Assembly: GCF_024346315.1 (NCBI RefSeq)
Contig: NZ_JAGQCS010000006.1
Span: 1 to 64,000, forward strand
Reading direction: 5' to 3'
Length of the DNA stretch: 64,000 nt
DNA from: Cyanobium sp. ATX 6F1
GTDB taxonomy: Bacteria; Cyanobacteriota; Cyanobacteriia; PCC-6307; Cyanobiaceae
Shown: positions 1 through 64,000 of the stretch, in pieces
How positions within the stretch are numbered: position 1 is the first letter of the stretch
Layout of the letters: every line of letters starts with the position of its first letter
Made by a program: the position numbers and the translations under genes
Notes under the pieces: model-generated
Database searches by the model: none
What the model saw: the letters and a program-made list of their open reading frames with translations, nothing else
Told to the model about the DNA's origin: nothing

Positions 1-127
1 TGATGTGGTGAACCGCGCTGGTCTGGGCATGGAAGTGATGCACGAGCGCAACGCTCACAACTTCCCGCTTGACCTGGCGGCCGCCACCGCCACCCCCGTG
101 GCGCTGACCGCCCCGGCGATCGGTTGA
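1..127 (+). CDS. psbA: Photosystem II D1 protein, C-terminal fragment
   Basis: Only the last 41 codons are inside the window (frame begins at base 2), ending with TGA at 125-127. The residues read [18 protein letters not shown], the conserved D1 lumenal end carrying ligands of the Mn4CaO5 cluster (the His and Glu of the MHERNAH segment, and the C-terminal Ala of the mature protein). They are followed by a 15-residue extension ending TAPAIG, which CtpA removes in known D1 proteins. D1 is the photosystem II reaction-centre subunit in the thylakoid membrane. A strong hairpin terminator follows 33 bp downstream. The isoform type cannot be decided because the N-terminal region is outside the window. 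Confidence 0.97.
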
Positions 128-160
128 GTCGCCTAGCGACCTCCATCGGTTGATTTCATC

Positions 161-186
161 GCCCCCTCGAGAGAGGGGGCTTTTTC
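161..186 (+). terminator. Rho-independent terminator of psbA
   Basis: GCCCCCTC and GAGGGGGC (one A unpaired) form a GC-rich hairpin followed directly by TTTTT. It sits just after the psbA stop codon, as expected for this highly expressed monocistronic gene. The 170 bases from here to the tRNA show no supportable gene. Confidence 0.9.
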
Positions 187-360
187 ATGGGCCGCAGGGG
201 AGCTGAACGGCCGCTCTCCCTGACAACCCCTCAGACTTGAAACAAACCCTGGGTTAACGGCTGGAAGAGGTCGTGATGCTGTTCTGCAGAAATGATGGCC
301 TGGATGAATTCCTTCCCAGCGAAGGTAGGGCTGTTGTGTTGATGCGGAAGGCTCCAAAAA

Positions 361-431
<71 letters not shown>

Positions 432-479
432 AGCGCCTTGAAACTAGCATTCGGAGATCGCTGCCCCCAGGCCCCAGCC

Positions 480-749
480 ATGGCACCAGGACCCCGGGCA
501 CCCTTGGATCCCGAGCTGCGTCAGCGGCTGCTGCAGGAGGCACGCACCCCCTGGCGCGGCCTGCGGCGTGCCCTCTGGCTGGCCTTCAGCGCTTCAGCCG
601 CCGTGGGCCTGGCCACCATGGCGCTGAGGGCGAGCGCGGGCGGAGAGGTGGCCCTCAGCGATCTGGGCATCCAGGTGGGCGCCCTCGGCCTGTTCGGCCT
701 GCTCCTCTGGCGCGATCGAGCTCATGACAAGGGGAAGGAACGTCCCTGA
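480..749 (+). CDS. DUF3493 (LPA1/Rep27-type) membrane protein
   Basis: An 89-residue protein with the family signature: a Leu/Arg/Glu-rich N-terminus (LDPELRQRLLQEARTPWRGLRR, residues about 9-30), then two hydrophobic segments (about 33-48 and 61-76) and a short charged tail. I recognise this as the DUF3493 family, related to plant LPA1/REP27, which act in photosystem II assembly and D1 repair; a role here is inferred from the family. I chose ATG 480 because the frame upstream of it runs through the antisense tRNA. It lies close to psbA but is separated by the terminator and the tRNA, so it is not co-transcribed with it. Confidence 0.8.
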   Translation: MAPGPRAPLDPELRQRLLQEARTPWRGLRRALWLAFSASAAVGLATMALRASAGGEVALSDLGIQVGALGLFGLLLWRDRAHDKGKERP

Positions 750-783
750 GCGCTTGGCTCGCCCCGGCCCGTGGGCGATGGCT

Positions 784-1689
784 TTAGCCCAGGGGGTTTG
801 CTTCCCCCGGCTCGTTGGCCGGCCCCTCGGTTTCTTGATCTGTCCCTGGGCTTGCTTCGGCCCCATCGGTGATCTGAGCTGAGAGCTCATCGGCTTGGGC
901 GATCTGGATTTCAGCGTCCTCGCCTGCATTGGCCTCGACTCCAGCAGAATCCTGGGCCTCCAGGACACTTGCTTCGAGCGCGCTTGGCCCCTGGGTTTCG
1001 CTCGCCAGTGGGTCGTCGGCTGATTCGGATCCAGATTCCAGTGCCGGTGCGTCCGGCTGAACGTTGTGGTGTTCACGGGAACCCTCAGCAGCGGCTGGTT
1101 CTTTGTCGCGCAGGGGATCAAACAGCAACAAGGGCAGCCCCAGGCTCAGGCGGCTCTGCTCCAGCTGGGCCAGGCTCAGCGGTGTGGCCCCGTCGACCAG
1201 GGCCTGATCGAGGCTGAGCAGGCGCAGGGCCTGCACCAGCTGCTGCCATTGCCACAGCATCAGCGCCAGCAGCGGCACGCTGAGCAGCAACACCACCAGC
1301 CGGCCACTGGCAGCGAAGGGCGAAAGGCCGGTGGCGAGGCCAGCCTGCTGATCGGCCCACCAGGTGAGGGGCAGCAGCAGGGCGGCTCCCGCGGCCCTGG
1401 AGAGCTGGAGCCCCAGCCCCGCTTGCAGGGCGCTCAGCCGCTGCTGCAGGGGCCGGCGTCCCCGCAGCGGCACCTGCACCAGCACCAGCGACCACAGATC
1501 CGGAGGCCGTTTCCAGAGCAGCACCGCCGGCAGCAGGGCGCCCAGCCCCCAGACCAGCAAACGCTCGAGCGCGGGAACCGGCCCAGGATCGGCCCCGGCC
1601 AGCAGGACCAGCAGCAGCAGCACCTCCAGGGGCAGGGCCGCCAGGCCCAGCAACTGGATCCAGAGCAGCGCTTCGCTCCGGGGGGTCAC
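784..1689 (-). CDS. Low-complexity-tail membrane protein
   Basis: A 301-residue protein with several Leu-rich membrane segments in its first 190 residues, then a hydrophilic tail of about 100 residues rich in Glu, Asp, Ala and Ser. This matches the cyanobacterial family annotated as low-complexity-tail membrane protein, which commonly sits downstream of infB; its function is unknown. The likely start is GTG at 1689, one base after the infB stop, which gives a translationally coupled last gene of the rimP-nusA-ylxR-infB operon. The open frame continues upstream antisense to infB, but that extension is arginine-rich shadow sequence and is excluded. Confidence 0.8.
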   Translation of the reverse strand: MTPRSEALLWIQLLGLAALPLEVLLLLVLLAGADPGPVPALERLLVWGLGALLPAVLLWKRPPDLWSLVLVQVPLRGRRPLQQRLSALQAGLGLQLSRAAGAALLLPLTWWADQQAGLATGLSPFAASGRLVVLLLSVPLLALMLWQWQQLVQALRLLSLDQALVDGATPLSLAQLEQSRLSLGLPLLLFDPLRDKEPAAAEGSREHHNVQPDAPALESGSESADDPLASETQGPSALEASVLEAQDSAGVEANAGEDAEIQIAQADELSAQITDGAEASPGTDQETEGPANEPGEANPLG

Positions 1690-1690
1690 G

Positions 1691-5014
<3,324 letters not shown>

Positions 5015-5077
5015 TAAGTGCTCCAATTGGTCGGGGCAACAGGTGCCGCCGGGCCCCACGCGCAGGAGGGCCACTGA

Positions 5078-5356
5078 TCATCTTGCCTCAGAGACCGCGA
5101 CAGGGTCGGTGTCGAGTCGCTGGCCGAGGCTGGCGTAGATGGAATCCGCAACCTGGCAGCGCAGGGCCCGTTGCAACCGTTTCCGCCGCCTGGCTTCCTC
5201 CAGGCACGCCGCATTCGGACAGAGATAGGCCGATCGGCCCATGCCCGCATCCAGCGCCAGTCCCCCCGCGGCGAGTCGGATGACCCGCCAGAGCTGCCGG
5301 CGATCCAGCACCTCCCGGCAGGCCACACAGCGCCGCAGGGTGGGGACGGCGCTCAC
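5078..5356 (-). CDS. ylxR: YlxR family RNA-binding protein (DUF448)
   Basis: A 92-residue basic protein with the family pattern: RRCVACRE near the N-terminus, a central RVIRLAAGGLALD, GRSAYLC (the GRGAY-like motif), then Cys and an Arg/Lys-rich helix. YlxR proteins bind nucleic acid and are classically encoded between nusA and infB, exactly as here. GTG at 5356 overlaps the nusA stop as GTGA, indicating translational coupling. A 63-bp gap separates it from infB. Confidence 0.9.
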   Translation of the reverse strand: MSAVPTLRRCVACREVLDRRQLWRVIRLAAGGLALDAGMGRSAYLCPNAACLEEARRRKRLQRALRCQVADSIYASLGQRLDTDPVAVSEAR

Positions 5357-6765
5357 CGGGCCTCGTCCCCGCTGCTGGGCTCCGTGACGGTTTCGGTGAC
5401 GGCTTCGGTGCCTGCCTCGGCAGGGGCCTGCTCGACCTCCTCGTCGGCGTAGGCCTCGTAACCCTCCTCCTCGTCTTCTGGCAGGGGGTAGAGCTCCCGC
5501 AGCCTTGCGTCTTCTTCGGTGCGGATCGCCTGCTCGACCGCCAGCCGCGCTTCCGCCTCCGCCTGCAGGGCCTCCTCCTCTTCGCGCATGGCAATCAGCT
5601 CGGCCACCCGTTCGTCTTCGGTTCCCTGGTCGTATTCAGCGGCGTTCTTGATGTCGATCTTCCAACCCGTGAGCCGGGCCGCCAGGCGCACGTTCTGACC
5701 TTCGCGGCCGATGGCCAGGCTGAGCTGGTCGGGGGGAACGAGCACGTGGGCGTGGTGTCCGGCTGGATCCACCAGACGCACCATCTCCACCCGGGCTGGG
5801 CTGAGGGAGTTGGCCAGGTACTGGGCAGGGTCGGCGGACCAGCGGATCACGTCGATCTTTTCGCCGCGCAGCTCGTTGACCACCTGTTGAATGCGCGAGC
5901 CACGGGCGCCGATGCAGGCCCCGACCGGATCCACCTCCCGCTCGACGCTGTCGACGGCCACCTTGGTGCGGGGGCCCACGGAGCGGGAGGGGGGATTGGC
6001 CTCGCGGGCCACCGCCACGATCCGCACCGAACCCTCCTGGATCTCGGGCACCTCGTTCTCGAACAGATACACCACCAGGCCAGCGTTGGCGCGGCTGATG
6101 AACAGCTGGGGGCCACGGCGGGCCACCTCGCTCACCTCCTTGAGGAACACCTTGAAGGTGGCGTTGGCGCGGTAGTTGTCGTTGGGAAGCTGGTCGCGGC
6201 GGGGAAGCTCCGCTTCCACTTCCGGCCGGCCCAGGCCCGAACTTACGGCCATGATGATGGATTGGCGCTCGAATCGGATCACCCGGGCGGTGAGCACCGG
6301 GTCTTCGAGATCGGCGAACTCCTCCTGGATCATGCGGCGCTGCTGGTCCCGCAGCTTCTGGGCCAGCACCTGCTTGGTGGTGGAGGCGGCCATGCGGCCG
6401 AAGTCGTCTTTTTCCGGGGTGACATCGAGTACCACGGTGTCTCCGATCTGGGCGTCCTCGGCCACCTGCTGCACTTCGGCCAGGGCGATCTGGTGGTCTT
6501 CGCTCTCCACCTCCTCGACGATGATCTTGCTCGCCAGCACGCGGTAGCCCTCCTCGTCGAGGTCAAGGGCGACGTCGAAGTTGCTGAAGTAGTCCTCCTC
6601 GAAGGGGTCCTCGCTGATGCCCAGGTAGAGGGTGCGCCGGTAACGCTCGTAGCCCTTGAGCAGGGCCTCACGCAGGGCGGCCTCCACCACATCGCTGGAC
6701 AGCTTCTTCTCTTCGCTGATGTCCTCGATCAGGTTCTGCAGACCGGGGAGAAGAACGAGCGCCAT
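5353..6765 (-). CDS. nusA: Transcription termination/antitermination factor NusA
   Basis: A 470-residue protein with, in order, the N-terminal RNAP-binding domain, an S1 domain around residues 130-200, and tandem KH domains containing GACIGARGSRIQ and LAIGREGQNVRLAARLTGW. An acidic Glu-rich C-terminal tail replaces the AR repeats found in proteobacterial NusA. It modulates pausing, termination and ribosomal RNA antitermination. It is second in the operon after rimP (46-bp gap) and overlaps ylxR by 4 bp. Confidence 0.97.
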   Translation of the reverse strand: MALVLLPGLQNLIEDISEEKKLSSDVVEAALREALLKGYERYRRTLYLGISEDPFEEDYFSNFDVALDLDEEGYRVLASKIIVEEVESEDHQIALAEVQQVAEDAQIGDTVVLDVTPEKDDFGRMAASTTKQVLAQKLRDQQRRMIQEEFADLEDPVLTARVIRFERQSIIMAVSSGLGRPEVEAELPRRDQLPNDNYRANATFKVFLKEVSEVARRGPQLFISRANAGLVVYLFENEVPEIQEGSVRIVAVAREANPPSRSVGPRTKVAVDSVEREVDPVGACIGARGSRIQQVVNELRGEKIDVIRWSADPAQYLANSLSPARVEMVRLVDPAGHHAHVLVPPDQLSLAIGREGQNVRLAARLTGWKIDIKNAAEYDQGTEDERVAELIAMREEEEALQAEAEARLAVEQAIRTEEDARLRELYPLPEDEEEGYEAYADEEVEQAPAEAGTEAVTETVTEPSSGDEAR

Positions 6766-6811
6766 CGGGTCGGGGGGGGGAAAGGGGTGTCGAACGGTTG
6801 GGGCGAGGGCG

Positions 6812-7282
6812 TCAGCCTTCGCTTGGGGAGCTGAGGTGGACCGCGATCACATCGGAGCGGGCGATACGGCTGCGGCGACCGCGGACGTTGAGGTGCACTG
6901 CCTGCTCATCGCGCTCCAGCAGCAGACCTTCACGGGCGTGTTCGCTGCCCTCACCATCGCGGACGGTGACGACGACGGGGAAGCCGCGGAAGCTGCGGAA
7001 ATCCCGGTCATCGCGCAGCTCCTCAGGGACCCCGGGGCTGCTGACCTCAAGAACGTAGGGCTCATCGAGCAGGTCCGCTGTTTCCAGCGCCTCGCCCAAC
7101 AGGCCGCTGAAGCGGGCGCAGTCGTCGAGGCTGACGTCGCCGCCACCGGCTGGCCGCAGTTGCACCAGCACGGTCATGGGCACCCGATGGGTCTGTAGCT
7201 GCAGGCCGCACAAGTCGAACCCGACCTCGGCCGCCAATGGGCGGACCAGGGCTTCGACATCGTCGTGGAGCGGATGGGGCAA
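6812..7282 (-). CDS. rimP: Ribosome maturation factor RimP
   Basis: A 156-residue protein with family hallmarks GGDVSLDDCARFSG, YVLEVSSPG and RDFRSFRGFPV, followed by a C-terminal SH3-like domain. It assists late assembly of the 30S subunit. There is no in-frame ATG before the conserved region; TTG at 7282 (reading MPHPLHDDVEALVRPLA) matches the usual length and N-terminus, but it has no clear ribosome-binding site and is only the best available choice. First gene of the nusA-infB operon. Confidence 0.88.
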   Translation of the reverse strand: MPHPLHDDVEALVRPLAAEVGFDLCGLQLQTHRVPMTVLVQLRPAGGGDVSLDDCARFSGLLGEALETADLLDEPYVLEVSSPGVPEELRDDRDFRSFRGFPVVVTVRDGEGSEHAREGLLLERDEQAVHLNVRGRRSRIARSDVIAVHLSSPSEG

Positions 7283-7400
7283 GGGTGGAGACTGGGCGGG
7301 TCGGGCGGCCCGACCGGCTTCTGCAGTGACCTGCCCCTGGCGCGGACCAGGGTCCACGAAAAAGGGTGATGCCCGCCGGGCACCACGACAACCTACGTGA

Positions 7401-7664
7401 TCAAGGGGTGCCCAGGTCGAGGGCAGGGGGCTCGGCGTAGTAGTCGCTGTCGGCCACCTCCCCCCGCAGGGCGGGATTCTGGTTGAGGCACTGGCCACAT
7501 TGCTCGGGAGACTTCAGGAATTGGCAGACCCGAGCCCAGAGCTTGGCCCGAGTGGCCGGCGGCCCCAGGCTGAACAGCACCCGGTCGTTCCGGCCCACCA
7601 TGCCCAGAATCTCCACTTGGCAGAGGCTGCAGCGCATGCGTTCGCCGGGGGGAATCACGGCCAT
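7401..7664 (-). CDS. Conserved hypothetical protein with two CxxC pairs
   Basis: An 87-residue protein that I do not recognise functionally. It carries CSLC near the N-terminus and CGQC about 45 residues later, a spacing compatible with one zinc site, and a conserved-looking block RVLFSLGPPATRAKLWARVCQFLK between them. ATG 7664 is preferred; GTG 7703 and ATG 7637 are alternatives. It is divergent from the Deg protease and lies 118 bp from rimP, so it may precede the nusA operon in transcription order. Confidence 0.6.
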   Translation of the reverse strand: MAVIPPGERMRCSLCQVEILGMVGRNDRVLFSLGPPATRAKLWARVCQFLKSPEQCGQCLNQNPALRGEVADSDYYAEPPALDLGTP

Positions 7665-7736
7665 GGGGATGTGGTCGGGTTGCGGCAACTTAGAGCCATC
7701 CACCGGCGCTGGCGGCCGAAGGTGACCTTTGCCTAG

Positions 7737-8909
<1,173 letters not shown>

Positions 8910-8960
8910 GGCTTCTTCCTGGCCCCCTTGCTACGGTCACGGCCCTCCGGAAACGCCGTG

Positions 8961-9674
8961 ATGTCTGATCTCCAGGACCGCATGAAGGCGGCGGTGGCCC
9001 GCGCGGCCGTGGAGCAGATCCAGGACGGCATGGTGCTGGGGCTGGGTTCCGGCTCCACCGCCGCGCTGATGATCAAGGAGCTGGGGGCGAAGCTGCAGCG
9101 GGGTGAGCTGAGCGACATCACCGGCGTGACCACCTCGTTTCAGGGGGAGGTGCTGGCGGCCGAGCTGGGCATCCCGCTCAAGAGCCTCAACGCGATCGAG
9201 CGCATCGACCTGGCCATCGACGGGGCCGACGAAGTGGACCCGGCCTTCCAGCTGATCAAGGGGGGCGGCGCCTGCCATGTGCAGGAGAAGTTGGTGGCCC
9301 GCCGGGCCGAGCGCTTCGTGGTGGTGGTCGATGCCTCCAAGCTGGTGGAGCGCCTCAACCTGGCGTTCCTGCTGCCGGTGGAGGTGCTGCCCGGCGCCTG
9401 GCGTCAGGTGCAGGCTGAGCTAGCTGAGCTGGGGGGCAACGCCGAACTGCGCATGGCCGTGCGCAAGGCGGGTCCTGTGGTCACCGACCAGGGCAACCTG
9501 GTGCTCGACGTGCGCTTCGCCGGCGGCATCGCTGATCCCCTGGCCCTGGAGGCCACGATCAACAACCTGCCCGGTGTGCTGGAGAACGGCCTGTTCGTGA
9601 ACCTCACCGACCAGGTGCTGGTGGGCGATCTGGTCGACGGCGTGCCCGGGGTACGGGATCTGGTCCGCCGCTGA
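8961..9674 (+). CDS. rpiA: Ribose-5-phosphate isomerase A
   Basis: A 237-residue enzyme interconverting ribose-5-phosphate and ribulose-5-phosphate in the Calvin and pentose phosphate cycles. Visible family motifs are GLGSGSTA, the DGADEVD catalytic segment, [11 protein letters not shown] and a C-terminal [13 protein letters not shown] 8961 begins MSDLQDRMK, the usual N-terminus; the frame is open 11 codons further upstream without similarity. It is convergent with hisD, and a small GGCCC/GGGCC hairpin lies in the 20-bp gap. Confidence 0.97.
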
Positions 9675-9694
9675 GGCCCCGCCCGCAAGGGCCT

Positions 9695-11434
<1,740 letters not shown>

Positions 11435-11438
11435 GCCC

Positions 11439-12272
11439 ATGGTGGCCCAGTTGGGCGAACATCCCCAGGCTCAGCTGGCCCCACCGGTGCTCGTCGACAG
11501 CCATTGCCACATTGTCTTTCGTCAATTCGACGATGACCTCGAGGCGGTGGCCCAGCGCTGGCGGGAGGCTGGGGTAACGGCCTTGCTGCATGCCTGTGTC
11601 GAGCCGGCGGAAATCCCAGCGATCCGGGCCCTGGCGGATCGCTTTGCGGAACTCCGTTATTCCGTGGGGGTTCACCCCCTCGACACCCAGCACTGGCAGG
11701 CCGACACCGCGCAGGTGCTGCGCCAGGCCGCCCTCGATGACCCACGGGTGGTCGCCATCGGTGAGCTGGGGCTGGATCTTTATCGCGAGACCAACCTCGA
11801 GCAGCAGCTGGCGGTGCTTGTCCCCCAGTTGGATCTGGCCGTGGAGCTCGATCTGCCGGTGATCATCCACTGCCGCGACGCGGCCGAGGCCATGCTTGAG
11901 CTGTTGCGCCGCAGGCGCACGGACGGCCGCTGCCCTCGGGGTGTGATGCATTGCTGGGGCGGCACTCCCGAAGAGATGGAGGGCTTCCTGGAGCTGGGCC
12001 TGTCCATCAGCTTCAGCGGCACGGTCACCTTCCCCCGGGCGGAGGTCACCCACGCCTGCGCCCGCCTGGTGCCCGCGGAGCGCTATCTGATCGAGACCGA
12101 TTGCCCTTTCCTGGCTCCGGTGCCGCGGCGGGGCAAACGCAACGAGCCGGCCTTTGTGGCTTCCGTGGCGGCGCGGATGGCTGAATTGCGCGGCGAAAGC
12201 CTCGATCTGGTGGCCCGCACCAGCACGGCAAACGCACAGAAGCTCTTCAGCCTGCCTGGGGCCAGTGTATGA
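11439..12272 (+). CDS. tatD: TatD family metal-dependent hydrolase
   Basis: A 277-residue TIM-barrel hydrolase of the TatD DNase family. Metal ligands are seen as DSHCHI near the N-terminus, the GELGLD glutamate, VIIHCRDA, the histidine in GVMHCWGG, and [11 protein letters not shown] near the end. Known members are 3'-5' exonucleases acting on DNA or RNA. Start ATG 11439 lies 4 bp after the rpsT stop. The rpsT-tatD-rpoB order is usual in picocyanobacteria. Confidence 0.9.
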
Positions 12273-12403
12273 TGATTTATTGGCCTGGCAGCAAAATCGA
12301 TATCCGATCGTGCTCCTGCCTCCCGAATGCGTCCACCACCATCACCGGTGCCTTGTCGTCGTCGGCAGTCTTGATCCGAGCTCTCTAGGCATCGCCGCGC
12401 AGC

Positions 12404-12427
12404 AGCCGTCCCTGACCGGGGGCGGCT
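12404..12427 (+). other. Stem-loop in the rpoB leader
   Basis: AGCCGTCCC and GGGGGCGGCT pair over nine positions (one wobble) around a 5-nt loop. It lies 58 bases before the rpoB start and has no following T-run, so it is not a simple terminator; a leader or processing element is possible. Nothing else is recognisable in the 212-base tatD-rpoB gap. Confidence 0.4.
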
Positions 12428-12484
12428 GTTCGCGTGGGAGCTCCAGGCCAAAACCCCTTTGAACCCGTTCCTGCAGGACCCCGC

Positions 12485-15775
<3,291 letters not shown>

Positions 15776-15857
15776 TCCCTGATCGATCGGGGAGGGTGCC
15801 CGGCGCCCTTCCCCTGGATCCCACTGAGTAAGTCCTACCTCCGCGCGCTCTCCGGCC

Positions 15858-21933
<6,076 letters not shown>

Positions 21934-22018
21934 GCGCAAGCCCCCCTCAGCGCTCACCCCTGGCCGTTCGCTTCAATGGAGCGAGCGGCCTTCCCTTTGT
22001 TCGACCCCTGCACCGCCG

Positions 22019-22180
22019 ATGACCCTGCCTGCCCCGACGCGCGTTCCCCAGCGCCGCCTGCCCCGTTTCGGCTTTCACACCCACACCGAGAAGCTCAACG
22101 GCCGCCTCGCGATGCTCGGCTTTGTGGCTTTGCTGGCTGTGGAGTACTGGCTCGGCCACGGGCTGTTGGCATGGCCCTGA
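22019..22180 (+). CDS. hli: High-light-inducible protein (one-helix Hli/Scp)
   Basis: A 53-residue single-helix protein with the chlorophyll-binding motif [15 protein letters not shown], in which Glu and Asn are the usual ligands. Hli proteins bind chlorophyll and carotenoid in the thylakoid membrane and protect photosystem II assembly under light stress. The ATG at 22019 lies 86 bases after rpoC2 and the last 10 bases overlap rlmN. An Hli gene in this position is seen in related picocyanobacteria (from memory), so it may share transcription with the polymerase genes. Confidence 0.92.
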
Positions 22181-23358
22181 GCGGGCCCCCTGCTCTGGCC
22201 CCAGGGGCGCTGCCGCATCTGCTTGGTCTGGGGCCCGAAGCGCTGGAAGCGTGGGCGGTGGCCGAGGGCCAGCCCGCCTTCCGCGGCCGGCAGCTGCACG
22301 ATTGGATCTACGCCAAGGGTGCCCGAAGCCTGGAGGCGATCACCGTGCTGCCGAAGGCCTGGCGTGAGCGCCTTGCCGAGCGCGAACGTGACCCGGAGCG
22401 CGGACCCGATCGCCTGCAGGGTGGTTCCGGCCTGATCGGCCGTTCCAGCGAACTGCAGCGCAGCGTCGCCCGCGATGGCACCATCAAGTTGCTGCTGGCC
22501 ACGGGCGACGGCCTCAGCCTGGAGACCGTGGGCATTCCCGCCGGCGATCGGCTCACGGTCTGCGTCAGCAGCCAGGTGGGCTGCCCCATGGCCTGCCGCT
22601 TCTGCGCCACCGGCCAACAGGGACTGCAGCGCTCCCTGGCGGTGCACGAAATCGTCGATCAGGTGCTGAGCGTCCGCGAGGTGATGGATCAACGCCCCAG
22701 CCATGTGGTGTTCATGGGCATGGGCGAGCCGCTGCTCAACGTCGAGGCCGTGCTCGCTGCCGTTCATTCGCTCTGCCGTGATCTGGGCATGGCCCAGCGC
22801 CAGATCACGATCAGCACCGTGGGCGTGCCAGGAGCCCTGCCTCAGCTGGCGGAGCGGGCCCTGGCGGTGCTGGGGCGGGCCCAGTTCACCCTGGCGGTGA
22901 GCCTCCACGCCCCTGACCAGGCCCTGCGGGAGGAACTGATTCCCACCGCTCGGGCCTATCCGATCGAGACCTTGCTGGAGGATTGCCGCCGCTATGTGGC
23001 GATCACCGGACGGCGGGTGAGCTTCGAGTACATCCTGCTGGGAGGCGTCAACGACCTGCCCCGCCACGCCGATGCCCTGGCCCAGCGGCTGCGGGGCTTC
23101 CAGAGCCATGTGAATCTGATCGCCTACAACCCGATCGAGGAGGAAGAATTCCAGCGGCCTTCGCCGCAGCGGGTGCAGGCGTTCAAGGCCGTGCTTGAGC
23201 GCCGGCACGTGGCCGTGAGCGTGCGCGCCAGTCGCGGGCTCGATGCCGATGCGGCCTGCGGGCAGTTGCGGCGCCGGGCCTCAGCTGGGATCGCGCTCGG
23301 GATCGAAGGCGCCGCGGGCCTGGCTCTCGCCCCAGGGCGTGACCACAGCCATCAGTAA
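22171..23358 (+). CDS. rlmN: Dual-specificity RNA methyltransferase RlmN
   Basis: A 395-residue radical-SAM enzyme methylating C2 of A2503 in 23S rRNA and A37 in some tRNAs. It has the [16 protein letters not shown]-terminal helix, the cluster motif C138-x3-C142-x2-C145, [13 protein letters not shown], and the catalytic Cys363 in DAACGQL. ATG 22171 matches the family start and overlaps hli by 10 bp. The C-terminus runs about 26 residues beyond the usual end and lies antisense to the 3' end of the neighbouring permease gene. Confidence 0.95.
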
Positions 23359-24606
23359 AAAAGCTGGAATTGCCGCTGCCGCAGAAAGCAGGAAAAAATG
23401 CTCCCAGCTGGTGAGCTTCACCAGCAGGCCGGAAGGGGCCGCCAGCACCTTGCTGCTGACGGCATAAACACCAGAAAAAACGGCGTACTGGGTGGCCGAG
23501 AAGCGTGGGTTGCAAAGGCTCATCAGCAAAGCAACAAATGCGGTTGCCACAAGGCCACTCGATAGGTTTTCCAGCAGCACGGCTCCAGCAACGGCTTTGA
23601 GCGACGGCGTGCCCCGGGCCACCAGCCAGTAGCCAAGGTTGCCGGCCGCGCCTGCGATGCCAAAGAGCCAAAGACTGCGGTTCATGCCTAGCCGGCCGAA
23701 CAAAAAACCACCAATGACAACGCCAGCCATGGTGGCCAGCACGCCCAGTGCTGATTTGATGAGTCCGATTTCGCTTGCTGTCAGGCCCTCGGCCACCAGG
23801 AAGGGGCCGCTCATCGGGGCGAGCAGGCCATCCGGCAGGCGATACAGCAGCACAAGGGCCAGGAGCTGCACGGCCCGCCGTTTCCCCGTGCGGGCGATGA
23901 ATTCGCGCACGGGGCCAATGACGGCCTGACGAAGGGTCAGCACAGGCTGCTCCAGCGGCTTCAGCTCCGGTGCCGCCAGGGTGCAGGGGATCAGGAGCAG
24001 CATCAAGGCTCCCGCTGCGACAAAGGCCAGCGGATAACCAGCCACACCGGTGACAAGGAGGGCGCCGGATCCCAGGATCAGGGTGCCGCCGCGAAACCCA
24101 AGCGAGTTGGCTGCCGCGCCGGCTCCCCGCTCTTGCTGGGGCAGTAAATCGGTGCGATAGGCATCAATCACGATGTCCTGGGTGGCGCTGAGCACCGCCA
24201 CGATCAAGGCCATCAAGCCAACGGCGAAAAGGGCCCGCGGATTGGTGCTTGGTTGCAGCAGGGCCAGGCTGGCGATGGCGATCGCCAGCAGCAGCTGGAG
24301 CAGGGCGATCCAGCCCCGGCGACGGTCGGGCCAGGGAATCGGCCAGCGATCCAGCAGCGGGGCCCAGAGAAACTTGATCGCGTAGGGCAGTCCCGCCAGG
24401 GGCAGCAAGCCGATCAGCTCCACTGCTACACCGTTGGTCGCTAGCCAGATCGGCAAAACTTCCCCCAGGCCACTATTCGGGGCGCCGCTGGCGAAGCCCA
24501 AGAGCCCCACCGCCACGAGGCGCCTGCTGGCGCCGGGGCCCCTGGGTTGGTCCGAGGCGGTGGGAGGGGTTGCGTTGGCTGTGGTGTCAGAGGGCGCGGG
24601 GTCCAA
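23281..24606 (-). CDS. MFS transporter, AmpG-like permease
   Basis: A 441-residue protein with about twelve hydrophobic segments and AmpG-family features: [19 protein letters not shown] after helix 2, [16 protein letters not shown] near helix 5, and [31 protein letters not shown] late in the protein. AmpG proteins import muropeptides; in cyanobacteria the substrate is not established. The frame starts at TTG 24606; the true start may be a GTG closer to the first helix. Its 3' end overlaps rlmN by 78 bp. Third positions and runs of A (for example around 23357-23396) look less GC-biased than in neighbouring genes. Confidence 0.82.
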
Positions 24607-24658
24607 GGCGATCGGACGGCTGGGCGAACCCTACGGGCGCCGCCATGGCCAGAATGGG

Positions 24659-24802
24659 GTGATCGCCAGGTCGCCCGTGCAATTTCTCCGCTCCACCCTG
24701 CTGCCCGCCGTGATCATGCTGCTGTTCGGCCTGGCCCTGCTCGCCGTCAGTGCCCGCATCTGGCTGCCCAGTGACATGGCCGCTCCGGCACCGATCGGCT
24801 AA
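24659..24802 (+). CDS. Small single-helix membrane protein
   Basis: A 47-residue hypothetical protein starting at GTG 24659 (alternative GTG 24677). It has one strong hydrophobic stretch, LLPAVIMLLFGLALLAVSARIWL, and a short polar C-terminus. I recognise no family. It sits between the divergent permease and the HEAT-repeat gene, 25 bp upstream of the latter and on the same strand. The frame is open further upstream but only antisense to the permease gene. Confidence 0.5.
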   Translation: MIARSPVQFLRSTLLPAVIMLLFGLALLAVSARIWLPSDMAAPAPIG

Positions 24803-24827
24803 CACCCGGGCTTTTACGATCAGGGCC

Positions 24828-25658
24828 ATGACGGATTCCACGCTGCCCTTCCCGCCGTCGCCCACTGAGGGTCCCCCGTTGTGGCTCAGTCCGCCCGAGC
24901 TGGCACTGGACCCCGAGATGCTGGCCACTGAGCTGGCGAAAGAGTTGCTCGGCGATCCGCTCGATGAGCTCGACGCCCTCGATGAGGGCCAGATCGATGT
25001 GGCCGCTGAGTGCGACCTGGGCCTGCAGCTGCTCAAGGGCGACCACGCCGAACGGGTCCAGGGCCTGCGCATCTTCTGCGAACACCGCGACCCGCGCGCG
25101 ATCCAGGTGCTGCTGCCCCTGCTGGAGGCCAGCTGCCCGATCGAGCGCATGAGCGCCGTCTATGCCCTCGGACGCAACCCCGATCCGCTGGCGCTGGCGC
25201 CCCTGCTGGCCCTGCTCCAGAACGACAGCAACGGCTATGTGCGCAAGGCCGTGGCCTGGAGCCTGGGCAACTATCCCGACGCACCGGTGCTGGGGCCGCT
25301 GATCCGTGCCCTGCAGACCGATGTGGCGGCGGTGCGACTCTGGGCCGCCGGCTCCCTGGCGGATGTGGGGGCCACGGGGCTGGCCAAGGCCGATCAGGCG
25401 GCCGGCCAGTTGCTGCTCAGCTTGCGCATTGACAGCGAACCGGTGGTGCGCAGCAACAGTGCCTGGTCGCTGGGGCGGCTCTACGGCGATCTGGTGGAAC
25501 CCAGGCAGAAGGAGCTGGTGGAGGCGATGGTGGCCACCCTGCTGGGCGATGGCGACAACACCGTGCGCGATGAGGCGCGGGTGGCCCTTGAGCAGCTGGA
25601 GGAGCCCCTGGTGCTGGAACGGTTGCAGACCCTGATTGAGGACGGGCTGTTCAGTTGA
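24828..25658 (+). CDS. HEAT-repeat domain protein
   Basis: A 276-residue protein whose residues from about 70 to the end form consecutive HEAT/PBS-lyase-type helical repeats (RIFCEHRDPRAIQVLLPLL, MSAVYALGRNPDPLALAPLLALL, RKAVAWSLGNYPDAPVLGPLIRAL, RLWAAGSLADVG and others). An acidic Leu-rich N-terminal segment precedes them. Similar repeats occur in the phycobilin lyases CpcE/F, but no lyase partner is nearby, so a general protein-binding scaffold is the safer reading. ATG 24828 is the only start after the upstream gene's stop. Confidence 0.82.
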   Translation: MTDSTLPFPPSPTEGPPLWLSPPELALDPEMLATELAKELLGDPLDELDALDEGQIDVAAECDLGLQLLKGDHAERVQGLRIFCEHRDPRAIQVLLPLLEASCPIERMSAVYALGRNPDPLALAPLLALLQNDSNGYVRKAVAWSLGNYPDAPVLGPLIRALQTDVAAVRLWAAGSLADVGATGLAKADQAAGQLLLSLRIDSEPVVRSNSAWSLGRLYGDLVEPRQKELVEAMVATLLGDGDNTVRDEARVALEQLEEPLVLERLQTLIEDGLFS

Positions 25659-25711
25659 GCCCGGGAGCGTTCTGATCCGGCTAGATTTCAGGCCACCTTC
25701 CGGCAATCGGG

Positions 25712-25924
25712 ATGGCCCAGTCCACCATTCGCTTTCGCATCCGGCCCGATGGTCGTGTGGAGGAGTTGGTGCAGGGCGTGCGTGGTGATGGCTGTGAGCA
25801 GCTCACCGAGCGCATTGAGGCTCGGCTCGGCACGGTGCAACAGCGCCGCAGCACCTCCGACGCCTTCCTCACCCAGATCCAGCCGGTCGAGGCCGTCCAG
25901 GCCGCCTCCGCCACCACCCCTTGA
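25712..25924 (+). CDS. DUF2997 family protein
   Basis: A 70-residue protein starting MAQSTIRFRIRPDGRVEELVQGV, the pattern of DUF2997, small proteins conserved in cyanobacteria and encoded next to Ycf35. The middle (GDGCEQLTERIEARLG) is also characteristic. The function is unknown. It lies 12 bp before ycf35 and appears to be the first gene of a four-gene unit with ycf35, a ferredoxin and an aldo/keto reductase. Confidence 0.82.
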   Translation: MAQSTIRFRIRPDGRVEELVQGVRGDGCEQLTERIEARLGTVQQRRSTSDAFLTQIQPVEAVQAASATTP

Positions 25925-25936
25925 TCCTGTCGTCTG

Positions 25937-26329
25937 ATGTCGCATTTCAGCACCGTCAAGACCGAGCTCCGTGATCGCCAGGCGCTGGTGGAGGCCCTCC
26001 GGGACCTCGGCCACGACCCCAGCGAAGGCCAGCGGCCCGTGCGCGGCTACCGCGGCCAGACGGTGCTCGCCGATCTGACCCTTCCCCAGGGCGAGGGCGG
26101 TGACATCGGCTTCCGTTGGAACGACGTCAGCGGCAGTTTTGAGCTGGTCACCGATCTCGATCTCTGGAAGCAGCAGGTGCCCGTGGAGCGCTTCCTGGCC
26201 CAGCTCACCCAGCGCTATGCCCTGCGCTCAATCCTGGCCGCCTCCACCCAGGAGGGCTTTCAGGTGAGTGAGCAGACCCAGCACACCGACGGCAGCATCG
26301 AGTTGGTGGTCACCCGCTGGGACGGCTGA
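25937..26329 (+). CDS. ycf35: Ycf35 (DUF1257) protein
   Basis: A 130-residue protein starting MSHFSTVKTELRDRQALVEAL, the conserved start of the Ycf35/DUF1257 family found in cyanobacteria and red-lineage plastids. Further conserved segments are GYRGQTVLADL, the IGFRWN block, and QLTQRYA. No biochemical role is established. It lies 5 bp before the ferredoxin gene, consistent with co-translation. Confidence 0.9.
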   Translation: MSHFSTVKTELRDRQALVEALRDLGHDPSEGQRPVRGYRGQTVLADLTLPQGEGGDIGFRWNDVSGSFELVTDLDLWKQQVPVERFLAQLTQRYALRSILAASTQEGFQVSEQTQHTDGSIELVVTRWDG

Positions 26330-26334
26330 GCCAA

Positions 26335-26733
26335 GTGTCCGATCCCGCCCTGGCCTTCTCGGCGGCGGCCGCACCAACCGTTGAACCCACCGGGCGTGAA
26401 CCCCTGCTCGGAGGCGCCCTGCGTCAGAAGGCGGTCTGGGTGGATGAGGCGGTCTGCATCGGCTGCCGCTACTGCGCTCACGTGGCCTGCAACACCTTCA
26501 TGGTTGAGCCCGACTGGGGCCGCTCCCGGGCCCTGCGCCAGGATGGGGACAGCACCGAGACGATCCAGGAAGCGATTGAAACCTGCCCGGTGGACTGCAT
26601 CCATTGGGTGGCCTATGAGGAACTCGATGGCCTCAACGAGGGCCTGCGCTGCCAGGAACTCCAGCCCTTGGGACTCCCCGCTCCCGCCCGTTTCAAGCGC
26701 GCCCTGCCCCGTTCCCACGCGGCGCGGCCATGA
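26335..26733 (+). CDS. Single-cluster 4Fe-4S ferredoxin
   Basis: A 132-residue protein with GTG start 26335. A cluster motif C41-x2-C44-x2-C47 plus Cys84-Pro would bind one [4Fe-4S] cluster; additional Cys52 and Cys88 are present. The surrounding residues (VDEAVCIGCRYCAHVACNTF and IETCPVDCIHWV) are typical of cyanobacterial DnaJ-like-free ferredoxins of this type. Disordered N- and C-terminal extensions flank the domain. The stop overlaps the reductase start (ATGA), suggesting that the two products work together. Confidence 0.9.
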   Translation: MSDPALAFSAAAAPTVEPTGREPLLGGALRQKAVWVDEAVCIGCRYCAHVACNTFMVEPDWGRSRALRQDGDSTETIQEAIETCPVDCIHWVAYEELDGLNEGLRCQELQPLGLPAPARFKRALPRSHAARP

Positions 26734-27944
26734 GCCTCGTGCCAGGGATGCCCACCCGGCGCTTCGGCCGCACGGAACTGGCGATGCCCGTGCTCTCGCT
26801 CGGGGGCATGCGCTTCCAGCAAAGCTGGAGCGATCTCCCCGGCGAGGCGATCAGCGCCGAGAGCCAGGCGAACCTGCGGGCCACCCTCGAGAAGGCCGTG
26901 GCCAGTGGTTTCCACCACATCGAAACCGCGCGCGGCTACGGCAGTTCCGAGCGCCAGCTCGGCACGCTGCTGCCCGAGCTTCCCGATCCGCGCCGCATCC
27001 TGCAGAGCAAGGTGTCACCCCAGGCGGATGCGGCCGCCTTCGAGGCGGAATTGACGCTCAGCTTCGAGCGGCTGGGGGTGGAGCGGCTTGATCTGCTCAC
27101 CCTCCATGGCCTCAACCTGCCGGAACACCTGGAGCAGAGCCTGCGCCCGGGCGGCTGCCTGGAGGTGGTGCGCCGCTGGCAGGAGCGGGGCCGCATCGGC
27201 CATGTGGGCTTCTCCACCCACGCCCCCTTGGCCCTGATCCTGGAGGCGATCGCCACCGACGCCTTCGATTACATCAATCTCCATTGGTACTTCATCCGCC
27301 AGGACAACCGCCCGGCGATCGAAGCCGCCGGCGCCCACGACATGGGTGTGTTCGTGATCAGCCCCACCGACAAGGGCGGCCACCTGCACACCCCTTCCGA
27401 GCGATTGCTGGAGCTTTGCTCCCCCCTGCATCCGATCGTCTTCAACGACCTGTTCTGCCTGGCCGCCGAAGGCATCGACACGATCAGCGTCGGGGCCGCA
27501 GGTCCGGAGGATCTCGATCGCCATCTGGAGGCGGTGGCCCTGTTGCCTCGCGCGGCCGAGCTGCTGCCGCCGATCCTTGAGCGGCTCGAGCGGGCCCGTC
27601 AGCAGGCCCTGGGAACTGACTGGCTGGCCAGCTGGGAGCAGGGATTGCCCGCCTGGAACCACACCCCGGGCGACATCAACCTGCCGGCGCTGCTCTGGAT
27701 GCACAACCTCCTGGAGGCCTGGGATCTGGAGGGTTTCGTGCGTGCCCGCTACGGCCTGCTGGGCCACGGCGGCCACTGGTTCCCCGGCGCCAATGCCGAT
27801 GCCCTCGATGGCGAGGTGAGCGAAGCCCAGTTGCTGGCGGTGCTGGGCGGCAGCCCCTGGGCCGAGCGGATCCCACCCCTGCTCAGGCGCCTGCGTGCGC
27901 GGGTGGGTGGGCAGGCGGTGCAGCGCCTGATGGCCAGCGACTGA
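26730..27944 (+). CDS. Aldo/keto reductase
   Basis: A 404-residue protein. The AKR barrel occupies residues 8 to about 260 with MPTRRFGRTELAMPVLSLGGMRF, the substrate/cofactor segment ETARGYGSSE, ERLDLLTLHGLN and HVGFSTHAPL. A C-terminal helical domain follows (TPGDINLPALLWMHNLLEAWDLEGF..), resembling the Fe-S tail of bacterial AKRs of this type but lacking the CxxCxxC cysteines. The gene overlaps the upstream ferredoxin by 4 bp. The substrate is unknown. Convergent with rsmG. Confidence 0.88.
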   Translation: MSLVPGMPTRRFGRTELAMPVLSLGGMRFQQSWSDLPGEAISAESQANLRATLEKAVASGFHHIETARGYGSSERQLGTLLPELPDPRRILQSKVSPQADAAAFEAELTLSFERLGVERLDLLTLHGLNLPEHLEQSLRPGGCLEVVRRWQERGRIGHVGFSTHAPLALILEAIATDAFDYINLHWYFIRQDNRPAIEAAGAHDMGVFVISPTDKGGHLHTPSERLLELCSPLHPIVFNDLFCLAAEGIDTISVGAAGPEDLDRHLEAVALLPRAAELLPPILERLERARQQALGTDWLASWEQGLPAWNHTPGDINLPALLWMHNLLEAWDLEGFVRARYGLLGHGGHWFPGANADALDGEVSEAQLLAVLGGSPWAERIPPLLRRLRARVGGQAVQRLMASD

Positions 27945-27959
27945 TCGCCTCAGGCGATC
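27943..27959. terminator. Symmetrical hairpin between convergent genes
   Basis: A perfect 7-bp inverted repeat GATCGCC-TCA-GGCGATC covers both the reductase stop and the rsmG stop. It has no T-run on either side, so it is at best a weak or Rho-assisted bidirectional terminator. Confidence 0.35.
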
Positions 27960-28714
27960 GATCCCAGCGGTTGCTTGGCGGGCACCCCCACCGGGCGGGG
28001 GTAGAGGCGCGGGCAGGGACCCGTGGCCACCAGGGTGAGGGCATGGCGCACGCCGCGCTCCCCCGGCAGATCCCGCCGCTCCAGCCGCTCCAGCCGGCCA
28101 CTCAGCGGCACCAGGGCCCGATCCAGCGCCTCGGCGTCGCCGTCGCTCCACTGGCCCCGGTAGAGCAGCGCCTGTCCCTGGGGCCGCAGCAGGGGGAGCA
28201 GGTATTCGGCCACCACCGGGGCGGTGGCCACCGCCCGGGCCATGGCCAGGTCGAAGTGGCCCCGGCAGGCCCGTTCCTGGCCCGTGCGCTCCACCCGCTC
28301 GCAGCGCAGGGTCACCCGCTCCGCCAGCCCCAGGGCGGCGGCCATGGCCCGCACCGCCTCGGTCTTGCGCCCGACCGAATCCACCAGGGTGAGGCGGGCC
28401 CTGGGCAGGGCGATCGCCACCGCCAGGCCGGGGAAGCCGCCGCCGGTGCCCACGTCGATGCAATCGGGTGCCGCCTTGGGGTTACCCAGCAGCTCCTGGA
28501 GCGGCCAGAGGCTATCGAACACCTGGGAAATCCAGTAATCGTCGCCCTCCACCAGGCGGGTGAGGTTGAGGCGGCCATTCCAGTCGCGCAGCTGCTGTTG
28601 CAGGCGCTCCAACAGGTCCAGTTGCTGCGCATCCGGGGTCCAGCCCAGGGCCTGCCAGAGCCCAGCGGCGGGCTCGCTGGCGCCAGGGAAGGCGGTACCG
28701 GATTCGGCGGGCAT
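27950..28714 (-). CDS. rsmG: 16S rRNA (guanine-527-N7)-methyltransferase RsmG
   Basis: A 254-residue SAM methyltransferase with [21 protein letters not shown], the SAM site [18 protein letters not shown], the [11 protein letters not shown] acidic loop and ARAVA. It N7-methylates G527 of 16S rRNA. The N-terminus is about 20 residues longer than usual. Its ATG 28714 lies 57 bp from the divergent J-domain gene, so the two promoters must share that gap. Confidence 0.94.
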
Positions 28715-28771
28715 CCGCTCGGACGGGGACGGTCGTTCTCTCTAGGATCCCGCACACCCGGTCGTTCGCTG

Positions 28772-29350
28772 GTGGCTGGCGGAGAACCCACGCGACAGAC
28801 CCACTACGAGCTGCTGCAGCTGCCGCCGAGCGCCACGGTGGAGGAGCTGCGGCGGGCCTTCCGCAGCCTGAGCAAGCGCTACCACCCCGACACCACCAGC
28901 CTGCCCGCCGCCGAGGCCAATGAGCGCTTCCGTCTGTTGCAGGAGGCCTACACCACCCTCAGCGATCCGGCCCGGCGTGAGGCCTACGACGGCCTCCTGC
29001 GTCCCCCTGCCCCGCCAAGGCCCGTGCCGGTGCCGCGCCGCGGTGAACCGAGGCTTCGGCCCGTCCGCAGGGATTTCTCCAGTGGCGAGTGGTTTGCCCT
29101 GCTGCTGCTCGGCTTGGCCCTCTCGGCCAGCCTGGTGCTGGGGGTGGGGATGGCCTGGGTGCAGGGTACGGAACTGGTGCGTCAACCCAGCTGGTGGGGG
29201 GAAGCGGCGGCGGCGAATCTGAGGCTGATTCCGGCGCCGCCAGGGGCCGCTGCGGTGCAGGATGGATCCCAGCCAGGCGTGAGCGCCGGGAATGCCGACA
29301 CTCCCCACCCCCCAGACGCCTCTCTACAAGCACCCGCTGCCGGCGCTTGA
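28772..29350 (+). CDS. J-domain membrane protein
   Basis: A 192-residue protein. The J domain occupies residues 11-72 with the HPD motif at 38-40 (SKRYHPDTTS) and ends in FRLLQEAYTTLSDPARREAYD. A basic Pro-rich linker and one transmembrane segment near residues 108-128 (FALLLLGLALSASLVLGVGMAWV) follow, then a hydrophilic Pro/Ala tail. It should recruit DnaK to a membrane. The start is taken as GTG 28772, since no ATG precedes the J domain in frame. It overlaps the DUF3143 gene by 59 bp. Confidence 0.85.
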   Translation: MAGGEPTRQTHYELLQLPPSATVEELRRAFRSLSKRYHPDTTSLPAAEANERFRLLQEAYTTLSDPARREAYDGLLRPPAPPRPVPVPRRGEPRLRPVRRDFSSGEWFALLLLGLALSASLVLGVGMAWVQGTELVRQPSWWGEAAAANLRLIPAPPGAAAVQDGSQPGVSAGNADTPHPPDASLQAPAAGA

Positions 29351-29558
29351 GAGCTGGCTGCGTGGGTTGGGGGGCAGCCAGCAGCGCCAGAACCCCTGCC
29401 TCTGGGATCTGCACCAGCCCCAGTGGAGCGCCCTGATCGAGCTGGAGGTGGAGGCGTTCACCGTGCGCTGGCAGCACCAGGGTCAGATCAGCGAGCGCCG
29501 GTTTCCCTACGGGCTCTCGCGGGCCGATGCCGAAGCGGCGATCCTGGCCGGGCCCTAG
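29292..29558 (+). CDS. DUF3143 domain protein
   Basis: An 88-residue protein with the cyanobacterial DUF3143 pattern: PLYKHPLPALESWLRGLG, QNPCLWDL..PQWSALIELEVEAFTVRW and a C-terminal FPYGLSRADAEAAILAG. The function is unknown. The start at 29292 overlaps the end of the J-domain gene in another frame, so the two are likely co-transcribed. Convergent with bioA (6-bp gap). Confidence 0.85.
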   Translation: MPTLPTPQTPLYKHPLPALESWLRGLGGSQQRQNPCLWDLHQPQWSALIELEVEAFTVRWQHQGQISERRFPYGLSRADAEAAILAGP

Positions 29559-29564
29559 CGCTCG

Positions 29565-30860
29565 CTAGAGAGCCTCCAGGGCCCGGCTGATGGCGCCATA
29601 GCACTGCTCCAGCTGGGTGTCATCGAGGCAGAGGGGCGGCAGCAGGTAGATCACCTGGCCCAGGGGCCTGAGAAACACCCCCTCGGCCAGGGCCCGGCGC
29701 TGCACGATCCGACCGGCGGGATTGAAGTAGCCGGGCTTCTCCAACACCAGATCGATGGCGGCGATCGTGCCGATCAGGCGCGGAAAACGCAGCTTGGGAT
29801 GCTGCGCCAGGACCTCCAGGTGGGGCCGGTGACGGGCCTCGAAGCGCTCGTAGCGCCCAGGGTTCGCCTCCAGCAGCGTCAGGCTGGCCAGGGCGGCGGC
29901 ACAGCCAAGGGGATTGGCGGTGAAGCTGTGGCCGTGCAGGAAGGTGCGCTCGCTGGCGCCGATGAAGCCCGCATGCAGGGCCTCGCGGGCCAGGGTCACC
30001 CCCATGGGCAGGAAGCCTCCGGTCAGCCCCTTGGAGAGGGCGATCAGGTCGGGGGTCAGGCCGGCCCGCTGGCAGGCGAACAGGGCGCCGGTGCGCCCGA
30101 AGCCCGTGAGCACCTCATCGGCGATCAGCAGGGCGCCGGCGGCGCGCACCCGCCGCTCCACCTCGCGCAGGAAGCCCTCGCGCACCATGGCCATGCCGGC
30201 GGCCCCCTGCACCAGGGGCTCCAGGATCACCGCCGCGGTGGGGGTCTCCAGCAACTGCTCCAGCCTCTCGAGGGCCAGACGCTCGCGGGGCTCCACCCCT
30301 TCATCCCCCCACCAGGTGGCGGGCCAGGGGGCGCGGGCCACCTCGAACAGCAGCTCATCGAAGGGGGCCGTGAACGGGGATCGGGCCCCCAGGGCCATCG
30401 CCCCCATGGTGTCGCCGTGATAAGCCCCCTCGAAGGCAATCAGTTGGCGCCTGGGCTCCCCCCGGTTGCGCCACCACTGCCAGGCGATCTTGAGGGCGAC
30501 CTCCACGGCGGTGGAGCCGTTGTCGGAGAAGAACAGGCGCTCCAGGCCGCTGCGGGCGCTGAGGGCGTCCGCCAGCTGCTCGGCGGGGGGGTGGCTGAAG
30601 TTGGCGAAGATCACCTGCTCCAGCTCCGTGGCCTGGGCCGCCACGGCCGCGGCGATTGACGGTTCGGCGTGGCCGTGCAGGGTCACCCACCAGCTGCTGA
30701 TGGCGTCGATCAGCTGGCGGCCGTCGTCGAGCTCCAGCAGGGCGCCCCGGCCGCGCACCGCCCGCAGGGGTGGATCGGCGCTGGCCACCTGGGTGGTGGG
30801 GTGCCAGAGGTGGGGATGCCAGCGCTGGGGGGGCAAGGCTGGGCTGGGTTCTACTCGCAC
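29565..30860 (-). CDS. bioA: Adenosylmethionine-8-amino-7-oxononanoate aminotransferase
   Basis: A 431-residue class-III PLP aminotransferase converting KAPA to DAPA with SAM as amino donor. Motifs are HLWHPTTQV, ISSWWVTLHGHAEP, FFSDNGSTAVEVALK, YHGDTMGAM, DEVLTGFGRTG and the PLP lysine Lys277 in LSKGLTGG. The start is GTG 30860, inside the last codons of the small membrane-protein gene upstream (10-bp overlap); the frame continues upstream only as shadow sequence. Last gene of the biotin operon. Confidence 0.95.
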   Translation of the reverse strand: MRVEPSPALPPQRWHPHLWHPTTQVASADPPLRAVRGRGALLELDDGRQLIDAISSWWVTLHGHAEPSIAAAVAAQATELEQVIFANFSHPPAEQLADALSARSGLERLFFSDNGSTAVEVALKIAWQWWRNRGEPRRQLIAFEGAYHGDTMGAMALGARSPFTAPFDELLFEVARAPWPATWWGDEGVEPRERLALERLEQLLETPTAAVILEPLVQGAAGMAMVREGFLREVERRVRAAGALLIADEVLTGFGRTGALFACQRAGLTPDLIALSKGLTGGFLPMGVTLAREALHAGFIGASERTFLHGHSFTANPLGCAAALASLTLLEANPGRYERFEARHRPHLEVLAQHPKLRFPRLIGTIAAIDLVLEKPGYFNPAGRIVQRRALAEGVFLRPLGQVIYLLPPLCLDDTQLEQCYGAISRALEAL

Positions 30861-31006
30861 ACCTTCGAGCGCTGTTCGTTGGCGGCGGCCAGGGGGCCGC
30901 AGCTGAACCAGCGGTAGACCCCGACCTCGATGTCGGTGAACAGCACCAGGATGCCGGCGCACAGAGCGAACAGGGCCCCCGTCACCAGCAGGTGGGTCTT
31001 GCTCAT
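30851..31006 (-). CDS. 51-residue membrane protein embedded in the biotin operon
   Basis: A small ORF from ATG 31006 to TAG at 30851-30853. It overlaps the bioD stop by ATGA at its start and the bioA GTG by 10 bp at its end, so all three genes are translationally linked. One hydrophobic helix spans residues 6-23; the C-terminal half contains an acidic TDIEVGVYRWF segment and two cysteines (Cys36, Cys50), with a third Cys16 in the helix. I recognise no family. The exact fit between the two overlaps supports a real gene. Confidence 0.72.
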   Translation of the reverse strand: MSKTHLLVTGALFALCAGILVLFTDIEVGVYRWFSCGPLAAANEQRSKVCE

Positions 31007-31656
31007 GGGCGCAGGTTAGGGCCCAGCTGCAGGTGCTGGCCCAGTCCGCTGAGCTGCCATTGCGCCTCCAGGGTCTCCCGATCGAGACGCTCAAGGGTGG
31101 GCAGCTGGGCCAGCACCGGCACCCCCGCCAGGGCGTTCAAGGTGGATGCGTTGTTGGGGTGGGGCGGCCCGTTGAGCACGATCCCGAGCAGGGAAAGGCC
31201 CCTCTGGCGCAGGGCCTCCACCGACAGCAGGGTGTGGTTCAAGGTGCCCAGGCCGCTGCGGGCCACCAGCAGCACCGGCAGGTTCCAGAGGCGCAGCTGA
31301 TCGATCTGCAGCCAGTCGAGCCGCAGGGGCACCAGCAGCCCTCCGGCCGTCTCCACCACCAGCGGGCCGCTCACCGCCGGCAGCGCCAGCCGGGTCTCCT
31401 CAATGCGCAGCACCTCCTGCTGCGCCGCCCAGTGGGGCGACACCGGGGCCGCCAGCCGGTAGGCCTCCGGCAGCACCCGATCAGAAGGCAGCTCCAGCAG
31501 CTCCCGCACCCGGTCGCTGTCGCCGCCGCCCTCCAGGCCGCATTGCACGGGTTTCCAGTAGGTGGCCCCCAGCCCCTGCACCAGCAGGGCACTGACCACG
31601 GTCTTGCCCACGTCGGTGTCGGTGCCGCAGACCACCAGCCGCAGGGCTTCTGTCAT
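31003..31656 (-). CDS. bioD: Dethiobiotin synthetase
   Basis: A 217-residue ATP-dependent carboxylase that closes the ureido ring of dethiobiotin. The P-loop GTDTDVGKT occupies residues 11-19; YWKPVQCG and the ETAGGLLVPL motif (VVETAGGLLVPLR) complete the active site, and GIVLNGP is typical. ATG 31656 overlaps the bioC stop by 4 bp. Confidence 0.94.
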   Translation of the reverse strand: MTEALRLVVCGTDTDVGKTVVSALLVQGLGATYWKPVQCGLEGGGDSDRVRELLELPSDRVLPEAYRLAAPVSPHWAAQQEVLRIEETRLALPAVSGPLVVETAGGLLVPLRLDWLQIDQLRLWNLPVLLVARSGLGTLNHTLLSVEALRQRGLSLLGIVLNGPPHPNNASTLNALAGVPVLAQLPTLERLDRETLEAQWQLSGLGQHLQLGPNLRP

Positions 31657-32492
31657 GGCCGCCGCCTGGGCTTTTGACCCACCAGGATCTGCAGCTCCCA
31701 GCTCAGGACCTTCACGGCTCCCTGGGCGGGCCAGTGGGCCTCCAGGGCCCGCAACTCCCCTGCCGACAGGGGCCTCACGCGGCTGGCGCTGGCCCCGAGC
31801 CCCTTGAGCTCGCGCAGCAAGGCCAAGGCGCTGGGGGCTGTGCGGCTGAACGGCAGCCTCCGCTCCACCCGCAGCTCCAGCCAGGTGCTGCAGGTCGCTT
31901 GCAACGCTTGGGCCTCGGGCAGGGGCAGGGCGCTGCAGGGCACATGTGCCGCCTGGGCCGCCTGCTGCCATTGGCGAAAACTGCCCTGGGTGGGCACCGC
32001 CAGCACCAGCCAGCCTCCGGGCTGGAGCGCCCGGCACCACTGCTCCAGTTGGGCCAGGGGCTGCTCCAGCCAGTGAAGGGCGAAGCTGGAGGCCAGCAGG
32101 GCCGCGCCCTCCAGCTCATCCGGCAGCCCCCCGTTGAGATCCCAGAGCAGGGAGGGAGCTGGTGGGGAGCCGTCGGCTCCAGGACAAGCGGAGCGCTCCC
32201 CCTGGCGCAGCAGCTCGGCGCAGTGGTCGAGGCGCAGCATGGTGAGTTCAGGCCGCTGGGCCTCCAGGGCCCGCGCCAGCAGGCCACTGCCCGCCCCCAG
32301 ATCAGCTGCGGGCCCTTGCGGCAGGGGCAGGTCGCGGCTGAGGTGGCCCAGGCGCCAGGCCACGGCCCGCTGCAGGTGCGCCAGCTGCTCGTAGCGGCCG
32401 GCGCTGCGGGCGAAGCGCCGGCGCACCTCCAGTGGGAACGGTTCCGTTGGCTGTGGGGGGCTGCCGCCGGGCTTTGTGAGCAGATCAACCAT
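31653..32492 (-). CDS. bioC: Malonyl-ACP O-methyltransferase BioC
   Basis: A 279-residue SAM methyltransferase. The N-terminal VRRRFARSAGRYEQLAHLQRAVA is the typical BioC start (F.r.a..Y...a..Q); motif I is DLGAGSGLLARAL, followed by LRLDHCAELL and LLASSFALHWLEQP. BioC methylates malonyl-ACP so that pimelate can be built on the fatty-acid machinery. Position between the esterase and bioD supports this over other methyltransferases. Confidence 0.88.
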   Translation of the reverse strand: MVDLLTKPGGSPPQPTEPFPLEVRRRFARSAGRYEQLAHLQRAVAWRLGHLSRDLPLPQGPAADLGAGSGLLARALEAQRPELTMLRLDHCAELLRQGERSACPGADGSPPAPSLLWDLNGGLPDELEGAALLASSFALHWLEQPLAQLEQWCRALQPGGWLVLAVPTQGSFRQWQQAAQAAHVPCSALPLPEAQALQATCSTWLELRVERRLPFSRTAPSALALLRELKGLGASASRVRPLSAGELRALEAHWPAQGAVKVLSWELQILVGQKPRRRP

Positions 32493-33219
32493 GGCCGCTG
32501 ACTTCCGCGGAAAGCGCCGCTTCCAGCCAGTTCAGCACTGGAGTGAGCAGATCGGCCCGCAGCAGGCTGTGGCCGGCACCCGCCAGGGTCCAGTGGCTGG
32601 CCCTGGGGAGGGCTTCCACCAGCAGGCGACGGCTCTCAGGGGCCACGATCCGGTCGTCGCCCGCCTCCACCACCAGCACCGCTGCGCTGGCTGGAAACGC
32701 TTCCGGCAGCGCGGTGAGGCGGCCGAGCAGGTCGAGGTCAGCGAGCAGGCGACCCTGGCCGGCGGGGGGCACCCCCTCCTCCCGGGGCCCTGCTGGCAGC
32801 AATTCCTCGGGGTCGGGGGCGGCGGCCTGGGCCAGGAAGTCTTTGAGTAAGCCATCGCTGTCGCCGTTGCTCAGGCGATTGGCCATGGCCTCCAGGGCCA
32901 GTTGTCCGCGGCGCCCGGGGGCTCCTGGGGGCACGAAGCGCCCAAAGCTGGCCAGCAGCACCACCGCCTCGGCCGCGGCCAGCACGGCACCGGGAACCAG
33001 GTGAATCCCCATGGAATGGACCAGCAGGGCGCGGCGTCCCGTGCCCGACCACTGCGGCTCCAGCTGCACTTGATGGCCGTAGCCCCGCTCCCCCCAACCC
33101 AGGCTCCAACCACGCCGGGCGGCGGCCGCCCCCCAGGGGGCCCAGGCCCGGTGGTCGCCCCCCCAGCCGTGCATCGCCAGCAGCTGCACACCCCCAGCCG
33201 CCGGATCGCTCAGCGCCAT
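32485..33219 (-). CDS. Pimeloyl-ACP methyl ester esterase (BioK/BioH-type)
   Basis: A 244-residue alpha/beta hydrolase. It has an oxyanion segment MHGWGGDHRAW, nucleophile Ser69 in VHSMG (a G-x-S-x-G variant lacking the first Gly), an acid in GDDRIVAP (Asp188/189) and His217 in GAGHSLL. Immediate overlap with bioC (8 bp) and bioF (10 bp) makes it the gatekeeper esterase that removes the BioC methyl group. Marine Synechococcus uses BioK for this step; whether this one is BioK or another type needs alignment, so no symbol is given. Confidence 0.8.
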   Translation of the reverse strand: MALSDPAAGGVQLLAMHGWGGDHRAWAPWGAAAARRGWSLGWGERGYGHQVQLEPQWSGTGRRALLVHSMGIHLVPGAVLAAAEAVVLLASFGRFVPPGAPGRRGQLALEAMANRLSNGDSDGLLKDFLAQAAAPDPEELLPAGPREEGVPPAGQGRLLADLDLLGRLTALPEAFPASAAVLVVEAGDDRIVAPESRRLLVEALPRASHWTLAGAGHSLLRADLLTPVLNWLEAALSAEVSGHG

Positions 33220-34418
33220 CGGGCCAGGGCCTCCAGCAGCCGCTCCAGGGTGCCGGGCGGCAGGTCGCTGCGCAGCACCAGCCGCAACCTCGCCGTTCCC
33301 GCCGGCACCGTGGGTGGGCGGATCGCCACGCTCAGCAGGCCTGCGGCCTCCAGGTGCCGCTGCAGCTCCAGGGCCCGATCGTCTTCGCCCACCAGCAACG
33401 GCAGGATCGGCCCCTGGCCTGCCACCAGCGGCCAATCGGCCGCCGTCAGGGAAGTTCGCCAGCGCTCGGCACGCTCCAACAACTTCGACCCCAGGTCGGG
33501 GGTCTCCTCCAGCAGATCAAGGGCGGCCAGGGCTGCCGCCGCCAGGGGCGGGGCCAGGGCGGTGGAATAGCGGAAGGCGCCGGAGCGCTGCAGCAGCCAG
33601 TCGCCGAGCAGATCGCCCGTGGCCAGGAAGGCGCCACCACTGCCGAAGGCCTTGCCGAAGGTGCCGCTCACCAGGTGCACCCCCGCCAGCCCGTGGGCCA
33701 GCCCGCGTCCGCCGGGGCCCAGCACCCCCAGGGCATGGGCCTCATCGATCAGCAGCAGGGCCGAATGCCGTTGGCAGAGGGCCGACAGCGCCGGCAGATC
33801 GGGGCTGCTGCCCTCCATGCTGAACAGGCTCTCACTGAGCACCACCAGGCGCCGCACGGCAGAGCTGGCCCGTGCCTCGCCCAGCAGCCGATCCAGAGCG
33901 GCCAGGTCGTTGTGGGCGAAGCGGCGCAGCTGGGCGCCGGAGGCCTGTACCCCCACCAGCAGGGAGTGGTGGATCAGCCGGTCGGCGAGCACCAGGCTGT
34001 GGCGATCGGCCAGGGCCGCCACCGCAGCGATGTTGGCCTGGAAGCCACTGGGAAAGAGCAGCACCCGCTCCCGCCCCAGCCAGGCGGCCAGCCGCGCCTC
34101 CAGCTCCCCATGCACCGGCCGGCTGCCGCTCACCAGCCGCGAGGCCCCCGCCCCCACCCCACCCGAGGCGATCGCGGCGCAGGCGGCCGCCTGCAGGCGA
34201 GGGTGCTGGCTCAGGCCCAGGTAGTCATTGCTGGCCAGATCCAGCAGCGGGATGGCACCGGCCCCCTCTGGCCGCAGGCCCCCAGCCGCCGTGGGCTGGA
34301 AGGCACGCAGCAGGCGCCGGCGGGCGATCGGCAGGCGCTCCAGGGAGCGGCGCAGGGGATCAAGGGGGTCGGCGGCCAAGGGAAGCGGCAGGGCCCGGGG
34401 TGGCCGCAGTCTGGCCAA
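33210..34418 (-). CDS. bioF: 8-amino-7-oxononanoate synthase (KAPA synthase)
   Basis: A PLP enzyme of about 402 residues condensing pimeloyl-ACP with alanine. Motifs are LDLASNDYLGLSQHP, GAGASRLVSGSRPVHGELE, FPSGFQANIAAV, ESLFSMEGSSPDL, LIDEAHALGVLGPGGRG and the PLP lysine Lys256 in GTFGKAFGSGG. There is no ATG or GTG before the conserved region; TTG 34418 is the only plausible start and leaves just 12 bp to the divergent helicase gene. The long frame beyond it is antisense to the helicase and is excluded. Confidence 0.9.
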   Translation of the reverse strand: MARLRPPRALPLPLAADPLDPLRRSLERLPIARRRLLRAFQPTAAGGLRPEGAGAIPLLDLASNDYLGLSQHPRLQAAACAAIASGGVGAGASRLVSGSRPVHGELEARLAAWLGRERVLLFPSGFQANIAAVAALADRHSLVLADRLIHHSLLVGVQASGAQLRRFAHNDLAALDRLLGEARASSAVRRLVVLSESLFSMEGSSPDLPALSALCQRHSALLLIDEAHALGVLGPGGRGLAHGLAGVHLVSGTFGKAFGSGGAFLATGDLLGDWLLQRSGAFRYSTALAPPLAAAALAALDLLEETPDLGSKLLERAERWRTSLTAADWPLVAGQGPILPLLVGEDDRALELQRHLEAAGLLSVAIRPPTVPAGTARLRLVLRSDLPPGTLERLLEALARWR

Positions 34419-34430
34419 TAGGATTCCCTG

Positions 34431-37310
34431 ATGCTGATCGCCAGCTCCGACGTTCCGCCCCTGGAGGAGCTGTTCCCGTTTCCGCTGGATCCATTCCAGC
34501 TGGAGGCGATCGATGCGCTCAACCAGGGCCATTCGGTGGTAGTGAGCGCCCCCACCGGCTCGGGCAAGACCCTGGTGGGCGAGTACGCGATCTACCGGGC
34601 CCTGGCCCACGGCCAGAAGGTGTTCTACACCACACCCCTCAAGGCGCTCTCGAACCAGAAGCTGCGCGATTTCCGCGAGCAGTTCGGGGTCGAGAACGTC
34701 GGTCTGATGACCGGTGATCTGAGCGTGAACCGGGAGGCGAAGGTGGTGGTGATGACCACCGAGATCTTCCGCAACATGCTCTACGCGGAGGTGGATCGCG
34801 GCGACGATCCCCTCGCCGATGTGGAGGCGGTGGTGCTCGATGAGTGCCACTACATGAACGACTCCCAGCGGGGCACGGTCTGGGAGGAATCGATCATCCA
34901 TTGCCCACCTGCGGTGCAGCTGGTGGCGCTCTCGGCCACGGTGGCCAACGCCGGTCAGCTCACCGACTGGATCGACAAGGTGCACGGGCCCACCCGGCTG
35001 GTGCTGAGCGATTTCCGGCCGGTGCCCCTGGCCTTCAGTTTCTGCAGCGCCAAGGGGCTGCACCCCCTGCTCAATGATGCGGGCACCGGGCTGCACCCCA
35101 ACTGCAAGGTCTGGCGGGCGCCGAAAACCACCCACCGCCGCGGCCCCAAGACCCCCAGGCCGCCCCAGCCCGAGGCGGCGCCGCTGCCCTTCGTAGTGGC
35201 CCAGATGGCCGAGCGCGACATGCTGCCGGCGATCTACTTCATCTTCAGCCGCCGCGGCTGCGACAAGGCCGTGCGCGACCTGGGCCGGCTCAACCTGCTC
35301 ACCAACGAGGAGCAGTCCCGGGTGCGCGCGCGCCTGCAGGCCTTTGTGGCCTCCACCCCCGAGGCGGTGCGCGAAGGGGGCCACGATGACGCCCTGCTGC
35401 GCGGCATCGCCGCCCACCACGCCGGGGTGCTGCCCGCCTGGAAGGAACTGATCGAGGAGCTGTTCCAGCAGGGGCTGGTGAAGGTGGTGTTCGCCACCGA
35501 AACCCTCGCCGCCGGGATCAACATGCCCGCCCGCAGCACGGTGATCTCGGCCCTTTCCAAGCGCACCGACCGCGGCCACCGGCCGCTGATGGGCAGTGAG
35601 TTCCTGCAGATGGCGGGCCGGGCCGGCCGCCGCGGCCTCGACACCCAGGGCTATGTGGTGACGGTGCAGAGTCGCTTCGAGGGGGTGCGCGAAGCGGGGG
35701 AGCTGGCCACCAGCCCCGCCGATCCGCTCGTGAGCCAGTTCACCCCCAGCTACGGCATGGTGCTCAACCTGCTGCAGCGCTATGAGCTGCCCAAGGCCAA
35801 GGAACTGGTGGAGCGCAGCTTCGGCCGCTACCTGGCCACCCTCGATCTGGTCGACGACGAGCGCCGCATCACCGAACTGCGCCAACAGCTGGAGGGTCTT
35901 TCGGGCAGTGTCACCGATGTGCCCTGGGACGCCTTCGAACTCTATGAAAAGGAGCGGGCCAGGCTGCGGGAGGAGCGGCGCATCCTGCGGATCCTGCAGC
36001 AGCAGGCGGAGGAAACCCTGGCCCATGAGCTCACCCTCGCCCTGCGATTCGCCAGTGAGGGCACTTTGGTGAGCCTCAAGGCACCCCAGCTCAAGGGTCG
36101 GGTCACACCGGCGGTGATCGTGGCCAAGGTGGAGGGCAGCGGTCAGTTCCCGCTGCTGCTCTGCCTCACCGATGAGAACGTCTGGATCCTGGTGCCCTGC
36201 CATGCGGTGGTGAGCCTCCATGCGGAGCTCAGCTGCCTGCAGGTGCGCGAGGTGGACGCCCCAGAGCTGCACCACCCCGGTGAGCTGCGCCACGGCGACC
36301 AGGCCAGTGGCGGTCTGGCCCTTGCGGTGGGCTCCATGGCCCGGCGCCACGACATGGCCACCCCCCAGTACGACCTGGCCGGGGAAGTGAAGGCCCAGGC
36401 GCTGCTGGTGCACCAACTGGAGCTGGCCCTCGAACTCCATCCCGCCCACAGCACCGGCGATCGCAAGCAGATCAAGAAGCAGCACCGGCGCATGGAGGAA
36501 CTCGAGGAGGAGATCGGCGAACGCCAGCGGCTGCTGCACCACCGCTCCAACCGCCACTGGGACACCTTCCTGGCCCTGATCGAAATCCTGCGCTTCTTCG
36601 GCTGCCTGGAGGATCTCGAGCCCACCGACATCGGCCGCACCGTGGCGTCCCTCCGGGGCGACAACGAACTCTGGCTGGGGCTGGCGCTGATGAGCGGCCA
36701 CCTCGATGAGCTCGAACCCGCCGAGCTGGCGGCGGTGCTGGAGGCCATCTCCACGGAGGTGAATCGCCCCGATCTCTGGAGCGCCTTCAACACCCCGCCC
36801 GCCGCCGAGGAGGCCCTGCACGATCTGGGCGGCATCCGCCGGGAGCTGCTGCGCCAGCAGGAGCGGGCCGCCGTGGTGATGCCCCTCTGGTACGAGCCGG
36901 AGCTGATGGGGCTGGTGCATTCCTGGGCCAAGGGCACCAGCTGGAACGACCTGATCGCGGGCACCTCCCTCGATGAGGGCGATGTGGTGCGGATCATGCG
37001 CCGCACGGTGGATCTGCTGGCCCAGATCCCCTACGGCGAGGCCCTCAGCGAGCAGCTGCGCGGCAAGGCCCGACTGGCCCTCAAGGCGATCAACCGCTTC
37101 CCGGTCTGCGAGCCGATCGATCTGCTGAGCCCCGTGGGGGCGGGCCTCAATCCGGCCACGGCCAAGGCCGTGCCGCCACCACCCACTCCTGGCACGACAT
37201 CGGCCAATTCCCCAGCTGCAGAGCCCCAGATCACGGGTGATGATCTCAACGGCAGCAGTGGCCCCGAAGCCAGCTCAAGCGAAGGGAGCCTCACGGAACA
37301 GGCGGCCTGA
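34431..37310 (+). CDS. DExH-box (Ski2/Mtr4-like) RNA helicase
   Basis: A 959-residue protein with helicase motifs I APTGSGKT (40-47), Ia TTPLKALSNQK, II DECH (137-140), III SAT (168-170) and VI QMAGRAGRRG. A long C-terminal part with basic, coiled-coil and helical regions carries the Ski2-type signature LVSQFTPSYGMVLNLL after motif VI. These proteins unwind RNA; the cyanobacterial homologues are not assigned a substrate. The last 60 residues are Pro/Ser/Ala-rich and probably disordered. It is divergent from bioF with a 12-bp gap. Confidence 0.93.
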   Translation: MLIASSDVPPLEELFPFPLDPFQLEAIDALNQGHSVVVSAPTGSGKTLVGEYAIYRALAHGQKVFYTTPLKALSNQKLRDFREQFGVENVGLMTGDLSVNREAKVVVMTTEIFRNMLYAEVDRGDDPLADVEAVVLDECHYMNDSQRGTVWEESIIHCPPAVQLVALSATVANAGQLTDWIDKVHGPTRLVLSDFRPVPLAFSFCSAKGLHPLLNDAGTGLHPNCKVWRAPKTTHRRGPKTPRPPQPEAAPLPFVVAQMAERDMLPAIYFIFSRRGCDKAVRDLGRLNLLTNEEQSRVRARLQAFVASTPEAVREGGHDDALLRGIAAHHAGVLPAWKELIEELFQQGLVKVVFATETLAAGINMPARSTVISALSKRTDRGHRPLMGSEFLQMAGRAGRRGLDTQGYVVTVQSRFEGVREAGELATSPADPLVSQFTPSYGMVLNLLQRYELPKAKELVERSFGRYLATLDLVDDERRITELRQQLEGLSGSVTDVPWDAFELYEKERARLREERRILRILQQQAEETLAHELTLALRFASEGTLVSLKAPQLKGRVTPAVIVAKVEGSGQFPLLLCLTDENVWILVPCHAVVSLHAELSCLQVREVDAPELHHPGELRHGDQASGGLALAVGSMARRHDMATPQYDLAGEVKAQALLVHQLELALELHPAHSTGDRKQIKKQHRRMEELEEEIGERQRLLHHRSNRHWDTFLALIEILRFFGCLEDLEPTDIGRTVASLRGDNELWLGLALMSGHLDELEPAELAAVLEAISTEVNRPDLWSAFNTPPAAEEALHDLGGIRRELLRQQERAAVVMPLWYEPELMGLVHSWAKGTSWNDLIAGTSLDEGDVVRIMRRTVDLLAQIPYGEALSEQLRGKARLALKAINRFPVCEPIDLLSPVGAGLNPATAKAVPPPPTPGTTSANSPAAEPQITGDDLNGSSGPEASSSEGSLTEQAA

Positions 37311-37314
37311 GGAA

Positions 37315-38610
37315 TCAGATCGCCAACCGCTCCCAGATCACGCTCAGGTTCGCCTGGTGCAGATCGGTGGCGAAGCATTCCGCCAGCTGCCCGGGGCCCA
37401 GCCGCGCCGTGACGGCCGGATCAGCTTCGAGGTTGGCGCGGAAGTTGCCGCCTTCTGTGTTCCAGGCGCTGTGGGCGTGCTCCTGGACGATCCGGTAGGC
37501 CTCCTCGCGGCTGAGGCCGCTCTCCACCAGGGCCAGCAGCACCCGCTGGCTGAACACCACACCGCCATACACATTCAGGTTGCGCGCCATGTTCGCGGGG
37601 TAGACCCCCAGGCCCCTGATCACCGCGGTCATCTCCCGCAGCATGAAGTGCAGGGTCACTGAGCAATCCGGCAGCATCATGCGCTCCACGGAGCTGTGGC
37701 TGATGTCGCGCTCGTGCCAGAGGGCCACGTTCTCCAGGGCCGCCACCGTGTAGCTGCGCAGCACCCGCGCCAGGCCGGAGATGCGCTCGCTGCGGATCGG
37801 ATTGCGCTTGTGGGGCATCGCCGAGCTGCCCTTCTGGCCCTTGGCGAAGTTCTCCTCCACCTCCAGCACATCGGTGCGCTGCAGGTTGCGGATTTCGGTG
37901 GAGATCCGCTCCAGGGTCGCCCCCACCAGCGCCAGGGTCTGCACGTACTCGGCGTGGCGGTCGCGGGAGATCACCTGGGTGCTGGCGGTGTCAGGCACCA
38001 GGCCCAGTGCCGCGCAGGTGAGCGCCTCCACCTGGGGATCGGTGTTGGCGTAGGTGCCCATGGCGCCGCTGATCTGGCCCACGGCCACCACGGTTTCCAG
38101 GCGCTCCAGTCGCTCGCGGTTGCGCTCGCTCTCCGCCAGCCAGCCCGCCACCTTGAAGCCGAAGGTGATCGGTTCGCCATGGATGGCATGGGATCGCCCG
38201 ATCATCACCGTGCCCTTGTGGGCCCGGGCCAGCTCCCTGAGCGCTGCGGCCAGGGCATCGAGTTCGGTGCGCAGCACCGCCACCGAGGCCTTCAGCTGCA
38301 GGGCCAGGCCGGTGTCGAGCACATCTGAGCTGGTCATGCCCACGTGGATGTGGCGGCCCGCCTCGCCCACGTGCTCGTTCACATTGGTGAGGAAGGCGAT
38401 CACGTCGTGGCGCACCTCCGCCTCGATCGCCTCGATCCGCTCCACCTCAAAGCTCGCCTTGGCCCTGATCTCCGCCAGGGCTTCGGCCGGCACCCGCCCC
38501 AGCTGGCTCTGGGCGGCCGTGGCGGCGATCTCCACATCCAGCCAGCTCTGGAACTTGGCCTGCTCGCTCCAGATGCGCCCCATCTCGGGGAGGGTGTAAC
38601 GCTCGATCAA
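37315..38610 (-). CDS. purB: Adenylosuccinate lyase
   Basis: A 431-residue enzyme of purine synthesis that eliminates fumarate from SAICAR and from adenylosuccinate. It begins (M)IERYTLPEMGRIWSEQAKF, and contains HVGMTSSDVLDT, the TQVISRDRHAEY block and the fumarase/aspartase-type signature GSSAMPHKRNPI. The start is TTG 38610, which gives the family N-terminus and length; no ATG is available. Convergent with the helicase (4-bp gap) and divergent from tlyA. Confidence 0.96.
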   Translation of the reverse strand: MIERYTLPEMGRIWSEQAKFQSWLDVEIAATAAQSQLGRVPAEALAEIRAKASFEVERIEAIEAEVRHDVIAFLTNVNEHVGEAGRHIHVGMTSSDVLDTGLALQLKASVAVLRTELDALAAALRELARAHKGTVMIGRSHAIHGEPITFGFKVAGWLAESERNRERLERLETVVAVGQISGAMGTYANTDPQVEALTCAALGLVPDTASTQVISRDRHAEYVQTLALVGATLERISTEIRNLQRTDVLEVEENFAKGQKGSSAMPHKRNPIRSERISGLARVLRSYTVAALENVALWHERDISHSSVERMMLPDCSVTLHFMLREMTAVIRGLGVYPANMARNLNVYGGVVFSQRVLLALVESGLSREEAYRIVQEHAHSAWNTEGGNFRANLEADPAVTARLGPGQLAECFATDLHQANLSVIWERLAI

Positions 38611-38707
38611 GGGCCAGCGCCTGGCGACGTCGCACCCAATGTATGGGGCAGGCCACCCGGCGCAGCCTGCGGCTTTGGTTCTGTTTCGGCTGTGGTTGGA
38701 TGACGCC

Positions 38708-39589
38708 ATGGCCCGAAAACGCCGGCTGGATCTGCATTTACTGGCCCTGGGTCTGGTGGAGAGCCGCCAGCAGGCCCAGCAGCTGATCCGTGCCGGCCGG
38801 GTGCGCGCCGGCGATCGGGTGCTGGACAAGCCCGGCATGGAGGTGGCGCTGGAACTGGAGCCCCAGGTGAGCCAGCCCCCACGCTTCGTCTCCCGTGGCG
38901 GCGAGAAGCTGGTGCGGGCCCTCGAGACGTTCCCGATCCAGGTGGAGGGTCGGATCTGCCTCGATGGGGGCATCTCCACCGGTGGCTTCAGTGACTGCCT
39001 CCTGCAGCACGGCGCCCAGCGGATCTACGGCATCGATGTGGGCTACGGCCAGACCGCCTGGAGCCTGCGCACCGATCCCCGGCTGGTGCTCAAGGAGCGC
39101 ACCAACCTGCGCCACCTGCGGCCCGAGCAGCTCTACGGGCCCCACGATCCCAGGCCGGATCTGGCGGTGGCCGATGTGTCGTTCATCTCCCTGGCCCTGG
39201 TGTTGCCCGCCCTGAAGGGGTTGATGGCACCAGAGGGTCAGGAGGCGGTGCTTCTGGTCAAACCCCAGTTCGAGGTGGGGCGAGCCCGGGTGGGCAAAGG
39301 CGGTGTGGTGCGGGATCCCGAGGCCCACGTCGATGCGATCGAAGCGGTGATCGCAGCGGCGGATCGGCTGGGTTGGCGCGCAGCCGGGCTGGTGGCCTCA
39401 CCGATCACCGGGCCGGCCGGCAACCACGAGTACCTGCTCTGGATGCGGGACGAATGTTTTGACCGCGTTGGATCCAACGGGGAGGGATCGAACACGCCGC
39501 TGACCACGCCGACGCTGGATCGAAGCGCCATCAAACATCTGGTGGCCAGCACCCTGAGCCATAAAGAAGCCGACCAACCCTCGGGTTGA
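38708..39589 (+). CDS. tlyA: TlyA family rRNA (cytidine-2'-O)-methyltransferase
   Basis: A 293-residue protein with an N-terminal S4 RNA-binding domain (residues 1-60, RRLDLHLLALGLVESRQQAQQLIRAGRV) and an FtsJ-like methyltransferase domain with SRGGEKLVRAL, the SAM motif LDGGISTGGFSDCLL, DVGYGQ and ADVSFISL. TlyA proteins methylate ribose 2'-OH in 16S/23S rRNA. The C-terminal 35 residues are variable. The terminator hairpin of glnB overlaps its stop codon. Confidence 0.9.
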   Translation: MARKRRLDLHLLALGLVESRQQAQQLIRAGRVRAGDRVLDKPGMEVALELEPQVSQPPRFVSRGGEKLVRALETFPIQVEGRICLDGGISTGGFSDCLLQHGAQRIYGIDVGYGQTAWSLRTDPRLVLKERTNLRHLRPEQLYGPHDPRPDLAVADVSFISLALVLPALKGLMAPEGQEAVLLVKPQFEVGRARVGKGGVVRDPEAHVDAIEAVIAAADRLGWRAAGLVASPITGPAGNHEYLLWMRDECFDRVGSNGEGSNTPLTTPTLDRSAIKHLVASTLSHKEADQPSG

Positions 39590-39594
39590 TCGGC
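39569..39594 (-). terminator. Terminator of glnB
   Basis: Read on the minus strand, GCCGATCAACC and GGTTGGTCGGC form an 11-bp stem (one wobble) followed by TTCTTTAT. It lies 30 bp after the glnB stop and overlaps the last codons of the convergent tlyA gene, so it may act in both directions. Confidence 0.75.
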
Positions 39595-39623
39595 ACAGGA
39601 GCAGACCCTTGATTCAGGGGCGC

Positions 39624-40327
<704 letters not shown>

Positions 40328-40741
40328 ATGGCTGCCCCAGCTCCCAGCGCCCTCACCACCACGCCTCTGTACGGCCAGCGGGAGATCGAGCAGGCCCAGC
40401 TGATCTGCTTCGACAACCCCTCCACGGGCCGTCCCTACGAAGTGTCGATCACCCTGCCGGAGTTCACCTGCCTTTGCCCGTTCTCGGGCTACCCGGATTT
40501 CGCGGTGCTGCGCCTGATCTACGAGCCCGGCCCCCGGGTCCTTGAGCTCAAGGCGCTCAAGCTCTATGTGAACAGCTGGCGCGACCGCTCGATCTCCCAC
40601 GAGGAGGTGGTCAACCGCATCCTGGATGATCTGGTGGCGGCGGCCCAACCCGACTGGATCCAGCTCGAGGCTGATTTCAACCCCCGCGGCAACGTGCACA
40701 CGGTGGTTCGGGTCAGCCATGGCACCCGTCATCTCGGCTGA
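40328..40741 (+). CDS. queF: NADPH-dependent 7-cyano-7-deazaguanine reductase
   Basis: A 137-residue unimodular QueF reducing preQ0 to preQ1 in queuosine synthesis. The active-site segment is [15 protein letters not shown] with nucleophile Cys50 and Asp57; the NADPH-binding QueF motif appears as [14 protein letters not shown], with SHE following. Cys48 is an extra cysteine where Ser is common. The 3' end overlaps ccs1 by 13 bp on the other strand. Confidence 0.95.
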
Positions 40742-42075
40742 GGCTGCTGCAGGGAGCCCAGCAGCTGCGGCAGTTCGCTGGCGAAGGCGGTGAGGTTGCG
40801 GTTGCAGAGCCCACCCACATGCAGGCGCTGGCGCCCGTCCTCCGCGATCGCCCACAACTGGCGGGTGGCCACCAGGCTGAGGCCGCAACCCACCAGGGCA
40901 ATGGCGAAGCCGGCGTAGACCAGTGGCACCCCCGGATCGCGCTTGAGCAGCAGGCCACTGGCGGGCAGGATCGAGGCCACCCGAAGGGGCAGGCCGTTCA
41001 CTTCCAGGGCCTCGCCGCCGGGAATGAGCCGGCCCAGCAGGCTGGCGTCGCTGGCATAGATCTCCACCGGTCCGGCCTCGTTGGTCACGCTCAGCAGCAC
41101 GGGATCGGTGCCATCGGGGCGGGTGGGCAGCACCAATCCCCAGATCTGATTCCCGAGTTGGGGAAAGCTCTGCAGCGGCAGCTCCAGCAGCGGGCTTTTG
41201 CCCAATTGCAGCGTGATCGCCGCCAAAGCCCAGTCCGCCTGGTAGATGGTCATGCCCTGGTGGCGCAGGGGGTGGTTGACGCTGATCTCGGCGCGTTGCT
41301 CCAGGGCTGGGGCATCAGCCTGGGGGGGGTTCTTGAGCAGCAAGCGCGAGCGGAACTGCTCAGGACGCCCGGCGGGGTCGCGGTCGATGCCGAACTGCTC
41401 AAGCACCAAGGTCAGCTGGCCCTCGCCGCGGCGATCGAGCAACTCGAGCTCGTGGCCCGGGGCCAGAAAGCGCTCCACCCGCTGGCCCCCCAGCGCTCCC
41501 CAGGCCGATCCCACCAACAGCACCACAAGCCCCGCATGCACCAGCAGGGGCCCCACCCGACCGGCCACGCCCTTGCGGGCCGCCAGTCGACCCGCCTGGC
41601 TTTGAACTCGCCAGCCCCGGGCCGTGAGCAGGGCCCCCAGGCGTTCGAGATCGGCCTGGGGTTCTGGGGAGGCCACGGTCTCCGCCACGCTCAGCTTGCT
41701 GAGCTGGCGCGGGGAGCTGTAGTCGACCCAGCGCAGGGCGGCGCGCAGGGCCGGCCACTGGCGGCGCCAGCTGCACAGCACCAGGGACAGCCCCAGCCAG
41801 CCCAGCAGCGCCAGGAACCAGTCACTGGAATAGAGGTGATCCAGCTGGAGGGCCAGGATCCCGTCCCCGCGCACCAACCCCAGCCAGGGGGTTTCGTCGT
41901 AGAGGCGGTGATAAAACTCGCTGCTTTCCTGCTGGGGGATCGCGGTGCCCAGCCCGCTGGCGATGGCCACGACCAACAGCAGCACGATCGCCAGCCGCAG
42001 ATCTGAAATCCACGCGGCCACTCGGCCCAGGGCATTCAGCAACGGTGCGACCAAGGTGGGCGAGGCAGAGGTCAT
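40729..42075 (-). CDS. ccs1: System II cytochrome c biogenesis protein Ccs1 (CcsB)
   Basis: A 448-residue membrane protein of the ResB/Ccs1 family, which with CcsA delivers and attaches heme to c-type cytochromes on the lumenal side. Three N-terminal membrane segments are seen ([64 protein letters not shown]), followed by a large soluble domain and a final helix ([20 protein letters not shown]). It overlaps ccdA by 4 bp, a functional pairing. Confidence 0.92.
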
Positions 42076-42806
42076 GGCAGCTGGGCCAGAAGTGTGAGGC
42101 CGCCGGTGAGCACCAGCACGACGCCACTGATCGCCGGAACCCAGCGTCCGACGGACCGCAGGGCCAGCAGGCTCGGCAGGCTGGCCGCCAGGGTTCCCGC
42201 CAGCAGCAGGGGCAGCACCTGGCCCAGGCCGAAGCAGGCCAGCAGCACCATGCCCACCACCGGTTTGCCGTTCTGGGCCATCCAGGCCAGCAGCACTGCC
42301 AGCACCGGCGTGGTGCAGGGGGAGGCCGCCAGTCCGAAGGCCAGGCCCGCCGCCAGGGGCGCCAGGGGGGCCGGCACCCGTTGGCGCCAGCGATCCGGGT
42401 CGGGGCCGGTGGGCAGGCGGAACGTCAGCAGGCCCAGCAGGTTGAGGCCCATCACCAGGGCCAGGGCCGCCACCAGCCCTGAAATCAGACCCGGAACGCG
42501 CCCATAGAACAGACCCAAAAGGCCGCTGGCCAGCCCCAGCAGCACCAGCGACGCGACAATGCCGAGCCCAAAACTGACGCTGCGCACCCAGGGCCGCCGC
42601 TGCCGGTCGCTGAAGCCGGCCAGATAGGCCAGGGTCACGGGCAGCAGCCCGAGCGAGCAGGGGCCGAGGCTGGTGAGCAGACCTCCGGCAAAGACGATCG
42701 CCAGGGTGATCGGACCAGGTGCCGCCAGGGAGGCGCGCAGCAGCTGTTCAGTCCAGCGGGCCAGATCCGCCAGCTGGTCGGCGAGGGAGAGACCGAGGTC
42801 GGTCAT
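42072..42806 (-). CDS. ccdA: Thiol-disulfide transporter CcdA
   Basis: A 244-residue, six-helix protein of the CcdA/DsbD family carrying reducing equivalents across the thylakoid membrane to keep apocytochrome cysteines reduced. The paired redox cysteines are Cys50 (LGPCSLG) and Cys164 (ASPCTTP). ATG 42806 ([11 protein letters not shown]) is preferred over a start 15 bases upstream. It precedes ccs1, forming a cytochrome c maturation pair. Confidence 0.93.
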
Positions 42807-42824
42807 GGGGGCCCGGTGCAAGTG

Positions 42825-44042
42825 TCACCCTATCGGGGCGACCCCCTGCCTCCGTCGGCGGGGACGGCCCGGATCCACCCCTGCCGATTCCAGTGAGCAA
42901 CGGATCAGCAGGCCGGCGGTGAGCAGGCTGGAGAGCAGTGAATTGCCGCCGTAGCTGATCAGAGGCAAGGGCAAGCCGGTGGTGGGCATCGCACCGCTGG
43001 CGACGGCGATGTTCAGAATCGACTGGCCCACCAGCAGGGTGGTGCAGCCGATGGCGATCAGCCGCAGCTGGTTGCTGCGGCAGCTCAGAGCCACCCGCAG
43101 CCCCACGAAGCCGAACAACAGCAGGAACAGCAGCAGCATCACCGAGCCGATGTAGCCGAACTCCTCGGCGAACACCGCGAAGATGAAATCCGTTGACTGG
43201 ATGGGCAGGTATTGAAGTTTCTGGGTGGAGAGGCCGAAACCCTCACCCAGGGGCCCGCCGGAGCCGATGGCCAGAAGGCTCTGCACCAGCTGGTAACCGT
43301 CCCCCTGGGCATCTTTCCAGGGGTTCAGGAACGACGTCACCCTCACCCGCTGGTAGGTGTTGATCAAGATGCTGCTCACCCCGACAAGCCCCCCCGCCAA
43401 GGCCGTGGCCAGCAGGGCGCCCAGGTTGAGGCCGGAGGCCAGGGCCATCAACCACAGCAGCAGGCCCGTCAGGGCGGCTGTGCTCAGGTTGGGTTGCTTG
43501 AGGATCAGCAGGATCAGAGCGCCGAACACCGTCAGCCAGAGCAGCTTCTGGTCGATGGCGATGCGCTTCCAGTGGGCAAACAGGGCAGCCCCCTGCAGGA
43601 CCACGAAGGGCTTGACCAGCTCAGATGGTTGGATCTGGATCGGACCGACCACCAGCCAACGGCTGGCGCCGTTCACGGTGCTGCCGGCCACCAGGGTGGC
43701 GGCCACCAGGAGGCCCCCCAGCAACAGGGCGGGGCCGGCCAGCTTGGACCAACGGCGAATGTTCACCCGCAGGGCCAGCAGCAGCAGCCCCCAGCTGGCC
43801 GCCAGCCAGAGCAGCTGACGTTTGAGGTAGTAAGCGGCGTCGCCCATTTCCCGCTCGGCCACCCACCAGCTGGCTGATGTGAGGATCAGGATGCCCAGCA
43901 GGCTCCAGAGCGCCACCAGACCCAGCAAGAGCCTCGCTTCAGCGGGCCAGAGGGCAAAGGGAAGCGGTAGGAAACCTTTGGCGGAGGCCTCTGGGCTCGG
44001 GATCGAGCTGGGGGGACGGTTCGCAATGCCGGGCAAGGCCAT
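42825..44042 (-). CDS. ftsW: FtsW/RodA/SpoVE family peptidoglycan glycosyltransferase
   Basis: A 405-residue polytopic SEDS protein with GSTVNGASRWLVVGPIQIQPSELVKP, the GLSTQKLQYLPIQSTDFIFAVFAEEFG loop and the C-terminal PTTGLPLPLISYGGNSL signature. These polymerise septal or lateral-wall glycan with a cognate PBP. The QSTDFIFAVFAEE and LPLISYGG motifs favour FtsW, although the RodA paralogue is hard to exclude without alignment. It sits 18 bp upstream of ccdA. Confidence 0.88.
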   Translation of the reverse strand: MALPGIANRPPSSIPSPEASAKGFLPLPFALWPAEARLLLGLVALWSLLGILILTSASWWVAEREMGDAAYYLKRQLLWLAASWGLLLLALRVNIRRWSKLAGPALLLGGLLVAATLVAGSTVNGASRWLVVGPIQIQPSELVKPFVVLQGAALFAHWKRIAIDQKLLWLTVFGALILLILKQPNLSTAALTGLLLWLMALASGLNLGALLATALAGGLVGVSSILINTYQRVRVTSFLNPWKDAQGDGYQLVQSLLAIGSGGPLGEGFGLSTQKLQYLPIQSTDFIFAVFAEEFGYIGSVMLLLFLLLFGFVGLRVALSCRSNQLRLIAIGCTTLLVGQSILNIAVASGAMPTTGLPLPLISYGGNSLLSSLLTAGLLIRCSLESAGVDPGRPRRRRQGVAPIG

Positions 44043-44102
44043 GGGCTCAGGAAAGCTTCATCGTCAGCTGGACATGGGCCGCTCACGCCCGAGTGTACGG
44101 AC

Positions 44103-44130
44103 AAAAAAAAGCCCGGCCAGTGCCGAGCTT
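44103..44130 (-). terminator. Terminator of the apcABC operon
   Basis: On the minus strand AGCTCGGC-ACTG-GCCGGGCT forms an 8-bp stem with one wobble, followed by eight T. It lies 30 bp after the apcC stop. Confidence 0.9.
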
Positions 44131-44160
44131 GGATGAAAGTTGGTGAGGTGAGCGAAAGAC

Positions 44161-44361
44161 TCAGTTGCCGACGTTGATCTGACGCCGACCCGCCACGAGT
44201 TCGACCTTCAGAATCTTTCCGCCCTGCTTCATGATGCGCTGTTGTTCAGCGAACCAGCTTTGGTACGGCACCCACTTGGTGAAGTAGGTGTTTTGCAGCT
44301 CGCGCTGGGTCCGAGCCTTTTCAGGACAGGGAATGCAGGCCGTGATCTTGAACAGACGCAT
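44161..44361 (-). CDS. apcC: Phycobilisome core linker LC7.8 (ApcC)
   Basis: A 66-residue protein with the CpcD-like fold of ApcC: MRLFKITACIPCPEKARTQRELQNTYFTKWVPY at the start and GGKILKVELVAGRRQINVG at the end. It caps allophycocyanin trimers in the core cylinders. The gene lies 34 bp after apcB and before the operon terminator. Confidence 0.97.
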   Translation of the reverse strand: MRLFKITACIPCPEKARTQRELQNTYFTKWVPYQSWFAEQQRIMKQGGKILKVELVAGRRQINVGN

Positions 44362-44395
44362 GGGGGTGATCCTCGCGGGGTAGACCGTTGTGGGA

Positions 44396-44884
44396 TCAGT
44401 TGCCCAGACCGGAGCTGATGTAGTCGAGGTAGACGCCCAGTTCACGCCCGGCTTCGGGACCGACCAGCGAGGCAGCCGATTCCTTGATCGCCTGAATCGA
44501 CTGCACCGTGGCGCCGATGGGCACACCCAGGGAGTTGTAGGTCTCCTTGAGGCCATTGAGCACGCGCTCATCGAGGATCGAAGAGTCGCCCGCGAGCATC
44601 GCGTAGGTGGCGTAGCGCAGGTAGTAGTCGAGGTCGCGGATGCAGGCCGCATAGCGACGGGTGGTGTACATGTTGCCGCCCGGACGGGTGATGTCCGTGT
44701 AGAGCAGCGTTTTGGCCACGGCATCTTTGATGATGGCCGAGGCGTTGGCGGAAACGGTGGCGGCAGCGCGCACGCGCAGTTCACCACTGGCGAAGTACTG
44801 CTCGAGGCGACCGATGGAGGAGTCGTCGAGGTAGAGACCCTGAACGTCAGAGAGATTGATGACGTTGGTGATCGCGTCTTGCAT
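44396..44884 (-). CDS. apcB: Allophycocyanin beta subunit
   Basis: A 162-residue phycobiliprotein. The phycocyanobilin-binding Cys81 lies in [25 protein letters not shown], and the conserved methylated Asn71 lies in [10 protein letters not shown]. It pairs with ApcA to form the core trimers that pass energy to the photosystems. Second of the apcA-apcB-apcC operon (39-bp gap after apcA). Confidence 0.98.
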
Positions 44885-44923
44885 AGGTCCGGGGAAGCGG
44901 CGGTGGGGAAGGAGAGGGCAGCC

Positions 44924-45409
44924 TCAGGAAAGGGCGCCGATGACGTAATCGAAGAAGAAGCCAGCTTCTTCAGCGTCAGCTCCGGTGAGCAGAGTGCTTG
45001 AGGCGAATTTCAGTTCGCGCACGGCTTCTGCCATGGCTTCGAGTGGGGTGCCGAGAGCGCGGTACATCTCGCGGGCCCCGATGATGCCGATCTCCTCAAT
45101 GGGAGTGACATCGCCGGCCACGATCCCGTAGGTCACAAGGCGCAGGTAGTAGTCCATGTCGCGGAGGCAGGAGGCCGTCATCTCTTCGCCGTAGGCATTG
45201 CCCCCCGGGGAGATCACGTCTGGACGCTTCTGGAAGAGGGCGCCGCCGGCCTGCTTGACGAGGCGTTCCCGGCTCTCGCTCAGGACTCGAGCCACCCGAA
45301 GCCGGCGTTGACCGCCGGCGACGAAGGACTTGATCTGGTCGAGTTCGCCGGGGCTGAGGTAGCGGGCTTCAGCATCCGCGTTGATGATCGAGTTGGAGAC
45401 GATGCTCAT
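44924..45409 (-). CDS. apcA: Allophycocyanin alpha subunit
   Basis: A 161-residue phycobiliprotein with chromophore Cys81 in [27 protein letters not shown] 45409 gives [30 protein letters not shown], the exact family start; an open frame extends upstream without similarity. It heads the apcABC operon and is preceded by a long AT-enriched leader or promoter region. Confidence 0.98.
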
Positions 45410-45832
45410 GCAGTTCTGCCTCGAAACAAGCGGTCGCCGTTTAAGGAGACCGATAGCCGGTGGGTAAGGGTGGATGCCTGTGCTCCCTGACTGGGGCTTC
45501 CGAAAGGAGGCCTGGCATGAAGGAGCGGCTTCTGCGTGGCTCAACGGCGCTGCCTTGGGAGGCGTTGCCATTGGGCTGCGGGTCGGCCAGGCGGCAAATC
45601 AGATCAACTGATTGCCGAATTATTCTGCGGCAGGCCGCTGCTCTGACTCGGCCTCCGGTAACAGTTCTTCACGGCGGATTGTTTTTTGAAAACGCTTTGC
45701 GCGCAATGGCTTTCGCGGGAGTTGTTGATACATGGACTCTGCTGCAAATGTTAATCATTTGATCGCGCAAGTCGAACTCTTCCGTCGCGCGGTCCAAGCC
45801 AGATTCAGCCCCCAACGGCCGTGTTGGAAGGC
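45410..45832 (-). promoter_or_regulatory. apcA upstream region
   Basis: About 420 bases without a credible gene; a 100-codon plus-strand frame here (45460-45762) has no recognisable similarity and is rejected. From about 45598 to 45770 the base composition is clearly AT-richer than the rest of the window. Inside it lies the inverted repeat at 45745-45761, and AT-rich -10-like hexamers occur on the minus strand. This is the expected location of the strong apc promoter and 5' leader; the exact start site cannot be fixed by eye. Confidence 0.6.
45745..45761. repeat. AT-rich inverted repeat in the apcA promoter region
   Basis: CAAATG-TTAAT-CATTTG, two perfect 6-base arms around a 5-base centre. 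It lies 336 bp upstream of apcA. The first eight bases (CAAATGTT) recur upstream of apcE in the same orientation. The size and symmetry suit a dimeric regulator site. Confidence 0.5.
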
Positions 45833-45859
45833 AAAAGCGCCCTGCTTAGGACCAGGCGC
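45833..45859 (-). terminator. Terminator after the detached ApcE linker ORF
   Basis: On the minus strand GCGCCTG pairs with CAGGGCGC (one bulged G) around an 8-base loop, followed by TTTT. A second GC-rich hairpin (CTGGCCC/GGGCCAG, 45869-45889) lies between it and the stop codon. Together they close the apcE transcription unit. Confidence 0.65.
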
Positions 45860-45894
45860 CTGCTGAGCCTGGCCCCCTCAGCGGGCCAGGGAGC

Positions 45895-46500
45895 TCAGAT
45901 CGCGCCCTTGGTGGGTGGATTGAGAGCAGCGTTGCCGCCGTAGAGGCTGGCGGTGCGGTTCAGCGTGGTGAGTGGCAGGCCGTCCGGGGTGTCGAGGCCG
46001 CGGAGGTAGGGCACCGTGTCGCGGCCGAAGTTGGTGGCGTACTCGTCGCTGTTGATCAGGGTTTCGAGGGCCCGTTGTTGACCGTGGTTGGCCTGGCTGG
46101 CCAGGAACGCGCTCACTTCGCTGGCCTGGGCGGCCCTCCCTAGCAGAGCGAGGTAGGCCGCCGTTGCGGCCCGCAGCGGGGCCAGCCGGTTCAAGCGCTG
46201 CCCAAACAGCTCGCTGGAGGCCAGGAGCGCCACGAATTCCGACACCGAGATGTGGCCATCACGGAGCTGGGATTCGGCATCACCGAGGCGTTCTGAGGCC
46301 AGCACATCACGATTGAGGAGTTGGCGATAAACGTTGCGGAGCACGCTCTGCAACTCGCCTTCGCCGGGGAACCTTGACAGCCGCAAGCGCTCCGGGAGGC
46401 TGCGGCGGCGGGTCAGCCCCTGGGGCTTGCCGGGACGCAGGGCCTTGGCCATCGCCGAAACCGGCGGTTCGCTAGCGACGAAGCCGCGGCTGCTGCCCAT
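45895..46500 (-). CDS. Stand-alone phycobilisome linker: detached third REP domain and C-terminus of ApcE
   Basis: A 201-residue ORF. Residues about 50-168 form a phycobilisome linker (REP) domain (VLRNVYRQLLNRDVL.., DGHISVSEFVALLASSELF, LETLINSDEYATNFGRDTVPYLRGL), and the end, NRTASLYGGNAALNPPTKGAI, is the standard C-terminus of full-length ApcE. A basic, Pro/Arg-rich N-terminal stretch precedes the REP domain. It is in the same frame as apcE but separated from it by four in-frame stops in 90 bases. ATG 46500 is the first possible start (ATG 46452 the next); neither has a clear ribosome-binding site. It is either an independent core linker or a remnant left by truncation of apcE. Confidence 0.8.
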   Translation of the reverse strand: MGSSRGFVASEPPVSAMAKALRPGKPQGLTRRRSLPERLRLSRFPGEGELQSVLRNVYRQLLNRDVLASERLGDAESQLRDGHISVSEFVALLASSELFGQRLNRLAPLRAATAAYLALLGRAAQASEVSAFLASQANHGQQRALETLINSDEYATNFGRDTVPYLRGLDTPDGLPLTTLNRTASLYGGNAALNPPTKGAI

Positions 46501-46587
46501 CAGCGGCTTTCAAGTTGGCGGCACCCAGGTACTGCAGGGCTAGGTCTCTGGGGTGGGTGGAGAGATGGGTCCGCCCGCTCAGGAGAG

Positions 46588-48975
46588 CTAGACCTGCGTG
46601 GCCACCTGCTTGGGCTGCCAGCGAGCGGCGCTCCAGCGGCGGGTGGGAGGGGGGTTCTCGGGCCAGCTCTGGGGAGCGATGGTGGCGAAGCTCCCCGTGG
46701 CGGTGTCGCTGCCGCTGGTGTCGAAACCTTGAGCGTCGTCGTCGTTGGCGCTGATCTTGGCTTTCCAGCCGCCCAATACCACCCGCTTGCGGGCGGTCAG
46801 GTTGCGCGGGGTGACCTCCGAGCTGTTGACGATGCCCTCCTGAGTTCTCACATCGGGCCGCCTTAACTGCTGGGGCTGGATGTCCGCATAGGCGCCGGCG
46901 TTGAAGGGCCGTTTGAGGGCGGGCACCCGTCGCGCGTTGAGATCGTTCGCGGTGATGAAGCGCTCGTACGGGACGGTGTCCTCACCGAAGCTTTCGCTGT
47001 ATTCGGAGCTAGCGAGGATGGCATCCACCACCCCGTAAAAACCCTTTCGGGCCGCGGTGTCGAAGTAGCCGTCAATTTCCCAGCGACCGAAGGTGGGGCG
47101 ACCCAGCAGCCGGCGGTGGATGATCTCGATCGCCTTGGTGATGTACAGACCGTTCCAGTAGCGGCGACGGAAAGCGGTTGAGCGAGCCACCTCACGGATG
47201 AAGTCCCGCAGGCAGATGTCGCCATTCTCGAGCTTGATCTCCTCCACCTTCAGGCGCTCACCGGCATAGCCGGCCGTGCCCAGCACCTGCACGTAGACGG
47301 CGTCGATCACCGCGCTGGTGCTTGATTCGGTTCGGCGAATGCTGGGTTGTCCACCACGGCGCGGAACCGAGGAGCCGCCGGTGGAGATCTGCTGCAGGCG
47401 CACCAGTTTCGGCCCCACCCGGCGGGGCTTGGCCTTGCGGAACTGGGGGCTGTCCATCTGCCCCGGCTGGGCGATGCCGTTGCCGATCAGGATCCGTCGG
47501 TTGTCGTAACCGACAGGAGCTGGACGGGTGGCCACGGACGCCGTGCCCGAGGGGAAGATGGCGCCGTAGTTGAGGGCGAGCGGGTCGTTGCCGCCGCCGT
47601 AGGCGTGTTGATCGGCGAAGGGCTGGCGGTAGGAGGCGTAGAGCGTGACGTACTGCGGTGCCCCCTCGAAGGGCGCGCTGAAATTGAACAGCTTGCGGTT
47701 GGACCCCCAGCCGGCGCTCTCCTGGGCTTCCTCCCCGAGATCGCGCAGGAAGGGAACGGTTTCCTCCCCGAACACCCGGGCGTATTCCTGGGTGTTGATC
47801 AGAGCGTCGACCAAGCCCTTGAGGCCCTGGGCACTGACGATGTCGAAGTAGCGGGTGAACTCCTCTCGGGAGCTGATGCCTCGGCCAAGGAAGTGGCGGA
47901 AGGCCAGCTCGACGGCGCGGCTGTTGGAGAAGCGCCCGTAGAACTGCTGGCGGTACTCCTTGCTCTGGCCAAGGGAGCGGATGAACTCGCGCATCGAGAT
48001 CTGTCCCTGACGCACCTGGGTGGCCTCAACAGGGCTCACCACCTGGCTGTAGCCCTTGACGATGTCGCGCTCGAACACCTGCCTGTAGGCCGCCCGGATC
48101 ACCTCGGCCTTCTGGGCGCCGGTCTGGCCGGGCTTGATGTTGTAGCGGGGGGCCTTGCCCTGGGCTGCCAGCGCGTAGTTGGCAGGTAGCTGCAGACCCT
48201 GGTTTTCGGGGCTGCCGAGACGCTGGCGGGGGGAGGGGGTGGGAACGTCGAGTTCCTTGATCAGGACGTTGAAGGCCTCGATCACCAGGCTCCGGGCTTC
48301 AGGCTCGCCGTTGAACAGCTCCGCGGCGGCGGCGCGCATTTCCTGCAGGGCCACGTTGGTGGCTGTCAGGGAGCATCCCTTCTCGAGCACATCCCGCAGG
48401 CCGCGGGTGTTCACAGAAAGGATGCTGGGGTCGCCGGCCATCACTGAGTAGCCCACGTAACGCAGGAACCAGGCCAGGTCGCGCACGGATTTGCGCATGC
48501 GCTCCGTGCCGTACAGGGCGACGCTGATCGGGCTGAAGCCGGTGGGGAGCACGACGCGCACATCCGCATCGGCCTGGAGGCCCCCAAGAACCCTGCCCAG
48601 GAAGCCCTTGGTGGCACTGCCCTGGGCAAACGTGGCGACCGAGGCCGCAAAGGCGATCTGATCGGCCGCCAGGGGCGTGGCCTCAGCGCTGCGTTGGGAC
48701 TCCGGGGTCAGCGGGGCATCGAGGTAGGAGAGCGGGGTACCGCCGGAGAAGATGCGGTTCGCCGCGCGACCAACGATGCCATCGGCGTTGGCCGACAGAC
48801 GCCTGGCGACCTCCACACGTACGAGACCGGTCTGGAAGAAGGTGCTGAGGTTGTCGAGCTCGCCGAGATCGGGGAAGCGGTCCTGTTGCTCCGCCTGACG
48901 GACGCTGGAGAGCGGCAGGGTGTCAAACAGCTGGGGTGAAACCCTGGGGCTGCCGCTGCTGGCGGTCACGGTCAT
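46588..48975 (-). CDS. apcE: Phycobilisome core-membrane linker ApcE (short, two-REP form)
   Basis: A 795-residue protein. Its N-terminal phycobiliprotein-like domain (1-about 240) carries chromophore Cys201 in EKGCSLTATNVAL and the PB-loop around 80-145. REP1 spans about 290-415 (AEVIRAAYRQVFERDI..GEETVPFLRDLG), an arm follows to about 550, and REP2 spans 554-672 (SAVIDAVYVQVLG..EDTVPYERF). A third arm to 795 then stops at TAG. ApcE is the terminal emitter and scaffold of the phycobilisome core. Three REP domains are expected in related picocyanobacteria; here the third is encoded separately just downstream. Start ATG 48975 (MTVTASSGSPRVSP) is the family N-terminus. Confidence 0.95.
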   Translation of the reverse strand: MTVTASSGSPRVSPQLFDTLPLSSVRQAEQQDRFPDLGELDNLSTFFQTGLVRVEVARRLSANADGIVGRAANRIFSGGTPLSYLDAPLTPESQRSAEATPLAADQIAFAASVATFAQGSATKGFLGRVLGGLQADADVRVVLPTGFSPISVALYGTERMRKSVRDLAWFLRYVGYSVMAGDPSILSVNTRGLRDVLEKGCSLTATNVALQEMRAAAAELFNGEPEARSLVIEAFNVLIKELDVPTPSPRQRLGSPENQGLQLPANYALAAQGKAPRYNIKPGQTGAQKAEVIRAAYRQVFERDIVKGYSQVVSPVEATQVRQGQISMREFIRSLGQSKEYRQQFYGRFSNSRAVELAFRHFLGRGISSREEFTRYFDIVSAQGLKGLVDALINTQEYARVFGEETVPFLRDLGEEAQESAGWGSNRKLFNFSAPFEGAPQYVTLYASYRQPFADQHAYGGGNDPLALNYGAIFPSGTASVATRPAPVGYDNRRILIGNGIAQPGQMDSPQFRKAKPRRVGPKLVRLQQISTGGSSVPRRGGQPSIRRTESSTSAVIDAVYVQVLGTAGYAGERLKVEEIKLENGDICLRDFIREVARSTAFRRRYWNGLYITKAIEIIHRRLLGRPTFGRWEIDGYFDTAARKGFYGVVDAILASSEYSESFGEDTVPYERFITANDLNARRVPALKRPFNAGAYADIQPQQLRRPDVRTQEGIVNSSEVTPRNLTARKRVVLGGWKAKISANDDDAQGFDTSGSDTATGSFATIAPQSWPENPPPTRRWSAARWQPKQVATQV

Positions 48976-49040
48976 GAACGAGAGCGAGCCTGGCCAAGGA
49001 ACGTTACGGCTGGCCCTGGTGCCGATCGGGGGGCCATGAA

Positions 49041-49050
49041 CAAATGTTTG
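49041..49050. promoter_or_regulatory. CAAATGTTTG motif upstream of apcE
   Basis: A short AT-rich motif about 70 bp upstream of the apcE ATG, in the divergent region shared with a methyltransferase gene. It shares CAAATGTT with the apcA upstream inverted repeat. Functional status is inferred only from the recurrence. Confidence 0.35.
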
Positions 49051-49139
49051 CAGCCCCCAGGCCGTGTGGTTCCCAGGTCCGTCGGCCCCATGAAAAGCTC
49101 CCCTGGTCAGCGTCCAGCGTTCCGCCGCCCTCCCCATCC

Positions 49140-50333
49140 ATGCCCGAGGGATCCACCGATGCCGCCACTCCCGTGGTGAGCGCCTTCTACGACCGCTTTC
49201 CCTACCCCGGTGACCCCCTCCAGGACGGCCCTCCCCCCGGGTACAACTGGCGTTGGTGTGTGCCCTGCGCCTACGGCGTCTGCACCGGTGCCGTGCCGGA
49301 ATGGCCCGAACCGCTGCGGATCCTGGACGCGGGTTGTGGCACCGGTGTCAGCACCGACTACCTGGCCCACCTCAACCCGGGCGCCGAGATCCTGGCGGTG
49401 GACATCAGCCCCGGCACCCTTGAGGTGGCCCGCGAACGGTTGCGCCGCTCGGGTGCCGCCGGGCGCGCCTCGGTGCGGATCGAGCAGCGCAGCCTGCTGG
49501 ACCTGGCGGGCGAAGGACCGTTCGATTACATCAACTCCGTTGGCGTCCTCCATCACCTCAAGCAGCCCCAGGCGGGGCTCAGGGCCCTGGCCGAGCTGCT
49601 GCGGCAGGGGGGGCTGCTGCACCTCTTCCTCTACGCCGATGGGGGACGCTGGGAGATCCACCGCACCCAACGGGCCCTGACGCTGGTGGGTGCAGGAGCC
49701 GACGGGGAGGGGCTGCGCCTGGGCCGCGAACTGCTCGCGAGCCTGCCGGAGCGGAACCGCCTGCGCCGTCACCATGAACAGCGCTGGGCCCTGGACACGG
49801 CCGCGGATGCCAACTTCGCCGACATGTATCTGCATCCCCAGGAGAGCAGCTACGACCTCGATCGCCTGTTCGCCTTCGTGGCCGCCGCTGACCTGCAGTT
49901 CGCCGGCTTCTCCAATCCCCAGGTCTGGGATCCCGCCCGCCTGCTCGAGGGGGAGCTTCTGGAACGGGCCCGGGCCCTGCCGAAGCGGGAACAGTGGCAA
50001 CTGGTCGAGGCGCTCGATCCCGACATCAGCCATTTCGAGTTCTTCCTCAGCCAGGGGGAACTGGCGGCGGCCGACTGGAGCCGTGATCAGGTGGTGCTTG
50101 CGGCCCGCGGTCAGCGCAACCCCTGTCTCTGGGGCTGGCCGGGGTCCAGCCTGCTGGGTCCTGATCTGGAGCCCCTCAACCTGGAGCCTGAAGCGGTCGC
50201 CTTGCTGCAGGCGATCGACGCGGCCGGGGCGGACACGCCCCTGGGCGAGCTGGATCTGGATTGGGCCCCGGAGCCTCTGGCCGCCGTGGCACGGGGACTT
50301 GTGAGCCGGCAGCTGTTGCTGCTCAGGCCCTGA
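49140..50333 (+). CDS. Class I SAM-dependent methyltransferase
   Basis: A 397-residue protein with VVSAFYDRFPYPGD at the N-terminus, motif I ILDAGCGTGVSTDYLA, AVDISPGTLEVARERL and FDYINSVGVLHHLKQP (motif post-II). A helical C-terminal half of about 200 residues, unlike small methyltransferases, follows. The FYDRFPYP start is typical of a cyanobacterial family of unassigned substrate. ATG 49140 is preferred over an upstream frame extension. It is divergent from apcE. Confidence 0.82.
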   Translation: MPEGSTDAATPVVSAFYDRFPYPGDPLQDGPPPGYNWRWCVPCAYGVCTGAVPEWPEPLRILDAGCGTGVSTDYLAHLNPGAEILAVDISPGTLEVARERLRRSGAAGRASVRIEQRSLLDLAGEGPFDYINSVGVLHHLKQPQAGLRALAELLRQGGLLHLFLYADGGRWEIHRTQRALTLVGAGADGEGLRLGRELLASLPERNRLRRHHEQRWALDTAADANFADMYLHPQESSYDLDRLFAFVAAADLQFAGFSNPQVWDPARLLEGELLERARALPKREQWQLVEALDPDISHFEFFLSQGELAAADWSRDQVVLAARGQRNPCLWGWPGSSLLGPDLEPLNLEPEAVALLQAIDAAGADTPLGELDLDWAPEPLAAVARGLVSRQLLLLRP

Positions 50334-50345
50334 GCGGAAGGGGCT

Positions 50346-50357
50346 GCGTGATAAATT
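50346..50357 (+). promoter_or_regulatory. Possible promoter element of the atp operon
   Basis: GCGTGATAAATT is the only AT-rich hexamer-bearing stretch in the 155 bases between the methyltransferase and atpI, with a GATAAAT -10-like core. No convincing -35 is seen. Confidence 0.3.
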
Positions 50358-50488
50358 CCGCACGCCTTTTCAGAGCCTCGGCGCCCTTGTTGGCCAGCCC
50401 TGATCAACATCTCGAGTTGCTCTCCACCCAGGGGTCGGAACTCGCGCTGGAAGCAGGATCTGACCCAGGGTTGAAGCCTGAACCGGTG

Positions 50489-50923
50489 ATGACCTCCTCC
50501 CCTGCGGAGGTGGCCATGGCCGAAACGCTCCCCCTTGGTGGGGCTCGTTTACAGACCAGCGGCGACATGGCTGATTACGCGCGGCTCAAGCGGCGCCTGA
50601 TCCAGGCCACCCTGATCGCTTCCGCTACGGCGGTGCCGATCGCTGCCTTGGCCTTTGACCTCTCCACGGCAGGAAGTCTTCTGGTCGGTGCCCTCGCCGG
50701 GCTCCTCTACCTGTGGCTTCTTTCCCGCAGCGTGGACAAGCTCGGCAACGGCGCCAAGTCAGTGGGAAAGGTCCAGCTTCTGGTGCCTGTGGTGCTCGTC
50801 ATCGCCTCCACCAGGATCCCCCAGATGGATCTCCTTCCAGCCCTGATCGGTTTCCTGCTCTACAAACCCGCCCTTCTGATCCAAGGGCTGCTCGATGCCA
50901 GAGTTGGTTCAACCCAGCGCTGA
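50489..50923 (+). CDS. atpI: ATP synthase accessory protein Atp1/AtpI
   Basis: A 144-residue protein with about four hydrophobic segments after an N-terminal cytosolic stretch ([83 protein letters not shown]). It is the cyanobacterial AtpI homologue, thought to help c-ring assembly or ion supply. ATG 50489 is chosen; 50516 and 50567 are alternatives. First gene of the atp operon. Confidence 0.82.
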
Positions 50924-50993
50924 TCAGCACGAGTCTCCAGCCCCGCCTCCTCCACCCCATCCGTCGCTTGAGCGACACCGAACGTTCAGCCCG

Positions 50994-51722
50994 ATGGTTC
51001 CCTTGCCACTCAATCTTCCCTTCGCCGCCCTGGAGGTTGGACAACACCTCTACTGGCACCTGGGCAACTACAACATCCATGGCCAGATCTTCCTGAGCTC
51101 CTGGGTGGTGATTGGAGCCCTGCTGACCGTTGTGGTGATCGGATCCCGCAAGTTGGAGCGCGATCCCCGCGGTCTCCAGAACCTGCTGGAATATCTCTGG
51201 GCCTACATTCGTGATATCGCGCGTGATTATATCGGAGAAAAGGCCTATAGAGATTGGCTGCCTTTCATCGGCACCCTTTTCTTGTTCATCTTCGTCAGCA
51301 ACTGGGGCGGTGCCCTGATCCCCTGGAAACTCATCCACCTTCCCAGTGGGGAATTGGGTGCCCCCACCGCAGACATCAACACCACCATCGCCCTGGCCCT
51401 GCTGGTTTCTCTGGCCTACTTCTATGCCGGCCTGAGTCGTAAGGGCTTCCGATACTTCGAGTACTACGTGGAGCCCACGCCGATCATGTTGCCTTTCAAG
51501 ATCGTCGAGGATTTCACCAAGCCGCTCTCGCTTTCTTTCCGTTTGTTCGGCAACATCCTTGCCGATGAACTTGTTGTGGCGGTGCTGGCTTTTCTCGTTC
51601 CCCTCATCGTTCCCTTGCCCGTGATGTTCCTGGGTCTGTTCACAAGCGCGATCCAGGCATTGATCTTCGCCACCCTCGCCGCCTACTACATCGGCGAGGC
51701 CGTCCATGAATCCCACGCCTGA
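50994..51722 (+). CDS. atpB: ATP synthase F0 subunit a
   Basis: A 242-residue stator membrane subunit. The proton half-channel helices contain the essential Arg in [17 protein letters not shown], and the C-terminus ends [24 protein letters not shown] 50994 gives [24 protein letters not shown], the family start; a longer frame overlaps atpI without similarity. It follows atpI by 70 bp. Confidence 0.97.
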
Positions 51723-51734
51723 ATCCAGACCTGA

Positions 51735-52142
<408 letters not shown>

Positions 52143-52242
52143 TCACGCCCAGAGGGAAAGGCCTTCCGGAGCGTTCCATCCCCCGCTCCGGAGCGTCACT
52201 CCCCACCGTCCACCGTCCTGATCACTCCAGCGCTCCTGCCCC

Positions 52243-52713
52243 ATGACCAGCTGGCTCCTGCTTGCCGCAGCCGGTACACCGGAGGGGGGTCTCTTCGACC
52301 TCGATGCCACCCTGCCGCTCATGGCGGTGCAGGTGGTGCTCCTCACCTTCATTCTCAACGCCCTGTTCTTCCGTCCCATCGGCCGGACGGTCGAGGAGCG
52401 CGAGGGCTACATCGCCACCAGCCGCGCTGATTCCAAGCAGAAGCTTGCCCAGGCTCAACGGCTCGAGGCTGACCTCAAGACCCAGCTCAAGGAGGCCCGT
52501 CAGGAAGCCCAGAAGCTGATCGTTGCGGCCGAGGAAGAAACCGACCGCCTCTACCGCGACGCCCTGGCGGCCGCGATGGCCGATTCCAATGCCAGTCGGG
52601 AAAAGGCTCGCCGGGAGATCGACACCCAGCGGGAAACCGCGATGGGGCAGATCCTTCTTGACGCCGATCAGCTCGGAGACCTCATTGTCCAACGTCTGCT
52701 GGCTGCCCAATGA
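52243..52713 (+). CDS. atpF2: ATP synthase F0 subunit b'
   Basis: A 156-residue peripheral-stalk subunit, the cyanobacterial and plastid b' partner of b (also called atpG). One membrane helix near the N-terminus ([20 protein letters not shown]) is followed by a long coiled coil ([30 protein letters not shown]..). Its stop overlaps the atpF start (ATGA). Confidence 0.95.
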
Positions 52714-53234
52714 TCACCTTCGTTGCCCCTCTGCTGGCCAGCCACGGAAGCTTCGGTTTCAACCTGGATCCGTTTGAGACCAACATCATCAACCTGGCGA
52801 TCGTGATCGCCGGTCTGTGGAAGTTTCTGCCCGGTTTTCTGGGCGCGATCCTGGAACGGCGCCGTAGCGCGATCCTCACTGAGCTGAACGATGCCGAGAA
52901 CCGTCTGGCTGAAGCCGCCACTTCGTTAGCGGAAGCTCAGCAGGCCCTTGCTGCGGCTCAGCAAAAAGCGGCCAAGATCCTCACCGACGGACAAGCCCGG
53001 GCGCAGTCGATTCGCCTCGAGAGCGAATTGCGCACCGTTGAAGAGATGGCGCGCATGAAGCAGGGCGCCGCCACTGATCTGAGTTCAGAAGCGGCCCGGG
53101 TGACCACCCTGCTGCGCCGGGAAGCGGCCCGGCTGGCGATCGAGAAAGCCCTGACCTCGCTGCCTTCCCAACTCGATCAAGCGGCCCAGGCTCGGCTGAT
53201 CGATCAGTCCATCGCCAACCTGGGGGCCTCCTGA
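52710..53234 (+). CDS. atpF: ATP synthase F0 subunit b
   Basis: A 174-residue peripheral-stalk subunit with [38 protein letters not shown] at the N-terminus and a long alanine-rich coiled coil. It overlaps b' by 4 bp and shares its last base with the atpH start, indicating translational coupling. Confidence 0.96.
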
Positions 53235-53782
53235 TGCCACTGCTCAATTCCATCACCACTCCCTACGCCGAAGCCTTTCTGCAGGTCGCTGACCAGCGTG
53301 GGGAAACCGATGAGGTGATTGCCCAGGCGAAGGAGCTTCTGGTCCTCTGGCACGAAACCCCCAGCCTCGGGGAGGCCCTGGCCTCGCCCGTGATCGAAGT
53401 GGAGGCCAAGAAGGACGTGCTGGTCAAGCTGTTTGCCGATCAGCTCACCCCCTCGTTCCTCAACCTGCTCAAGCTGCTCACCGACCGCTCACGCATCGGT
53501 GTGTTGGACGCTGTCCTCGAGCGTCTGTTGGAGCTCTACCGGGAACAGCGCCAGATCGCTCTGGCCACCGTCACCTCAGCCACCCCCCTCTCGGATGAGC
53601 AGCAGGCTCAGCTGAGCGCGAAGGTGCAGGCGGTTGCCGGCACCGACAAGGTTGAGATCAAGCTCCTGGTGGATCCCGCCCTGATCGGCGGCTTCATCAT
53701 CAGCCTCGGCTCCCAGGTGATCGACGCCAGCCTCTCGGGCCAGGTGCGTCGACTCGGTCTGGAGCTGGCCCGGGTGAGCTAG
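53234..53782 (+). CDS. atpH: ATP synthase F1 subunit delta
   Basis: A 182-residue subunit joining the stalk to the top of F1. The family motifs ITTPYAEAFLQVADQRG at the start and LLVDPALIGGFIISLGSQVIDASLSGQVRRL at the end are both present. It is immediately downstream of atpF and 75 bp before atpA. Confidence 0.96.
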   Translation: MPLLNSITTPYAEAFLQVADQRGETDEVIAQAKELLVLWHETPSLGEALASPVIEVEAKKDVLVKLFADQLTPSFLNLLKLLTDRSRIGVLDAVLERLLELYREQRQIALATVTSATPLSDEQQAQLSAKVQAVAGTDKVEIKLLVDPALIGGFIISLGSQVIDASLSGQVRRLGLELARVS

Positions 53783-53797
53783 CCACCACCCCCCTGA

Positions 53798-55375
<1,578 letters not shown>

Positions 55376-55388
55376 GCACCCCCATCCA

Positions 55389-56339
55389 ATGGCGAACCTC
55401 AAGGAAATCCGTGACCGGATCAGTTCGGTCAAGAACACCCGCAAGATCACCGAGGCCATGCGCCTGGTGGCCGCAGCCAAGGTGCGTCGGGCCCAGGATC
55501 AGGTGCTGCGCAGCCGACCCTTCGCCGACCGGCTCGCTCGGGTCCTGGAAAACCTCCAGGCGAACCTGAGCGGAGAAGGGGCCGATGTGCCCTTGTTGCA
55601 GAGCCGAGCGGTCTCCAGGATCACCTTGCTGGTGGTCACAGCCGATCGCGGCCTCTGTGGTGGCTACAACGCCAACATCATCAAGCGCACCGAGCTGCGC
55701 TTCGCCGAGCTCAAGGACCAGGGCTTCACCGTAGATCTGGTCCTGATTGGCCGCAAGGCGATCACCTACTTCCAGAACCGCTCCTATCCGATCCGGGCTA
55801 CCTTCACGGGCCTCGAGCAGGTGCCCAACGCCGATGAGGCCCGGGGCATCGCGGATGAAGTGTTGGCGGAGTTTCTTTCCGAGAGCACCGATCGGGTGGA
55901 GATCATCTACACCAAGTTCATCAACCTGGTGAGTTCCAACCCCGTTTCCCAGACCCTGCTGCCCCTCGACCCCCAGGGAATCGCCAGCCCTGACGACGAG
56001 ATCTTCCGCCTCACCACCCGCGAAGGTCGACTCCAGGTCGAAGTGGGCTCGGCTCCGGAGAACACTCAGCCGGTCCTGCCCTCGTCCTTCGTCTTTGAGC
56101 AGAGCCCGGCGCAACTGCTCAATGCGTTGCTGCCGCTGTATCTGCAGAACCAGCTGCTGCGCTCGCTTCAGGAGGCGGCCGCCAGTGAGCTGGCCAGCCG
56201 GATGACGGCCATGAACAACGCCAGCGACAACGCCAAGGCCTTGGCCAAGACCCTCACCCTCGATTACAACAAGGCCCGCCAGGCGGCGATCACCCAGGAA
56301 ATCCTCGAGGTGGTGGGTGGCTCCGCGGGAATGGGCTGA
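55389..56339 (+). CDS. atpG: ATP synthase F1 subunit gamma
   Basis: A 316-residue rotor shaft subunit (called atpC in some cyanobacteria). The N-terminal [35 protein letters not shown] and C-terminal [36 protein letters not shown] are conserved, with the cyanobacterial insertion in the middle. The redox cysteine pair of chloroplast gamma is not seen. Last gene of the operon; beta and epsilon are encoded elsewhere, as usual in cyanobacteria. Confidence 0.98.
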
Positions 56340-56376
56340 TCTGAGCAACCTCCAAAGCGGTCCTGCTCCTTCTTTT

Positions 56377-56402
56377 CAGCCGGCTTTCGGGCCGGCTGTT
56401 TC
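56377..56402 (+). terminator. Terminator of the atp operon
   Basis: CAGCCGGC and GCCGGCTG form a perfect 8-bp stem around a 6-base loop, followed by TTTC. It lies 38 bp after the gamma stop codon. Confidence 0.85.
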
Positions 56403-56416
56403 GTAGGGTTCACTGG

Positions 56417-57187
56417 ATGGATGGCTCCCCACTTCGGCCCCTCTCGCTGCCGGAGCACCAGGGATTGGTGGTTTCACCCCTGTTCCCGCTGGCCCTGGGC
56501 AGCGCCCAGCTGCGGCTCGATCCGCTCGATCTGGCGGTGATGCTCCAGGACGTTCTGGCGCTGCGGGGTGAGGCAAGCGGCAACCCCGATCCCGATTGCG
56601 CCTGGACGGGGGATCTGCATGGGGTCGCTCAGCTGCACGAGCACCCCAGCTTTTCGAGCCTCTGCCGTCAGGTGGAGCAGCTGAGCCTGGCCTACCTGGA
56701 GCGGCTGGGCTTTGCCCTGGATCGTGTGGGCCTGCATCTGCAGCGCTGCTGGCCGGTGGTCAGCGAGCCCGGCCAGGGGGTGGGACGCCATCACCACCCC
56801 AACGCCCACCTGAGCGCGGTGGTTTACCTCAATGGCGATGGCAGCGGTGAGAGTGGTTGCCTGCGGCTGTATCCGCCCTGTCAGGTCAATGAGCTGGTGC
56901 CGGGGCTGGCGGTGGGCCACGGCGGGCCGATCCAGGTCGGTGGTGATCTCAACGCCCCCTGGGCGGAGGTGGCCCCCCGGGCTGGGCTGGTGGTGCTGTT
57001 CCCGGCGGCCACCGACCACGCTGTGGCGGGCAACGACGGCGAGGACCGGCGCTTCTCGATCAGTTTCGATTTCGTGCTCACCGCCCCCGCCGGCTCCCAA
57101 GCAGGTGGGCCCTCAGCGGAGTACCTGGCGCCCCATCCCAGCCAGTGGCGTCCCGTCGTCCAGGAAGATGGGCAGGTTGTGGACTGA
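56417..57187 (+). CDS. Putative 2-oxoglutarate/Fe(II)-dependent oxygenase
   Basis: A 256-residue protein. The jelly-roll iron site is suggested by GRHHHPNAHLSAVVYLNG (first metal His and acid-equivalent region), the distal histidine in ATDHAV and the 2OG-binding Arg in RRFSISFDF, as in the TIGR02466-type putative 2OG-Fe(II) oxygenases. The substrate is unknown. It begins only 15 bases after the atp operon terminator and is followed after 21 bp by a ferredoxin gene. Confidence 0.75.
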   Translation: MDGSPLRPLSLPEHQGLVVSPLFPLALGSAQLRLDPLDLAVMLQDVLALRGEASGNPDPDCAWTGDLHGVAQLHEHPSFSSLCRQVEQLSLAYLERLGFALDRVGLHLQRCWPVVSEPGQGVGRHHHPNAHLSAVVYLNGDGSGESGCLRLYPPCQVNELVPGLAVGHGGPIQVGGDLNAPWAEVAPRAGLVVLFPAATDHAVAGNDGEDRRFSISFDFVLTAPAGSQAGGPSAEYLAPHPSQWRPVVQEDGQVVD

Positions 57188-57208
57188 TCAGGCGCCCCAG
57201 GCAACCCC

Positions 57209-57532
57209 ATGAGTGACACCTTCACCGTGATCGCCCTGCTGCATGGCGCGGAGCACAGCTTCCCGTGCCGCAGTGACCAGACCGTGCTGGCGGCCGCCGA
57301 AGCCGCCGGGGTCCCCCTGCCCAGCTCCTGCTGCTCAGGGGTGTGCACCACCTGTGCGGCCTTGCTGCAGGAGGGTCAGGTGCACCAGCCCGACGCCATG
57401 GGTGTCAGCCAGGAGCTGCAGGCGAAGGGTTACGCCCTGCTCTGCGTCTCCACGCCGCTGAGCGATCTCAAGCTGCTGGCGGCCCAGGAGGATGCGCTCT
57501 ATGAAGCCCAGTTCGGTCAATTCCAGAAGTGA
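57209..57532 (+). CDS. Plant-type [2Fe-2S] ferredoxin
   Basis: A 107-residue ferredoxin with cluster ligands C41-x4-C46-x2-C49 (SSCCSGVCTTCAA) and Cys79 (YALLCVSTP). The C-terminal region differs from the photosynthetic PetF (longer acidic tail ending AQFGQFQK), indicating a specialised ferredoxin. Its stop overlaps the GTG of the next small gene by 4 bp. Confidence 0.92.
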   Translation: MSDTFTVIALLHGAEHSFPCRSDQTVLAAAEAAGVPLPSSCCSGVCTTCAALLQEGQVHQPDAMGVSQELQAKGYALLCVSTPLSDLKLLAAQEDALYEAQFGQFQK

Positions 57533-57702
57533 CGCTGGAGAGCCTGGAGCTCTGGTTCGAGCTGGCTCCTGGGCTCCTGAGGCCCCAGGTGCTGGCGGCC
57601 CTGGCGCCCCACGGCGAACCCCTGCGCTGGGCGCTCACGGCTGTGGAGGTTGAGGTGGACGGGGCACGGCGGGCGCGGCTGGAGGCGGTGGTGCTGCGGT
57701 GA
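57529..57702 (+). CDS. 57-residue hypothetical protein between ferredoxin and DUF3326
   Basis: An ORF from GTG 57529 (overlapping the ferredoxin stop as GTGA) to TGA 57700-57702 (overlapping the GTG of the DUF3326 gene). The predicted protein is soluble, with a helix-rich segment SLELWFELAPGLLRPQVLAALAP-like first half and a strand-rich VEVEVDGARRARLEAVV second half. I recognise no named family. Perfect 4-base overlaps at both ends argue that it is translated. Confidence 0.72.
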   Translation: MTLESLELWFELAPGLLRPQVLAALAPHGEPLRWALTAVEVEVDGARRARLEAVVLR

Positions 57703-58757
57703 GCAGCTTTCCCCCGCTGCCGACGGTGATGGTGATTCCCACCGGCATCGGTTGCCAGATCGGGGGCTATGCCGGCGATGGCTTGCCCAGTGCCCGGCTG
57801 CTGGCGGCGGCCAGCGGCTGCCTGATCACCCATCCCAATGTGATGAATGGTGCGGCGCTCTACTGGAGTGATCCGCGGATCCACTACGTGGAGGGCTGGG
57901 CCCTCGACCGTTTCGTGGCCGCTGAGCTGGCCCTGGTGCCGGTTCGCAGCCAACGGGTGGGGGTGTTGCTGGATGCGGCCATCGAGGACGACCTGCGGCT
58001 GCGGCACCGGCAGGTGATCGAGGCCTGCCGCAGCACGCTCGGACTGACCATCGGCCCGGTGATCACCACCGATGAGCCCCTGGAGGTCAGCCTCAGCGTG
58101 GGCCCCAGCGGCAGCAGCTGGGGCAGCCTGGGGCGGCCTGGGGCCTTGCTGGCGGCCGCTGAGCGCCTCAAGGCGGCGGGAGCCACGGCGATCGCCGTGG
58201 TGACGCGCTTCCCCGAGGCCCCCTCCTGCGAGGCCCTGGCCGCCTACCGAGGAGGTAGCGGGGTCGACGCCCTGGCCGGCGCCGAGGCCGTGATCAGCCA
58301 CCTGCTCGGGCGCCAGCTGGCGCTGCCCTGCGCCCATGCTCCGGCCCTGGAGCCCCTTCCCCTGGATCCCAGCCTGGATCCGCGGGCGGCGGCCGAGGAA
58401 ATCGGCACCACCTTCCTGCCCTGTGTGCTGGTGGGCCTGTCGAGGGCCCCGAACCTCTGGCCGATGGCCCCTGGGTGCCCCGCCCCACCTGCCGGAGCGC
58501 TCCTCGGCGAGCAGGTCGGTGCCGTGGTGGCCCCTGCCGGAGCCCTGGGGGGCGAGGCGGTGCTGGCGGCCCTGGACCGGGGCGTTCCGGTGATCGCCGT
58601 GGCCGGCAACCCATCGCTGCTGGCGGTCAGCGCCGAAGCCCTGGGGGTGACCGTGCTGCCGGCGGCCAGCTACGCCGAGGCGGCCGGCTGGGTGCTGGCC
58701 CTGAGGGAGGGCCTCGCTCCGGAGGCCCTGGGGCGACCGCTGCGGCCCCTGGGCTGA
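57699..58757 (+). CDS. DUF3326 family protein
   Basis: A 352-residue protein with the DUF3326 pattern: TVMVIPTGIGCQIGGYAGDGLPSARLLAAASGCLITHPNVMNGA near the N-terminus and a GAxGGEAVLAALDRGVPVIAVAGNPSLL segment near the C-terminus. The fold and function are unknown; conserved Gly- and Asn-rich loops suggest a ligand-binding enzyme. The start is GTG 57699, coupled to the preceding small gene. Convergent with ald (10-bp gap). Confidence 0.88.
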   Translation: MSSFPPLPTVMVIPTGIGCQIGGYAGDGLPSARLLAAASGCLITHPNVMNGAALYWSDPRIHYVEGWALDRFVAAELALVPVRSQRVGVLLDAAIEDDLRLRHRQVIEACRSTLGLTIGPVITTDEPLEVSLSVGPSGSSWGSLGRPGALLAAAERLKAAGATAIAVVTRFPEAPSCEALAAYRGGSGVDALAGAEAVISHLLGRQLALPCAHAPALEPLPLDPSLDPRAAAEEIGTTFLPCVLVGLSRAPNLWPMAPGCPAPPAGALLGEQVGAVVAPAGALGGEAVLAALDRGVPVIAVAGNPSLLAVSAEALGVTVLPAASYAEAAGWVLALREGLAPEALGRPLRPLG

Positions 58758-58767
58758 TGCACCAGGC

Positions 58768-59907
58768 TCAGCGCAGGCAGGCCATCGGATGGCGGGTGGG
58801 CAAGCCAAGCGCCTTGGCCACCCCGGGATGGCAGACATCTCCACTGATCGTGTTCAACCCCGACATCAGCTCGGGACGCTCGGTGATCGCCTCGACCAGG
58901 CCCCGGCCCGCGATGGCGAGGATGTAGGGCAGGGTGACGCTGACCAGGGCTTCGGTGGAGGTGTGGGGCACAGCGCCGGGCATGTTGCCGACGGCGTAGT
59001 GCTGCACCCCGTGGATGGTCAGCACCGGATCGGTGTGGGTGGTCTCGCGGCTGGTGGCGATGCAGCCCCCCTGGTCGATGGCCACGTCCACGATCACCGA
59101 CCCCGGCCGCATCTGGCGCACCAACTCCTCGTCGACGAGGCTCGGGGCACGGCCGCCCGGAGTCAGCACCGCGCCGATGAGCAGATCGGCCGACGGCACC
59201 AGCCGCTCCACCAGCCCCCGGCTGCTCACCAGGCTCACCAGGCGGCCGCGGCGGTCGGATTCCAGGTTGCGCAACCGCTGGGGGGAGTGATCGAGCAGCA
59301 GAACTTCGGCATCCATGGCCGCCGCCACCCGGGCCGCATGCCAGCCCACGGTGCCGGCCCCCAGCACCACCACCCGGGCCGGCCTGACGCCGGTGCAGCC
59401 ACCCATCAGCACACCTCGGCCGCCATGGGGTTTCTCCAGCAGGTGGGCCCCGACCTGGGCCGCCAGCCGTCCGGCGATCTCGCTCATCGGGGCCAGCAGC
59501 GGCAGACTGCCGTTCTCCAGTTGCACCGTTTCGTAGGCCACACCCGTGGTGCCCGCCTCCAGCAGGGCCCGGCCCACCTCCGGATAGGCGGCCAGGTGGA
59601 GGTAGGTGAACAGAACGAGGTCACTGCGCAGGAAAGGAAACTCCTCCACCTGGGGTTCCTTCACCTTGACCACCAGGTGGGCGGCCCAGGCCTCCTGGCG
59701 GTCCACCAGGCGGGCGCCGACGGCGGCGAAGGCCTCGTCGCTGATGCCGGCGCCGGCGCCGGCCCCGTGCTGGATGCGCACCTCCAGCCCATGGGCCACC
59801 AGTTCCCTGACGCCATCGGGTGTCAGGGCCACCCGCTGTTCGTCCCGTTTGATTTCGGAGGGAACTCCGATGCTGGCGATCGGAGCCGCCGGGCCGGAGG
59901 CTGACAT
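58768..59907 (-). CDS. ald: Alanine dehydrogenase
   Basis: A 379-residue NAD-dependent enzyme interconverting alanine and pyruvate plus ammonia. Visible are IGVPSEIKRDEQRVALTPDGV, the catalytic lysine in VVKVKEPQ, the histidine in FTYLHLA, the Rossmann motif VVVLGAGTVGWHAARVAAAM and VDVAIDQGGCIATSRETTH. A 70-base gap separates it from nadE upstream on the same strand, so it may have its own promoter. Confidence 0.97.
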   Translation of the reverse strand: MSASGPAAPIASIGVPSEIKRDEQRVALTPDGVRELVAHGLEVRIQHGAGAGAGISDEAFAAVGARLVDRQEAWAAHLVVKVKEPQVEEFPFLRSDLVLFTYLHLAAYPEVGRALLEAGTTGVAYETVQLENGSLPLLAPMSEIAGRLAAQVGAHLLEKPHGGRGVLMGGCTGVRPARVVVLGAGTVGWHAARVAAAMDAEVLLLDHSPQRLRNLESDRRGRLVSLVSSRGLVERLVPSADLLIGAVLTPGGRAPSLVDEELVRQMRPGSVIVDVAIDQGGCIATSRETTHTDPVLTIHGVQHYAVGNMPGAVPHTSTEALVSVTLPYILAIAGRGLVEAITERPELMSGLNTISGDVCHPGVAKALGLPTRHPMACLR

Positions 59908-59977
59908 GGGGTTGGGAAGCTCCTACCAGGTTGGCGACTCAGCCGGCTGATCGCCAACGAAGAACGGCATTCTCGCC

Positions 59978-61684
59978 TCAGTCGGCGGCGGCGATCGGCA
60001 TCCGCCAACCGGTTCCGAAGGCCCGGCGGCTCACCTTCAGCAGCGGCGGGGCCTGGCGGCGTTTGAATTCCGCTCGTCTCAGCAGTCGCTGCACCCTGTG
60101 GGCCAAGGCCGGGTCGATCCCCGCTTCAATCAGATCCTCCGGGCTGCGCAGCTCATCGATGTAGGCCGCGAGGACCGGATCAAGCACGGAGTAGTCGGGC
60201 AGGGAATCGCTGTCCTTCTGGTTTGGGCTGAGCTCGGCGCTCGGAGGTTTCTGGCGGATCGCCTCGCCGATCAAGGGGCCTTCGGCCGCCAGGCCGACCC
60301 GTTGTCGGGAAGGACCGGATTCAGGGGCGTCAAGCCAGGCGCAGAGGGCGAAGACGGTGCTCTTGTAGAGGTCGCCGATCACGGCCAGGCCGCCGTTCAT
60401 GTCGCCGTAAAGGGTGCAGTACCCCACGGCCAGCTCCGACTTGTTGCCCGTGGAGAGCAACAGCTGGCCCTGCTGGTTGGCCAGGGCCATCAGCAGGGTG
60501 CCCCTGATCCTGGACTGCAGGTTCTCGGCCGCCAGGCCCGTGGGCGGCCCAGCGAGGGGGCCATCCAGGGTTGAGGCGAACTGCTCCATCAGCGGCGCGA
60601 TCGCCACGGTGTGGTGGGCGATCCCGAGGGTGCCGGCCAGGGCCAGGGCGTCGCTGATCGATCCGGCGGAGCTGTAGGGGGAGGGCATCAGCAGGGCCTG
60701 CACGCGCTCCGGACCGAGGGCGGCCACGGCCAGGGCGGCCACCAGGGCCGAATCGATGCCGCCGCTCAAGCCCAGCAGCGCCCGCTGGAAGCCGCATTTG
60801 CGCGCGTAGTCCCGCAGCCCCAGCACCAACACCTTGAACAGCTGCTCCATCGCCGGCGGCAGGGCCGGAGTGGCGGTGGCCTGGAGCTCTCGCGGAGCCT
60901 CATCAACGTCGTAGGTCCAGAGGCCCAGGTCCTCCTCGGCGCAGGCCAGCTGCAGCCGCACGCTGCCGCCTGGATCGATCACGAAGCTGGAGCCGTCGAA
61001 CACCAGCTCGTCGTTGCCGCCCACCTGGTTGACGTAGACCACCGGGCAGCCCAGCCGCGCCGCCGCCGCCTGGGCCAGCTGGTGGCGCAGGGCCGCCTTG
61101 CCCTGGCCGAAGGGTGAGGCCGAGAGGTTGATCAGGAGCTCGGGGTGAAGCGGAATCAGTTCAGCGATCGGGTCGGGACCGGCCAGCCGCGGGATCGGCA
61201 GGGTTTCCTCCACCCAGAGGTCTTCGCAGATGGTGAGGCCCAATCGCCAGCGGCGACCTCCCACGGGTAACTCCAGCAGAGCGGGCTGGTCGGAGCTGCG
61301 GAAGTAGCGCCGCTCGTCGAAGACGTCGTAGCTGGGCAGCAGGCGCTTGCGGGCCACGATCCGCCACTGGCCCGCCTGCACCAGGGCGGCGGCGTTGAAC
61401 AGGCCAGGCTGCTGGCCCCCCGGCAGGGGCTCGCTCACCCCCAGCACCAGGTTCAGTTCGGACGGCAGTTGGCGCGCCAGTTCCCCCAGCAACTTGTCGT
61501 GCTCTCGCTGCAGGGCCGGGCGCAGCAGCAGGTCCCGCGGCGGGTAACCCCAGAGGGCCAGCTCGGGGGCCACCACCAGATCGGCGCCGGCAGCGGCCGC
61601 CTCAATGCAGCGCTGGGCCAGCCGCTCGGTGTTGCCACGCAAATCGCCCACCAGCGGATTGATCTGGGCCAGGGCGAGCCGCAT
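59978..61684 (-). CDS. nadE: Glutamine-dependent NAD+ synthetase
   Basis: A 568-residue two-domain enzyme. The N-terminal nitrilase domain releases ammonia with triad Glu41, Lys113 and Cys153 (TICEDLW); the C-terminal synthetase domain has the PP-loop SGGIDS at 307-312 and ends with the STGNKSELAVGYCTLYGDM and DYSVLDPVL motifs. It amidates NaAD to NAD+. Its ATG overlaps the nadD stop by one base (TGATG). Confidence 0.97.
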   Translation of the reverse strand: MRLALAQINPLVGDLRGNTERLAQRCIEAAAAGADLVVAPELALWGYPPRDLLLRPALQREHDKLLGELARQLPSELNLVLGVSEPLPGGQQPGLFNAAALVQAGQWRIVARKRLLPSYDVFDERRYFRSSDQPALLELPVGGRRWRLGLTICEDLWVEETLPIPRLAGPDPIAELIPLHPELLINLSASPFGQGKAALRHQLAQAAAARLGCPVVYVNQVGGNDELVFDGSSFVIDPGGSVRLQLACAEEDLGLWTYDVDEAPRELQATATPALPPAMEQLFKVLVLGLRDYARKCGFQRALLGLSGGIDSALVAALAVAALGPERVQALLMPSPYSSAGSISDALALAGTLGIAHHTVAIAPLMEQFASTLDGPLAGPPTGLAAENLQSRIRGTLLMALANQQGQLLLSTGNKSELAVGYCTLYGDMNGGLAVIGDLYKSTVFALCAWLDAPESGPSRQRVGLAAEGPLIGEAIRQKPPSAELSPNQKDSDSLPDYSVLDPVLAAYIDELRSPEDLIEAGIDPALAHRVQRLLRRAEFKRRQAPPLLKVSRRAFGTGWRMPIAAAD

Positions 61685-62316
61685 CAGCGCAGGGGGCGGG
61701 CGGCTGCAGGGCCGCCGGTGGCCGTGCCTGCCAGGCCATAGAGATTGTGTTTCCGCAGCACCGGCAGGAGCTCATCTGGGATCAAGGCTGGATCAGGCTG
61801 TTCGCGGATCTGGGAGCTGGCGGCGGCGGGGATCTCCAGGGGCAACACCTCAAGGTTGGCCCCCAGCTGGAGCAGGCGCTCCAGCTGTTCGGCTCGCAGG
61901 GGCCAGCCCTGGCGGGGCACAACCGCCAGTCGGCAGGCGGCCAGGATCCCAGCGGCGTCGTACCAGCGCGGCAGCTGATCCACCAGGTCGCTGCCAAGGA
62001 CGAACACCAGTTGGGCCCCAGGCCAGCGCCGCTGGGCTGAGCGAAGGCTTTCGATCGCCCGCGGGCTGCTGAGCGCCTGGTCGAGGATCAGGCGTGGGTT
62101 GGCCAGACCGCTCACCAGGGCCTGGAGCAACGCCGAGCGAACCGCCAGTGGCGCCCCGTGGTGCTTGAGAGGATTGTCGCTGGCGTAGGTGGCCACCAGC
62201 GGAAAATGGCGGGTGAGCCCCTCGAGCAGGGCCCGGTGGCCCAGGCTGGGGGGATCGGCACTGGTGCCGAACAGGGCCACGACCGCAGGGTCCGAGGAGC
62301 CGTTGGGTTCGCTCAT
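61684..62316 (-). CDS. nadD: Nicotinate-nucleotide adenylyltransferase
   Basis: A 210-residue nucleotidyltransferase making NaAD from NaMN. The T/HxGH-type site is FGTSADPPSLGH (residues 16-27, a divergent form of GGTFDPxHxGH), and the second motif is SSQIRE in place of ISSTxIR. It is directly upstream of nadE, the next enzyme in the pathway, which supports this over other adenylyltransferases. ATG 62316 is preferred to a start 45 bases upstream. Confidence 0.88.
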   Translation of the reverse strand: MSEPNGSSDPAVVALFGTSADPPSLGHRALLEGLTRHFPLVATYASDNPLKHHGAPLAVRSALLQALVSGLANPRLILDQALSSPRAIESLRSAQRRWPGAQLVFVLGSDLVDQLPRWYDAAGILAACRLAVVPRQGWPLRAEQLERLLQLGANLEVLPLEIPAAASSQIREQPDPALIPDELLPVLRKHNLYGLAGTATGGPAAARPLR

Positions 62317-63629
62317 GGCAACAAGGCCTGGAGCGGTGGAGCGGTGTCCAGCGTCTGCCACTGCACCAGCCAGCGTTGCACTTCAGGATCCTGGCGGGCC
62401 AGGCGGCGCAGCAGGGCGCCGGGGCGCGCGGCCCCCACCTGGGCGCCGCGCAGCAGTTCGCGGGCGGCCAGGCGCCCGGTGCGCCGGGTGGCCACCACCG
62501 CCAGGGCCACCTGGGCCAGGGCCACCGGCGCCGCCGGCGCCAGGCTCAACCCGCCGCTGAGCGGGGCCGCGAGCACCAGCATCTGGCGCAAGGCGCCCAG
62601 CAGCAGCTGGATCCCCAGCTGGGCGCCCCCCAGCAAGGCGCTCTGGGCCGAGATCCGCCCGAGCATCAGCCGGGCCTGGGGGCCATCGAGCTGCAATCCA
62701 TAGAGACGGCAGAGCTGAACCACCAAGGTGGTGTCCAGGGCCAGGGCACCGGCCACATCCAGGAGCACCAGAGGGTTGGCCGCGACGCTGGTGGCCTTGA
62801 GGGCGGCGAAGCGGCCGATCAGGCCCCGGGCGGCCTCGCGGCCGTGGCCCAGCCGCCAGTGGTGCAGACGCTGGCTGAAGCGGTCCGCGGCCCGCAGGCT
62901 GTTGAGGGCCAACAGCAACAGGCCACTGCGCCGGAGCAGGGCGGTGAGCTGTTCTTGCAGCGGTTCGATCCGGGCCGGCTCCCGCTCGCTGCGCACCCGT
63001 CCATCGGCCAGCAGGGTGGCGCGGCGGGGGGCGGCGGCCACCGTCACCAGCTCCAGAGCGGCCGCCGCCGCCGGCAGCCGGCGGCGGATGCTGGCCTCCA
63101 GGTCGCCCAACTCATCGCTGGGCCAGCAGTCGCTGCGGTTGAGCACCAGCATCAGGGGGGTGCCGCCCCGGAGCAGGGCCTCGAGGGCCTCCAACTCGGG
63201 GGCCGTCAGGTCGCCATCGAGCACGAACAGCACCAGATCGGCCCCCAGGGCCACCCGGGCCGCCAACCGCTGGCGAGCGCTGGCGGCGATCTCATCGATC
63301 CCGGGGGTGTCCACGAGCTCCACCCGTTCCAGCCCAGTGATCGCTTGCTTCCAGGGGGCGTGCTCCTGACGGCGGGTGCAGCCGTGGGCCACGTCGGTGG
63401 CGAAACGCCCCTCCCCCAGCAGGGCATTGAGCAAGCTGGATTTGCCCACCCCCACCCGGCCGAACACCGCCACCCGCAGGCGCCGTTGGCGCAGGCGCTC
63501 CAACTGGGCATCCAGGGCGGCCAGCTCAGGCCCCAACACGGAGCGTTCCCGGGGCGAGAGCCTCAGCTCCGGGCGCCAGCGCTCCAGCAGGGCGGTGCAG
63601 CGTTCGGGGCTGGGGGGGGTGGCGGTCAT
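62313..63629 (-). CDS. Dynamin/Era-like GTPase with DUF697-type membrane domain
   Basis: A 438-residue protein. The GTPase domain has G1 GRVGVGKS (57-64), G3 DTPG (107-110) and G4 NRSD (164-167). From about residue 290 onward are hydrophobic helices (ATSVAANPLVLLDVAGALALDTTLVVQLCRLYG) typical of the DUF697/YcjF-like domain. The role is unknown; related proteins act at membranes. ATG 63629 follows the family start; it overlaps nadD by 4 bp and the CBS gene by 4 bp. Confidence 0.87.
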   Translation of the reverse strand: MTATPPSPERCTALLERWRPELRLSPRERSVLGPELAALDAQLERLRQRRLRVAVFGRVGVGKSSLLNALLGEGRFATDVAHGCTRRQEHAPWKQAITGLERVELVDTPGIDEIAASARQRLAARVALGADLVLFVLDGDLTAPELEALEALLRGGTPLMLVLNRSDCWPSDELGDLEASIRRRLPAAAAALELVTVAAAPRRATLLADGRVRSEREPARIEPLQEQLTALLRRSGLLLLALNSLRAADRFSQRLHHWRLGHGREAARGLIGRFAALKATSVAANPLVLLDVAGALALDTTLVVQLCRLYGLQLDGPQARLMLGRISAQSALLGGAQLGIQLLLGALRQMLVLAAPLSGGLSLAPAAPVALAQVALAVVATRRTGRLAARELLRGAQVGAARPGALLRRLARQDPEVQRWLVQWQTLDTAPPLQALLP

Positions 63630-64000
63630 GGGGTTTCCGGCTTGGCCGCTGAGCGCGGCCGCCACCAGCCTGCGAGCACCGCCAGCACCGCATCGGCGCC
63701 GATCAGACCGACGAAGGCTCCGAACTCATCAACGACCACCCGCACCGAATGGTTGCTGCGCCGGAAGGCGGTGAGCAGCCGGTCGGCGCGGATCATCTCC
63801 GGCACGAATTCCACCTGTTCGGTGTGGCTGGCGACGCTGGAGCCTCCCTGACCCATGAGCAGGGCAGCCAGCAGATGCTCGCGGCTGGCGACCCCGAGAA
63901 CTTCGTCCACTTCCTCCCCCAGCACCACCCACCAGGCGGCCGTGTTGCCGAGCAGGTTGTCCCGCAGCGCGGCCAGCTCGGCATGGCCCGCCAGGGTGGG
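63626..64000 (-). CDS. CBS-domain protein (CNNM/hemolysin C-like), C-terminal fragment
   Basis: The last 124 codons of a gene continuing past the window edge. Two CBS motifs are visible: LLGNTAAWWVVLGEEVDEVLGVASREHLLAAL and FVPEMIRADRLLTAFRRSNHSVRVVVDEFGAFVGLIGADAVLAVLAG. The second, with VVDEFGAFVGLIG, is the form found in CNNM-type (Mg2+/Co2+ efflux or hemolysin-like) proteins; the membrane domain would lie outside the window. The stop overlaps the GTPase ATG by 4 bp. Confidence 0.82.
   Translation of the reverse strand, partial: PTLAGHAELAALRDNLLGNTAAWWVVLGEEVDEVLGVASREHLLAALLMGQGGSSVASHTEQVEFVPEMIRADRLLTAFRRSNHSVRVVVDEFGAFVGLIGADAVLAVLAGWWRPRSAAKPETP

Follow-up and report, generated by a model that had tools for sequence, protein, structure and literature searches.

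The phycobilisome core linker gene apcE is naturally divided in Cyanobium sp. ATX 6F1, where its third linker repeat (REP3) stands as a separate ORF, and cuts in the same part of the gene recur among freshwater-type relatives. We consider it reasonably probable, judging from sequence, that this is a recurrent natural split in which REP3 is still made and acts in trans, and that the divided state is unstable and often leads to an ApcE with two REP domains. ApcE serves as the ruler that sets how large the phycobilisome core is.

Truncation of apcE and identity of the free REP3

The window is a 64,000-nucleotide stretch of contig NZ_JAGQCS010000006.1. Within it, apcE lies on the minus strand and runs from an ATG at 48975 to a TAG at 46588-46590, encoding 795 aa. 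A domain profile search placed one phycobiliprotein domain (PF00502) at the N terminus, followed by two PF00427 stretches, the arrangement that identifies the product as ApcE, and the C-terminal end falls after REP2. The ORF and its PF00427 matches confirm the two-REP ApcE described in the sequence-only reading, and the four in-frame stops after REP2 (first bases 46590, 46581, 46542 and 46512) are where that reading had put them. By tblastn, the apcE region aligned with intact ApcE over residues 1-1012 at 84-85% identity, and the genome (99.98% complete) yielded one full-length apcE match. The features are as follows.

46588..48975, minus strand: truncated apcE, comprising the alpha-LCM domain, REP1, REP2 and the start of Arm2 (ORF, profile search, tblastn to Morenito 9A2, L010)
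47734..48132, minus strand: REP1 (PF00427), bounds approximate, REP3 as query
46948..47331, minus strand: REP2 (PF00427), bounds approximate, REP3 as query
46588..46590, minus strand: TAG ending apcE, equivalent to the Trp782 codon TGG of the relative (alignment to relative)
46501..46587, minus strand: spacer of 87 bases, formerly Arm2 coding sequence, interrupted by stops at 46581, 46542 and 46512; a pair of 1-base indels (near 46543 and 46504) compensate each other
45895..46500, minus strand: free third-REP ORF, 201 codons from ATG 46500
46450..46452, minus strand: second in-frame ATG, equivalent to Met828 of the intact relative; product 185 aa
46000..46359, minus strand: PF00427 domain of free REP3, residues 48-167 (profile search)

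The third REP was likewise found, as had been claimed, in a separate 201-aa ORF (46500-45895) that ends in NPPTKGAI and gives one full-length PF00427 match (E 2.1e-30). Its position and identity mark it as the third ApcE domain: it is 80% identical over 201 aa to the equivalent part of Morenito ApcE and occupies the same place before apcA. The CpcG and CpcC rod-core and rod linkers also carry one PF00427 domain, and the best single-domain PDB scores for free REP3 include a rod linker at 86 bits, but NCBIfam CpcG models scored 46-60 bits against cut-offs of 420-440 (best 60.2 versus 420). Position and identity show that it descends from ApcE. The predicted structure (mean pLDDT 67.5, pTM 0.54) returned phycobilisome entries for all of the best 50 of 83 PDB matches, with TM-scores near 0.4 and large rmsd that did not discriminate the nearest REP.

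Three-REP ApcE (LCM) proteins of picocyanobacteria, such as those of Morenito 9A2 and marine Synechococcus, have the same position before apcA and the same domains, whereas in the window REP3 is a separate ORF. The available text of PMC2246261 describes three repeat domains in marine Synechococcus LCM, except in two strains with four, and a degradation product, LCM', that often accompanies it. The 705-aa two-REP ApcE of Synechococcus elongatus PCC 7942, from a bicylindrical core (available record of PDB 9wg7), has the same domain set as the 795-aa protein. A REP-only core linker that lacks a phycobiliprotein domain, as free REP3 does, is ApcH of Anthocerotibacter panamensis (431 aa, two matched PF00427-like stretches), which joins core sub-complexes and falls outside the ApcE clade according to the available text of PMC10696076. 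With the ApcH type defined as REP-only proteins carrying more than one REP, free REP3, a cut-off piece of ApcE with one PF00427 domain, falls outside it.

In a tree, alpha REP3 was placed outside the group formed by REP1, REP2, rod linkers and beta REP3, and a single clade of alpha and beta REP3 was not rejected by the AU test (p = 0.125). The rule that REP count equals cylinder count was derived from beta-cyanobacteria. Because of this, and because orthology to beta REP3 is not clear, the assignment of the third REP to a third (top) cylinder in this lineage is made by analogy.

Origin of the spacer

Cyanobium sp. Morenito 9A2, the sole other genome of the genus compared, encodes one intact ApcE of 1012 aa and served as the reference. 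The spacer has the length of its coding linker, 31 codons. Relative to Morenito, a TGG has become TAG at 46588-46590, a second nonsense change has occurred at 46579-46581, and one base has been lost near 46543 and one gained near 46504 (positions set by alignment). Between the two indels the sequence is read out of frame, which creates the stops at 46542 and 46512. A single frameshift hidden in the 87-base spacer is ruled out, since two nonsense changes and two indels are needed, which bears out the earlier assertion that one sequencing error or one frameshift would not suffice. Each of the four disruptive changes hits the spacer or the stop at its boundary, and the 603 coding bases of REP3 are free of them.

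That the split is an assembly or sequencing error is very improbable. An error might leave a pair of 1-base indels such as those seen here, 39 bases apart, but the two nonsense changes come in addition. When 55 stretches of the window were matched to Morenito ORFs, stops appeared in 13, one of them apcE. Among the other 12, seven had the stop close to the end of the gene or within an N-terminal extension, four were wrong-strand ORFs over intact genes and one was a short row at 46% identity. There was no sign of poor assembly near apcE, the sole real window gene broken mid-gene in comparison with Morenito.

Synthesis of full-length ApcE by stop read-through or programmed frameshifting is extremely improbable. 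A single stop in an otherwise open frame, as seen in some relatives (G188, G226, G154 and G106), speaks for it, but translation of the whole window gene would require read-through of two in-frame nonsense codons followed by two frameshifts, and the stop codons and their contexts vary between genomes.

Recurrence of the split among relatives

The family search covered 400 genomes sampled evenly out of a larger group, with "freshwater-type" and "marine-type" denoting genus-group labels taken from record titles and background knowledge rather than from a habitat field. An apcE match was present in 132 freshwater-type genomes (39/42 + 78/79 + 15), of which 128 were assessable after exclusion of G319, G202, G074 and G110, where the contig breaks off ahead of Arm2 or within it. 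G257 (L025), with one TGA in the search rows, was counted as intact because its alignment has no stop up to residue 1006. ApcE is cut in Arm2, the variable linker between REP2 and REP3, in 25 of the 128 freshwater-type genomes versus 0 of 74 marine-type genomes (Fisher p 7e-6, uncorrected for kinship). Open frames of 953 aa or more are present in 73 of the 74 marine-type genomes, and in G331 the gene is spread over two contig pieces, with Arm2 covered by one of them. Outside the family, 115 of the 116 matches listed show an open frame of at least 888 aa without a stop. The 723-aa open frame of G435, also outside the family, is probably a two-REP ApcE of the PCC 7942 type; we know of no REP3 ORF adjacent to apcE in PCC 7942 itself.

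If breaks are never mended, the cuts fall in at least 15 clades. Nine of the 25 cut genomes have an intact free REP3 (in G369 the halves, on different contigs, were paired by hand), in one it is hidden by a contig end, five have a decaying REP3 (G181, G360, G343, G142 and G204), and ten have traces or none in view. In some of these ten the traces were read by eye from the DNA, and in G136 the contig end is too near to judge. No REP3 match was found downstream of the two-REP ApcE in the single-contig genomes G046, G083 and G054, and relocation of REP3 was rejected, as the 187 genomes whose REP3 match reached E <= 1e-25 include none of the ten. Several of the other split genomes come from fragmented assemblies, and some of these bear a MAG label, which would suit an assembly error; the single-contig genomes argue against it, as does a separate Arm2 cut in Vulcanococcus limneticus LL (L031), a strain record without a MAG label.

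Splits with an intact REP3 occur in single tips or in sister pairs with different breaking changes: the sisters G303 and G357 have different frameshifts, and the sisters G106 and G158 different stops. Because cuts are found in at least 15 clades, those with an intact REP3 are confined to single tips or sisters, and in other genomes REP3 has decayed or disappeared since the cut, the divided gene looks like a repeatedly entered, often transient state. The idea of a modular design distinctive to this strain is not sustained by this distribution.

Position of the breaks and selection on REP3

Every tip-level first break (13 of 13) falls within reference codons 765-830, a segment holding 6.1% of codons and 5.8% of the one-step-to-stop sites of 91 intact genes. 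This concentration within some 6% of the gene also weighs against sequencing error. Measured against Arm2 and REP3 alone, the clustering has p about 7e-8, with events taken as independent and kinship and mutation bias ignored. The first breaks in the genes examined were in Arm2, with none in REP1, REP2 or REP3, and REP3 was spared although it is 2.5 times larger than the core of Arm2.

Selection was assessed with a custom codon model whose branch lengths came from the front of the gene, the tests ignoring kinship and mutation bias. REP3 omega was 0.094 in the background versus 0.073 pooled over the nine split tips (upper bound 0.091). For the window tip, omega was 0.119 (upper bound 0.186), a point estimate above the 0.080 of its intact sister, and omega = 1 was rejected (2dlnL 152); the decayed copy of G360 gave 0.29. 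From these sequence comparisons, the free REP3s appear to evolve under purifying selection like the fused ones, and the third REP of the window bears no sign of relaxed selection.

It is possible, though doubtful, that free REP3 became a pseudogene very recently: the cut would have taken the third REP out of the phycobilisome, leaving the cell with a two-REP bicylindrical core, and REP3 would have yet to decay. The 201 codons are open and neutral omega is rejected, but a very recent loss of constraint may have occurred. The relatives with decaying REP3 or with traces or none (the short contig of G136 among them), and the confinement of intact-REP3 splits to single tips or to pairs with different changes, favor this possibility. 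Window REP3 also carries changes at 4 of 53 near-invariant columns, three of them private and one found in the intact sister too, which puts it in the upper tail, since 4 of 91 intact genes have four or more such changes; G303 and G357 each have 4, G369 has 5 and each of the remaining five split copies 0 or 1. None of the splits with an intact REP3 is clearly common to two species, so they may be young, and an omega taken along the full tip branch reflects mainly the time before the split. An old split common to G303 and G357 would have been the cleanest post-split test, but their frameshift sites differ, and their joint omega is therefore not post-split evidence.

Against a young pseudogene stand the pooled omega, which is not raised, and the avoidance of the larger REP3 by first breaks. 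By our own arithmetic, the chance that three further changes, if neutral after the first break, would all fall in 87 of 690 bases is about 0.002. With uniform split ages, a neutral REP3 would stay free of stops with a probability of about 0.4 per lineage, giving 3.7 of 9 expected versus 9 seen, a weak argument that is set aside here.

Translation and control of REP3

The second in-frame ATG (46450-46452) would yield 185 aa from a start position common to most other split genomes. The equivalent Met828 is invariant in 91 of 91 intact relatives and sits at the border of gap-rich Arm2 and REP3. An ATG giving exactly 185 aa is kept in seven of eight split genomes examined, preceded in four of the seven by an SD-like purine motif. 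No SD-like site was found before either window REP3 ATG, which would suit a pseudogene.

A simple consensus scan of the stretch between the two ORFs found nothing resembling a promoter or terminator, and hence no sign of separate control; a terminator-like match at 45852-45839, just past the REP3 ORF, was no more than shuffles yield. There is a slim chance that free REP3 is a regulated module, with the core, as the sequence-only reading proposed, bicylindrical by default and gaining a third cylinder when the small linker is made. This is a special case of the explanation that we favor, and its probability is not to be added to that of the latter. Separate ORFs would in principle allow the two proteins to be produced in unequal amounts, REP3 is under apparent purifying selection, and ApcH (available text of PMC10696076) offers a precedent for a free-standing linker of the core; the lack of a site in the scan and the scattered splits, with no conserved two-gene arrangement, tell against it. 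We give a small chance, though a somewhat better one, to Met828 being a real internal start in intact freshwater apcE. Full-length ApcE and free REP3 would then both already be made. On this view the splits would only lay open an existing two-product gene, and how many cores carry an extra cylinder could depend on the dosage of free REP3.

Discussion

The apcE gene of this freshwater picocyanobacterium has been cut in Arm2, a fast-evolving linker, and the Trp-codon nonsense change, the second nonsense change and the two compensating indels now part a 795-aa two-REP ApcE from an intact REP3 ORF of 185-201 aa. In the explanation that we prefer, the third REP is probably still translated from the same mRNA, the likeliest start being the Met828 ATG or the ATG 48 bases ahead, and probably binds its allophycocyanin cylinder in trans, so that loss of the covalent link would cost little. 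With the link gone, REP3 would be easily lost, and several relatives now have a two-REP ApcE and predicted bicylindrical cores.

In the open-licence PubMed Central literature, as judged by titles and abstract openings, we found neither a split apcE nor breaks in Arm2 described. For annotation, the finding is a warning that about a fifth of the core linker can sit in a neighboring small ORF. It raises the testable question of whether a REP domain can build its cylinder only when joined covalently to ApcE. The family presents the stages of shortening side by side and many times over, from the intact gene through a split with REP3 conserved and a split with REP3 decaying to the loss of REP3, and an antenna protein is thereby seen shrinking in evolution, domain by domain.

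Results

apcE Is Split in the Window

The split of apcE, the gene for the core-membrane linker of the phycobilisome (ApcE or LCM), was confirmed. The coordinates and stops assigned to both frames in the sequence-only reading proved correct in the window sequence.

48975 to TAG at 46588-46590, minus strand: apcE, as read from the open frame
46500-45895, minus strand: free REP3, a 201-codon ORF that encodes the third REP domain (PF00427) and has the typical C-terminus of ApcE

Three further in-frame stops lie between the apcE TAG and the REP3 ORF, and the window's genome gave one full-length apcE match. The comparison genome was Cyanobium sp. Morenito 9A2 (locus L010, genome G001), the sole other genome of the genus in the set, in which apcE is a single open frame of 1012 aa with a REP2-REP3 linker equal in length to the window's stop-to-ATG stretch. 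Alignment revealed that Trp782 of the relative (TGG) is TAG in the window, that a second nonsense change lies three codons past this site, and that the spacer has a one-base loss (−1 indel) near 46543 followed by a one-base gain (+1 indel) near 46504, the latter restoring the frame. Two nonsense changes and two indels represent several mutations and not one error; a single sequencing error is therefore excluded as the cause, as had been argued from the stops. As an assembly check, the 64-kb window was compared with 100 kb of Morenito 9A2. Stops were present in 13 of 55 homologous stretches, namely apcE and 12 others, the latter comprising seven gene ends or N-terminal extensions, four wrong-strand ORFs, and one short weak row.

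By position and identity, the third REP is assigned as REP3 of the picocyanobacterial-lineage ApcE. Its best single-domain PDB scores (82-86 bits) were with a rod linker and with Gloeobacter and Anthocerotibacter linkers, and scores of 40-63 bits were obtained with the four REPs of two pentacylindrical ApcE chains compared domain by domain. Rod-type and Gloeobacter linkers thus outscore the compared beta-cyanobacterial ApcE REPs as matches to the domain itself (46000-46359), which has an LYGGNA tail. In a domain tree, alpha REP3 was set apart from other REPs, and an AU test did not reject an alpha plus beta REP3 clade (p = 0.125), so assigning the third REP of picocyanobacterial ApcE to the top cylinder is an analogy. 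In a marine-type open frame of 1195 aa (L220, G259), the third REP, of the alpha type, is duplicated in tandem; a four-domain LCM has been reported in two marine Synechococcus strains (PMC2246261).

ApcE Breaks Recur at Arm2

The 201-aa REP3 query matched 187 of 400 family genomes at E ≤ 1e-25, several with short open frames around REP3. Full-length apcE searches covered 42 genomes of genus g6 (39 matched), 79 of other non-marine genera (78 matched), 74 of marine-type genera (74 matched), and the 400 family genomes again (194 at E ≤ 1e-280). One matching contig titled as a Bifidobacterium breve MAG (L011, CALPNT020000002.1) encodes a Cyanobium-type apcE and is mislabelled or contaminated. Matches to apcE came from 132 freshwater-type genomes; Arm2, the variable linker between REP2 and REP3, was judgeable in 128 of them, and ApcE was cut there in 25. 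No apcE stop was found in any of the 74 marine-type genomes searched. Outside the family, 115 of 116 rows among the matches listed had open frames of at least 888 aa, the other having 723 aa.

Table. State of REP3 in the 25 genomes with cut ApcE
Intact free REP3 (9): G000 (window), G188 (contig of Vulcanococcus limneticus LL), G226, G154, G106, G273 (contig of Cyanobium CACIAM 14), G303, G357, G369
Contig end inside REP3 (1): G158
REP3 decaying (5): G181, G360, G343, G142, G204
ApcE of 773-789 aa, REP3 reduced to traces or not seen (10): G019, G068, G095, G136 (contig stops too early to show sequence after the shortened apcE), G152, G125, G182, and the single-contig G046, G083, G054

A tree built from the front part of apcE placed the 25 genomes with cut ApcE in at least 15 clades. 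Two clades, in genera g19 and g46, held five species each; stops within the g46 clade lie at different places, and more than one event is therefore possible there. The remaining genomes were single tips or sister pairs, with different breaking changes within both pairs (G303/G357 and G106/G158). The G357 gene (L084) also has a 22-codon in-frame gap in the REP1-REP2 arm, at reference positions 521-542 (Morenito 9A2 numbering).

In the cryo-EM structure from Thermosynechococcus vulcanus, the A cylinder holds Rep1 and Rep2, the B cylinder Rep3, and the C cylinder Rep4, the Reps being joined by arms 1-3 (PMC9205905); Arm2 is thus the Rep2-to-Rep3 link. Every break found here falls within it. In 91 intact genes, codons 765-830 account for 6.1% of codons and 5.8% of sites one step from a stop; in the cut genes, 13 of 13 tip-level first breaks fell in this stretch. 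Breaks farther upstream would cost the protein its REP2, possibly with lethal effect, so Arm2 is fairly compared with REP3 alone; no first break fell in REP3 despite its 2.5-fold larger size (p about 7e-8, events taken as independent). This suggests that a cut before REP3 is tolerated and that damage to REP3 is not, or is tolerated only at a later stage. Possibly, the same positions reflect half-REP3 tails being harmful while clean loss of REP3 is harmless.

Selection on Free REP3

REP3 omega was estimated with a branch-class codon model (own script) over 157 codons in 104 genomes. The background value was 0.094, the pooled value for nine split tips 0.070-0.073 (upper 0.091), and the window value 0.119 (upper 0.186). 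An omega of 1 was rejected for every split tip taken singly (2dlnL 84 to 226). The decayed REP3 of G360 had an omega of 0.29 (2dlnL 31 versus background), and the test is therefore able to detect decay; that of G181 (103 codons; 0.131) was not distinguishable. The window offers an internal clock: its 87-base spacer, margin included, holds four disruptive changes and the 603 REP3 coding bases hold none. A functional free REP3 appears reasonably probable from these sequence data. Its recent death would be a rather unlikely alternative: a pooled omega not raised over background and the confinement of disruptions to the spacer argue against it, but most splits may be young, so that tip omega would reflect mostly pre-split time, and of 53 near-invariant columns the window REP3 departs from 4, sharing one departure with its sister. 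At least four such differences occurred in 4 of 91 intact genes, which places the window in the upper tail; among the remaining split copies, G303, G357, and G369 had 4, 4, and 5, and five had none or one.

Probable Expression and Candidate Start Codon of Free REP3

A simple consensus scan detected no promoter- or terminator-like site in the window spacer, so apcE and free REP3 are likely to share one mRNA. Methionine at reference position 828, at the end of gap-rich Arm2 and the start of the conserved REP3 arm (46450-46452 in the window), was conserved without exception in the 91 intact genes. Its ATG would yield a product of exactly 185 aa in seven of eight split genomes examined (G369 and G158 left out), four of the seven having a Shine-Dalgarno-like motif ahead of it; the motif is absent in the window, which has an additional ATG 48 bases upstream. 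In G226, a small deletion removed Met828, leaving GTG and later ATG codons in its stead. Comparison of tails by eye (18 of 20 gave a row) showed Leu in four of 10 marine-type tails (G259, G264, G212, and G140), Met at or a few residues from position 828 in the others, and no Met at this site in eight beta-cyanobacterial arms.

Discussion

That REP number tracks core size is established (PMC8448738, PMC10053587, PMC12152189, PDB 9wg7): extra C cylinders accompany a fourth REP in Anabaena (PMC8448738), thermophile ApcE has two, three, or four domains (PMC10053587), a far-red bicylindrical core is built on ApcE2 (PMC12152189), and the Synechococcus elongatus bicylindrical core is available (PDB 9wg7). 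ApcH of Anthocerotibacter is a core linker made of REP only (PMC10696076). In a comparative study, LCM of marine Synechococcus is reported to have three repeat domains, with typical three-cylinder cores in most strains, and to be often accompanied by a degradation product, LCM' (PMC2246261). Such common nicking may fit with a broken chain staying assembled. A search of titles and abstract starts in open-licence PubMed Central found no mention of split apcE; a genome paper on freshwater picocyanobacteria records the presence of ApcE in the strains it covers (PMC10161378).

A clean two-REP ApcE was observed in several freshwater picocyanobacteria, some of them single-contig (L093 of G046, L199 of G083, L200 of G054, and L092, L194, L196, and L197 of genus g19), for which a bicylindrical core in alpha-cyanobacteria is predicted.

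The sequence-only reading had proposed a modular design in this strain. The split it rested on is real, and a design distinctive of this strain is not supported, as breaks at Arm2 recur and REP3 is often lost; the proposal is accordingly widened and toned down. Taken as a regulated module, in which the small linker adds a third cylinder, it is possible but so far unsupported. Judged from the genomes compared, natural breaks of ApcE at Arm2 recur among freshwater picocyanobacteria, and the window split is one instance of them. Once split off, the third REP can apparently be retained by selection as a protein of its own, and from this state it is often lost.
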